Assembly (NCBI GenBank): GCA_000467715.1 | Contig: AJFK01000355.1 | Span: 20,277-84,276, forward strand | Reading direction: 5' to 3' | DNA from: Hysterium pulicare CBS 123377 | Lineage: Eukaryota; Ascomycota; Dothideomycetes; Hysteriales; Hysteriaceae | Length of the DNA stretch: 64,000 nt | The notes under the pieces: model-generated | What the model was told of the DNA's origin: nothing | The model's database searches: none | What the model saw: the letters and a program-made list of their open reading frames with translations, nothing else | Made by a program: the position numbers and the translations under genes | In this document: one piece after another, positions 1-64,000 of the stretch | How the letters are laid out: every line of letters starts with the position of its first letter | How positions within the stretch are numbered: the stretch's first letter is position 1

Positions 1-870
1 GTGAGGGTGTGGGTGTGGGATGGGTAATTTGGGGTTAGAAGTTTTCAAGTTTTTTGGTGATGGTAATGGAGAGATGCGTAATGATGATTTTCGTTATTTA
101 TGAAGGAAGAATGATGCTAACGTATGCTTACAGTATGAATGGGATTGTGTCCAGCGGCATCATTAGACGTGGTATGGCCATGGTGGGATGGATGGAAGCG
201 TGGTCATCTCTATCGTTGTGGAACATAAAAGTCAGTCATCCAAGAAGCTGGTCCTGGTATCGGCGTTTCGGAACGCGAATCGGGTCTTCGGTATTATCTA
301 GATTCTAGAGCGGCGTCTATTTGGACGCGGTATTGTGCAAGCTTAGGTAGAATTTATTGGAGTTCTATGCGCAAAGTTACCTGCTTCAGCCTCCGCATAA
401 TAAGTGGTTTGATGCGGGATCTTTCGGGATGTCATGCTCTGTCCAGCAACTCTACCCACCCATTACTCAATTCCATGGCCTTCGACCGCATGATATATCA
501 AAGACTAAGCTAGTAAAAGTTGCTTGAGATACTCTCTTCCACATTCCAATTCGAGACGAGATGAGAGATATGGTTCTTGAGATAGCCCGCATGCGTTTAG
601 GTGTCCCTGACACTTGTTGCTCAGAAGAAGTGTATGTACCTCATATGAAGAGAATGTGTTCGGCGTCCTTGAGGAGTGAACTGAGAGATTGATGGGGGAG
701 ATTGTAGAAAGAGGTTCAGCTAGCATCAAAGCAGCGTCGAAGGAGCGTTTCGCCAGCCTTATCTATTGTTCCAATCAGCATCACCCAGCATCAAGTTAAC
801 TTTTCCCTAGTAGTGTCAAGCTAGCTTTAATATATATAAAGTAGCAATAAGCTAGCTTTTAGCTAGAAAT
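1..870. other. no gene seen
   Basis: Only short open frames of 60-85 codons without recognisable features lie here. The first 40 bases are TG/GGG-rich. From about 790 the sequence becomes AT-rich and full of TAGCT words, and it grades into the tandem array that follows. No gene is supported. Confidence 0.5.
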
Positions 871-1082
871 TTAACTATAGCTAAGAAAATTTAGCTATAG
901 CTAAGAAGATTTAGCTATAGCTAAGAGAATTTAGCTATAGCTAAGAGAATTTAGCTATAGCTAAGAAGATTTAGCTGTAGCTAAGAGAATTCAGCTATAG
1001 CTAAGAGAATTCAGCTATAGCTAAGAGGATTTAGCTGTAGCTAAGAGGATTTAGCTATAGCTAAGAAGATTTAGCTGTAGAT
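871..1082. repeat. 20-bp palindromic tandem array
   Basis: Ten full 20-bp units stand in exact register from 871 to 1070, followed by a partial eleventh. The core unit is TTAGCTATAGCTAAGAGAAT, with variants at a few positions (CTGTAG, TCAGC, GAGGAT, GAAGAT). The first 14 bases, TTAGCTATAGCTAA, are a perfect palindrome, so each unit could form a small hairpin or bind a dimeric protein. No open frame crosses the array. The flanks carry the same TAGC words, so the array probably expanded by slippage from a low-complexity seed. Confidence 0.95.
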
Positions 1083-1149
1083 ATAAAAAAAAAGTAGGTT
1101 AAGCTACAATTAAGCAGCATTCAGCTAGAAGCAAGTAGTATAAGTAAGC

Positions 1150-1188
1150 TAAAGCTAGCATAAAGCTAGCATAAAGCTAGCATAAAGC
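1150..1188. repeat. 11-bp tandem repeat
   Basis: TAAAGCTAGCA is repeated three times head to tail, plus a partial fourth unit. It shares the AGCTAG vocabulary of the 20-bp array 70 bp upstream and is probably part of the same low-complexity tract. Confidence 0.85.
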
Positions 1189-1427
1189 CACCTACACACA
1201 GCATCAAGTAGCATCAAGCCAGCGAGCCTCTCCAGTGCTCCTATCCCGTTCAATTCAATATGCGAAGTAGCATTGCCCATGAAACGTCCCGTCTGGGACA
1301 ACGAAGTCGGAACCCAAAAGAGACTTGGTAGATTAGGGAACTTGGGGTTTTGTGGAGCCAGCGTTTGACCTTGCCATACACCACTCTATGATTGAGGTAC
1401 AGAATAGGGACTTGATAAGTGCTCACG

Positions 1428-3612
1428 TTAATACGCTTTATTCGGAACAACTCTTCTCAAAACCTTCGTCGCGGTATCGGTATCGTTCGCGAAGACCAGT
1501 TCGAGTCCCTTGCCCCTCTTCTCTCGAATCCGGACGGGCTCTCTGAATGTGGCCAAGGTTGCTACGCCAGCGCTTAGATCGCCGAGGTGGGTTGGTGTTT
1601 TTGAGTGTAGTGCCAGTGTGGTGATTTCGGCGGCGGAGTCCCATGCCGTGGATGTGATGCCGAAGATGAGGAGGTAGATTAAGTAGTCAATGACTAGGAC
1701 GCAGTAGATTGTGAGGACTGTGAGCGAGAGTATCACCGTTGTGGAGGATGTGCCGTATCCTTGACCCTGCAAGTACATATTCAAGTCGAGCTTTGTGGCT
1801 TTGTCCAGACTTGAGTTCGTAAAGGAAAGGGTCAGATTGCTTTTACTTGAACTTACAACGGCTCCGTCTGAAGAAGACCATTCCTGGAGATTGGACAAAG
1901 CATTTGCAAGCATCGTGGCCAGGGATCCTCCAAAAGGCAGTATATCAACGTAGACGTTTGAGAGCATTGGCATCACACAGTCTTCTACTATGCTTTCAAT
2001 CTGACTGCTCATTTTCCCGATCCAGGAAGGATCAATGGATATGGACAACAGATTGGGTGAAGTGGGTGTCTCAGCCTTTTTCGGGGAGTCTATCGCTTCC
2101 ACAAAGGAAACCCCGTCGGAGTCAATTCGTCTATACTCGCGTGTCTCCCAAAGAGCATCAACAAAGCAAGCGGAGACTGCGAGTTTCCAGTGATTGGGAG
2201 GGTCAGTACGCCTCGTGCTGTTCAAGCCTGGGTGTAGATTGCCAGTATCGAGTGTAACGTGCCCAATGGTGGAGCGAGCCAGAGGGGCCTGGTTGGGGTA
2301 TATTTCCATAGTAGCTTTGATGAATTGGCTTCTTGAAGAATATTTTCGAGATAAATAAAATCTTTTAGTAAATGGTTATTGGTATTTTCCCTTGGAAATT
2401 GGATATAATTATTTCGTCCGAGATCAGACCAGTCAGATTGGTTACCAGAATATACGCTGTCATGACAATGCATATGAACTTGGGCTTGAGGTGAGCATAA
2501 AGTTGCAATTACACGGCCTTCTCCAGTTTTAGGTAGAGCTGCGAGGCCTCCAAAGAAGAGCAGATTTCCGGCGACAATTCGGCTGGGCATAGATGCTGAA
2601 ATATTCACATCGAATGAGGAATTGCCTGATATAGAGATGTTGAGGACTCTCGACACATCCTCGCCAGCCAGTAGCGAAGAATAATTCTCAGGGTCCGGAT
2701 CCGTAGTCCCAAAAACGTATTCATCAAAAAGTCCTAGTGAGTCGACATGACTATGCGCGTTAGTAACCGTTTGCACGAAGACATGCTGGAGAAGCCAGGT
2801 GCATGCTTGACGTTTCAACTTACACGGATGCATCATGGGTGATGTTAACGTGGCTTGGGAATAGTATATCCGGAGAGTCAAAGTAAAAAGATGTATGCAT
2901 TACCTCGAGTGATGACGGGCCGGCTAGAGGGGCCGACAAGCGCAGCAAGAATAATTATTGACAATACGAAGGAGATGAAAATAAGTTTGCGCCAACATAG
3001 CAGCGCAGAGGACCGGGCAGATGATGAAAACTCAAGAGACCAGAGATACGATATGTTCGAAGTCTGCACCGGCGCGAAAAGACCACCAAAGGGAATGTTC
3101 CCCTGCAGAAGTAGATTTTGAATATAGCTCGATAGAATAGCAGCGATAGAGCCTTGCATAAGAAGTTTATGGATCTTCGCAGCGATTTGAAGTTCTGTAT
3201 TCCAGTCGAATGTGCCACCAACGATGTAATGCATGCAGCTCAGAATGATTAGTGTGATCGCCCCGAGCAAGGGAAGAATATGAGGCAGCCAGTGCAGAAA
3301 TGCTACACGGCGATCTCGGTAGCGCGCAACCTTCGGAGACTATGCCGGTTTCTTCCAGTGGGTAAGCGGTTGAATGAGTGGATCAAGTATTTGAAGCTTG
3401 AGGGATCGTAGGAGAAACCGGAAGCGATCAGATAACGTGAGCCTAGCTGGCTGCGATTCATCGGGTTCGTCGGAGTCATGAAGCAAAGCCAGTCTAGAAG
3501 CAGTACTAGAAGTAGTTAGTCAAATTCCACTTTCTGGAAAGGAGGAAACTTACTTGATGCTCGGTTTTGGTGATTGACTTCGGTCCGAAGTCACATCTAC
3601 GAGCTCTGCCAT
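1428..3612 (-). pseudogene. broken multi-TM fungal membrane protein
   Basis: This is a remnant of a common, functionally uncharacterised fungal membrane-protein family. The start (MAELVDVTSD...) is at 3612, followed by a short intron with a GTAAGT donor near 3557. The family's N-terminal cytosolic stretch, a helical block (GAITLIILSCMHYIV), the NIPFGGLFAP/SYLWSLEF segment and the C-terminal TM segment followed by AWDSAAEITTLALHSKTP are all readable. They lie in three frames. A TAG at 3340-3342 interrupts the frame that runs on into VARYRDRRVAFLHWLPHIL. A one-base T-tract shift near 2890 is needed to continue into FDSPDILFPSHVNITH. Another shift near 2300-2320 is needed to enter the last 290-codon frame. 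A few of these breaks could be unseen introns, but the in-frame TAG has no good splice solution. Confidence 0.65.
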
Positions 3613-4375
3613 TGTGCCAAATGTGTGCCGTCGAAGATGGGATACCGAAAGGCAGGAGACGGAAAGATGGATTAAAAGGCATTGAGAAAGGCAGCTAACA
3701 GTGTGCTCTATATAATGATCTCATTATGGGTGCCTCCAGATACCCCTGCGGAGAGACCAATACATCGAACTTTTGGAAGAGGTTGTGGCAGCAAAGAGTG
3801 CGATAGGCGTGCGGGGTTTCAGCCTTACCATTGACATCTCAATCAAGGCGCTAGAATTCCGGATCCATACATGCTATGAGGAAAATGAGAAAAGTCCCAG
3901 TAGCGGCGGAACATATGGGCTTCGACATCGTTGAAAGTCGGTCAGGGTAGAACCAAATACCTGCGAGGCGGAATCGGAATAGACGATTAGCTTTGCAAGC
4001 CTTGTGATTAGTTTCCACGTCGGGCGTTCCCTCAATTTTGAGGCCGCAATTAATAGCAATCTGAAGGTGCAGATTCGTGACAGCCACCGAAGTGAGCGTT
4101 GCATACAGTTATGATATGGCCAGCGATCCGGGCACGTGCGATAATCATACTCGAGCCATGGCTGATGCATTTGAACGAATTCCAACGATAGAGAGCCGCT
4201 GAGTGCGGAGCCCAGCATTTTCACACCCGTACTCCTCCTCAAGTGCGTCGATTCTCAATATGGACAACGGGTATTGTCCCCAGCAAGTTTCCTCAGCCGG
4301 CATCGCTGTCCAGGAAAGGCCTTCCAAGATGAAGACCTTGGGAGCTCATGTCTCGCCTTGCCTCCCCAGTTATTT
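3613..4375. other. intergenic, no gene seen
   Basis: Overlapping open frames of 60-122 codons on the minus strand show no recognisable domain and no shared splice structure. This is probably the upstream region of the broken membrane gene plus the 3' flank of the NACHT gene. Confidence 0.4.
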
Positions 4376-6808
4376 CTAGGGCTTCGCGAAGAAGGACCGA
4401 AACCTATAGTACTTGTAAAGTCGCTTGAGTTCTGTCCTGTCCCCGTTATAGAGCCTTCGAAGTTCTGTTTTTCGAGAATCAAAATCGTACGTCCTGGGAG
4501 CCACTTCAAGGCCTGACTTCAGAGCTGATAGATTCTGCTTCCTTTGAAAAAGGGATGATCGATCTAGGAAGGCTTCAACATAATCAACAAGGTTATAGCG
4601 TACTGCAAATGAGAAGAATTGATCGAATTTCTCCTTGTCGGTTTTAAGATTGAAGACATAGCCAACATTATCGAGATAAATCTCCTGAAAAATCTGATTG
4701 ACCTCAGTGGCCTTGCCAATTCGCAGGGCATACTCAAATGACCATTCAACCAGATTGCAGAATTCGTCATGCTTGGAGCCGGCGGAAGGGACTCGAAGAT
4801 CGCTTAAACACTTCATTTGCCAAAGCAATGAATTAGCCCAAGCTCTGTTGGGATCGAAGAAATCGTCGACTGCAGAGGTTACTTTCTGCCAGATACGTGG
4901 TGACTCCAAAAAATCTCTGGCCGTTCTGTGGATATACTGGACATGGCCTTCAGAGGACACCTCCAGCAAACCCTTGTTGCAAGAGTTCACCCGTCGCCGC
5001 ATCATTGACTTTTTATCGAGATATTCGATGTCGGATAAGGGCAAAATTGCAGCTCTTGCCGCTGATCCATAATCATCGTCATCTGCAAAGTACAAAGCTA
5101 TCAGAGACGGGTAGGCATTTGTTCTGAGAAGGTGGAATAGTTGACAAGCGCGCTTCAAATAGAATGGTTCGATACTGTCGAGGAGCTTCTCAAACAGCGC
5201 CTCCAGGTCTTCCGGCAGAGAATCGAGACGTGACTGCAGATCTGTTATACGATCAAAATTCGATAGCCCTTGCATAAGTGAGTCTACCACCAGGTAGACC
5301 CAAAGGAACACCCCGGAAGCTTTGTCGACGACATTGCACACAAGATCGTCCGCGGCTTGAGGGTTTTCCTTCATTAGCCGTTTGTATTGGTTGTGCTCAT
5401 TGAGTTTGTTGGACACATAAAGCTGGATATCTCTACAAGTTAACTGTTGCAGAGTGAGGCTGGGCCGATTTTCAAATGCATCCTCAAAGACTGGCCACGG
5501 GCGACTGGCCACACAGACTTTCAGGTTGGTATGCTGTGTAACGTCGATGATAAGCTTGATTAATTCAGTATGGTCCCCATCAAATTCATCCAGGCCGTCA
5601 ATAAGAAGAAAGAACCGTTTCGATTGGTCAGACGTGAGAAGTTTTAAAACGCGCGTAAGCTCGGGCCAAGTGAAAGGTTCACCGCCTCCCCTGAAGGAGA
5701 GGTACTGTCGCCAGCGGTTATGAAACAGCTGCGTGATTATTTCAACTTTACCGTATAGTAGTTCGTAGAGCAGGGATTGCATGAGGCCATCTCGGGACAT
5801 CTGCATGACGGTTCCGGAGTTCCAAAAGAAGAAGCCGGCTTTGAACAGCTCGATAGAGCCAGCCCATGTTTCCAGTAATGTGAACGTCCGAGGGTCTTGA
5901 TAAAGGTAGTTCATGAGAGTGGATTTCCCAGATCCAGGTTTCCCGGTGATCCAATAGATACTATTGCGATTGGTGTCACGTAACCAGTCAGTGAGGTCAT
6001 CCCATGACCGCTCGTTAGAGTCCGAACTTTTGAAGATCCACTCGAACGTATCGCGGTGAGCTTGTCTGATTGACTCCTGTCGGTCTGGTCTGCCGCGAAA
6101 ATCAAGAAGAGCAAGGATCATCCTACTAAAGCTTTCCTGCAATTGGGATTCGTTGGCCGTGTCGAGATGCTCAGAGAATGAATTCAGGTCCTCTTGTTTG
6201 CTCGGCTGCCAGTTGTTGGCGGCTAGTGCATCTAAAACTTCTCGTTGCCAATTTGCACACCCGGGAGCAATAGTGGGAGTCCGGGTTCTTCTTGTGGAAT
6301 GGTCACTGTCTAGGCGTTCTCTAATTGATGGTCAGCATGAATCACCACGTAGATTATTTGAAGGGGACTAAACATACCGAAGGGAGACCAGCAGGGCTGT
6401 ATCAACCTGTTTTCTAATATTGTCAAGTTTCTGCTCTAGATTCTTGACATCTTTAGCAGTCCAGACCGTCTTCAATGCTTGACGAACGCTCTGCCACTTC
6501 CGGTTAGGTCCTTTGCGCGCAAGACCCTGAAGTACTTTAACGAGTTCGGTGGTCACGTCGTTACATTCTCGACCAAGCTTCTGTAACTGTTTATCCGCCG
6601 AGGTAAGTTTTTGTCGATTCTGTCCATTGTCGCGCAAAGCGATATTGAGATCGTTAAGATTCTTCGCTGTATCTTCTAAGAGAGCATGCTGTTCAAGCAT
6701 CCCATCCGCTGACGTATAAACCTCATGAGTCTGTGAGATCAATCTGCCGGTGAAATCGATGACTTGAATGATATTCGAGGCCAGGCCGAGGGCGCTGATG
6801 GGATCCAT
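4376..6808 (-). CDS. NACHT-domain NLR-like (STAND) protein
   Basis: Predicted 791-residue STAND NTPase in two exons: 6808-6378 and 6320-4376. The 57-bp intron starts GTATGT and ends ATTAG. Joining the exons keeps the frame (…VSLR/ERLDSD…). The N-terminus (MDPISALGLASNIIQVIDF) matches the helical domain that commonly precedes fungal NACHT NTPases (SesA/PigL_N-like). The P-loop GKPGSGKST is at about residues 270-278 and the Walker B segment LLIDGLDEFD at about 382-391. Both are intact, so ATP or GTP binding is expected. After the NACHT and winged-helix regions the protein ends in about 200 residues without obvious ankyrin, WD40 or TPR repeats, so it lacks the usual ligand-sensing array. Such proteins act in fungal non-self recognition and programmed cell death, but the effector role here is inference. 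An in-frame ATG three codons upstream (6817) is an alternative start. Confidence 0.85.
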
Positions 6809-7487
6809 GATGAACAAATTGTCAACAGAAAAAGGTTACAGCCATCACACGGCGAAGGAAGCGGGGCTCCCAAGAAAAAAAAATCTTTCAGCGCGGCTGA
6901 GGCTGAGGCTGAGTTCAGGCAGCCGTTTGCCAGTTGGCTGCCGCGCGAGGCTGAACGAGGCTAACCGTAGCATATTTGCTTGGACATAGAAGTTGCTCGG
7001 CGTTATTGCCTAAACAAAAGTTTGAGTGCTCTATAAGATCAATGGAATCTGATGAAAGAAGAATATTACACGCGCGAGATCATGCTTGGAGTTCGTGGGA
7101 CGGTTGACAAAAGGTATGCGTTTGACGAAAAGAACATGGTGCTTATGTAAACGTACTAAGTAGCGCGTAAATGGTCTAGCGCTGAAGCTACTCCGTATTA
7201 GGTTTCAGCTCGGGAAGCTGTCAAACAACAAAGTATGCTGGAGTATTCGGATATCATTACTTTGCTTGATCAAGTTATGCTATGCTTCTAGCATTATCGT
7301 ACATATCTCAGAAATAGAAGGAATCATCAACATCCAAAGAAATTCCATGAAAGTCCTTTCTCCGACCCATGCATCCAGGAAGCAAGACTAGATGCTCCAA
7401 CTCCGAGATATGCATATATCATTAGGTATTCCGCTCTCAGAGCTCATATACGTTGACATGTTCTTATCGCTTTGTCCAGACGTGCCT
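6809..7487. other. intergenic, no gene seen
   Basis: This is the promoter region of the NACHT gene and the 3' flank of the MFS gene. A short GCTGAG iteration occurs around 6900-6920. No gene is supported. Confidence 0.5.
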
Positions 7488-9197
7488 TCACGCCATCGGA
7501 TTTACTTGACTCTGCTGCCTACTTCCAGCTCCAGGTCTGGTAGCACTGTTTCTCCTGGCCGTAATAAGCGAGCTCCGCCTGTCCCCATGCGCTGAAGGAA
7601 TCATACTGGGCCTCCTACCACCAGCATCCACCTTTGCTTGTCCAGCTTCATGAAGCTGCTGAGCGAAGGGTGAGCGCTTCCTCAGAACAGGTCCCTTCCA
7701 ATAAATGACATAGACGGCCGTCACGAGGCAGAAGGCGATACAGAAAAGGATCGTACCGGCATCCTGGAGATGTCGCTGGCCGCCAATGTTCTGGTAGAAG
7801 GGGGTTGCGGGGAGGGTCAAGACACCAGCGAGGAAATCGCGCGACCATCCATTGCCACCGGTGGCAGAGGCGGAATACGGACCGTAAGCGCAGATCATGT
7901 AGTCAATAGTCGCCATGTAAATGCTGTAGTTGGCGATACCGACGATGGTGCTGAACACCATAGTTCCGATCCAGTGAATGGGTGGGCCGCCGCTCGTCCA
8001 TGCAAAGCCGAGTAAACCAATAGGCAGGCAAGGTGCTGTCCAAAGAAGCCACCAAAGTCGAGATTCATACTGTGCGTGCTCGTCGTGAGGCTTGGCCTGG
8101 CGTTCGCGGATGTTTCGTTTGATGGCTGGGAAGAATGAGAACCAGGCAATGAAGTAGCCGATGCCGATAGGGATGAAAGAGAGACCGAGCGCGACGGTGC
8201 TGAAGTTCCACTGTTTATATACGAGAGAGAAAGATTGGATGAACATGAAGATTAGAGCGTCGGAGAAACCGGAGAGGAGGGAGAGAACCAGTACGATGGG
8301 TTCGGTCAAAAACATGCGGAATGGTCGAATCCAGGTGACCAAGACTTCCTTGACTGAGAAGCGGTCTTTGAAGGGAACAAGCTCATTCGGACCCCAGATA
8401 TTCACGGGTTTGCCATTCTTCTCGCCCTCCTTGCGACGTCGCTTGGCGATCTTGTCCATCATGATGGTAGTCCTGGTCTCCGGGACGAGGAAGAAGTGCA
8501 TAATTTGTACTGCTCCTCCAAAAATGAGTTGGATCCAGATGCTCCAACGCCAGTCTAGAAAAGCTTCGCTGAAGCCACCTACTACAGGACCAAGGATGGA
8601 TCCACCGACGGAGGAGAAGACGACGAAGGCTACAGCGTATTGTTGATTGTCAGACTCCCACATGTCGGCGACCATGCCAAGCGTGACTGAACCACCGGCA
8701 GAAGAAAGGCCACCGAGAGCGCGACCGGCGAGAATGGTGCCAAAGTTCTTCGACAAAGCGACTGGGAGCTGCCAGATGTTGACGAGGAAAAGCGAGAGCT
8801 GCATAATAGGCCATCGTCCTAGTTCTTCGCTCCATGGGGCCCAGAGTTCACATCCAAAGGCGTAGAGGATCAAGAAGATGGCGGCACCGAGACGAGCAGC
8901 TTGCACGCTAACGCCGAATTCCTTTGAAATACCTTTGGTTGCATTGGAGTACAGGCTCGTGTTGAAATTCATGGAGACTTGAACCAGGAAGATGATGCTG
9001 AGAATGGTCCATTTTTTCCAGGTCGGAAACGAGAAGCCCAGTTCGTCATAGCAGTCGTCCTCGGTGATTTCGATTTTATCATCTGTTCCGTATTCCTGAG
9101 GATGATTGCCGTTGCCGACAGCCTCTTTTGTTTCAGGCTCTTGCGAGGAGTTGTCCAAGGGCTCCTGTTTCTCGGCCTCTCCATTGAACGCAACCAT
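7488..9197 (-). CDS. MFS transporter, DHA1 drug/polyamine type
   Basis: Single-exon gene for a 569-residue major facilitator protein. It has a charged cytosolic N-terminus of about 70 residues, then 12 apparent membrane segments. The DHA1 signature between helices 2 and 3 reads as a variant (WSEELGRWPIM), and the GGSILGPVVGGF motif C marks an antiporter. A long basic loop (DKIAKRRRKEGEKNGKP) separates the two halves. The overall look matches fungal polyamine/multidrug H+ antiporters of the plasma membrane, but the substrate cannot be told from sequence. The basic, serine-rich C-terminus (RRPSM, RRSSL, RRNS) offers several possible kinase sites. It is divergent to the Zn2Cys6 regulator about 1.4 kb away, a common arrangement for a regulator and its target. 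Confidence 0.9.
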   Translation of the reverse strand: MVAFNGEAEKQEPLDNSSQEPETKEAVGNGNHPQEYGTDDKIEITEDDCYDELGFSFPTWKKWTILSIIFLVQVSMNFNTSLYSNATKGISKEFGVSVQAARLGAAIFLILYAFGCELWAPWSEELGRWPIMQLSLFLVNIWQLPVALSKNFGTILAGRALGGLSSAGGSVTLGMVADMWESDNQQYAVAFVVFSSVGGSILGPVVGGFSEAFLDWRWSIWIQLIFGGAVQIMHFFLVPETRTTIMMDKIAKRRRKEGEKNGKPVNIWGPNELVPFKDRFSVKEVLVTWIRPFRMFLTEPIVLVLSLLSGFSDALIFMFIQSFSLVYKQWNFSTVALGLSFIPIGIGYFIAWFSFFPAIKRNIRERQAKPHDEHAQYESRLWWLLWTAPCLPIGLLGFAWTSGGPPIHWIGTMVFSTIVGIANYSIYMATIDYMICAYGPYSASATGGNGWSRDFLAGVLTLPATPFYQNIGGQRHLQDAGTILFCIAFCLVTAVYVIYWKGPVLRKRSPFAQQLHEAGQAKVDAGGRRPSMIPSAHGDRRSSLITARRNSATRPGAGSRQQSQVNPMA

Positions 9198-9829
9198 GGT
9201 CGCGATGGTTTGCGGGCAGACGGCAGACGAGGGAGGAGGGATTTAGGGCAGAACTTCAAAGCAGCAACGACAGCAGATGGGAGACAAGCACGTGCGACAA
9301 GGGAGAGAGAGGGTTCGGAGAGAGGGTTGTTGACGGAAAACTGGGTTCGTTACCGCAATATGTAGCTAGTCGACGTTATGGCGGGGAGAGGCTTCATGAT
9401 GGCTGGTGCTTTGTCGGAGGAGTGGTCTTTCGTCATAGCAGGCCATGAACCTGGTCGTGGGCCGTGGGTCTTTCGGACAGCGGCGAGTCTGTTCGTCCCC
9501 CATCTGGGAAATGTGGGTCGAGCAACGCCAGCCGCTACTCCCGCACGGCTGGTGCGCAGCGAGGCAGATTGCGAACAGGGTACGCCGTTCGTTGACTCTG
9601 GGGTGCACGGGCGCAGAGGGTTTGAGGGCTGGCGTGAAGTCTCCACACGCGTCGACATTCAAATGCAGCCTTTGCAAACCCCCAAGGAACTCACGATACT
9701 TGGCTTGTTGGCGAAGAAAGCGACGCGCAAAAAAGCTTTGCGGTGGCGTGGGATCATCGCATTGCCAAGCCAGCCAACATTCTGCGCGCTGCGAATCGGC
9801 CATGGTGCGAGCTTCAAGAAGGCCATCCG

Positions 9830-9837
9830 TGACGTCA
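9830..9837. promoter_or_regulatory. CRE-type TGACGTCA palindrome
   Basis: A perfect ATF/CREB consensus palindrome lies about 630 bp upstream of the MFS start. Fungal Atf-type bZIP factors bind this octamer. One 8-mer could be chance, and no function is shown. Confidence 0.35.
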
Positions 9838-10100
9838 CCGCTCGCCGCCAACCCGAAACGCCAAGACTCCTTCCGGCTGCCAACATGTGCCAATCGGGAG
9901 ATCTACGGCACCCTTTCAGCCTCATCTTGTCCAACTACTGTCATCTCCCGTCGGGTTTTAACGGTCCAGTAATTCTTTTTGAAGTAGGCCAGTATCGCAT
10001 AGACATTGACTGCTAAAGGAAGGCTTGAAAGTCGAAGCTTTGGCGCGACACACAATCTCCTAACCAGGCAAATCAGGCCGTCCAACAAACAAATCCTTAT

Positions 10101-10111
10101 CGGACCGTCCG
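10101..10111. promoter_or_regulatory. CGGAC-C-GTCCG inverted repeat
   Basis: This is a perfect 5-bp inverted repeat around one base. It contains CGG and CCG half-sites of the sort bound by Zn2Cys6 dimers. It lies in the divergent promoter, about 900 bp from the MFS start and 520 bp from the regulator start. Assignment to the neighbouring regulator is inference. Confidence 0.35.
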
Positions 10112-10633
10112 AACTTGGCCAATCAACGTTAGCGCAATGCCTCAGCATCGAAACGCCTCACACCATCAGCAGTGCAGGTGAGCACTTGACGTATTCGCAG
10201 GATTCAAAGTCCAGCAACAAGTTTCAAATTCCCCAGGCATATCCATGATTGCTCGAGTTGCTGCGGAGACCCCGCAAAGAAGTTGAAACCAACATCCAGA
10301 GAGCCTTGCATGGTCGCGTGCTGGACGCATACACAGACGCTGAACGTTACTTTTTACCACTCATCAACGGCAATAATCAACCTTTGAATATATGGGTCTT
10401 TGACAGGCCTTCTGTCTTCAGTACATCTCATTATCATCTGAACAGGCGACCGTAGTAGGTACTGTGTGAGAAGGAGGAAACATGGGGAACACGATATGGC
10501 TTAATCATCCAGGCTGACAAATCTAGCGCCAATCCTTGAGACCTTCGAAATTGAAGTCTGCCTCCTTCTCCACATAGTAGTCTTCGTGTTTTTCTTCTAA
10601 ATACTGCTCTCACATCTAATTCTCTGACATACA

Positions 10634-12044
10634 ATGCCTCCACGAACGAGGGCATGTGCCATATGTCGCCAAAAGCGAATCAAATGCGACGCCACCTTAC
10701 CAGAATGTCAGATGTGTATTCGGACCAACCGGAAATGTCCAGGCCCCATTCAAGGGCCTCTTATGATTGATATGACCCCGAATGCTGCGAATAGCCGTGC
10801 AAAGAAGTCAAAAACCCGTCCCGAGAAATGGACTACAGGCATTCTATCTTCCCCGCCCCACGCATCTGTCATGAATGATTTCTTCTATGCGAATTTCCTC
10901 TCCTTCTTCACAGCCACTGGAGAGGGACAAGGACTGGGTAATAGATTGACTTGGCTGCATAAACTGCCATACTTCTCCACCGATGGCACAAATGCGGCGC
11001 TGAGCCTGGCTGTCAAAGCTACATCGGCAGCCTTTTGCGGCGTAGAGACAGCGAATCCATCTCTATTAAAAGAATCATTCAAGTACTACGGACAAGCCTT
11101 GCATGCGCATTCACACTTGCTCAAAACCTATCCCAAGTCCTCCGAACCAACGGTACATATGATCTCAACATCAGTCATACGATCGCTATTCGAAGTAATG
11201 TCAAGCACTACCACCAATGCTTACAGAGAACATATCCAAGGTGCAGCAAGGATGATTGAGATAACCGGCCCAGGTCAATGCCATGAGGGCGTCCTCTGCC
11301 AGATTTTCTTCCATATTAGAACTCAACTAGTATGCTTTCCACCTATTCTCCCTCTACCTCGCGTACTGACTCGATCAGGCATTCGTGTATCTAACAAGCC
11401 AAAAAGGCCAAGCAATAGCCGTCAAGAAAATCCTCGACGACACTCTATCGTACAACCCCAACAAGATCCCCATCTTCCAACGCTTGATGACCCACGTCGC
11501 TGCGCTCGCTGAAATCTACGTCAACAAGGATTCCACACCCTCTTCATCACCCGAGCAAGTAATCGATCTCCAGCGCTACTCTTCCATCAGAGCCGACATT
11601 GACTCCTTATGGCACGAATACGAAACCGAAGCCGAGAAGCAAGACCGACCTTTGCTGCGACGAGAAGATAACGGCGCTCCGATCTACCGCGACGGCTTCA
11701 CAGCTCTCTCAATCGCCTACTTTGACGTTGCGCGGATTCTACTGACGGCCGTGGCGCCCCGCTTTGAATCTACGTTTCTCGATTTCACGGATCATTATGC
11801 TTCTATCCTCAATTGTGCCGCGTATCTTCAGGCAAAGCGGATTGGCTGCGCTTACATGCGCATGGCGCTACCGCTGTATCTAGTCGCGTTGCAGAGTCCC
11901 TCTATCACGCAACAAGAGCAAGCGATATCTTTTTTTGAAGATTGGAAAGAAGGAACTATGACGGGGATTAGTACCATTGCTTTAGAGCAGATCCGGGCGC
12001 GGCGGGAGGACAGACGACCAAGTACAATTCCTACGCATGGCTAA
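10634..12044 (+). CDS. Zn2Cys6 transcription factor
   Basis: Two exons, 10634-11329 and 11379-12044, encode 453 residues. The 49-bp intron runs GTATGC to ATCAG, and the join (…FHIRTQL/AFVYLTSQ…) keeps phase. The N-terminal binuclear zinc cluster has all six cysteines, at 8, 11, 18, 25, 28 and 35 (C-x2-C-x6-C-x6-C-x2-C-x6-C). The rest is alpha-helical and resembles the fungal-specific transcription factor domain of short regulators (DUF3468/fungal_trans_2 type). It is expected to be nuclear and DNA-binding. The regulator faces the MFS transporter divergently, so control of that transporter is plausible but unproven. Confidence 0.88.
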
Positions 12045-14044
12045 ACAAATTAAAAAAAGGGAATATTGTATATTTGTAGGGTGATGCCCCTTGGAGTGAG
12101 AATACTAGGCTTCAAGATGCAGTACACTTCGCCTTAATCCCACCGCCCCCTGTTACAATAATCCCTCAACAAACCGACGAAACCTGCAGCTACCTCTGCT
12201 CTCCAGCCCCATGCCCAATCTCCCAGCCCCATCTTATCCCACGCCGTCTCCGTCCTGTCCCCAACACACTCGAGACCTCCACCGAAGCTGTCAACCCCCC
12301 TCGCAAGTCACAGTCTCCCCTCCGACGAGCCCCGAGACCCACCGCATCCACATAACTTCCCGATACACTCTCTCTGACAAAATTCACAATCAAACTCTGA
12401 ACTGCGTCCATCGATCCCCGCCTCCCGAATATCCTTTCAAGCCCGCTTGGCATAATGAAGTCCTCCTGATCTGCTTAAACGCTTGTACTAGCTATCGATG
12501 TTCTCGACTACCATGTGGCGGGCGGGACTATGCAAGGGATTAGAGATAGGTGGATTGTATAGTAAGAAGCGGTGAGGAATGGAAGGTTGAAGGTAGTGGA
12601 ATTATGTGGGCGTGGGTAGAGTTTAGACGGTCTAGGGAGGGCTTGAGGTCGAGCATTAGAGGAAGATATGGAGGGTTGGTGGGCCAGCCTTGATTCTATG
12701 GGGCTTGCTTGTGGTTTTCGGATGAGAGGTGCAATGTTGAAGGGAAACTGAACGCTAACCCTCGACATTTCTTCTCTTCCGTGGGACGAGGAGGTCGGCT
12801 GAAAGAGAAACATATCGAGGAGCTTTGTAGTGTCCGCGCCATTGCCATGATTGTGAAAAGCAATCGCCGTGGGTAGCTTCTCAGAGTAGGTACTGAGTTT
12901 CATTTTGGAGGCAATGGTACTACTGGCATTTGAGGCACTCAGTCGAATCAAAGAGGGAGCGTGATCAGAACTGAAGTCAAGGACGAAGTTGAAGAATCGA
13001 AACAACATCCTTAAAAAGAATAAACGTCGCCAATTTCTCTTCGAGTACTCCTTAATAACCCATAAACCGCATCCTATCGACTCCTCCCTCTTATATCTCT
13101 CGGCTTTCTTGGAGTTAAGTCATCCAAACACCCGTTCACGCTAGTTCGAAATCTTTCAGGTTCATCCTAGTCACGCTAGCCTTGCTTTCTAGTTTAGGAA
13201 TACGCACATGATGCCGTAGGTACCAAGGGCGGGAAGATTTTATCGCTGGACCGTACCTGTATATTCTCTTTTGGAACCCAACGCCGAGAGCTTGCCAGTG
13301 AGAGACGGATGCTGGCACTGAGCTACCTGGAAGAATTGCGTGTGAGTGCGGCGCAGGCTCTCCGGCGCATGTTGAGGAGAATAGGATTATTGAAGTCCGG
13401 TAGCAATTCGGAGGCAGGTTGAAGATACGCGATGTTGGCTCCAGAACTTTGGGGTTGAGTTCTGGTGCCGTGCTATCTAGAATAGAGCCGAGATACACCA
13501 GAAACAGCGATCATTACACGTTTGGAGGTACCAGGTGTCTATTAGGTTCTGAATGTTTGGAGGCAGAGGTTATGAGCGTCGACTTATAAAGATGTTTGTC
13601 GAAGAGAGGGATGTATTCCGTGAAGATTTTAAATACGTCGCCACGCCACTTGGTACATGTCATCAGAGAGAACAAGGATTCCTGATGCGGGCGGGACGAC
13701 CCGTATGATAATTAGGATGTAATTTTCCCTTATATAATCATAGCCTCCGCTAAAGTCTGTGGCTTCTGTGGCTGCGGGCTGCCTTTCCTCTCCTGGCCCT
13801 CGATCGACGGCGAGAGAACCGCGACCGGTGTAGGCGCTCTTGGATAATGCCTCAGTAATGTATTCCCTTCGCTTATTATTGCAACAAGAAAATATTGTAA
13901 GGCATCGACATTATAATTAGCTTTCTCCGTGCCTTCTCGTGGATGCCTATTTTTGGTCTGCCAATGCATAAGGCTGTGACTGCGGAGGAGACATCGGGCA
14001 TTATAAGAAGAGCCAGGCCATCTTCACGACGTGAGGTCTCACGG
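12045..14044. other. intergenic, no confident gene
   Basis: About 2 kb. The longest open frame is 166 codons on the minus strand (12508-13008), serine/proline-rich and without any domain. A 120-codon minus-strand frame is at 13136-13498. Neither has a supported start, introns or homology I recognise. The first exon of the downstream HET gene may also lie near the right edge. Confidence 0.4.
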
Positions 14045-17000
14045 CTAGCAGCTATGGGATACCTGCCTGTGCCAAGGTTCTACCTGCGTCGACGCTGAGC
14101 TACTGCGGCTGCCGTTTCGTGCGTCGCTGCTGCTCGACAACACCTGCCTGTTCGTCGATTTCCCCCACCGCCAGGGTTTCTCCAACCGCGGCGTGATTGA
14201 CCTACAGCGTCCCGTATCCGACCTCGAGGATTTCATCCAGTCATGGCTGTATTTTGGCGTGTTGAGCGAGTGGTGCGGCAAGCAGCTGGATCTGAACAGG
14301 TTCGCCGCAATTGACGGCAACGGCGATGCGTTCGTCAACTTGGACCGCGTGCGAAGTCTCCTAAAGGGTAAGTCTCTCGCACATCCGGCTGTCGCACCCA
14401 AGCTCACTTTCTACAGCCTCGAAAGGCGCAAGTCGAGACTGGCATGCTGATGACGAGCCTACTGGCGACCTCGAAAGCGGTGACGCTGAACAGCCTCGAT
14501 CAGACGTGTTAATGGAGCTTCGCTGTTCGCCAGCACGCCGGCACCTGCTAACGCGCAGCGACTGTCTCGTGCGCGCGGCGTATTTAATCAACTCACTCGA
14601 GTCGGTGCTGCCGTTGGGCTGCCCGAGCCTCACCCACATAGTCCTCTCCGTCAAGGTTTTGATCCAATCGCTAGGTGGCAGCATGGGCCACCCAATCATC
14701 GAGGGCACTCTGGCTTACCCAATGTCTACGGTGCTTCTGGAGGAGACAATGCTGAGAAATGGCTGGTGCAGGCACCAGTGGAATCGCATTGGCCGCTCGC
14801 TTGACTTCGAGACCGCCCATTACTTGTCCCTACTGCCCCGAAGGACTCCGGGAATTACTCACGAGTCTTGCACCGCGGCAGTGTGCTCCGCGTGGAGCAG
14901 CGGGACCAGCGGTGCCCCGAACCATGCCGATCCGACTTGTAGGTGTCGCATGATCAGTGTGCCATATGAGGAAATAAGTGCAATAATCTAAAAGGAACAC
15001 ATTCCTTTGGTATCTATTCACGAAGACAAAGGACGCTGGCGCATGAAGTGGCATGCTTGGGATGGGTGAGTGTTATCCCCTCACGTGCCAGCCAATCTAA
15101 CCCTCTAGCTTCACGCCGTTCACTGCCATATCCCATGTCTGGGCTGATGGACTTGGGAACAAGCAAGCGAATGCACTTCCAGAGTGCCAGCTTCGTAATC
15201 TCCAGGCGATCCTTGAGGCAATACCTATACACTTTCGACATCGCCACAATCCTCTCAACGTCATTCTCGCTCAACGAAAGGTTCACTATCTCTGGTTCGA
15301 CACATTTTGCATACCCGTACGGCCAGGGTCACAGTCTTCAAACCTCGACATGGTCAAGCAGATGGCGATCAATAACATGAGCCTGATATACGCCAACGCC
15401 TCTCCCGTGCTCGTGCTGGATGCTGAACTCCGGAGGCTTTCTTCTGGCACAAACCGAGGAACACTGATGTCTTATGCTAGTTTCTGCGGTTGGACGACCC
15501 GTGCATGGACGTTCCAAGAGGGGAGTCTTCCGGAGTCGGTCGTATTTGCTTTATCTGACGGGATCTTTGACCCTTCACAGCAGGAAGTGCATTCTGCCCG
15601 ACGCCCCACAGGGACTAATGTGGATCTTCTACTGTTTCCGTTTAAACCTTCTATCCGCCAACGCCTCGTCTCCCGCTGGTATAAGCAACCACGTGATTCC
15701 CCGGGTAGAGAAGATCGCGGACACCAGAACAGAAACATCGAACAGCACCTTCGGTCGTACTGGTCTGAGGATCAGTTTTCAATCTGGCCAGACGCCGATA
15801 GGTCGCGGAAGGAATGGGAAGGCGCGATGGTGCGGCGTCTGTGGAATAAGCTAATCCAGCGTCACACGTCGGAAGAACGAGATTTGCCCCTAATTTTAGC
15901 CAACCTCCTCGGTTTCCGAGTGCTAGACGTCCTTCAGTCGGATCGGCATCTGGAAACCATAATCGGAAGCCTCGAGTATATTCCAGTAGGACTCCTTTAC
16001 AATATCGGAAAGCGTCATTGCTTATCACCTCCGGCGCCGGGAGTGACATCCTCGTCTCAGTTTGGCACTGGCGGGGAAGGTATCGATGATTTCAAGCTCC
16101 TCAACCGGGTCCCCGAGGAGATCAAAGGCTCAAGCATCCCAGATGGGCCAGTCTTTCTGGCAATTGATTCAACCCTTCGACTGCACAACCCGCACTACGC
16201 GCGATATTCAGAATCCTCGGCATCGATATTCACTTCCTATATGATAACTACACCCCCAGCGAGATTTGTTCTCAAACACTCAGCGGATCCTGCCACACTG
16301 TACAAGGTGACTGTTGATACGCAACCTGACGATGGCATGGTGAAAGAGAAGCTCGGCTCAATAACGGACGGGTTATGCTTCATGATTGAGTCTACTAAGA
16401 GCGGTCCACAGCAACACCAGGACGTCCTCAGCGGAGCCGCTCTTGCAATCGTCAACGAATCATCTTATGAATTGACCACTATGACAACGCCATCCGCGTA
16501 GAACCAATACAGGCCTGGGAGGCTGGACAGGACATCCATGATCTTCCCGTTTTCCTCGCAAATTACTCCAACCCAGAACTTATCGTGGTGCAATATTGTA
16601 AGTTATCAACCTATTTCGAGGACCAACTAACTCGTACAGATGCAGAGGAGCTTGGAAAAGTGTCTAGCACGATCCCCAGGAGCATTGCTGGCCCCATGCA
16701 CGGACAAGTGCGCACGCTCGTATGGGGAGCAGTTGTCAACGCCATCGTTGTCGCCTCCAGCCTTTCGCTCGGAATTGAAGGCTCCGGTTCAGTGTACCTC
16801 AAATGTCTCGGTGCTTGGGTGGGCTTTTTGGCAAGCTATGCTATTCTGTTCTGGCTTCTCGGGCCCAGGCTTTCGCGTAACCGGCTTCAGGCCTATCTAC
16901 GGTCTGCTTCGCCCAGTCGGATGCGCCGCGCAACCCAGTTCCTCCAGGCAGTGGCCACCTATCCGTTCATATCAGGTTTCGCGGTTTTCGTTATTTGCAC

Positions 17001-17184
17001 CTCGACAGGGATTGCCATACTACTAGAAGCCGGAAAGAGAGACTCTGATCACGGGACCAGCTATGCAGACATATTCCTCATCATGTTCATCAGCTCCAGT
17101 CCACTCCTTATGTCGTTCTTGAAAGAAAACTCTGTGTCGTGGGAGAATGAGGTGTTCCGTGCAAACCACGGCCTGATCGATTAG
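14045..17184 (+). pseudogene. broken HET-domain gene
   Basis: This is a heterokaryon-incompatibility (HET) family gene. Exons can be traced from an acceptor near 14045: …DTCLCQGSTCVDAE… to VISNL-like VSDLEDFIQSWLYFG, an intron 14368-14416, an exon to 15065, an intron 15066-15108, a long exon, an intron 16598-16639 and a final exon 16640-17184. The HET block is clear: AISHVWADGLGNKQANALPECQL, WFDTFCIP, RAWTFQEGSL. Two lesions are visible. A TAA at 14989-14991 sits inside …ISAII*KEHIPLVSIHEDKG…, where the same frame continues on both sides. A one-base shift near 16472 separates …NESSYEL from HYDNAIRVEPIQAWEAG. The final exon encodes several membrane segments. The first exon and start codon were not found. 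HET proteins trigger cell death after fusion of unlike hyphae; this copy is probably dead. Confidence 0.75.
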
Positions 17185-17393
17185 ACGAGCGAGCCCGAGA
17201 CGCTGTCAGGACGGCTGTAGTCCTTTGGTATGAGTGCTGCCTTGATTATTGGAAATTCTGCGGTGCTTCGGAAAAATTGTTCAGTTTTTGGAGGGAAGAT
17301 CGTAAGGATGTTTGCTTTGCGTGGGCTTTTCATTCATTCACTGGGTATGGTAAAGTATCCATTTTCACAACCGAACGCTAAATGGTGAGTAAT

Positions 17394-18440
17394 CTACATA
17401 CCAGTGAGGTTAAGTATAACATCAGCACAGTCTTGCACAGCCTTCCTTGGATTTCTCAGATATAAACCGGTGGCAGCAGCAAGTTTATCGAACTTTTTCC
17501 ACTCCCCCAACCCTATTTCTTCCAGACCTTGATCGACGTTGAACCGGAAATAACGTGGTTTGTCTAAAGCAGTCATATCATCAACTTCATTCTGAAAATC
17601 CTCCGCGGTCTTCTCGGTGTCTGTAACAATAGCAACCAAGGCTTTTATTAATTCAGACCCGCCATCTCCGACGGCCTTCAATTTCGGACGGCCAGTTCAA
17701 TGCTTAAAACGAATCCGGCCCGTCTGATGCTCGTTGGAGCCCATATCGTTTTCGACTCATCAACAAGCACTCGGATAGGATTATTCTCGTGAAGACCACC
17801 ACCTCCATACGATACGGGAGGAATTCCAAATACGCTCGGGTCGAAGAACAGTGGAACTGCAGATGTTGCGTGTGCAGCCTGCTAGACTTTGCAATGCGTG
17901 CTTGGCTCCCATGTACTAGGAAAGCTTCGAAGACGCACTGACTTATTGACGCTTCTGTGCGTGGAACAAACGACACTTAAAAAGGGATAGGCCGCGTACA
18001 ATGGACATGATATAGCACTTACACCCTGCAGCTCTCTGCCGCAGGACAAATCCCGTCAAACACAGCATCGCCACCTTTAGAGGTGTTATTATTGACCAAA
18101 CGTCTGACTTCGTCTTCCAACGCCTTTTCACTGAATCGTGCAGATCCGCGAACTCCTTTGAAGAGCTTTCCAGCCTTGCTGCCAGCGATGAAACCCTCTG
18201 CGGGGAAAATCTTCGGCGCTAATTCTAAGTATGCCTCGATCGTCTCATCCACAGTCATCCACAAAGTCCCCAGCATTATAGCAATCAACCCAAGCTGGAT
18301 TGTGTGCTGATAAGTCTCTTGACTTGCGCTTGATGAGCAATTACTGCTCCTCAAAGTTGCGTTGGCTCTTATTCATATTTGGGGAAGTCTGTCAATAGAA
18401 TTGGGCAAGGCTACAGTTTTCCCAGGTTGACATTCTCGAG
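17394..18440 (-). pseudogene. patatin-like phospholipase remnant
   Basis: Pieces of a patatin-like phospholipase read on the minus strand in several frames. In order they are: GLIAIMLGTLWMTVDETIEAY (just past the nucleophile elbow of the family), RFSEKALEDEVRRLV, then AAHATSAVPLFFDP, YGGGGLHENNPIRVLVDE, and KAVGDGGSELIKALVAIVTD plus YFRFNVDQGLEEIGLGEWK. The N-terminal DGGGxRG motif and the GTSTGG serine elbow are missing. The position of the catalytic Asp (usually DGG/DGA before the NNP motif) reads YGGGG (17795-17809). A frameshift near 17688 is needed to enter the last piece. Patatin domains often serve as effectors of fungal NLRs. This copy is truncated and cannot be catalytic. Confidence 0.7.
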
Positions 18441-20526
18441 GAGGTTCAGCTGAAAAGGTGGGGCCTTTATTAGAAAGATCCGCAATTTGGAGATGATGAA
18501 TAGCTAGATGACCGATCTAGATCGACACTTTGTCGAAACCCACTTTGACTAATTCGTTCAGCCTTGTCCGTTAAGTTGGGTTCGTACGAAATACAGCGTG
18601 GTATGATGCTGCATGAAGATTACTATATCCACCCCTCACCCCCCCTTCCACTGCATCTACCCCCCCTTCCACTGCGTGCACCCCCCCAGGTTCACTACAT
18701 CCACTTCCCCTTCCCCTAGGCCCTTGTTTAGGGGGTGCACGCAGTGAAAGGGCGGATTCAGTAATTCTCTATTGAAGATGTGTTGTGGTGTGTGAAATCT
18801 GCCTAATCAAGCTGCCATTTCTATCATTCATATGCAAAGCACTATCTCTATAAAGATTGACGTCATATGAGAAATGACCATTTTCGGCGAGAGTTGACAC
18901 TCCACCAAATAATCGCCCAATTCGGACAGGTATTAGACAAGTATAACGAGTCGTCCGATATGGGAAAGGATCAGCCAGGTCTCTTATTGCCGCTCCAAGA
19001 ACGAACTGATCCGTAGAGTAGTTAGGGATGCTTGAATAGTAGCCCGATCTAAAGGGACTTCAGACTGGCCTGATCACTTGTTAGAAAAGGAATAGGCCAA
19101 AGCGTTGCTCAAGGACCAGCTAAATTTCGGAAGAGGTCAGGCTCAGGCTTGACATATGCTGCGCCAAATACGGAGACTTGGCTCGATCGAGGAGCTCGGA
19201 TTACAGGGGAGAGACTTCGAAACGATGGTCAAGGTCGATGCCTATAGGCTATGAGAGCGTGGAGAGGACACCAACCCATAGAGAGCTAAGGTTCAGGACA
19301 GGTGTTGAGTGCCGAGAAGTCTAGAATACTAGACCTCACACGCTTCAGCCAAAGAACCAAGCCCACTGCAACCTAGATGCTTCAATTAATCTCAAAGCAG
19401 TGATCTGGATTTGAGTTGCAGTACCAAGCTCAAAACAACACCGTACAGCGTAGCCATCTCCAGTGAGCTGCATGTCCACGCATCAGCTTGCTGCTTTCCC
19501 CAGTTCCTGCACTACATCATCCTTAGTATAAGCCCTGTTTCTTAACCCATCCTCAGCTTTCTCAGAATTACTGCCACTATATTTCTGTGCTCTTTCACGA
19601 TGTCTTTAACCCCCGCCTCCATCCAATGTATCTCCACAATGTTGACCGTCTACCTATCCAAGCCTTCTGGGAATATCCGCGGCGCGTAATTAAGGTGGCG
19701 GAGAAAAGAGTCATCCTTTCAATTTGGGATCGAAGCGCCGAGGAAAGGGACCATGGAGTCTAGCCTGAACGTGCCCATCGGCGGTTGAGGAGCTAAGGCG
19801 ATTCGAATTCGGAGAAGATATGGAATATTCGGATCATTGGGAGATGCTTCTGGCAGGCTGGAGAATACACTTCACTTTAGTCTTGAGAAGAAGCTGTGAT
19901 TAAACGAAGGTGAGGAGGAAGCGTGGAAGGAAGTGAGTGGCTTTTCCGCAGTCCAGGTAAGCTGGGCTCGAGGGAGAGGTGGAGGTTGGAACCTTCGAGA
20001 GTTGTCATTTAGTAGACGAAAGGATAGGTCTCTTAGCGGGGTCTGAAGAAGTGCCTGTAAAAGATGAGTATAAGCAGGCAGTCTAGAATGAGATGGGCGT
20101 CTTTTGCGTAGCTACAGGAAGCCGGGAATAAGGGAGAAAAGCAAATTGAGAATCCTCAAGGGTTGCCTTTTAGAGAGAATAGGATTTTGGATAAGATCTA
20201 GAACCAACTTTGAGAATATGACCCTCCAAGCTCATCGATCCCGCGCGCAAAGTGGCAACTGTGAATTGACCCCATATACAAAGCCCAGTTCAAACTCGCT
20301 GAATCATACTGTTCTGGCGTTGATGTTGTTTGCGAAGCTGATTGTTACGAAAGGGTGACCTACGTACCAACTTCACAATCTCCAAAACAAAAGTGATTTG
20401 GCCGCTCTTCTTAACCACCTCTGACCGCAACAATTCTTCTCCGGGTAGCCTTTCCTTCTTTTGCTCTCGTAACTACCCAATCACGACCGCGCCGCTACAC
20501 TTTTCCTCATATCCCCGTTCACTGTC
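18441..20526. other. intergenic, no gene seen
   Basis: About 2.1 kb without a supported gene. It holds the C-rich repeat and hairpin at 18636-18754. The remainder has scattered stops in all frames and may be old decayed sequence. Confidence 0.45.
18636..18754. repeat. C-rich degenerate repeat with inverted arm
   Basis: Three degenerate copies of a C7-TTCCACTGCATCTA-like unit of about 21-24 bp follow one another at 18637-18704. The second copy (ACTGCGTGCACCCCC) is matched on the other strand by GGGGGTGCACGCAGT at 18731-18745. The two arms could form a stem with a loop of about 45 bases. It may be the end of a small mobile element or a replication-slippage product. No coding sequence lies between the arms. 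Confidence 0.7.
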
Positions 20527-21903
20527 ATGGACCCTAGACAAACATCCTCTTTGCCCACTCGGGCACCACCAAGCCTCCCAGAAACTTTCACGTCGCGCGA
20601 GAGATACTCGTTCGCCCACCTCCGCGCTTCACCTTCCCTTACATCATCATCCGAAGACACAGACATCATCACAGACTCCATACAGCACCCCGAGCCCGAC
20701 ACAACCCCTTCCAGCCAGCTCACACCATCCTCTTACTCGTCCTCCGGTTCCTCCGATACAATGCCTCCCTTAACAGACTTCCCCTCCTCCTACAGCCACG
20801 TACGACACCTCGCCAAAGGCGGTGAAGGGAGAGCAGAGTTGTTTTCTCGTAACGGAACCGGCCAGTTGGTGGTCGCCAAAGTCATCCGCGCCACGGCCTT
20901 CCGCCCGCGCGAGGCCAATATACTGCAGGAGACTTCGGAGTGTGAGGCAATTGTTGGATACTATGGGTGGTTTCCTCGCTGTTTTGGGCCGCGGCAAGAC
21001 GCTATCCTCTTAGAATACTGCTGTGGAGGGGACTTGTTTCAGTACTGGACACAATGTCTCGACATCAACGGGGGTAGACTTAGTGAGATTTGCTTGTGGC
21101 GGATATTCGGACAGCTGGCAGGCGCTTTGGCATTCCTGCATGAAGGGAGAGGATCGAGGCAGAGACCGGAAGATTGGTGCATGATCGTACACCGCGATAT
21201 CAAGCTTGAAAATGTCCTAATCGCGCAGAATACAGACTTGGCCTCCGGGAGCGACATTCTTGTCAAGCTGGCAGACTTTGGTATGTCAGCTTTCTATGAC
21301 CCAGCCAACGATCTTTTGGCACACGGTTGGGGTACACCTAGCTTCTGGCCACCAGAGCAAACTCCGGACCACCCTGCGGCGACGCCAGCTGGAGATGTGT
21401 GGGCAGTAGGAGCCATCATTCATGAGCTCTGTCATTCGTTTCTGCCAATTTCGGATCCTCAACTGATGATTGGAACAGCTTGGTGGGTGGCTAACGAGTC
21501 CAAGATTATGAGCCAGCGCTGGCCTCCATGGCATATGGAAGCCAGGATGCCTAGACTCGTGTATCCTATCAATCTCAGCGTCAAAGATCAACCCTACGAT
21601 CAACGAAGGCTCAGGCCGACCCCAAAGTACAGTGACCGGCTGAACCACTATCTACTCTGTGCCCTTAATAGAGACTCAGGAGCAAGAATTAGGGCAGGAA
21701 GCTTGGCACAGCAGATAGAAAACCAGTACATCTCTCTGTTTGACGGGAGAGAAGCGAGGGAACGAGGCCTGGAGCTCGAAGAGGAAAGGGATGAAGAGGA
21801 GGGGGATGTTGGAGAGGGGGACAAACATGGGATTGAGGGTAGCGCAGAGCCCAGAATGACTTCGCAGCAAGTGGCCACAGTCGGAGATGACGTAGTAGTG
21901 TAG
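20527..21903 (+). CDS. serine/threonine protein kinase
   Basis: Single-exon gene for a 458-residue protein kinase. Residues 1-90 are a serine/proline-rich disordered leader. The kinase domain spans about 91-400. The glycine loop is partial (GGEGRAEL, third Gly replaced by Glu). The ATP lysine is K118 in VVAKVIRA and the helix-C glutamate is probably E129. The catalytic loop HRDIKLEN (222-229) and DFG (250-252) are intact. The APE motif reads PPE (SFWPPEQ). An active enzyme is expected. The C-tail (about 405-440) is a highly charged EERDEEEGD stretch. The subfamily is not clear; short stand-alone kinases of this type are numerous in filamentous ascomycetes. A second ATG at codon 79 (MPPLTDFPSS) could be an alternative start. 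Confidence 0.85.
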   Translation: MDPRQTSSLPTRAPPSLPETFTSRERYSFAHLRASPSLTSSSEDTDIITDSIQHPEPDTTPSSQLTPSSYSSSGSSDTMPPLTDFPSSYSHVRHLAKGGEGRAELFSRNGTGQLVVAKVIRATAFRPREANILQETSECEAIVGYYGWFPRCFGPRQDAILLEYCCGGDLFQYWTQCLDINGGRLSEICLWRIFGQLAGALAFLHEGRGSRQRPEDWCMIVHRDIKLENVLIAQNTDLASGSDILVKLADFGMSAFYDPANDLLAHGWGTPSFWPPEQTPDHPAATPAGDVWAVGAIIHELCHSFLPISDPQLMIGTAWWVANESKIMSQRWPPWHMEARMPRLVYPINLSVKDQPYDQRRLRPTPKYSDRLNHYLLCALNRDSGARIRAGSLAQQIENQYISLFDGREARERGLELEEERDEEEGDVGEGDKHGIEGSAEPRMTSQQVATVGDDVVV

Positions 21904-24900
21904 GATTCTTAGGGAAATGATTAGTATGCCTGGGAGTGACATCTGAAAACTAGCTTTTGTTTCTGTATCTGGGGTCGGGTTTGGGAAGAGAGTTAAAAGG
22001 GGATTAATGGTGGCAGCAGACGTTCCTTTTCTCGTTAATTTGATTAGCGATTAGATAGCTTGCTGAAACAGCTGAATAATAGCCCGATTTCTTTAAAATG
22101 AAGCCCCTCAACCCTCTAAGTGTGGAACAAAACAAAACGTGTCACGTGACGTGCAGCCAGTAGAATTGAAAGATATCAGCTTAATTCTAGACTCCCAAAA
22201 ATTAAAAATATAAAAAAAACGAACCTATCTGAGAATCGATAGGAAGGACAACTCGTGTTAAGAGTTCGTACCATATTGGTGCTACGCAGATAGGGGTAGG
22301 GGCGTAAGAAATGGAGAGACGTACCTTGAGAGCCCGAAGGCTGAGGAAATCGCAAAATAATATTAATTATATAGGTGTTATTTTTAAGCGAGCTGCGCGA
22401 GTTCGAGTCCGGATATTTGCATTTATTTTGACCGTGGACATAGTGGAAACAACTCAGAAAATCCCTGAGGGGATTCTGAGGAGCTCAAACCTTTTTACAA
22501 TGGCAAGTGCAATATAAAAAGTCTACAGTTAGGAAAATGAAGCCCCTTTGAGGTCTTGGCGGCCTGTTTGTGTGTGATGGTGTTCGTGGTGATATGCCCC
22601 AGCCAGCCAACGACTTGGCGTCAACTGCTTCCACACACCACAATCCTGAGATGCCGCAGGAGCATGCACTCATATTTGCTCCCTTCTTTTTTACTCGAGT
22701 TGTCGGGCCTTTACTACTTGTCCTAGAGGCTTTGAGGTTGGAATGGGCTGAGGAGGTCTGCCCGCAGCCGTTCGCACACAGCAAGTACAGCAAGCACCCT
22801 CTCCGACGCCAGGTCAACCCCACGACAAGGGAACAGCAGATAGTTCCACCCTTTCAACAATAATGCTCGAAACCTCTGCGGTTGCATCGGGTGCGACAAC
22901 ACCTAGTGGATCTCTACGGTATCCTATTTCGGAGGAAGGTGGCGCCGCTCTAATGCGGAGCTTGGGTACCGCCTCGAACACCAGTCTTTATCCGCGCAAC
23001 GATTGAATTTCCTCGAGACAGCATGATGCGGACCTTGCGATTATACAAGCGGAGCAGCGGTACCATGTCTTGGGCATCCACGCCAGAAATGATGAGACTC
23101 TCCGGCGACGTCTTTAATCCACGAGCAACCCGCATTTACTAGCAAGTCTTCTTGAGCAAGTAAATCACTGGAGGCATGACGGCATCAACGATTTAGACCC
23201 GTGTACTGATTGACACTGCCTCAGGAAAGTCGAACTGGCTCGGATTTGAACAGTCCCACCTCAATTGGCTCACCGGATTCGAGTCGGATTCCTTCGAACG
23301 TCCCACGATTCTGAGGTTGGCGCGAGCTGCTCACTGACCCTCTGCATCCAAACTTGTCGCGCATGGTATCGTCATGCCTTGTATAAGTCATGTGGAAAGA
23401 TTCCCAGCTGGCAATCACTTCCAATGTTTGGGTTTCAATACCTCGCCGGGCGGATGGAGATATCGCAATGAAGAAGGACGATTTGGGATATAACCACGAA
23501 GGCCAGGCCATGACACTTGCTCTATGGTGACCTAGAGATCTGTAACGCAAGTTGAAAGGGGGGCTATGCATATGGAGACTGCCATATCAGCGGGGAATGT
23601 CTTGAACAATCCCAAGTGACCATGCAGCTGAGGTTCTCGAAAGACTTTCGCGACTGACTGAAGCGGCTCCAGGAGGTTGTGCCAATGGAACCAACGCATC
23701 GACCAAGCAAACGGCATTGTCTAATCATTTCCTGGGGGAAGTACACTTGTCCGTTTTGCAGGGGCGTCGCTGATGCTTTCCCGGGGCATGGAGGCCTGCG
23801 TAAACCATAACACCGGCAGAGCACTATGCGTGCTATCTTGATATATGATAACTGACGTTGGAAAATAAGACTTTAGGAAATATCATGAGAGAAAATCGAG
23901 AAAGCTTTGGGATTCAAGAAAGAGCAAGGGAAATACGGCAAGCCCTAACATATGTATAAAGAGAGCTTGGAACTAGGAAAGCATATCGAGATTGACAGGA
24001 GACATGACAGAGAAAAAGACCGCACGGCTAAGAAAAGGACTGGTACGAGGAGATGCGACGCAGCATGATGGGAAATCGAATTGATTGATTGGCATGTTTG
24101 GAAGCAACTTGTCGCCAAAGAGAACGATCAGTACGCTCGGTCCGTTCGTATTGAGTTCCCTGGATCTCGCAGTACTGTAAACATTTGGCGCCCGACATGG
24201 CTGGATAGATGAGACGTACTCCCTTAGCAGCTGGACGACCAATGACATGCAGTATGCTCGAGGCAGCACTTCAATGAAGAGAAGGAAAAGAGGGAAGATT
24301 GCTGCCAAAGTACGGATGAGTCGGCGTACTGCTTTCCGGAGCAAGATCTCGGAGAACGCCATACCGCAAGTGCACCAGTCCGGAATGGTGAACCAGAATA
24401 TCGCTCCTGAATGCTGATAGGGCTCGCAGAAGATGGATCAGCGCCCTTGGCATTTCAATATTATTGGAATTGCGGGACATCCCATGATGTGTCGTTGCTC
24501 GTTCGGTACGGATGCCTATGCCATGAGCACCGAAGTGTGCAGCAAGAGCACGTGAATGAACCTCCAGAAGGCACGATGTTCGTATACGCAGCGAAGACGG
24601 TGAGTTGCATACCATGATGGACAAATCTTCGTATCATGATCGACACACAAGCTGTTCCGAAATGTCGCCTCCTCCAAAACAGCCACCCAAAGTTTTTCAA
24701 GTTTGCAAGAACTCGTGGATAGGCGATAGCTTGGAGATTGAGATGAGTTAATCCTTAGGCTATGAAGGGCCTCAGCTCTCCAAACTCGCCCTGTCTACCA
24801 AGGGGTATTGTGTATGATTATGGACCCCGGGAACACGCGCGGCGCGCCCTGCAGCTTAGCCACCTCCGCTGATTTGCTTTGGAAAGGAGTTTGATGAAAA

Positions 24901-26941
24901 CCTCTTTCCCACATCAAACATAGCATGCTGCTGGTATCGTCCGAGATTGTTCGTGGGTTATTGGCTCCGACCGGTCGTTGTCATCAGAAGGCGGCCAAGC
25001 CAGAGTGACGTGTGATTGGGCCTCATCCTCACAGGCTATATCATTGTTGCTTCGAGGTCTTCGATCGTAATGCATCGCATCGGGGTCGTAAGGAGGTGTA
25101 GAAGGGAATGCAGGCGGTCGTGTTGTTGGTCGAAGCCGATCGCGCAGAGGAGAGCTTCTCGGCCTGGCAGAGCAACGTGCAACCCAGTGCGGGCATCGCA
25201 ACAGCCTCCTTCTCGATGCAGATTTGCAGAAGATCAGGCAAGTATGCAGCACATCTAACAGTCTTCCTCGCTCTGGCACTCGACGTTGGGAGAGAGGAGG
25301 AGAGAAGATTGCAACGAGGAGGGTTTTGTCGACATTGTGCGCCCTTCATGGGCTAATGCCTCACACTTGAGCTGGCTGGCTCAGCCCGACGATCTCCCAT
25401 TGTGTACGTCCATTCGAAGGGCCTTCGCGGATGTGTTGTAGGCTTTGTGGATGTCGCTGGCTGAATGTTGAAAACATGGTCGTTACCAGAAGGTATGGTG
25501 TTGAATGGGGGGAGATGGAAGCTGCGACCGAAGCACCGCGCCAAGCCAACGCCCATGTTGAGCCTCAACGCCACTCCATTATTCAGGAGCGTCGACTTCG
25601 GAAGCTCCGAGCGGGCTGAGAGGGCTCGGGAGAAGATTACACAAGCCTCTGAACCAGACTTTGCTCCAGCGGAGTGCCTCCTGAGGTATTTTCACGTGAA
25701 GAGGGTCTTTCAGGAGTCCTCGTTGGAGTGCAAGAACAGAAACCCTTGCTGATCGATTGCATCACTTTGCACATCCTCATTTGCGTGGTGGATTGGGAGA
25801 CAACTACGGAGTACAGGGCAAACAAAGATCCGTTATTGTGCTCTTTGATGAGCTGTCAACAAAGAAGCCACGGAGGAAAGGCGAAAGCGAAAGCGCTTTC
25901 TTTCAAAGCTCCCGTCTCCAAACACCAGAATGTAACATCACTACCCTATGGCACACGATACAAAGTGGCACTGCAACGTGCACAGCCATATCCCATGCGA
26001 CCTGCCTTTGTCGATAGGCTATCGATAGAGCGCATAACATGCCCCTGGCGATGCCAGCATTCAGGAGAGCGCTCAGATGATGGGTCGGGTGGGGCTGTCA
26101 GCGCCGCCAATTGTGGCTGTTGATTCAGGCCAGAGCCGCCGCTAGAGACGCCCCGGTGCTGGACAAGACGCCCGTCATCAGGGACCCTGCAACCCGGATT
26201 GGCGGACGTGCCCGCTGAGCATGGGCGGGCGTTCAGCCAGACGTCACCCTCAAACATGCTAGATGTTTCATGAAACAAAGGAGGGCAAGGAGCGAATCCA
26301 CACACGCCGTAAGCAACTCACCAAATTAAAACAGGAGGCCAGAATGATGACCGGGCTTCCCGTGCTGATCAACTTACGGAAGACATTCTATGGCCCGGAG
26401 ATTGTCATAGGCGGCTTCGTGTAGATGGATTCCTTTATAGAAGTGCATGGCTCCCCGCTGACGTGCGTTTCCAACCTCACGTTCACTTTCTTTATATTTT
26501 TTGTTGGCACTCTTTATCCAACAACACCTCAATGCTTTGTTGAAGTTCAGCCCTCTACTTTCTTTGACGCGGGACGATCCCAACATACTCAGCCTTCTCT
26601 TCTTTGTGCATCTTGAAAGAATAGCTGCATTGTGCATAGCTGGTTGATTCCGAGCATTTCATTCACTGAACTCGTTGCCAAGACCGAATCTGTCGAAACA
26701 CAAGACAAGCTTTGTGCCCGTTGACGACGCACCTTTGACCACTTCTTCACCTCTGCGTCGGCGAATCTATATCCCCTGACCCGAGCAACTTTTCTTGCCC
26801 TCGACACAAACGATTCTTCTGTGAAGACTCACCCCTCTCTATCGGCAAGAACACGCTCCTTCGTCTATCCATCCCCCTGAGCTCGCCATCTTTACAGCAA
26901 ACCTCATCTACATCTCATTCCCTTGCCACAAACGACTCTCC
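21904..26941. other. 5-kb stretch without a confident gene
   Basis: Many frames of 60-150 codons, none with a recognised domain. Around 22863-23210 (+) a frame stays open between single stops (LETSAVASGATTPSGSL, then HDADLAIIQAEQRYHVLGI), which could be an old remnant. Minus-strand frames at 23973-24362 (hydrophobic) and 24461-24700 (Cys-rich) are equally unexplained. An A-rich tract lies near 22195-22220. The last 500 bp before 26942 are pyrimidine-rich and look like the CRH promoter and leader. Confidence 0.4.
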
Positions 26942-28363
26942 ATGATGCGTGTCTCTACCCTCGTTTCGCTCTTTGCGGGCCTCTGCGCCGCTCAGACGTT
27001 CACCAGCTGTGACCCAACCAAGAAAACCTGCCCTAACAACCCAGCAATCTCAACTCCGTTTGAGACAGATTTCACTCAAGGAGCTGCTGCCCTGAAGGGA
27101 TGGACGACCACTGCTGGATCTCTGACGTACGGCTCCGATGGCGCCCTGTTTACGATCAACAAACGCGGCGAAGCGCCAACAATCCAGACCAACGGCTATT
27201 TTCAATTCGGCTATGCAGAGGTCAAGGTCAAGGCCGCCACCGGTCAAGGTATCATTTCGTCCATCGTGCTCGAGTCTGACGATCTTGATGAGGTCGATTG
27301 GGAGTTCATCGGCACCACTACGACCAACGTCCAGACCAACTACTTCGGCAAGGGTAACACGACCACCTATGACCGTATGATACCAGCCAATGTCGCTACC
27401 CCACAACAAACCGTCCATACCTATGCTCTGAACTGGACCGCCGAGTCGCTCGTCTGGCTCATCGATGGCGTTCCTCAGCGCACCCTTCACTATGCCGATG
27501 CTGTTGGCGGCAAGAACTATCCTCAGACCCCCATGAATCTCCGCATTGGTATCTGGGCCGGCGGTGACCAGGACAACTCCCCTGGAACCATCGAATGGGC
27601 TGGTGGCAAGACAGATTATTCGAAGTGTCCATTCACAATGTCCGTTCAGTCTGTTAAGATCATCAACTACTCCCCGGGAACAGAGTACCAATGGACAGAC
27701 ATGAGTGGTTCTTACCAGAGTATCAAGGTCATCGGGGCTGGAAACGCAGCCGGTAACGCCAACAATACCCTCATTGCTACGGCTACTGGCGCCGCCTCTG
27801 CAACAGGAGCTGCTTCTGCAGGCCTCGGAAGCCTCATCAACGTGCCAACCGCATCTACTCAGATACCATCCGGTGGTTTTGCCACTGCATCCGGTATCTA
27901 TGCCACCGCATCGGGCCCTTACGCCAACGGCACAATCCCATCGGTCCCCCAAACCACAACAGGAGGCGCAGAAACCCCCTGTGGGTGCGGCGTGGCTACG
28001 GTAACTGTAACAGCTGGAGAAGGCGGCGCCCCTTCGTCGCTATCCACCATCGTCGTCCCAGTACCACCACCGAGCTCTGCGCCGGCATCTATTCCTGCAG
28101 CAACTCCTCCAGTCCCATCCGGCACAATCACAGATGGCAGCGTCTCCATCTCAGTGGTAGTCTCTGCCCCTTTGCCAATCTCCACCGAAACAGGAGGTCT
28201 GCTAACGGAAACCGCGCCTGCGCCCTCGGTTCCCGCAGTCGGTAGCAACGCCACGGCTACCCTGAGCACTGGCATTCCACAGTTCACGGGTGCGGCAAGC
28301 CGTGGCGGTGTTCCTGTCCTGTTGCTTGGCGCTGTTGCTGGTCTTGTTGCTGCGGGGTTATAA
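26942..28363 (+). CDS. CRH-type GPI-anchored cell-wall transglycosylase (GH16)
   Basis: Single-exon gene, 473 residues. An N-terminal signal peptide (about 1-18) is followed by a short cysteine-bearing segment and a GH16 domain. The catalytic motif DEVDWE at 116-121 has both glutamates (E117, E121) and the aspartate between them. This is the arrangement of the Crh1/Crh2/Utr2 family, which links chitin to beta-glucan in the fungal wall. Residues about 265-450 form a Ser/Thr/Ala/Pro-rich, likely O-glycosylated stalk. The C-terminus ends in a hydrophobic stretch (VPVLLLGAVAGLVAAGL) preceded by small residues, as for a GPI-anchor signal. The start with MMRV may be either of two adjacent ATGs. Which CRH paralog this is cannot be told by eye. 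Confidence 0.93.
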   Translation: MMRVSTLVSLFAGLCAAQTFTSCDPTKKTCPNNPAISTPFETDFTQGAAALKGWTTTAGSLTYGSDGALFTINKRGEAPTIQTNGYFQFGYAEVKVKAATGQGIISSIVLESDDLDEVDWEFIGTTTTNVQTNYFGKGNTTTYDRMIPANVATPQQTVHTYALNWTAESLVWLIDGVPQRTLHYADAVGGKNYPQTPMNLRIGIWAGGDQDNSPGTIEWAGGKTDYSKCPFTMSVQSVKIINYSPGTEYQWTDMSGSYQSIKVIGAGNAAGNANNTLIATATGAASATGAASAGLGSLINVPTASTQIPSGGFATASGIYATASGPYANGTIPSVPQTTTGGAETPCGCGVATVTVTAGEGGAPSSLSTIVVPVPPPSSAPASIPAATPPVPSGTITDGSVSISVVVSAPLPISTETGGLLTETAPAPSVPAVGSNATATLSTGIPQFTGAASRGGVPVLLLGAVAGLVAAGL

Positions 28364-29007
28364 ACTATTGGCATATTGATTGGTGGATCAGCTGAATAGA
28401 GGGTGGTTTACTTCAAATTTGTATACTTAGTCTACTTTTGGGTGGTAATGAAAATGATTCACAATAAATAGCGCCAAGAAGCGCATGAATAGCTTAAATA
28501 GCTATCTATACATAGAGACCAAAAAAAAAAATTCAAGTTCAAAGTAATAGTATCTGCCGATATTGTGAAACGTATACATGGTTAGGTGCTCAAGGCAAAC
28601 AGAATTGGGTTAGGCTGTGGGAAACGGACACAAGTGCTCCCGCTACCTTGAGAGCTTGTGGAGATTAAGGCTATATAAACTTCTGGGTTTAGATAGATAG
28701 GAAATGAGGTTTTGAAAATATAAATATAAGAAAATGGTTCGCTTTGAAAATGCTGAGATGAGGGGTGAATGTTTCCCGGAACAGAGTTGTTCCGCTCCGA
28801 GACCTCTTAGCGCCTGGCGGACGCGACCCGCGTCAGATCGCGATTCACCTTCGAAGACTCGAAGACTCGAGAGACTATTCACCAACTCAAGCATGCTCCG
28901 ATGAATCCCATCCCACATCCTTGATAAGGGCTGAACAGCGACATCGTTGCTTGATTTTATACCCACTACATCCACCACCATAACCACCTGCTCTAGCCAC
29001 AACTAAC
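28364..29007. other. CRH-SMC3 intergenic region
   Basis: AT-rich 3' flank of the CRH gene including an A10 run near 28525, then the SMC3 promoter. No gene is supported. Confidence 0.5.
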
Positions 29008-32877
<3,870 letters not shown>

Positions 32878-33808
32878 TTTAGTGGAATGGTGGGTATTGA
32901 TACGATAAGGATGAGGTTGCTTTCTTATGTGAATTATTTCGATTTTGAATGATGCGGGATTTCACGGTATGAGCAATGGGTGGCTGCGGTTTTCATTACT
33001 TTCTATCTCATGTCGTTGCTTCATGGATAGGGAGCGTTTCAGCTTCATGGCTCTGTTGCAGGATAACGGGATGATGGGCTTGTACGGGTATACCAAGGGC
33101 GTTTTAGGGAGGCAGTAAATGTTCACAAATGATTATTCCGTTGAACTTCCTTCTTCTTTTCATCCTTCAACATCTATTGAGTATTGAAATGGTATGTTTT
33201 CCCACACCTGGACCCCTTACTCAAGCTAGGCTGATAGATGAGACGGAGCCAGTTTAAGTATCGTAGTTCATTATACTCCGGCTTCCTTTTCCACTATACT
33301 CAATATGAGAAGGCTATACCGACAGCAACTTGGAGGTGTAGATACTCTTCTAGCATTATGCTGAGCTTCAACCGCTACAGACGCCCTGCAAGGAGTGTTG
33401 GTGCGGGGTTATTGCCAGCCCATAGTAACGAATCCATGCGCCTTGTGTTGTTGCTAAGGTGGAATCATCCCTCTCATTATACCTTTCGGTTGCGTAGCCA
33501 TTGACCATTCGTAAATCTCTGGGTGTCCATTAGGCAACAATTTCATGTTTTCTGTCCGCATTAGACTCCAACCTCAAGGAGTTCTCGCCATTCTTTCCTC
33601 CTTGCCTCTCCACCGAAACTTGTCGTTTCTCCGATCTCTTCCAATGTCCCATATACTGGGCGCCTTGAATATCCCGGAAGTTGCACTCCTCGATTCGTTC
33701 TCTAGTCATTTTGCCCCCAGCATGCAACAAGGCTGAGGCCTTTTCGTTGCCACTTCTCTGACACCCTTCCTGCAAGCACTTCACCTACCTTCCTCGCGAA
33801 TTGTCGGA
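32878..33808. other. intergenic, no gene seen
   Basis: This is the SMC3 3' flank and the presumed upstream region of the broken HET gene. Short open frames show no recognisable features. Confidence 0.5.
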
Positions 33809-35965
33809 ATGTCTCCATTGTCGAAGCCGAACGAGCTATGCTCCGACTGCTCGAAGCTCGACTTCGATAAGCTATTCTTTGGCCCCAGAGGCTGTCCATG
33901 CATAAGAAAACGGCTCGGCACATTCGACACGATGATAACAGAATCGGAGAGCTGTAGCTTCTGCCGCCTGTTATCTTTTGGTATTGATCCTCTTTATATT
34001 GACACGGAGTGGCGCTCAGTACTCTTGGAAGACAAATTAGGATGTTTCCTGAAAGCCCAACGCGCCGACTCCGTGGAAGCGTTGTGCATCAAGGACGATG
34101 GTGATGAGGATACTTCCTCGACCCTGACGACTTCCGCAACGACTTTGGCGATACGATTACGATCTTCCGTTTCAAGTCTGTCACCTCACTTCCATTCCAT
34201 GGTCATAAAACTTGTGTCTGGAAGCCACGATCATACACGAAGAACATTGCTCGATGGGTGGCCAGCAAGCTATCCGAAAATAAATTTTGATTTCCTCCAA
34301 AATTGCATGGCGAACTGCGAGAGAGACCTTGGAGAGGCTGTGGGGACTTTTCGGACGCTTTGATTGATGATTTATATTCATATACACGTTCCTTTCGCGT
34401 TATTGATGTTCGCAATCGGGTGGTATTAAACGTTGACATGAAACACGCCAGATACGCAGCTTTGAGCTATCGATAGGGCCTTTCCCAGGACTCCTATCTA
34501 TCCCGGCAGAAAGAGGGTTCCTACAATAACGACGGTCCAGAATCAGAGTCGTCACTTCCACAAATCCTACCGAGAACGATTGAGGATGCCATATCAACGT
34601 GCTGTTCACTGGGTATTGGCTACCTATGGGTTGACCTATTCTGCATCGACCAGCGCCCTTCAGAAGAGAAGGCGCTTCAGCTCCGTAACGTGGGCTACAC
34701 TTATGGCAATGCTGTGGTTACTCTTATCGCTGTTACTGGCACTGATTCTGAAGCGGGCCTCCCCGGGATAAACGGAAGTCACCAATCCCAAGAAGGGCGT
34801 CCAAATTAAATACGAGAAAAAGTTGCCGGCTTTGATATGATCACGGGGTTGCCACTTCTCCGGGAGCAGGTTTCATATTGCGCGTGGTCTACAAGACGTG
34901 GACTGTCCAGGAAGGCCTACTCTCAAACGGTGCATCATATTCGGTGGAGCGGTCCCCATTTTCGTATGCAACAAAGTTTTCGATGCAGAATCGTTAAGAA
35001 GCTTGCATGTGGAATCAAATGTTGCTCATGCAGCTCCTGTAGATTCTTTGGCTCTATGCGCGACAATTGCTTCCCGTATCGATCCCTCGAATCGGCGACG
35101 GATATTCTTTGACTACGCGAGAATTATCGAGAAATATACCGAGCGGGATCTCTCTCGGGACTCGGACATCTTAGATGCGCTTTCTGGCTGAATGGAACCC
35201 ACCTCGCAGCTCACGAAGACACCCTTTGTCTGGGTTATACCAAGTGAATGGTTTGTTGATGGCTTGTCTTAGTCTGCCGCACACGGGACAACGCGTGAGC
35301 CAGAAAGGTTTCCTCAGTCCCCGAGCTGGTCATGGCTAGATGGCGGCTCTGACTTTGCGAATGGCGATTCGCTCAGTCACTCAAATCTCTCCATCGCAAT
35401 GGGACGACAGAATACGTTAAGAGTTCTCTATCATCATTCAGGACGCTGAAGTTGAAGATGAGTGGCATACCCATTTGCTAAGAATAGCCAAGAAAAGCAT
35501 TCTCCACCACGATATTTGTCCGGAATGTCGTGAAGGAACCAATAGAGAAGGATCACAGTAGGTTTCGGCCTTCGTGGAGCGTGCGATGACTATGATCAGA
35601 AGCGTCTTCGAGTTGAGTCTTATATTGCACACTTCCAAATATCCGAAGTAGAGACAAGAAATCGGCGAAGTCCCTAGAACAGGAGGGAAGAATCTACCTC
35701 TCAACTCCAGACTTCGCTATCCTGACAGAAGATGGGCCAACATCTAGCCACGACTTTCGTTTCCTCTTTCAAATTTCATGAGCCAGGAAAGCTACCAATG
35801 GCCTGTCGACGGCTAAAAGGAGTTTCTCATGCTGAGACGCTGGATGAGACCGACTCTTCCAAGACAGCACCTCAGAAGTCCTGCAATTATGCGGCAGCAC
35901 TGGTTATTCGCCGCCACGGTGTGGCCCATCGCTTCGGTATCGCTGCTATATCTACGAAGGTCTAG
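33809..35965 (+). pseudogene. heavily broken HET-domain gene
   Basis: The typical N-terminus of a HET protein (LCSDCSKLDFDKLFFG, ESCSFCRLL) opens a 184-codon frame. A shift near 34343 leads into DLYSYTRSFRVIDVRNRVVL and ARYAALSYR. The tryptophan of the family's SYxWG motif is replaced by TAG at 34474-34476. The same frame then gives TIEDAISTCCSLGIGYLWVD and LFCIDQ, and it hits TAA at 34807-34809. Between 34890 and 34930 the reading must change frame twice to recover WTVQEGLLSN and RCIIFGGAVPIFVCN. Later pieces (YTERDLSRDSDILDALSG, WLDGGSDFANGDSLSHS, ALVIRRHGVAHRFGIA) show that the C-terminal part was once present. At least five lesions make this a pseudogene. Confidence 0.8.
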
Positions 35966-36269
35966 GATAGGGCGCAGTCACAGCCAACAATTGGGTACCT
36001 CGAGTAAAGCTCTTTGTACGTGGAATCATCAAGGCAGTTCCCGTTGTAGTGACTGCTTGTGACTGCTTGCGACGGTTGGGATGAGTAACGCCCGCCGCTA
36101 CCCTCACCATCTATCTTAACCTACTGAAAGCGGATTCCAACACCGATAAATCCACTTCGGAATATCTCGCTTCAGTCTTTGCTATTCTTCCTGGTCATCG
36201 ACTTCTTCTCCGCTATTTCTCAAGTCTGCCTTCTTATCGCAACTATCTCGTGAAAGCCAATCAACACGC

Positions 36270-36899
36270 ATGAAATCGCTCCGGACCGCGCTCGACATCT
36301 TCTCAGCTGCTGATTTCGACATCAACACGAATGTTCCTCCACCTCTTGAGAGTCAGAAGTGCAGCTACTGTTGGGAGAGTTTTGGGGCAAATCATCCAGA
36401 AAACCCAAACAAGGTTCCTTGTCAGCCAATCGGCCTCCTTCCTTGCAATCATCTCATCGGGAGAGTGTGTTTCGACAAGTAATGTCGCAGCGGCAACGAC
36501 CTTTGCCCAATATGCCGAGTCCACCTATCGAAGAAACCGCTCACTCGATTAAATGAGTACAGTTTTCACAGTATTACGTCGAGGATTTGCGAAACGAAAT
36601 GGTCTAGATTCCATGATACTTCTTGACGGTCGTCGGAATTCTTTAGCTTGCCGTGGTCACTTGCAAGACGGAAGGATTACTGCAAGCGAAGCCTGTCTAC
36701 TTTGGGTCGACCACATCCTTCGCATTTCTGTTCTTCTCCCAATGAAGTCTTTCTATGCTATGATAGCCATCATTTTGATCAGGGACTTACGGATCTGTTC
36801 TTGTTGCATACATGGAGTTTTATTCTACTTCTCAATATTGCGGCCTCTTCATTGGTTTTGATCGGTCTTTTCTGCCTCGCGGTTTCCAAGAAGGTTTAG
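36270..36899 (+). pseudogene. dead copy of the RING-membrane family
   Basis: The first member of the tandem family. The start MKSLRTALDIFSAADFDINT is clearly homologous to the next two copies. The RING ligands C31, C34, C51, C59 and H61 are present. A TAA at codon 71 interrupts …CFDK*CRSGNDLCPIC…, where the paralog has Leu/Ser-Leu, and the rest of the finger continues in the same frame. Further on, HLQDGRITASEACLLWVDH lies in another frame and the C-terminal LNIAASSLVLIGLFCLAVSKKV in a third. It carries one nonsense and at least two frameshift lesions. It lies directly downstream of the broken HET gene. Confidence 0.8.
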
Positions 36900-37301
36900 G
36901 GAGAGTGAGAGGTAGAGCTCATTGACCGGAGTCTCTTGTTTTACTCGGTAAACGTATGAACATGAGTCATACTGAACAAATAGTTCTGGATATTTTCCCC
37001 CCTCTCTAAGCTTAGGTCTCATTTTTTGTGAGCGTTTGTCTCGCGTCTCGTCTGCATACGGGAGGTTGCCTCGGGCGGACGAATCAAAGACCCCTTCACC
37101 ATGCTTGTTTCCACAATGCATACATCGGAGAATCACACCGCCAGTCTATCATAAACGTCCCTAATTTCCAATCCAAAGTTTCACAATATCATAACCATAT
37201 CTACCGCTATCTCCCTTCATGGGAAGCCTCCCAACTCTCGGATAACCGGCTCCTCTTGCAGTGTGCACTGCGATTTTTCAACCCTTCAACCAAGCTTCCC
37301 A

Positions 37302-38168
37302 ATGCTATCGCTCCGCGCCGCTCTCGATAGTATCAGGTCCGATGACTTCGTCACAACGACCGATGTATCTCCTCCACAAGATGAATACTGCTTCATCTGC
37401 TGGAGCCCATTCCCAAGTTCGGACGATACGGATCACGAAGCCACTTGCGAAGCTATCGGCTTTCTACCATGCAAGCACCTCATCGGGAACCAATGTTTCA
37501 AACGCCTCTGCGAAGATGGAAACAAAACTTGCCCAGTATGCAAGGTTTGTTTGACAAAGAAGGATCGAGCTCGTCCCAGCACATTGAGCTTTCTTGGTAT
37601 TATGACGAGGATCTGTGATTCGCGTTGGTTCGCTATATTCGACACATTGTACAACGTCACTCCCTCCGAAGAAGACACATATCCACTTCTCGTCGAGCGT
37701 CACCGGAAGAGGATGCAGGACGGAACCATTACAGCGGGCCAAGCATTGTCGGTCTGGGTCAACCACGTTTGTTCGGCCTGCCTGTTCTTGCTCCTATTCT
37801 GTGGATACCCCGTTCTCCTCTACCGCACCTTCTCCCATCTCTGTTCTCTCGCTTGGTACAAATTGTACGACTTATTGAACCCAAGCCCGAGAAACTACCA
37901 GGAAACCTATATTTTTGGCATTACATACATCATATTAGCAATCCTAATAAGACTCTATTACGCCATACTTCGTTACGTCAAGACGAGAACCCTAAAAAGA
38001 GTGGCGGGCTTCCTGATCTTAGCATATGTCTTTGATCAGTCCACTGGCTTATACTTCGGGGATCTTTGGGGCTGGTTGTGGTTGGCGAATTTCGCAGCCT
38101 TCCTGGTCGTACTCGCTGGTTTGCTTTGCTACGCTGTTACTAAGAACAAGGTCCAAAGAGCCGAATAA
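37302..38168 (+). CDS. variant-RING multi-TM protein, copy A
   Basis: Single-exon gene, 288 residues. Residues 1-29 carry the family leader (LSLRAALDSIRSDDF). A RING-like finger follows with ligands C30, C33, C57, H59, C65, C70, C77, C80 and an extra conserved C49. Spacing after the CxH is x5-C-x4-C, wider than in a standard RING, and the usual fifth-ligand position is Gly62. A conserved middle segment (LGIMTRICDSRWF, QDGTITAGQALSVWVNH) leads into about four membrane helices (roughly 150-180, 195-225, 230-250, 255-280). The tail is short and basic. A membrane-anchored E3 ubiquitin-ligase-like role is an inference from the finger only. The start was chosen because MLSLRAALD aligns with the ATG of the neighbouring copies. 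Confidence 0.8.
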   Translation: MLSLRAALDSIRSDDFVTTTDVSPPQDEYCFICWSPFPSSDDTDHEATCEAIGFLPCKHLIGNQCFKRLCEDGNKTCPVCKVCLTKKDRARPSTLSFLGIMTRICDSRWFAIFDTLYNVTPSEEDTYPLLVERHRKRMQDGTITAGQALSVWVNHVCSACLFLLLFCGYPVLLYRTFSHLCSLAWYKLYDLLNPSPRNYQETYIFGITYIILAILIRLYYAILRYVKTRTLKRVAGFLILAYVFDQSTGLYFGDLWGWLWLANFAAFLVVLAGLLCYAVTKNKVQRAE

Positions 38169-38581
38169 TCTGACCGTGGGTCTCTTGGGGGGTCAACTTT
38201 GGTCGTGCTCAACAAACCGCTTGTGGATTAGGGCAAACGGGTATTATCATATGTTGTGTTCGGACGGTCTGTCTGCGTCTACCACTTTCTTTACTACCAG
38301 CCTACAAGGTCCAGCCAGACTCGGTACCAGTCGTTTGAGCAAATTGCCATCCTTGAGGTTGTTCCGAAAGTAGCATGTAAAATGACACCTCTCCAGGCTT
38401 GTACGGTTATGAAAGTCGGTTGTATGACGGATACTGACACCCATCGTGGTGTTCGTTGTTCAGTAATGATGAAAAGTATCCTGAAAGGGAGTGAATGAAA
38501 TGATTTATTTGGAAAGTATCAAAACAATGTTACGAACCTTAGAGCTTCAACACGGTCTACACAATGAATCCACAGAATACC

Positions 38582-38590
38582 TATATAAAG
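38582..38590 (+). promoter_or_regulatory. TATA-like box of copy B
   Basis: TATATAAAG lies 131 bp upstream of the copy B start. Similar TATA-like words precede copy C and both small Cys-rich genes. The 38169-38720 spacer otherwise holds no gene, only TCACTCCTC/GATCACT iterations near 38630-38680. Confidence 0.4.
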
Positions 38591-38720
38591 CCTACGCACT
38601 CCTCCATTTGTTCCTCAGATTACCCCTCTGATCACTCCTCTGATCACTTCTCAAATCATCAGTCCTCGGATCACTCCTCCCGGATTTCCCCCTCGAATAC
38701 ACAATTGTCACCTTGGAAAA

Positions 38721-39563
38721 ATGCCCTCCCTTAAGGTGGCTCTCCATAACCTCACAAGCGACAACTTCGAGGTCACAAAGGATTTCTCGCCCCCTGCAGC
38801 AGATGACAGATGCAGCTACTGCTGGCGGAATTGGGGAACGAAGTATGATGAAGATGACCCGAACGAAATACCCTGTCAACCTGTTGGCCTTCTCCCATGC
38901 AAACATCTTATAGGCGAAGAGTGCTTTGATAGCTTGTGCCTAAGTGGCAATGATCTCTGCCCGGTATGTAGGGTGCAGCTCACGAAGACGCCCAAAGTAG
39001 CATCTGGTAGGTTTAGCTTCGAGTCTATTCTGACGGCACTCTGCAACACCACACAATTTGAAATGATGGATGGTTTTGCGGAGGAATTTGACCAGATTTC
39101 GGATCTGGGTCCCTACCGCGATAAGCTCCAAGATGGGTCTATAACCGCTCGAGAGGCGGGGTGGATCTTCGCAAATCATGTCCTTCTATCCCTAGGCGTG
39201 CTCCTCGCAAGGTTCATCTTTGACATTCCGTTATTTCTATTCGATAGAACTCGGTTTTCTCTATCTCCAACTCCTGAGTCCGCTACTTTTTGCATGAAAC
39301 TCTATGTCCTTTTGGTACTTGGGGGCTTGTTAATGGAATCCTTTTCCGTTCGCCTTAGACATTCATCCCTCTGGAGAAACATGACTTTCTGTCTACGTCA
39401 AGTCGCAAGGTTGACTTTGTTGTCTACTCCTTATGCTGTTAAGGTCAGTCTGGTAACCAACTATATTTATTTTGTGCCTTACCTCTCCATAGTAGTATGT
39501 CTACTTTACGTTGCGGTAACAAAGAAGCAGAAGTTAGCCAAAGGGCTCAAGAAGAACGAGTAG
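38721..39563 (+). CDS. variant-RING multi-TM protein, copy B
   Basis: Single-exon gene, 280 residues, the closest relative of the dead first copy (PCQPVGLLPCKHLIG). Finger ligands are C31, C34, C60, H62, C68, C73, C80 and C83 with an extra C52. The spacing is the same as in copy A, and Gly65 again stands where a ligand is expected. The middle segment (ILTALCNTTQFEMM, LQDGSITAREAGWIFANH) is conserved. Four hydrophobic segments follow, ending in YLSIVVCLLYVAVT and a lysine-rich tail. No signal peptide is evident, so the finger should face the cytosol. Function unknown; ubiquitin-ligase activity is possible. Confidence 0.8.
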   Translation: MPSLKVALHNLTSDNFEVTKDFSPPAADDRCSYCWRNWGTKYDEDDPNEIPCQPVGLLPCKHLIGEECFDSLCLSGNDLCPVCRVQLTKTPKVASGRFSFESILTALCNTTQFEMMDGFAEEFDQISDLGPYRDKLQDGSITAREAGWIFANHVLLSLGVLLARFIFDIPLFLFDRTRFSLSPTPESATFCMKLYVLLVLGGLLMESFSVRLRHSSLWRNMTFCLRQVARLTLLSTPYAVKVSLVTNYIYFVPYLSIVVCLLYVAVTKKQKLAKGLKKNE

Positions 39564-39973
39564 ATCCAGCCTATTTTGTAGCAGAATATAATAATTACAA
39601 GAACGAAATTAAATCACATGACAAATTGTGGATTTTAGTAAGTGATTCCAAGTCCCTAAAAACCTCGCTCCTATCTCCGAATGCTAAACTTCTCTACGCT
39701 AATGTTAGTGCCGCTCATCCATTGAGAGTTATGATACTATTTTCAGCAGTATTGGAGCAGTGAGAATGTCATCACCAGGGAGCAAGTTCCACTCGCCCGA
39801 CCTACGTCTTTGTCAAACTCGTATCTTCACTCCACAAGCCTCGGTTCACGTCGACTCTGACTCAGGGCGTGTGACAGAATATGACTCAGTGAATCTATTC
39901 ATTTTCTAGAACAATTTCCATGATGACGATGAATCATGTCCCGGGTGAGTTGAACGGGAACCACTCGGTAGCA

Positions 39974-39980
39974 TATAAAA
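39974..39980 (+). promoter_or_regulatory. TATA-like box of copy C
   Basis: TATAAAA lies 97 bp upstream of the copy C start, in a 513-bp spacer (39564-40076) that holds no other gene. Confidence 0.4.
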
Positions 39981-40076
39981 GCATTATACCTTCTCTCCTA
40001 TTGTTCTCTCTCAACCAATCCCGATTACCTCCCCGCGAAAGCATCCCCCATCGTTCTCTACGACTGGACTCCAAAC

Positions 40077-40979
40077 ATGGCCTTTCCACAAGGTGCACTC
40101 AATGCTATTACGGTTGCCGTAACTGACGATATTCCCCCACCACCAGCGTATTCTTATTGCTACCTCTGTGCTCGCGAATACGGTATGAAGCTAGGCAGCA
40201 TCGACCCATATGAAGTCTGCTATCCCGTTGGCCTTCTTCCATGTGGGCATCACTTAGGGACGGAATGTTACGAGCAACTCCATATGGCAGGCGTAACCCA
40301 CTGTCCGTTTTGCCAGATTCCACTACTCCAAACCCCGCAAGTCAGCAACTCGCTCTTTTTTTCCATCCTCACAAAAGTTTGCGAAACGCGGTGGTTTCAA
40401 TGCGTCGATACATGGGTCTGTCAGTGGACCGCCGGCCCCTTCAGGCTCGCAAATGGCACTGCTAATCGAAGAAAGGTCACACTCGGTGGCAGCATAACAT
40501 TCAAGGAAGCTGTCCCGGTGTGGGTCAATACCTTGTCACTACTTTCGCAAATGGCCATCACTTTCTTCTTGATCACTTTGGTGGTTGAATTCGCCGCCTT
40601 GGCATGCACGCTCTTTATGGCTATATCAATTATCATGGCCACGAAAGCGTTTCCGCAGATCCATGATACAGCAAACCCGATAGTGGCTCAGCTCCTCGGA
40701 TCAACTTTAGTTGTGTGGATGCTGTTTCTAACCTTTTGTGTAACTAGGCGGACGCTGAAGGTATTATACGTTGCAGCTGGACGGAAGTGGACAATGATAA
40801 CATGCTTCGAGCTTGGATTGGTCATGTGGTTACCGTTGGGCTGGCAACCTCTCTTTGCATTATGGATCGTGATGGTAGCCAACCTTGCTGCCTATGGTTT
40901 GGTAGTAGCTGCACTCCTAGCATTCGCGATGTTGAAGAAGAGGCATTGGAAAAAGGTCATCCAGAAGCAGAGGGGGTAA
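40077..40979 (+). CDS. variant-RING multi-TM protein, copy C
   Basis: Single-exon gene, 300 residues. Finger ligands are C28, C31, C56, H58, C64, H69, C76 and C79, plus C48. His69 replaces the cysteine used by the other copies at the same position, a ligand-preserving change that supports a real zinc site. Gly61 stands at the canonical fifth-ligand place. The middle segment is ILTKVCETRWFQCVD and GSITFKEAVPVWVN. At least four membrane helices follow, one of them long (about 165-205), and a basic tail ends the protein. The leader differs from copies A and B (AFPQGALNAITVAV), so it is more diverged. Confidence 0.8.
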   Translation: MAFPQGALNAITVAVTDDIPPPPAYSYCYLCAREYGMKLGSIDPYEVCYPVGLLPCGHHLGTECYEQLHMAGVTHCPFCQIPLLQTPQVSNSLFFSILTKVCETRWFQCVDTWVCQWTAGPFRLANGTANRRKVTLGGSITFKEAVPVWVNTLSLLSQMAITFFLITLVVEFAALACTLFMAISIIMATKAFPQIHDTANPIVAQLLGSTLVVWMLFLTFCVTRRTLKVLYVAAGRKWTMITCFELGLVMWLPLGWQPLFALWIVMVANLAAYGLVVAALLAFAMLKKRHWKKVIQKQRG

Positions 40980-41683
40980 GGGCTTTTGGGACTGACTGCG
41001 GAAGAAGCAGGCGTAGAGAAGCCCGTCACTGTTCCAACGCCAAGGACGTCCGATGGGCTGTAAGTCCGATCTAGCATAAATACCTTCCCACGTGATCTTA
41101 CTTGTAGCATCAGAATCCCATCTGTTTTGTTTTATTATCCCCATTATCTTGGTTCCAACCATGCGCATTTATCAGTCTATCGGAATGCGGCCACTTTCTT
41201 TGGATGAATCCGCCCTTTCGAGAAGACAACATTGTGAACGACTGAACCCACCACGACGGAACCCACCGTTATTAATTCCGGCATATAAAGCATGCACAAC
41301 AATATGAACAATGAATTGCACTACTCCAACTCACATACCTGATAATCAAACGGTTTGTTTCCCGTTATTCTTTCAGTGAACACTAGTTGTGGAAACTTTC
41401 GACTGTGAAGAAAAGTTTGTTTAGTGACTTCACAGCTCATAGGCTGACTCTCAGTCGTACTTGGTGTATAAACTGCGTGTGAATGACAGCCCTGCCTTTC
41501 CATTTAGCAAACTAAAGTGATATACCTTTATGTGCAATGTCCATATTAAGATTTACGCAGTCCACCTCTGCTCTACCCAACCCAGACATCCACGACAACC
41601 CCTTATCAACTCTGTAAGTTACCATCCATTTCCTGAAGATCTATTAGTAACATGGCAGAAATAACCTCCGATACTGGACCGCG
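40980..41683. other. spacer between copies C and D
   Basis: A 700-bp spacer. TATAAAG occurs at 41284-41290, rather far (394 bp) from the copy D start, so copy D may have an unseen upstream exon or a long leader. A 60-codon minus-strand frame shows nothing recognisable. Confidence 0.4.
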
Positions 41684-42379
41684 ATGGCTCCGAACGAAAC
41701 CACGAACTGGAAGTCCGACACAGGACTTTCCTTTCGTGCCAGCTTCCTCCGCGCGCTCCGACACCCGATGAACGCGTGTGATATAACCCAGACCACATTC
41801 GTCGATGACACCTGCTTTATCTGCAAACGTAGGTTTGGTTTCGTTGAAGAATTGGGCGAGGTGCCGGAGCATGCCTTTCGGGTACCAGGATGCGGCCATA
41901 TTGTCGGCGTTCACTGCCTCCTGTCTCATGTTGACCCATCGCCGGAAATGGTCGATCGCGGGGTTGTACCAATGAACACTTGTCCTTATTGCTCAACAAA
42001 CCTGTTTGATTGGCGTGTGGGTCCTGTGGAAGATCAAGTCCAAGATCAGGTAGAGGAGCAACTCCAGGGAGAGGTTGAGGAGCATGTTGCAACGGAAGTT
42101 CGTAAAGCTCCTAAAGTGCGTATTCTCCTCTCCCGAGATCTTCAGGCAAAGATTAGACAAGAGGCTGAGCGACAATTTGGCGTTGAACTACCCCCTGACC
42201 AATATGTTGGAGTGACGGTCCAGTTCCGTGCGCCCCCTGGATGGGCCATTGATGAGGATGGAAATTGGCGGTCAACTGAGAGGCCGCCCGGATATCTTGT
42301 TCGAAACGCAATCCCGCTGGGAGTCATCTTGTTTATGTGTGTCTTCAGAGTAGTGGCATACTACTTCAGATATCAGTAA
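41684..42379 (+). CDS. RING-like single-TM protein, divergent family member D
   Basis: Predicted 231 residues. The finger keeps C44, C47, C70, H72 and C78 with the same CxH-x5-C step and the Gly (GCGHIVGVHC). It then has H82 and a final C100-x2-C103 after a longer insert. The middle is unlike copies A-C: a repetitive acidic coiled stretch (EDQVQDQVEEQLQGEVEEHV), then a region with PPGWAIDEDGNWRSTERPPG. There is one C-terminal membrane helix (about 205-228). The shared finger geometry and position suggest common origin with the array and a changed C-terminal half. The start is taken at MAPNETTN; an upstream ATG in another frame gives only a short peptide. Confidence 0.7.
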   Translation: MAPNETTNWKSDTGLSFRASFLRALRHPMNACDITQTTFVDDTCFICKRRFGFVEELGEVPEHAFRVPGCGHIVGVHCLLSHVDPSPEMVDRGVVPMNTCPYCSTNLFDWRVGPVEDQVQDQVEEQLQGEVEEHVATEVRKAPKVRILLSRDLQAKIRQEAERQFGVELPPDQYVGVTVQFRAPPGWAIDEDGNWRSTERPPGYLVRNAIPLGVILFMCVFRVVAYYFRYQ

Positions 42380-42608
42380 GGCCTAAGGAGAGAGTTATGA
42401 ATGAGTCCAAGTCTGGGCTATGGTGTTCTCGAAGTTTATGTGAGAATCTGACTTGTCATCAAGTCCTTGATTGGGGATAGCAGAATTTATCAAAATTTTC
42501 ATATGGGTAGAAGGCATAAAAGTTGGCTTGGCATGGTTCGAGAGCAGACTTGGATTTTGCCAGTGGTTTTTGTGAGCGTGCCGCCATATCATTCATACAA
42601 TTGTCCCA

Positions 42609-43750
42609 TCACTTCGTTCCCTCCTTGACAATGCGATCAAGCATTGCATGCCTCTTCGCAGCATGAGCAAAGTCTGTGGTGGCGTCTTTCGTGCATTCTC
42701 TGAAGGCCTTGTAGTGTCTCCTAGGGTTCGCGAACACCAAGTTATTCCCATACATACTCCACTCACCCGTCGTATCCCAGTTGACGTCAATCATATCGGT
42801 CTTTCCGTTCTTGGCCAGTCTGATCTCGGCTGATAGGTCTCGAAGGAATTGGCCCTGCGTCTGTGTAAATTCAATCACGCCTTTAGTCCCTGTGATCAGC
42901 CAGCGGAATATTTTACCATCCGAATCGCTGTTCCCAAGTACGGAAATGCAGGGAAGCAGTGGCTCCACCCGCCAGCTTTCCCTGAACCAAGATCTGATCC
43001 AGAGCGGTACGTTCGACGACCTTGTATGAAACAGACTCGGGATCTTGTCGTACTTCCCCGAGCTGTGAGATAGGGATATGGTAAAGCTTGACGTGCTTGT
43101 CATTTGTAGCCAAGAGAGGATTAAAAAACTCAAACTCGCCGAGCGTGACACAAAAGGCGTCCAAGAAGTGTGCAAAGTGAGTATGCAGCGAGCTTTGACC
43201 GCTCTCCAATATACAAGTAGAACTCCGCTCGCTTTGACCAAACATCCAGCGCTGGTCCGAGGCTTCCCAACACATCAGTACTGGTCACCGTGTCGATCTC
43301 ACCGGAAGTAAGTAGTTCGCGAAGTTTAGTGCTGACAGGTGCAACACGGCTCTCTATGTCGACCATTGTTTGAACATCCTTTTCGGCGGCAATCGTTGCT
43401 AACTCGTTTGCCTCGTCATAATTTGCTGCAAGCGGCCATTCGCTGAAGACTATCTTTACTTGTTGAAGAGCTGTCTTGGCTATTTGGTAATAGTACTTCA
43501 CCTCAACACATATGACTACCAGGTCGATGGCTGAGTCTTTTGCGAGGGAATCGGCATCAGCGAAGGCCTTCGTTGCCGGAGGAAGATCAAACTTTTTGAT
43601 TGCTTCTTGCGAAGAAGATAAAGTAGAGTTGAGAACAGCCACGATTTCGTAATCAGGACTGTGCTGGAGGTATGGAAGGTGTGCCATCTTAGCCCAGCCG
43701 GAGTTGGACTTGGGGGAGAGGCCCACAAAGGCAACACGGGTGGGTGCCAT
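42609..43750 (-). pseudogene. broken Gfo/Idh/MocA-type oxidoreductase
   Basis: Reads as a Gal80-like NAD(P)-dependent oxidoreductase. The N-terminal Rossmann part is MAPTRVAFVGLSPKSNSGWA, LVVICVEVKYYYQIAKTAL, VFSEWPLAANYDEA. The frame is lost near 43205, after DVWSKRAEFYLY. It is recovered one base over as SGQSSLHTHFAHFLDAFC…ASLHFR, and lost again near 42945, where GNSDSDGKIFRWLITGTKGV continues to the stop. Three frames with family sequence in the right order mean two indels, so no full-length enzyme is expected. There is no splice pair that would repair both breaks. It is convergent with the RING array. Confidence 0.75.
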
Positions 43751-44666
43751 TGCAGACTAGGTATTTAACGGATGATAGTTGGGAATGTATTTCAGGAAAA
43801 GTGGCGTACAAATGTGTGTTGACAGCTCAGTTAAATGATATTTTAGGCTTCAAGCGTAATGTCCAGGTACGGGGTGATGGTCAGCGCGACTGAATGAGAA
43901 ATCATCTTGAGCCGATGATTCGCCCGCTTTAAGCTCTTGGTGAGATCCGCCTACTAACTTGGGACTCCTGAAGGATATGAAATACTGAATGACGTCGGAA
44001 ACTCTCCATCCGGGCATCCGAAGCGACCAATTTTTCGGTGAGACAAGATATTAATTCCGCGAAGCTGTGACATTAGAAGGAGGTACAATAGGACGGCAAG
44101 TAAATAAAAGAGTACCGAGGTTTGTTTGAACGCAGTTTCGTAGAAGTTGATTCTGAGTTATGATGGCGATCGAAGCGAGGACGAAAAAAGCTTGGGAGTG
44201 AGCTGCACGTGGTCGAGAGGCACGTGATGCTTTGAAAAGTTACCATCAACTCACAATTCACAGAGTTGAGCTCATGTTCGGCTGACCAATAAGGTATAAA
44301 GTTACGTAGAGAGTGCAACAAGGTGCAGAACTCAAATATTGCACATCAAGTGACTATACAAGTCTCCTAATATGCACGTTTCCAGTACTCCTAGCCGTAG
44401 TTCACGCTATAAATCTACTTCCCTACGCAGTTGACAGACCCCCAGAGCCATCTCCCGCAATCTAGGAAGCCATTCACGTACATCAAAAGATCCAGTCCAA
44501 TCCCAGGTTCCGCCTTCACGCCTTTTCCAATGCCCGAATACATAAACCCTCCCCCAGCCTCAGAAACCATGACAGAAACATCAACCACGCTCGGCATCAA
44601 GAACATCAACTACACAGCAAGTTTTACAAACACACGACATCAAGCAAGCTCACACTTCTCTTCAAC
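43751..44666. other. intergenic with TATA-like box
   Basis: No gene is supported. TATAAAT at 44408-44414 precedes the first small Cys-rich gene by about 250 bp. A plus-strand frame of 83 codons (44431-44682) overlaps that gene's start in another frame and has no recognisable domain. Confidence 0.4.
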
Positions 44667-44792
44667 ATGCCAGGCACCATAGTTTATCGATTTTGTTGCC
44701 AATGCAACGCTCGCACCAGCGACCTCCGCTCGACTTACTGTAGGACATGCAACCACACTGTCTGCGACAATTGCGGTCCACCGAAGCAGTAA
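44667..44792 (+). CDS. 41-residue double-CxxC zinc-ribbon-like microprotein
   Basis: A small open frame of 41 codons. Cysteines C10, C13, C25, C28, C33, C36 and H30 follow the layout C-x2-C-x11-C-x2-C-x-H-x2-C-x2-C. The gene 750 bp downstream repeats this layout exactly. The shared text includes R[FW]CC[QK]C…RT. Such short Cys-rich proteins are frequent in Leotiomycetes and probably bind zinc. There is no signal peptide, so it should be cytosolic or nuclear. Function unknown. Its reality rests on the paralog match, not on length. C11 beside C10 is also shared. Confidence 0.65.
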   Translation: MPGTIVYRFCCQCNARTSDLRSTYCRTCNHTVCDNCGPPKQ

Positions 44793-45542
44793 AGGCGAGG
44801 CGGCAGTTCTCAATATCGAGGGTTTTGAAGAACTTGGGCCCTTGACACCGGCGCGTGTTGGGAATAGGTATTTTGACTTTAAGGCGTTCGGGAGTTAGGT
44901 TTGCTGAGGATGGAAATCTTCACAGGGACTAGGCAGATCCTTAGATCAGGCATTTTGGGGTAGGTCTTCGGCACCGGGATGTGTCGAAGGTCTCAGGTGG
45001 CTTTTATTATGGCGTTTAGGAGTTGGTATTGAGATCATGGTATCTATGAATACCTCCATAGTTTGTGGTAGGTCCTCAGCACCGGCGTATGTGGAAACCG
45101 TGGGAGATGTTCGAGGGCGTTTAAGTAGTTGGCATAACTAGGTCTGTCTCTGTAAGCATGTATACAGATCCCTGATCTAGGACAATGAGATTTATGCTTT
45201 TAAAAATGGTCCCCGGTGGGAGTTTTATATCAGAAGCACGCACCCCTTCCATCAGCACGCTCAACGGAAACGCTGTTTAGGCCGTAATACTAGATGACCT
45301 GTAAGTTAGCTGGGACCACTGACAGAAAACCAACTCATCATTGTGATGTGTCAATTGCTCACCTTATGCACCAAGTAAGCCGTACCACCCTACAAACGAC
45401 ACACTTCCAGCGCATCCACCTCTCAGTAGTCCAGCTCCCTATGCTATAAAGGCCACCATGCTCTCCGATTTCTTTCACAAAGCACCATTGTTTAAGACCA
45501 AATTCCCGATATCGAAAGGACTTTTCCAAAGCCTACTTCAAG
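44793..45542. other. spacer between the two microprotein genes
   Basis: No gene is supported. TATAAA at 45445-45450 lies 93 bp before the second small gene. An ATG at 45458 opens a 30-codon frame whose stop overlaps the start of that gene. It lies so close to the TATA-like word that it may be outside the transcript. Confidence 0.4.
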
Positions 45543-45710
45543 ATGTCTAACCCTCCAAATCCTCCTCAAAACCCGCCTCCTCAAAACCCGCCTCCCCAGT
45601 TTCCACTAACGCGCTGGTGTTGCAAATGCGGTGAAAGAACTCCTTGGTTGAACTATCCCTTTTGCCCAAGGTGCGGGCATCAGGCTTGTAACTATTGTAG
45701 GGTCGCATGA
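45543..45710 (+). CDS. 55-residue Pro-rich double-CxxC microprotein
   Basis: Fifty-five codons. A leader of QNPPP repeats (residues 4-22) precedes the same Cys/His layout as the gene upstream: C26, C29, C41, C44, H46, C49 and C52, with identical spacing (x2, x11, x2, x-H-x2, x2) and the extra adjacent C27. The two genes are therefore tandem paralogs that differ mainly in the N-terminal leader. A zinc-binding, protein-interaction role is likely but unproven. Start chosen at the only ATG in frame ahead of the motif. Confidence 0.65.
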   Translation: MSNPPNPPQNPPPQNPPPQFPLTRWCCKCGERTPWLNYPFCPRCGHQACNYCRVA

Positions 45711-46008
45711 TTCTTGGTGACGTAGAAGGACATGTTTTGGTGTTAAGAGATTTGAGCAGACTGGACTAGGGTGAAGCTTTGGTGGGTTGGAAATATGAGA
45801 ATGATCGCTGAGGGTGCGTAAGCTTCGGGTAGCATAGACATAGACATTATCGACTGGGAATTATCATTGATGTCCACAGAGGACTTCTGTTGCCTGTACG
45901 AAATGTAAGAAGAATCTGAGTATGTGACATCGCCCAATAGTCTAAGGTGCGCGGTCCAATACGATATGTTCGCACCTTCTTTCGCCCAATCCTCACCTTC
46001 TCTGTTCC

Positions 46009-46608
46009 TCACATACTCGCCGCCCAGACAACCTCCTTCTCAACCCCATGCTCCGCCGCATCCGTCTGCCCAACCACCCTCACCTGTATCTCCGGCTTCT
46101 TCGCAATCGTCTGCAACACGACACAGTATCTCTCCGTCAACTTCCCCAAACTCTCCACTTGTTGCTCCGTCACCTCCCCCGCAAACTCAATATCAAATCC
46201 TAACCTGATGTTTGTGATTCCCACAGGTGCAGTCTTATCCACTCCCAAAGTCCCTCTAAAATCCATGTCACCCTCTGCGCTCACACTCCCGCTCTTGATC
46301 TCGATCCCTAGTGCCGTAGCAACAGCTTTGAGCGTCACTCCCGCACAGGCAACGAGCGCATCGAGGAGCATGTCCCCGCTGCATAGTTCGCCTGATATGG
46401 AGGCATCTGGGCCACCGGCTTTGGGATGCAGACCGGCGACTTTGGAGGAAGCGGATTTTATGGCCGCGGAGTTGGAAAGCTTGCAGGTTATGGAGGTGGA
46501 ATCGAGGGAGCCGGAGGATTTGAGGGTTACGTGCGCGGAGGAAGGATCGCTGCGGTATTGAGTCTTCAGTGGAGCTTGCAGCTCGCGGAGGGAGGAGGCG
46601 GCGGACAT
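46009..46608 (-). CDS. OsmC-family protein
   Basis: Single-exon gene, 199 residues from MSAASSLRELQAPLK (start at 46608; an upstream in-frame extension to 46656 is less typical). OsmC/Ohr-like proteins reduce organic hydroperoxides through two cysteines. Candidates are the Cys in SGELCSGDMLLDAL and the Cys in VACAGVTLKAV. The C-terminal half (ITNIRLGFDIEFAGEVTEQQ, YCVVLQTI) fits the alpha/beta OsmC fold. No targeting signal is clear. Intact and probably functional. Confidence 0.88.
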   Translation of the reverse strand: MSAASSLRELQAPLKTQYRSDPSSAHVTLKSSGSLDSTSITCKLSNSAAIKSASSKVAGLHPKAGGPDASISGELCSGDMLLDALVACAGVTLKAVATALGIEIKSGSVSAEGDMDFRGTLGVDKTAPVGITNIRLGFDIEFAGEVTEQQVESLGKLTERYCVVLQTIAKKPEIQVRVVGQTDAAEHGVEKEVVWAASM

Positions 46609-48960
46609 GGTGATGACGGTTCGGAGGTCTTCTGAGCGAAGTCGAAAGAACTGCAATTGGTGAAAAGATGAGTAGGCGATAGGATAGTCTTCAGATATTT
46701 AAGAACTCCTGTTAGAATCTTTTACATCAGCGGTTAGTATACTTGCAAGAGCCGTCGTGCAGTTGAACCCCGCAGGGGAGCAACGGAAGTTCAGAAAAGC
46801 TCCACATTTCCGTAGAAGAACCAGCGCACGTTAGCTATTATTGGCAGGTGGAAGCAATCATAGCTCTAGGGCTTCATTTCGTGAAATATTCGGTAGATGC
46901 AAAAGCACAGTTGCGCGTGAGGTTCGGATTTGGAGAAAGTGATCCATGTGTGAAGCTTCATCGGCGAGTAATCCGGATTCGCAGTCTTGGCAGACCGGCC
47001 ATATTTCTTTTCTGACACGTGACGGCATAGATAGATATCGATCATGGAAAGCTTCTCCAAATTGTTCTCTGAATTAAAAATCATGAGAGCCAAATTCTGA
47101 ACTCAAACTCCAACACCACTGTAACTCTAGCTCCTTGGATCACGTGCATCTGCATGGGTAGGTGAACTTTCCAGGTTAAAACCCCTTGTATGGACATAGT
47201 GTTGTAGCCTATAGACATCCTTAGATTCCTCCGTTTTCATGTCTCGCTCCCTGAATAGTACGAGCGAGTTCTGCTGCATCCGGGGTAACACTTTCATGCC
47301 ACCGTACGCAAGTAGGAGAGACAATCGGACCTTTAAATCGGGCCTTTACCAGCTACGACCTCTCTTCCTTGCCTCCACAACATCCACCAGATCAAAGACA
47401 CTCTTCCTGGACCTGCTCCCCTGCGTTGTCCTGCTCACGGTCTGGATGCTATGAGCCATGGAATTCCCAGAATCCCAGTTTTAGGCGCAAACAAACAAGC
47501 AAACGCGCCCATCACACTCACGCTATACTCTTTGATAGCCTTCTATTCTCCGCTCAGAAAGGGTTCATGGTGAGAACATCGCTGTAACCAAGCAGTTGAT
47601 CCACCACGTCCTCTTGTGCTCCACGGAAAGGGTGATGCCAATTTGACGAAGAGGACGGGTTTGTGCCATGTGTTCGGCATGTAACTGAAGGAGCTGCGGA
47701 GGTACTCCGTAGACGTAATCTTGGGGCAATATCCAATGAGTCAGCGGTCGCTCTGGACTAAGTCACGCAATACAGCTCGAGAGGGTCTAAAGGCAAGTAA
47801 TCCGGAATGCATGTCTCTGTAACCACTTGAAATTCGTTGAAGTGATTCCCTGCACAGGTCGCTATCAGCAGAGATCTGAGGTTTCATGCCGAAGTTAGTG
47901 TTGAGCTTCATTCCAATTGTACCAACGAGTTGTGAGAAAAATGAAGTAGTGTGTCGGTATGCGGGAATGTAACGGTAGTTATCAATTATTTCCCCGGAAC
48001 ACATTTAATCAGATTACCATGATGAGCAAGCGCTTGGTTGGTAGTAATGGCAGATGTCAGATAAAAAAAAAGGCGCAACAAGATGTACAACCACTTGGGA
48101 AAAGCTGTTCCAAGGCTAGAATGCTATATTATAGAAGCCTATGATATCTGCTGAACTTGCAGTAGGTCTGTCTCGACCTTCTTCAAACATGTGTTCCCGG
48201 ATGTAACAAGGTCTTCTCGATCTTCGACTAGAGAAGATAATAAAAAGACGGCTTTCATGCATAAGGGATGCCAACGCCTAGCCTCATCGCTGTTTACATC
48301 GCTCGCCTCAACATTTCTTCTATCTATATCTTGTCAGCAGTCAAATACTCTAACATTCTGTCATTGGATAGATCTTTTTCTATCCTTCCACTCAAGCTCA
48401 TGAGCGCTAGTCCAGTCATGGACATCAAATGGAAATAGATCCAAGCCGTCCATCAACGTGGACTATATAGCCTAATTCTTCTCGCTGGTCACTGAGAACC
48501 TGTAAAGGCTGAGCCTTGAGGTCGATACTTGATCTTTGAAATATGTGAAGTACTGGGATTCCGAGCATGCTATCTGGGACCAGCCTCTAAGGAGTTCGCA
48601 TATTTCGCCATTGGTCGTTTTCGAAGTGAGTATTGGCGAAAGAGAGGATCAGTCTTCTGAATCGGTACAAATCTAGCTGAATTGTTGAGTATCTATTCAA
48701 CCGGCGGCTGAATTTCGATGTGGAAGTAGTAAATGGTTGGTACAGACCGGTGTTTTATTCACCTCCTTTTCACGTGAAACAAGGTCTGGGTGAGGCTTGT
48801 TTTCTGCTTCAATCGTTCACTTCACCTTCGTTCCTCTCGCTTAATCCGCATACTCATCCATTCGAACAACGCAGATCGACGGCGTCCTCTTTACCCCATC
48901 CAGTCACCACTTACTCATCTGTGAGCGGTGTATATCTGCTGCTCGACACGTCAACCCATC
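46609..48960. other. intergenic, no gene seen
   Basis: About 2.35 kb with only short open frames. A perfect 12-bp palindrome TTTCACGTGAAA at 48768-48779 contains a CACGTG E-box and lies about 180 bp before the MYND gene. Confidence 0.45.
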
Positions 48961-50184
48961 ATGGCAGATAGTCCAGAGAAGCTATGCTCGATGTGCCCGA
49001 AATCGGCGGCGAACACGTGCGGTGGATGCCACAACATCAAGTACTGCTCACGCGAGTGCCAACAGCTGGACTGGCCAACTCACAAGTTTCTTTGCAAGAC
49101 CTTCAAAGATTTCGATGAGCAATCCCGACCCGGAGAGCAATATACACGCGCACTCTTATTTCCGGTGTCTGGCAGCCGGCCTCACTGGATATGGCTACCT
49201 TTCGAGAAGCGTGGGGTTCTGAACGGACGTTACGATTACCATGACGTATATGATCTTCTTGGAAAAGATGGCTCTCCTGAACGCAAGGACTTCAACTTCA
49301 ATTACATCCTCGACCGACCAATGTCTCACACTATCATAGTCGCCGTTCGCGAAGCATTCCTCATAGACGGCTCCATCCCGAACAAAAGCATCGCAAAGGC
49401 GGTTGGCGGTACGGATTTGATCCATGATTGGAGGGGCCCAATGATCGTGTATGGCATGAAAGGTGTCAGTCGTGATCCCAGAGTCAGCGATGACCTTGAC
49501 CTAACCGACTTCCGACATGTGCTCGACTACCTGAATTGCTCTTACAGCCACAAGTTGTTTGCAAATGAGCGGTTTTTTGGACCGAAGGTTTCTGGTGTTA
49601 GAATAAACTGCTTGGGTGATCACAAGATATTGGGGCATCCCAAATTCGAGGCTGTTCAGGTTCCGGATACTCACTGCATATTTTTCGAACGAAGCTCTCC
49701 CAGCATCCCGAAACTCATCGGCCTCCCTATCCTAGTAGCAAAATACCCACAGGACTGCGCATGGAGGGACGAGATGACTACATGTGTCAACCAAGAGGTC
49801 ACATTTCTGCAACTTGAATGCGACCTCACCGTCAAGTCCAATATACGAGCTGGGGTACTAGGGTGGGGTTGGGCGCCCATGTATTGGCAGGACGATGTAG
49901 GAAGCGTTATCGTCGTACGTCAGGACATGAAACCACTACTACCCGCCCATATGGAGGCGCTGTGCCAATTCTGTCAGCACAAGTTAAGCCCCATTTTTGC
50001 TCGACAAAAAGAACAAGATGGTCAGGAAGGTGGAATGACCAAAGATGCTGTTCTCAAGGAAATCACTGCGGAGAAGTTCGGGGAGTACTTCAACCACTGG
50101 CGAAGCTCTCAAGATGACCCCGAGATGAAGAAAATTATCTCGCCGTATGAGATGATGGATGAATCGGAATGGAGTAGAAGATGA
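48961..50184 (+). CDS. MYND-type zinc finger protein
   Basis: Single-exon gene, 407 residues from MADSPEKLCSMC. The N-terminal MYND finger is complete: C9, C12, C20, C23, C29, C33, H41 and C45 (C-x2-C-x7-C-x2-C-x5-C-x3-C-x7-H-x3-C). The remaining 360 residues lack a SET domain or other domain I recognise. They resemble the body of fungal stand-alone MYND proteins (RPHWIWLPFE, KRGVLNGRYDYHD). MYND fingers bind proline-rich partners, so a protein-interaction role is likely. Function otherwise unknown. The reading frame continues 11 codons upstream, but the chosen ATG is the first that fits the family. Confidence 0.85.
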   Translation: MADSPEKLCSMCPKSAANTCGGCHNIKYCSRECQQLDWPTHKFLCKTFKDFDEQSRPGEQYTRALLFPVSGSRPHWIWLPFEKRGVLNGRYDYHDVYDLLGKDGSPERKDFNFNYILDRPMSHTIIVAVREAFLIDGSIPNKSIAKAVGGTDLIHDWRGPMIVYGMKGVSRDPRVSDDLDLTDFRHVLDYLNCSYSHKLFANERFFGPKVSGVRINCLGDHKILGHPKFEAVQVPDTHCIFFERSSPSIPKLIGLPILVAKYPQDCAWRDEMTTCVNQEVTFLQLECDLTVKSNIRAGVLGWGWAPMYWQDDVGSVIVVRQDMKPLLPAHMEALCQFCQHKLSPIFARQKEQDGQEGGMTKDAVLKEITAEKFGEYFNHWRSSQDDPEMKKIISPYEMMDESEWSRR

Positions 50185-51909
50185 GGAGCGAAACTTACAG
50201 GTTCTCTTCGTCAACTGGCGTAATGGGCAATGGCTTGCGCCGCAAATGTTCACCTTCTTTCCCCTCCTCATGAACTTACGGATAGGTACTCGAGTGGGTG
50301 GATTCAATGCGATAAAAGCCCACCTGTATATTCTGTTTGCACCGAAAAGGCCTTTTACCAACTGGTTGGCGGCTTCGTACGGATGGTTCATGGATTGAGA
50401 AGATCTGACACGGCATGTACCTAGTTTCTCAAGACTTGACAAAAGCCACCATCAAAATAAAACTCTCACAGTACATCCCACTCGCCAACACGAAAACTGC
50501 TCAGGACTACCTTCCGCATGCATGAATGAAGTCGTAGAACTAAAGAATCGGCCCGAATACTTTCTTCCCAGGAGAAACCCCAGCCGAATCCCCTCTCCCC
50601 TCTCCTCCCTCCAATAGAATAATCCAAGCCTTCTGAACAATCCCAGCTCCCCTACATATCTTTGTCTCTCTCAAAACACACCCGCCTATCCTACCCAACC
50701 CCATCCCACCCGTTCTTTCCAGTCCCTTCCCCTTGACACTCCCCCCTTCTTCGCCACCAGTCGCTAAGTCCCGAAGCACCTAAAAATCACTCCACCCCAT
50801 CAAATCACGGAAATTCTACACGGTAGGTTCAAAAAGGTAAGGTCCGACCCGACCCGACCCAGCTCCTGCCTCGACGCGTAATTCACCCCCATCCCCATCC
50901 GCGGTTCACATCCCTTCTCCAGCACTAGGAAGCAGGGAACTTATTTCCGAACCGTGGATCGGTCACGGGGAGTCGGGTTGAGTTTCCCGTCGCGGGAAAC
51001 TGTTTTTAGGTGCATAGCCAGGTTGGTCGATGTTTGGTTCGGGCGGGGTAGAAGGGTCGAGAGGTGAGGTGGGCTGATGGGGATTCTGTGAGGCCTTTGT
51101 TATGGGAGATGCGTGGAGAGGTAGGTGGGATGGTGGGATGGCGGAAGTGGGGATAGTTGAGTGGATGGTAGATGTTGTATATGGTATGGTATCTAGAGAA
51201 AAGGTAAAGTTAGGAAATGTGATACCAAAGGTATGACGGAGCACGGTGGTACCGCGGACTGTGTAGGTTCAAGGGGACATCACTCATAGGCACCAAGTCT
51301 TCAGACTATGAATAAGAATATCGAGGAAGAAAGATGGTTCCTTGATTTTACTCTGTTGGTATCATACTTTTTCAACTTGCGCTCAAAGATTTGTGATAGC
51401 CTCCTCAGGCCCATAATCCAAGGCAGCAGGCCAAGTTTCTCATGTACTAGAGTAGCGCATGGTGCCATACAGTCATGGCGAAAGACTTTTTGAGAACCCT
51501 TCATACTCATCACACACCCCATCCCCACGCTCTTATAATTCATAAAGAAAGGTTGCCCGGTTGAGAGACAATTGATAAAGACATGGGAAGGACAGTAGAT
51601 AAGAAATAGCTCTTTCGTCCAGACAACTGTTCTTTTCGGTAATTCTCATACCAAGAACTTTTCTTCATTCCCATACCGACATTTTCCCCTTTCTATCCAT
51701 ACCCAAACCAAGGTTATCGGTCTGTTGATGGAGCCGGGTCGGGATGGATTTGAGGATGGGAGGTTATTGTACAGGGCAGAATATGCTCCTTTCCAGATCC
51801 GAGGAAGGATATCACTGTCCTCTGGTATAAATCGGATATAATGTATCGGTAGCGACGAGATTCAATCGCCTTTTTCTTCGTCGTTCCATCGTCATCACAG
51901 GTGAAGGAT
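50185..51909. other. intergenic, no gene seen
   Basis: A 1.7-kb convergent gap. Pyrimidine-rich tracts around 50560-50760 leave long open frames on the opposite strand that look like composition artefacts. A run GACCCGACCCGACCC at 50849-50863 is a small tandem repeat. Confidence 0.45.
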
Positions 51910-52896
51910 TCAGTCTCCCGCCTCCTCATCTCCTTCCCCATCCGTCAACAACTCCAGTTCTCCGAACCCATCATCTGCATCCTCCATACTATCGCCGAAT
52001 CCAGAGTCCTTCCTCTCCTGGAAATCGTCTTCCTTTTTCAGCTCGGCTGCCTGAGTGGCCTCTCCCATCTGCCCGTCCATAGGTGAACCTAACGCTGCTT
52101 CCATCCCCTGCATCATCCCCTCATAGCGTTCTGGCCCAGAGAGCAGGCCCCCAGCACATCGAGTCAAATATTCGTCGACGGCCCAAAAGCCACACCCGGC
52201 ATGTCTCAAGACCTCGTTCTTCAAGCCCAACACCTCTTCTCTCAACATGGTGACATGTTCTCGTAGAGTGGCATTATTGGCTTGGCCTTCACGAGCGCGC
52301 GCCTCGAGCGTCTGAATGTAGTATTTCTTCTTTTGACGACATTTGAATGCTGCTTGGCGATTCTTCTCGAGATGGGTCTGGCGGGCTGGGGTGACGGGCG
52401 GTGGCGAGGTGTCGTTTGTCGGTATGGGTGTGGGTTGCGGAATGTTTTTAGGGCGGCCTCGGCGTCGACGAGCCGGCTTCTCCTCAGAGGTTGCGACGTT
52501 CTCGGCTTTGGTGCCGGAAGAGGTGGCTTTCGAGGTTCTGCGCCGCTTCGTAGGTTTCTGAACAACATTTCCGTCGTCTTTCGCAGATTGCTGGGCCGTG
52601 ACGTGCTCAAGTTCGGTGCTTAGTTGTTCGAGTGGGATTGAAGAGTCGCGATAGGCCGATTGCCCGCCGGCGAAGTCGTTTGGCGACAAGTCGTCGGGAG
52701 GCGTGATCTGACCGTGTCGCTCAACGGATGTCTGGGTCAGTAAGGATGGTGGAATGCCGTTGTAGGCTGAAGATTGCTCGCCGAATGGTGCCCATTTGTC
52801 CGATGATGCCCAGTTGGAAGATTCCAGGGCGAGAAAGGCGTTGTTGGCCCAATCAAGAGAGTCAAGTTGGGGAAGATCCATGGCGAGGGAAGCCAT
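51910..52896 (-). CDS. ATF/CREB-type bZIP transcription factor
   Basis: Single-exon gene, 328 residues from MASLAMDLPQLD. The basic region HLEKNRQAAFKCRQKKK (about 175-191) is the form seen in fungal Atf-type factors. It is followed by a leucine zipper with Leu at about 197, 211, 218 and 225. A KRRRTSK stretch and an AT-hook-like RRRRGRP (about 143-149) lie ahead of it, and may add DNA contacts or nuclear import. The C-terminus is acidic (DGFGELELLTDGEGDEE). Family members regulate stress, conidiation and secondary metabolism by binding CRE sites. Such a site exists at 9830-9837 in this window, but a link is speculation. An in-frame upstream extension to 52980 lacks family features. Confidence 0.88.
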   Translation of the reverse strand: MASLAMDLPQLDSLDWANNAFLALESSNWASSDKWAPFGEQSSAYNGIPPSLLTQTSVERHGQITPPDDLSPNDFAGGQSAYRDSSIPLEQLSTELEHVTAQQSAKDDGNVVQKPTKRRRTSKATSSGTKAENVATSEEKPARRRRGRPKNIPQPTPIPTNDTSPPPVTPARQTHLEKNRQAAFKCRQKKKYYIQTLEARAREGQANNATLREHVTMLREEVLGLKNEVLRHAGCGFWAVDEYLTRCAGGLLSGPERYEGMMQGMEAALGSPMDGQMGEATQAAELKKEDDFQERKDSGFGDSMEDADDGFGELELLTDGEGDEEAGD

Positions 52897-53922
52897 TGTG
52901 TAGACTTTTGAGCGCGCGGAATGTGGAGTGTGTGTATTTGTATAATTCCAGCAAGGCCGACGGGCGCAAGCTGACAACAAGCTGGGTGAAGGAGAGTGGA
53001 GAGTGAAGAGTGGAGAGTGGGCAGGTGGTGAATTTGGACGAGTATGGATGACAAATGGTGTTGTGAAATGGGATTATCAATTGCAGCTTCGCAGTGGGTG
53101 CTGGCACAGGGCAGAAAGGAACGAAGGGCGACACGACGCCAGCCGGCAGAGGTGTGGGTTATAATAGCTAGCGAGCCAGGCAGGCAGGAGCTTTATCGCT
53201 CAAGAACTGGTCCTGCCTCGGGCGATTGGCCCGTGTGGGTGCCCCGCTCACGGCCGGCTTCAGGTGCCAGCAAGATGGAGCGGGGGCTGGCATGGGCTGG
53301 CATGCGATGGCATGGGATTCTTCACTCGGCCATGGGAATGTGGGAATGGGATGGTGCAAAGGAATGACCTCATCCCTCCGCCGATCGCGATCGCAAACGG
53401 AGGGAAGAGCGACCAAGGGGCCTAGAGGCGGCTCGATTATGTGATGGCTGGGGCCGAGCGCACAGAAACTGCGAGCAACTTCGGTTTGCAGCCGGCCTCA
53501 GAGGTTCGGCGCACAACACCGAGCGATGCGGTTGCGAGAGAGCACCGAAGTCAAAGAATGCCATGGCAGATGATTCCCGTCCAAGCAGAGCAATGCCCTG
53601 TCCGTGCCGGCCCCGTTTGCTGTCATTGGATGCAGCCCTGCCGGAGGCTGCGCCATGACATCGCCGATCGGCCTCTTCGGCCTCGATGCCCGCACCACCA
53701 CCACGACGCCCGCGCAATCCATCAAGCATCAGCCACGGCGGGATTGATCGTGAATGGCTGGCCCGCTTTGTCAATCGTCAAAGGATAAGGACCATAGTGG
53801 CGAGGAACAATAAAGGACATGCTGGACTGCATGGGCAGGCTTTGCGTGGCACATGGATGGGCGTACACTGCGTCCCTCGTGTTCACCGAGCTACACCCGA
53901 CAACCGTCAACTTCCAGAACAT
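52897..53922. other. GC-rich intergenic region
   Basis: Promoter region of the bZIP gene and 3' flank of the large gene. Frames of up to 134 codons are open on both strands, consistent with GC-rich composition, and none has recognisable features. The tract 53280-53340 iterates GGCATGGG words. Confidence 0.45.
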
Positions 53923-56900
53923 TCACCATGCCTCCACTTCCACGTCGAAGAGTTTGATTGCATCCAAGGCCATCCCTCTCATGCGCACATCTTCGTTCTC
54001 GTTCTCCTTCCAGCTCTGCACAATCTTCCTTGCTCGTTCTACTACTCTGCCGTCGTGCGGCTTTTGAGCGTGGCGAAAGAGCGTCTCGGCAACTTCAATC
54101 CGCAGCAGGTCGGCCTTGGTCAACCAGGAGAGTGTAGTGCGGCTGATGTCGCCTACAACACACGCCACTAATGCCAGGTCTTCCTGCCGACACTTCAATG
54201 CTGCTTCTTTGACTTGCTGCAGTTTTTCGTGATACACCCCGCCGGCCATGTGCCCCACCAAACCAGTCAGCTCCTTCGCAAACCGCTCACACTTCTCGGT
54301 AATACTACCCGGCCAGGGCTGTGAAGGATAGCGGAGAAGCCAAAGTCGCAATGCAAACGTTGGAGGGAGAATTGCAGGCTGCCGTTGAGTATTTCGCTGC
54401 CAATCTCGTGTCCGCATGCCCTCAATATGTTGAATCATCCATTCAACGACAGGTCGCACATGCACCATCCATGCCATCCGTCTGTCAGAACCCACTTCGT
54501 GGAGTGGGGGCTCCAGGTGCTGAGTGAAGCGATTCCAATGCATGAAACGACAATCGGTTACTTGCAGAAGCGCTCTCGCCTGTGCCAAGATGAGACCCTG
54601 TAGCTGTTCGACGGACATTCCACCCAGCGCCTTCTGCAGACCATATACCTTGTAAAGTAGGGAAGGGATCGAATAGCCAAACACGATGTCGCCTCCGCGG
54701 TTGAACAGCGCAAGCCAGTAACGTCCTGCATTCGAGCTGCGAATTTCTGGACTCCCTTCAACAACTGCCTTATTCAATGCCGCAACTTCTACGCTTGGCT
54801 TGATATTGCTAAGTGTGTATTGTGTGTACTCCTCTAAGATCGACGCTGGAAGATCTACTGCACTGTTCCGGAGCAGCTGCACAAACACCTCGGCGTGAAG
54901 GGGTACGGAAGGTAGATCCGACCCCGTCAATGTTGATTGGTGTCTTCTCAAAAAGACTTGCAACCAGCGAGCCGTGTTTGATTTCAACAATTCGAAGATT
55001 GGCAGTATAATCTTTTCCATCGTGTCCCTTCGCCATACGAAGTCGTTGGGCATGCTCGAGAAAGCGTCGATCAGAGCCTTCAGTATCGGAGGGAGGTTGC
55101 CCGTACAGCAACCGTCGTCGATTTCTGGAGGCTCGCCGCTTTTCTCAGCCTCAAGCCATTCTCCTTCAGTCAGCGGCTGGCATCCATTCATGCTTGCGGC
55201 GATGGGTATTGCCCCTTCAAGCACTGCAAGAAGTCTTTGAGCCGGGGCCTGGGAAGATTCTTCTCGGCAGTTTGCAAGCATTGAAAATATGCTCTCAATG
55301 GTCGCTACTCGGATATCTATGTGAGACGAATTTCGAAATAACTCGCTGAGAGCATCTATGGAGATGCTTTCTGGCACAAATTCTGCGTTGTTCAATAGTT
55401 GCGCAAGGTATTTGACCGTCGTGACTTTTACATATGGCATCGGTCTGGAATTACCATTATCTGCTTTTTCCCCCTTCGAAGATGCTTGTTGTCTCAGTCT
55501 TGAGATAATAGCCGTAGTGAAAGATGTGATTAGCTCTTTTGCCTGGCTGGCCGGAAGCCTTCTCAAGAACGTCAATGAAAGGAGTCTGCGATGCCACGAG
55601 CTTGCATCTGGTCGATCCATGACCGTCTTAACAGCAAATTCTGAAGCGAGCTCTGGGCGATCACATTTCGTAAGTAGCTCAAGGAGGCCGTAGGAAATAC
55701 GCTCGTGGTCGATTGAGGATGGTGAGTCCGCCGGAATATTGGAAAGCGCACCTAAGGACGATTTGGTAAGCTCCGCAAGAAGCTTAGGAGGTACTAATCT
55801 GATATGTCGGCCAAGGGTCTGCAGCGCTTTCTGTTGCTGTTTTTCATAGCGATTCATAAACTCGTCGTCGAGGTAGAGAGCCGGATATCGGACGTCGGAT
55901 CTCGAAGGGAATGGCGAAGTAAGAAGTCTGGAAGTGGCTCCATTTCTGCAGTCCAGATAAAGCAGGGCTGCGACGATTTGAGCCTCGTGCACTGCGATTG
56001 AACTGCTTTCGATGTTCCATATCCCTTCTTGTCGACAGATCTGGCCCGGAACTTCTGCTTTAGGTGCTGCGAATCGTGCAGCAACCGTATACGAGCCCCA
56101 CCCTTCTGTGGCTAAAGCACAATCAAGATACGTTGGTGGGAGAAGTCGCGGTTCAATTCCTGGCTGTTGAGGAGGTGCAGGATTCCACTCCATTGTCTCA
56201 GATCGGTCGACATCCTTCGGCAACAGTGGGTAGGTCTCTGTGTTTTTCGCAGAGAATCTATGTGCGAGCCCTTCGAACCTTGAATAATATGGCTTCCAAA
56301 ACCGAATTGCTTCGTCTCGATTCATACGGTTCTTACTAAGCTGGTTGACTGCGTACGTCCAAGCGAGCATAGGACGATCTGTTCCCTCAGGCTCCTCTTT
56401 GTATGATTCAGGTATGTATATTCGCAGTGCTGCACTGTAACTATCGACGAATTGCCCAATGGCGGCTCTGGTATCTTCCTCTTTAGGAACCGGCGCAAGG
56501 ATGGTTTCAGATTTCTGAAAGATGACTTGATTCGAACGGCCTGCCAGGTAGGGCGTCAAGGTCTCTGGCGGGAATATTGTAGTGTAGAAAGGGCCAGTCA
56601 AATACTGCAGTGCCAGCCCTCGGGGCCATGGAGGCTGAAGTGCTGCAGCGGCTGGAAAGACTGTGGGTCGATATTCTTCCCAAACTTTGTCTCTCGCTTT
56701 TGCTAGATTGTCCAGAAATTGATAGGTAGACGGCAAGGCTTCTTCAAGTGAGATACGCCCTATGCCTAATGGACCGTACACTGAATTCATTTTCAATGGC
56801 TCATGACCACTCTTCAAACCCTCTTTTTCAATACCAATGAGTAAATCCAAGCTATCCTCCCAAAGTATCTTGTAGATGTCTTGGTCTGAAAAATTCAAGA

Positions 56901-58967
56901 ACTTGCGGAGCGCATGAGACCGGGATTCCCGTACTTCGACGACTCTTCGAAACAAAGATAGCGGCTCAGACCAATCTGGCAGGTAGAATGAAGGCTCTCT
57001 CAAAGCCAGAGAAGCAGTCTCGAAGAAGAGTCTCAAGATCTTGTTGCCCTCGGTTACTCGGGAATGTAAGTCCATCAAATCCAAGTCTCTAGAAACTCTC
57101 TCCGGTACGCCACACAGGAGTGATATGCCTTCGGTGGTGGTGGTAGATTGTTGCGAGAAGATGGCTTTAACCGTAAGCTGTAATTGAATCAGCATCACTT
57201 AAAGCAGTAGTAACAATGCGGTGTTAGATGTTACTCACCGGGTCCCGTATGAAACGGCGAGCCCAAAGCAGAGTGTCTCCGTATAGCTTTAGGGATCCGC
57301 TGGCGATGGCATAAAATAATGCAGACTTGGCGTAGAATGTACGGTCTGTCTGCTCTCTGCTAGACGATGCCTTCTTTTTTCGCTCCTCCACGTCTTGATT
57401 TTTCAGAGACATTCTTCAGATCTAAGAGAGGGTGCTCACCTTCAAAAACATCTTGCTCCTCTCCCAAGGTTAGAAGAAGCAAAGTAGAATCTGTAAATGA
57501 TGACCGCGGATCTGTCGGCAATGACAGTATGGTATCGCCATACTCTAAAGCGAGGATATCATCTTCGGGACTACAGGCCCGTAGTCGTTTGAGTAATCTC
57601 AATGCATCCTGGCCGTCCATCTGATAGAAAAGGTCACATGGCCACCGCTTTATTTTTAGTGTCTTAAGATCTTCTTCAATGTTCAGGTCTCTCCCATGAT
57701 TTCCGTCACTCAGAAAGCACAATCGCAGCAAGGGATACCGCTGAGTCTTGCGAACCGTCGGAAATAGCCGCAGAAAGTCGTGTACAGTCCAAGATGATTT
57801 CGAGTGGGCGATTTGAAGAGTTGTAACTAGCTGTGTCTCAAACTGTTCCGGATGAAAGGACCAAGAGTATGCAAGACATTCAATGAAAGTGCACTTTTGA
57901 AAACACAGCTCTTTCGCAGCATTCGGATGTGCTTGAAGATAGATAACCACAAGATCAACGATTTCCTTAATCCGCTCCCAGCCGACCCTCCTGTTCCTCG
58001 CCCTTCGCATGAGTGGATCGACTAGTTGCGGCAAGAAAAAATGGTCTGGAAACGTATGATTCTCGGCTGCCACAAGCTTGTTCAAAACCTCCACGGAAAA
58101 TTGCATGGAAGCAGAAAGACCTCGTACGCTGCTAGTACTTGGAGGTGAGCGCTGAAGTAAAGCTGGAAGGTGAAACGAGAAATCGAAATCATCTCCAGGA
58201 ACCTTTTCGAAAAGTTCTCTTAGGCAGAGTTCCCTAAGTAAGTCGGGATGATACTCCAGGAAGAGTGATTTCTTGACTTCGTCCCACGGAGTTTGCACAT
58301 TGAAGGTCAACAGCAATTTGGTCACAAATGCAGGGGTGCACGATGGTGCAAGGTGTGCATACAATTGAGCTAATAATCGTTCGTCCGGATTCGTGGAGGG
58401 AGCTTCAGGAAACAGTCGTGGAAGCAATGCTTTCAAAAGTGTGGTGATCTTCTCGCGTTTTTCGGCGGCGTCGGTACCTTTCGCGCATCGGCCAATGACT
58501 CGCCCAAAGAACTTGACCTGAAGAACTGAAAAGTCATTCAGTATAGAGAGCAAGCCTTCTGTACCACCAAGACCATCCCACGTTTTCCGCCAACGAATGC
58601 TTCTGAGCTCTTTGCCGAGTTGCTTGGTAGCTAATCTCCGAACCAGGATTGACCAGTTTTGCTGAAGAGCGTGTCTAAGCACATTTGCTGATTTCGAAAG
58701 TCCAATCCAAACGTAAAATACTGTAGGTGGGAAGGATCCGTCTCGGACGGATGTGAGAATAGTTTCTGAAACAATATCGACGGAAGTCTCGGATGAGACC
58801 TGACGAAGGTAATGAGCTAGTTCGGGAAAATTTAATCGACGTATAACATCATTATCCAAGTATTTAGCCATTGCGCAAAGTGTGGTCAGGCCTTTATGGT
58901 TGCGGGAGTCATTGAAGTTGAGCTGAAGTGGATAAGACACATGAAGCCACGAAAGAGCACGGACCAT
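53923..58967 (-). CDS. conserved large helical protein, unknown function
   Basis: Three exons (58967-57440, 57393-57239, 57177-53923) encode about 1645 residues. The introns are GTGAGC…CAAG (57439-57394) and GTGAGT…TACAG (57238-57178), and both joins keep frame (QDVFE/DVEERKKK and FIRDP/LTVKAIFS). The whole protein is alpha-helix-rich with ARM/HEAT-like spacing of leucines and no catalytic motif that I can see. There is no signal peptide and no convincing membrane helix. The central part has WPRGLALQYLTGPFYTTIFPPETLTPYL and WNPAPPQQPGIEPRLLPP, which look like conserved surface segments. A frame this long without lesions implies strong selection. The start MVRALSWLHVSYP is the first ATG in frame; further upstream exons cannot be excluded. 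Confidence 0.75.
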
Positions 58968-59156
58968 AGAATAATCACGTGAAGACACGACAACTCCGAG
59001 GTTTTATAAGCAACTAAGCATTAGAATAAGAGGAATTATTTGGTGAGGCTCGCGATAGTAAAGAACCGTAATGCGTAATGTGTAAGCCAAGCCAACCATA
59101 TGTAAGGAGTTGGAAGGACTATATCAAAATGAGCCGAATCCACGCCGCCACCTCCG

Positions 59157-60627
59157 CTAGAGGTCTTCATGCAACTGCGATAACCCTTGCCTCCCTCGAA
59201 CCCTCTCTCCCAAGGACCAAAGGTAAACCAGCGGAAGTATAGTAATCCTATTAATCATGCCCAGTATGGGGAAAGAGATATTCCAACCAGCTTTTTCTCC
59301 AAAAGGCACCGCATAAAAGCCGATAGGGAAAGCAAACACTACAAAAAATCAGCTCTGAATCGCAGAATGCATTAAAACTGGAGGAGAGAGGTCTGCCTGA
59401 TTTATGGAGATTAATAATAGCACCAATTTCAGCAGATTGTGGCTTGTAGCAATCAGTAGTGTACGTATACACCATGGTGGTTCCAACTTGCTGACCGAAT
59501 CCTGCAACGCCCATACATATCACTAGTGCAATCCACGGCTTGGGTTCTTTTACGCAAGGACCGTATGCTATCACACCTGCCAGCACAGCTACGCATCCAG
59601 GCAAGCTTGCGGTATCCATCACGTCGTCTGGCGTACGCATTAATGATCATGTCGCTGATCACCCGGCGCTTGCTTCGCCAATCACGCAGTCTATAGTTAA
59701 GGGCAAACCTATGAACAGTCCTGTCTGAGCTACGATAAATCCGTAAAGCTTGTTGGCAAGGTGTGAACCTGTCACCGCGAAAAGCAAGCTTCCGTATGCG
59801 CTCGTCGTCATTATATAGTTTGATGGTAATGAAACCGCCCAGTATCGAATCCTCCGGTAAGGCGTAACGAAGTCGTGAAGTCGGATGTCGCGGTTGAGAA
59901 TCTTGCCCTGGTAGCCGAGCTTGGAGATGTACGATATTCCTTCCAGACTGGTAAAGTCGGTACGTGAATAAAGCGTTTCCGGGAAGTTAAAAATTAAGGG
60001 GATGAGGAAAGCTCCTTGAATTATCCCGGGAATGAAGAAGCACCAGCGCCAGGAGAGGTTCAAAGCGATGTAGCCTCCGATGATGGGAGCGAGATGAGGA
60101 ACGTTTATTAAGACAGAGAGTATAGATGCCCAAGTCCAGACCTCGTTCATCTTGACTGAATAGGTCGCATATTGTTGCGGCGCTGATACCAACGGGAATA
60201 CCTCCGCCAATGCCGTAGAAGGCTCGGCCAGCGATGACGCCACCGTATGTTGACGCAGCCCCGGATCCAATTTGTGAGGCTACTGCGATGACGGTGAAGA
60301 TAATATACACTATTCTTCTCCCATATACATTGGAAATGGTACAATAAAGATTGGAAATATGCCGGCGAAGAGGATGTATACAGTCGTGCAATAGGAAGCT
60401 TGCTCTGCAGTGATGTGAAGATCTTTTGACGTCACCACGTAGGCTGGGTTGATGAGAGCAGAGCCCATTTGGCTAATAAATCCCAGAGCTGAAACCGTAA
60501 GCGCTATGTATATTTTGACCCACAGTGACCAATTCAGCGGATCCTCTTTCTGAACTGAAAGTTGCGGGTTCGAAGGACGTTCGATAGTGGTAGTCGTTAT
60601 CTTCTCCGCGTCAGATTTGTCGTCCAT
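59157..60627 (-). pseudogene. broken MFS transporter
   Basis: An MFS transporter of the DHA1 drug-H+ antiporter style. The start is MDDKSDAEK, with DPLNWSLWVKIYIALTVSAL and TVYILFAGIFPIF. A shift near 60345 is needed to reach NVYGRRIVYIIFT (motif A), and another near 60120 to reach NVPHLAPIIGGYIALNLSWRW (motif C). Shifts near 59655 and 59615 lead to MIINAYARRRDGYRK and KPWIALVICMGVAGFGQQVG. A last one lies ahead of FYAVPFGEKAGWNISFPILG. Order and content match one ancestral gene, but five or more indels make it non-functional. It lies tail-on next to the large conserved gene, with only about 190 bp between. Confidence 0.85.
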
Positions 60628-61988
60628 TTGTTGTTTATTCAGCTGCTGGGATGCAAGTGTTTTTATCGATGAATGTGGTCACTCTTTGGTTCCGGGGTAT
60701 CAAGTAGATATTCATGGCGGTCTTTCGACGGACACAAAGTCCCAGGAGGAGGGGGCGTGAGGCTTTCCATGTCCGATTCCGACCATGCGGATACATGTAG
60801 CATGAAGGGTCGAAAGCCCCGCGGTGGTGTTACTCCATGAAGCTTAGTCAACTATCAGAGGAGCGCAAAGTCACCCGAACAAGCATTCCGGAAGATGATC
60901 ATCAAAGTAGCTGAAGGTTATTCTGTGGACTGCCAAGATTCTTTTGCAGATATTGTCGACAATACAAGAACCGTAGTTCCCGTGGCTTTACCAAAGATAT
61001 CGTTGGTGGAGGAAAATTCCGCATATGCGGTAAGGCCGGTTTTGAGATCTCGGAGATTATCGGTCATCATAAGAGTTGTCCCTGACTCTCGGATAACTCG
61101 CAGTCAGCCTGTTTAGCACATAGAACCATAGCAAGTGATTGGACAAATTAAGGTGTCGGCCGAAATTATATAGGATAGTGGTAGGCTTGGTGTCTTTGCA
61201 GCTATTGGTCAACACCTTTGGACATGTACAACCTTTCTCCTTATTGATGTCGTACAACTGTGTACACTCCGTATTTTCAAATTCTGATGGTGTAGATAGT
61301 AAAGCTGTGAGGAGACGAATACGCACTACCAGGAATCCCCGAGTGCCATCAATACTACGGCATATTCTTAGCGATCTTGCCCTTGGAAAAGACTTCTGCT
61401 CCTTAAACGTTCACCCGGTACGTCAAATCCCCTTCATCTGTTCCGTCGACAGATGTTCTAGCAGTAGAATTGCTTTCTTTCTCACTGATTAACTTCATCC
61501 CGCTACCTACCCACATTTGTGCATAGGAGTTCTCGGAAAAGCTCCGCAGTGAGTCATCTGATTATGCTGAGGCGCATCTGTAGGTGATCTGTGGTTTTAC
61601 AGCTTGCTCTCAAGGCAAGAATAGCCAAGACGTTTTCCATAAAAGCGTGGAAAAGGTTCATAGTAACAAGAGTCCAGAGTGTTGCTTTCAAGACCTTTGA
61701 AACAAGCAGCATGCTGCGCTCCTAGGAAATATCGTGAGGAGAAGTGCTAGAAACCGTGTGCGTGCGAATCACGCCTAGAAATACTTTACTCATTTCCAGG
61801 CATATGCATCAATAAGGTCGTCTAGCGATGCCTTGATTTCGTTGGCTTCAGTCTTAGTTTCAATTTCACTGCCTGCCAGATCGAGGCTGTCTATTCCAGG
61901 TTCTTATAAGATTGCTCCAGCTTACGTTGATACTATTCGCTTCGTTAGTAATGACTGGATAGTCGAGCTCCCCTACTGATATGTGTCG
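60628..61988. other. intergenic, no gene seen
   Basis: Only short frames without recognisable features; the closest to a small gene is a 62-codon frame on the minus strand at 60663-60851 (HGVTPPRGFRPFMLHV), which has no support. Confidence 0.4.
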
Positions 61989-63675
61989 TTAGTAAAATTT
62001 ATCTACGTTAAGAGCCTTGGAACACATTACTGATAAAACTACAAATACCAGCATGAAGATGTGACGCTCATTTCGGGTGTTCGAATAGCCCAGAGCGGCT
62101 GGTTTCTTGTAAAGCGGACTATTCATAGTCATCAGGGGTATAGCTGCCACCCATTTCCAAGGATTACTGAATGCATGATATTGCATCCTCTTCTGTGACA
62201 TCCGAGGCTGTCAAACTTACCAAGGAATTGAAGCCCGGAGGCCAAGCGGTGCTAGGCTTAGTTATGGCCGCAATACCTGTGACGTAGCGATTGAAATTGA
62301 GGAAGTGCATTTTGGTTTTCGATGGTCGTGATACTTTTGACCAAATCGATCCCGGACCTTTCTTTTGTACAATTGAATGGAAGCATGATGTTATGGTGTC
62401 TACGAGATGATACAGAAAGCGCCCACGGTCATAGAATGGTATGGCTTGACATAAAGTGGACCCTCCAAAACTTGTTGCAGTCTAGTCAATGTTTCCAGGA
62501 ATAGCTACCGGGCTTAGAACAACGTATCGAGTGCCATTTTCTGCCTTGAAATTCAGTAATCTATGCTCTTGCGAGATTCCTGCCAATATTGCGGAAAAAG
62601 ATTGCGCATTCGCAGGAACCGCATCCGCCCATTCGGAGTCAGTGACAGTACAGTCGATTCCGCACCCCCCAAAGTATCTCTTACATATTGATTCGAAAGT
62701 AGGCCATTGCCAACATTCATCTCCGAGGACTTTGCTCTATTGATGAATGGCGTTCATAGGCGTAGCTTGTATCTGTACGAGTTGAACAGTCTTGGTGCTG
62801 ATGTGGAACTAAGTATCAACAGCTTGGACAAAAGCGCTAATAAGCAGCAAAGTAATCGTTCAACCACGACAGGACATCGTTCTTTACCTTGCGAGAATTC
62901 CAAGTGAACGAACTGCCGTGGCAGTAAGAATGATTCGTGCAGTTGATGGCACTCCCTTTTGCATCCATTGAATTCGAAACTGATATATCACGAAACCCGC
63001 CATGGCTGATAGTTCTCCGTTGAGAAATTTGACCATCAAATTTATCTGATAAGGAGTCGGCAGCAGCTACAATTCGCTCGCGGGGCAAGGTGAGCGCCGT
63101 AGAATATGTTTTACCGCGACGTAGGGAAAAAGTGTTATCAGAACGCTGAGTAGTGAGAGGATAATAGCTGAAGACCTAGATGCAACGAATATAAGACTAG
63201 TTTCCGGGAAATATATATAGTAAGAGTCGTCCTTCATCTCGTTAGATGCTGGACAGAGTACTGGATAAGGACAAGTTTTCTTATCCACACGGTTGGCAAA
63301 GATCAGGATAGGATCGTAATGGAAAAGGAAGGCATAGGTATGGTTATCACTAAACAGGCTAAGATGATATATCTGGCCGATCTCCAGAGATTCGATACAT
63401 GCCAACTCCCGTACCATGACTTGCTTTTCTTTACTCCTGCGGTTAGCCGGGACTCCGGTCGACTCAGACGGTTATCTCCGTGATATTCTCGAAAGGAGTA
63501 ATTGTTCACTGGTCGGAACAATATGTGCGTTTGAGTCGTACTGGCCTTGATGCAGTGGTAAGATCCCGCTAAAGAAATTCGTGTTCGCGAGAGTCATAGC
63601 ATCAGTTGGAGAAGTCAGAGAAATCGTGTCTCGGTTGTTGTGCTCCTGTGTGGCAGTCTCTTTATGCTCCATACT
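61989..63675 (-). pseudogene. possible decayed fungal membrane protein
   Basis: Disjointed minus-strand frames read like one membrane protein. There is a disordered leader (MEHKETATQEHNNRDTISL), a first helix (ARYIILACLVITIPMPSF), a long hydrophobic pair (SLIFVASRSSAIILSLLSVLITLFPYVAVKHIL), a cysteine-bearing extracellular-type stretch (GGCGIDCTVTDSEW) and a last piece (FSNPWKWVAAIPLM). The pieces change frame repeatedly, and stops separate them. I do not recognise the family with certainty. It could also be a multi-exon gene that I cannot splice by eye. Confidence 0.3.
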
Positions 63676-64000
63676 GACGGTTCTTAGCTGTATTGGAGTA
63701 TCCGGAGATTTCGGACTGTGTGTTTCCGCCGGGTTTTCTTCAAAAGACGGATGTACGATTTTGTCGGCCAAAATAGAGTAATTCAGTTGCAGGACTACCC
63801 ATTTTTCAACTTAACGGACAATGCAGAAAATAGAAAGCTTTGAAGAATCTCATAACTCCGACTTTAGGCTCTGAAGTGACCAGAAAGAAGTAGCGTATTT
63901 GGCTTTTTCTAGATCGTTCGGTGCAGTAGTTTTCATCATGATAACGTATATATCAGAACTCTTAATAATTCTCCCAATTATTAATGCTCCCAATTGTTAA

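Follow-up and report, generated by a model that had tools for sequence, protein, structure and literature searches.

Genes and features of the locus

The window, a stretch of 64,000 nucleotides of Hysterium pulicare DNA (G000:C276:20277-84276), was taken from an assembly of 37.2 Mb in 596 contigs. Between positions 36270 and 42379, on the + strand and arranged head to tail, lie four intronless open frames, termed here A to D, and one broken copy (Table 1). The row of related same-strand genes with one dead member that a sequence-only reading of this DNA had described was thereby confirmed. A search for repeats of at least 25 nt flanking the copies returned a single family, that of the finger, besides a small number of short, weak pairs.

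Table 1 Features of the gene cluster; positions are those of the window.
Feature	Position	Strand	Description
Dead copy	36270..36899	+	Finger in first frame; 3' end approximate
Copy A	37302..38168	+	288 aa: leader and RING-G finger, then middle segment and four hydrophobic segments
Finger of A	37389..37544	+	Residues 30-81
Hydrophobic segments of A	37767..38138	+	Residues 156-279; prediction
Copy B	38721..39563	+	280 aa, layout as A
Finger of B	38811..38969	+	Residues 31-83
Cys52 codon of B	38874..38876	+	Candidate stand-in zinc ligand, in C-Q-P-V
Gly65 codon of B	38913..38915	+	Ligand 5 place
Copy C	40077..40979	+	300 aa, layout as A; most diverged of A-C
Finger of C	40158..40313	+	Residues 28-79
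Gene D	41684..42379	+	231 aa: RING-G finger, charged middle, one C-terminal hydrophobic segment
Finger of D	41813..41995	+	Residues 44-104; His where A-C have extra Cys
Hydrophobic segment of D	42311..42367	+	Residues 210-228 by hydropathy; model helix 204-230

Three other genes or frames were noted in the window. A SesA-like frame and, after it, a frame of NPHP3_N/NACHT type with DUF7791 form a fungal STAND-type gene at 4379-6835 on the - strand, a HET (heterokaryon incompatibility) domain scored 33.9 bits against a cut-off of 22.5 at 15101-16498 on the + strand, and an open frame of 1091 aa at 53926-57198 on the - strand had no Pfam match at E<=0.01.

All five copies of the cluster carry the arrangement C-x2-C ... 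C-x-H-x2-G-x2-C ... C-x2-C, in which seven of the eight Cys/His ligands of a cross-brace are in place and Gly stands at the fifth. This is the pattern given for RING-G, or C3HGC3 (PMC5240574, PMC3166285), and by its ligands the finger of A-D and the dead copy is classed as RING-G. RING models were the Pfam best matches of all five copies, with 17.3-23.1 bits against a cut-off of 27.3 when single proteins were searched; in the genome search, with neighbours in frame, A (28.6) and the dead copy (28.9) exceeded the Pfam cut-off, and B, C, and D fell below it. An AlphaFold2 model of B made from four sequences was of low confidence (mean pLDDT 50.2, pTM 0.30) and had its best blocks in the finger, where it has two strands, residues 54-57 and 63-65, and then a helix over 66-75. 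Foldseek with this weak model placed RINGs at the top, RNF13 first at E 0.038, and none at E<=0.001. A single-sequence model of D (mean pLDDT 43.1) contained a confident C-terminal helix and no finger. Structure prediction, which had been proposed as a check on the sequence-only reading, gave a RING-like finger of low confidence in B and did not recover one in D; the Cys/His variant-RING finger of that reading agrees with the RING-like scores and the weak B model, and can be refined to RING-G. Sequence searches of the PDB, for which B and the L036 RING-G protein served as queries, returned RING ligases, with no Gly-5 finger in the five alignments listed.

Descent and predicted membrane topology of the copies

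Copies A, B, and C can be aligned through finger, middle segment, and tail, with 258 aligned residues between A and B, 252 between A and C, and 149 between B and C. The dead copy is alignable to them up to its lesions, a TAA at codon 71 and a TGA at codon 119, and then onward in another frame; its middle segment and hydrophobic remnant are read in a frame other than that of the finger. A tree was made of 35 rows, comprising the 34 RING-G fingers counted below, among them the dead copy and C31:112095 with its in-frame TAG, together with C188:111342, which lies outside the 141 matches of the genome search. It joined the dead copy with A, B, and C in one clade, with support of 99/100. Judged from these sequences, the four are true paralogues, duplicates of one gene, in line with the local duplication and loss proposed earlier, and their divergence together with the dead copy is consistent with gene turnover. 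The rows adjoining the clade (from C578, C160, C596, and C238) have C-x2-C-W in common, and the forks leading to them (83/74 and 92/100) were drawn open, the bootstrap being not settled. Among the best-scoring candidates of genome searches with A, B, and C, matches beyond the cluster spanned the finger region only, so that, at the sensitivity of these searches, the tail was found nowhere else in the genome.

Repeat-induced point mutation was considered as the killer of the dead copy and rejected, as the first 354 bases bore no sign of it: TpA/ApT was 0.42 versus 0.69 for the window, and (CpA+TpG)/(ApC+GpT) was 1.26 versus 1.27.

Hydropathy analysis gave 4, 3, 5, and 1 hydrophobic segments in A, B, C, and D, respectively. 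The prediction for A places five Lys/Arg between the second and third segments and three at the C terminus, which fits four helices with both ends in the cytosol (N-in/C-in). The same basic loop and end were found in C (five and seven Lys/Arg), where the fifth segment adjoins another and leaves the number of segments ambiguous. The three segments of B were those at threshold, and its end is likewise basic (six); the B model contained long helices in its low-confidence parts. The single segment of D ends three residues from the C terminus. Most likely, then, A-C are membrane proteins with both ends cytosolic, as predicted, and D is tail-anchored. The sequence-only reading had put about four C-terminal helices in A-C and one in D; the hydrophobic tails of that reading are supported by hydropathy.

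The origin of D had been attributed to a tail exchange, that is, D would be a copy of an A-C gene whose C-terminal half was replaced. Its position and strand and a weak leader likeness fit such an origin, and a tree with all five genes as one clade was not rejected (p-AU 0.325). A leader had also been thought common to all, and is so in A-C; beyond the finger, D shares with A-C at most a weak likeness of that leader. The best match of D in the genome lies on contig C188 (E 6.6e-6), while none of A-C was matched by D at E<=10 in the genome search, and similarity between D and the dead copy did not rise above shuffles. The long spacer between ligands 6 and 7 of D is also found in C188:111342, and a clade of D with C188:111342 was likewise not rejected (p-AU 0.375). 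The tail exchange was therefore not borne out and we consider it improbable; D is most likely a neighboring tail-anchored RING-G gene of uncertain descent.

RING-G fingers of the genome and a candidate zinc ligand

Matches to zf-RING_2 at E<=1 numbered 141 in the genome, and none were obtained in 14 control genomes. Fifty-seven of the 141 lie no more than 5 kb from another match, in 18 groups, where about 5 would be expected at random; this number includes a pair on C100 that was counted as two though it occupies one open frame. Of the 141 matches, 116 were read first, 8 were read later, and 17 were never read. The strict core C-x-H-x2-[GHC]-x2-C was present in 102 of the 124 read, leaving out partial hits, other finger shapes, fingers with Asp at ligand 5, and C188:117418. 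RING-G made up 34 of these 102 fingers with the core and Gly, His, or Cys at ligand 5. When any residue was allowed at that place, 98 of the 116 matches read first had the core, with His in 38, Gly in 30, Cys in 28, and Asp in 2. Plain decay of ligand 5 to Gly is unlikely because only these four residues were found there.

The clusters differ in type. Among the 116 matches read first, RING-G accounted for 5/5 in C276, the contig of the window, and for 5/6 in C31, and His was at ligand 5 in 6/8 of C290 and in 5/5 of C440. Hydrophobic segments after the finger were seen in three (C180:119234, C188:111342, and C188:112530) of the 20 RING-G frames listed outside the window.

Three of the other clusters were described separately. 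G000:C188:106500-118896 (L014, L005) is a RING-G cluster on both strands that holds the best match of D, and has two genes with hydrophobic C-terminal segments. In G000:C31:103000-114000 (L074, L115) one strand carries seven RING matches in tandem; six are RING-G, and one of those six is broken by an in-frame TAG. G000:C290:1-33343 (L073) is a 33-kb contig with 13 zf-RING_2 matches, mostly RING-H2 among those read, which have in common an N-rich spacer before the last Cys pair.

In many of the RING-G fingers an additional candidate ligand is present upstream. In A-C and the dead copy it is an extra Cys, 8 residues ahead of ligand 3, and in D a His, 7 residues ahead of it. The corresponding motif, [HC]-x-[PA]-[VIATFM], was present in 23/34 RING-G versus 3/68 canonical fingers. 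In the first set of 95 strict-core fingers the count was 20/30 versus 3/65, a difference whose Fisher probability of 2e-10 is not clean because the motif was first spotted by eye in the same data; with the window cluster removed, 16/25 RING-G fingers of that set had the motif. The seven core fingers read later had it in 3/4 RING-G versus 0/3 canonical (p 0.11 alone). A looser count in the first set, accepting any His or Cys at -4 to -11, gave 23/30 versus 15/65. When fingers were anchored on [PA][VIATFM], His or Cys stood two places before the anchor in 20/34 RING-G versus 2/27 anchored canonical fingers, and at each of the five remaining places between -6 and -1 in only 1 to 4 of the 34 RING-G. 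In the B model, Cys52 would lie beside Gly65, a placement read from strand order alone. The upstream Cys or His could supply the eighth ligand.

It is also possible, though we would not call it probable, that Gly and the upstream His or Cys were simply inherited together and the latter plays no part in metal binding; three Cys plus water or another group would then hold site 1 of the RING. On a tree of 90 fingers, 33 of them RING-G, the RING-G fingers were grouped, with 14 changes versus 26.7 in shuffles and 0/500 shuffles as low. One independent pair was well supported and another 14 fell on branches without support; common descent may therefore account for much of the association between Gly and His/Cys. 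The strict motif is moreover absent from 11/34 RING-G fingers, several of which have Asp, Glu, or Asn at the place, residues also seen there in canonical fingers. Coinheritance without a role in metal binding does not readily account for a place that holds His or Cys, both of them ligands, in strongly diverged fingers and differs between Cys in A-C with the dead copy and His in D, while the other places tested rarely hold either residue.

We tentatively propose a distinct zinc coordination, in which ligand 5 has become Gly and its function has moved to a His or Cys at the start of strand 1. As part of the same tentative proposal, fingers of this kind would have radiated here into a major RING class that is tandem, tail-variable, and partly membrane-bound, resembling a recognition or conflict family.

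Predicted activity and comparison with known RING proteins

The places at which a RING contacts its E2 are a hydrophobic residue before ligand 2, a Pro after ligand 7, and an Arg or Lys, the linchpin, after ligand 8. The place before ligand 2 is occupied by Ile, Tyr, Leu, and Ile in A, B, C, and D, and the Pro after ligand 7 is present in all five copies. At the linchpin A has Lys, B has Arg, C has Gln, and D has Ser, which makes A and B better candidates for activity than C and D; Arg or Lys is also found there in the dead copy, and in 28 of the 35 RING-G rows overall. The Trp common in RINGs is absent in A-D and present in 20 of the 35 rows. For A-D we infer E3-like activity, as the sequence-only reading had suggested. 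In the proposed mechanism the finger would face the cytosol and bind two zincs, with the upstream Cys (His in D) replacing the missing ligand 5 at the first site. The finger would then recruit an E2 and ubiquitylate targets in or near the membrane that are selected by the remaining, variable part of the protein, with A and B likelier to be active than C and D.

Alternatively, the proteins might not be ligases themselves but RING-like adaptors or partners in the membrane, whose role would be to hold an E2 or another RING, or to block it. The linchpin Gln of C and Ser of D, the missing Trp in A-D, and RING scores below threshold would agree with such a role, but the linchpin residues of A, B, the dead copy, and most RING-G rows, as well as the invariant Pro, speak for ligases. 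The human RING-G protein listed by accession in the fly survey cited below is presumably RFWD3, according to an abstract a ubiquitin ligase, which also argues against adaptors, and we regard that role as rather unlikely. The reading we prefer, with moderate confidence, is that A-C and the dead copy are a local tandem family within a genome-wide expansion of RING-G, and that A-C are membrane proteins resembling E3 ligases.

RING-v ligases such as MARCH and Doa10 have an N-terminal RING followed by membrane helices, and A-C likewise have an N-terminal RING-type finger before the predicted membrane part. Ligands 4 and 5 are Cys and His in RING-v (PMC5240574), whereas they are His and Gly in A-D. 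A RING-v identity was rejected on this ligand order, and no RINGv model was among the Pfam matches of A-D. Hrd1, gp78, and the PA-TM-RING protein RNF13 are membrane ligases whose RINGs are among the highest-ranking Foldseek matches of the B model. Their RING is placed after the membrane part, whereas the finger of A-D precedes it, and Pfam matched no PA domain in A-D.

RING-G itself has been reported as rare. It accounts for 1/731 in B. rapa (PMC5240574), 7/1272 in wheat and 1 in Arabidopsis (PMC8169666/PMC6118397), and 6/139 in fly, where they were described as an independent recent expansion in a paper that also names one human RING-G protein by accession (PMC3166285). In a survey of 29 species, two of them fungi, land plants had 0-2 RING-G and the other species no more than 1, and the RING-G group of Arabidopsis is given there as missing from fungi (PMC8169666/PMC6118397). 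That survey's maximum of 1 versus the 6 of the fly paper indicates that methods matter. The contrast between zero to seven per species in these sources and 34/102 here, some with hydrophobic tails, is large but not like for like, since our count came from zf-RING_2 matches, a different sieve. Among the papers listed from the open-licence literature, none described an expansion of RING-G in a fungus.

The presence of at least 34 RING-G fingers in one genome makes it possible to ask if a RING stays functional when one of its zinc ligands is relocated, and what leads a fungus to amplify these genes; the membrane subfamily, a few paralogues that share one finger and diverge in their tails, lends itself to experiment. 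The RING-G pattern of A-D is that of the plant and fly proteins in the sources above; here it occurs in a family with predicted membrane tails, within a genome where RING-G is abundant.
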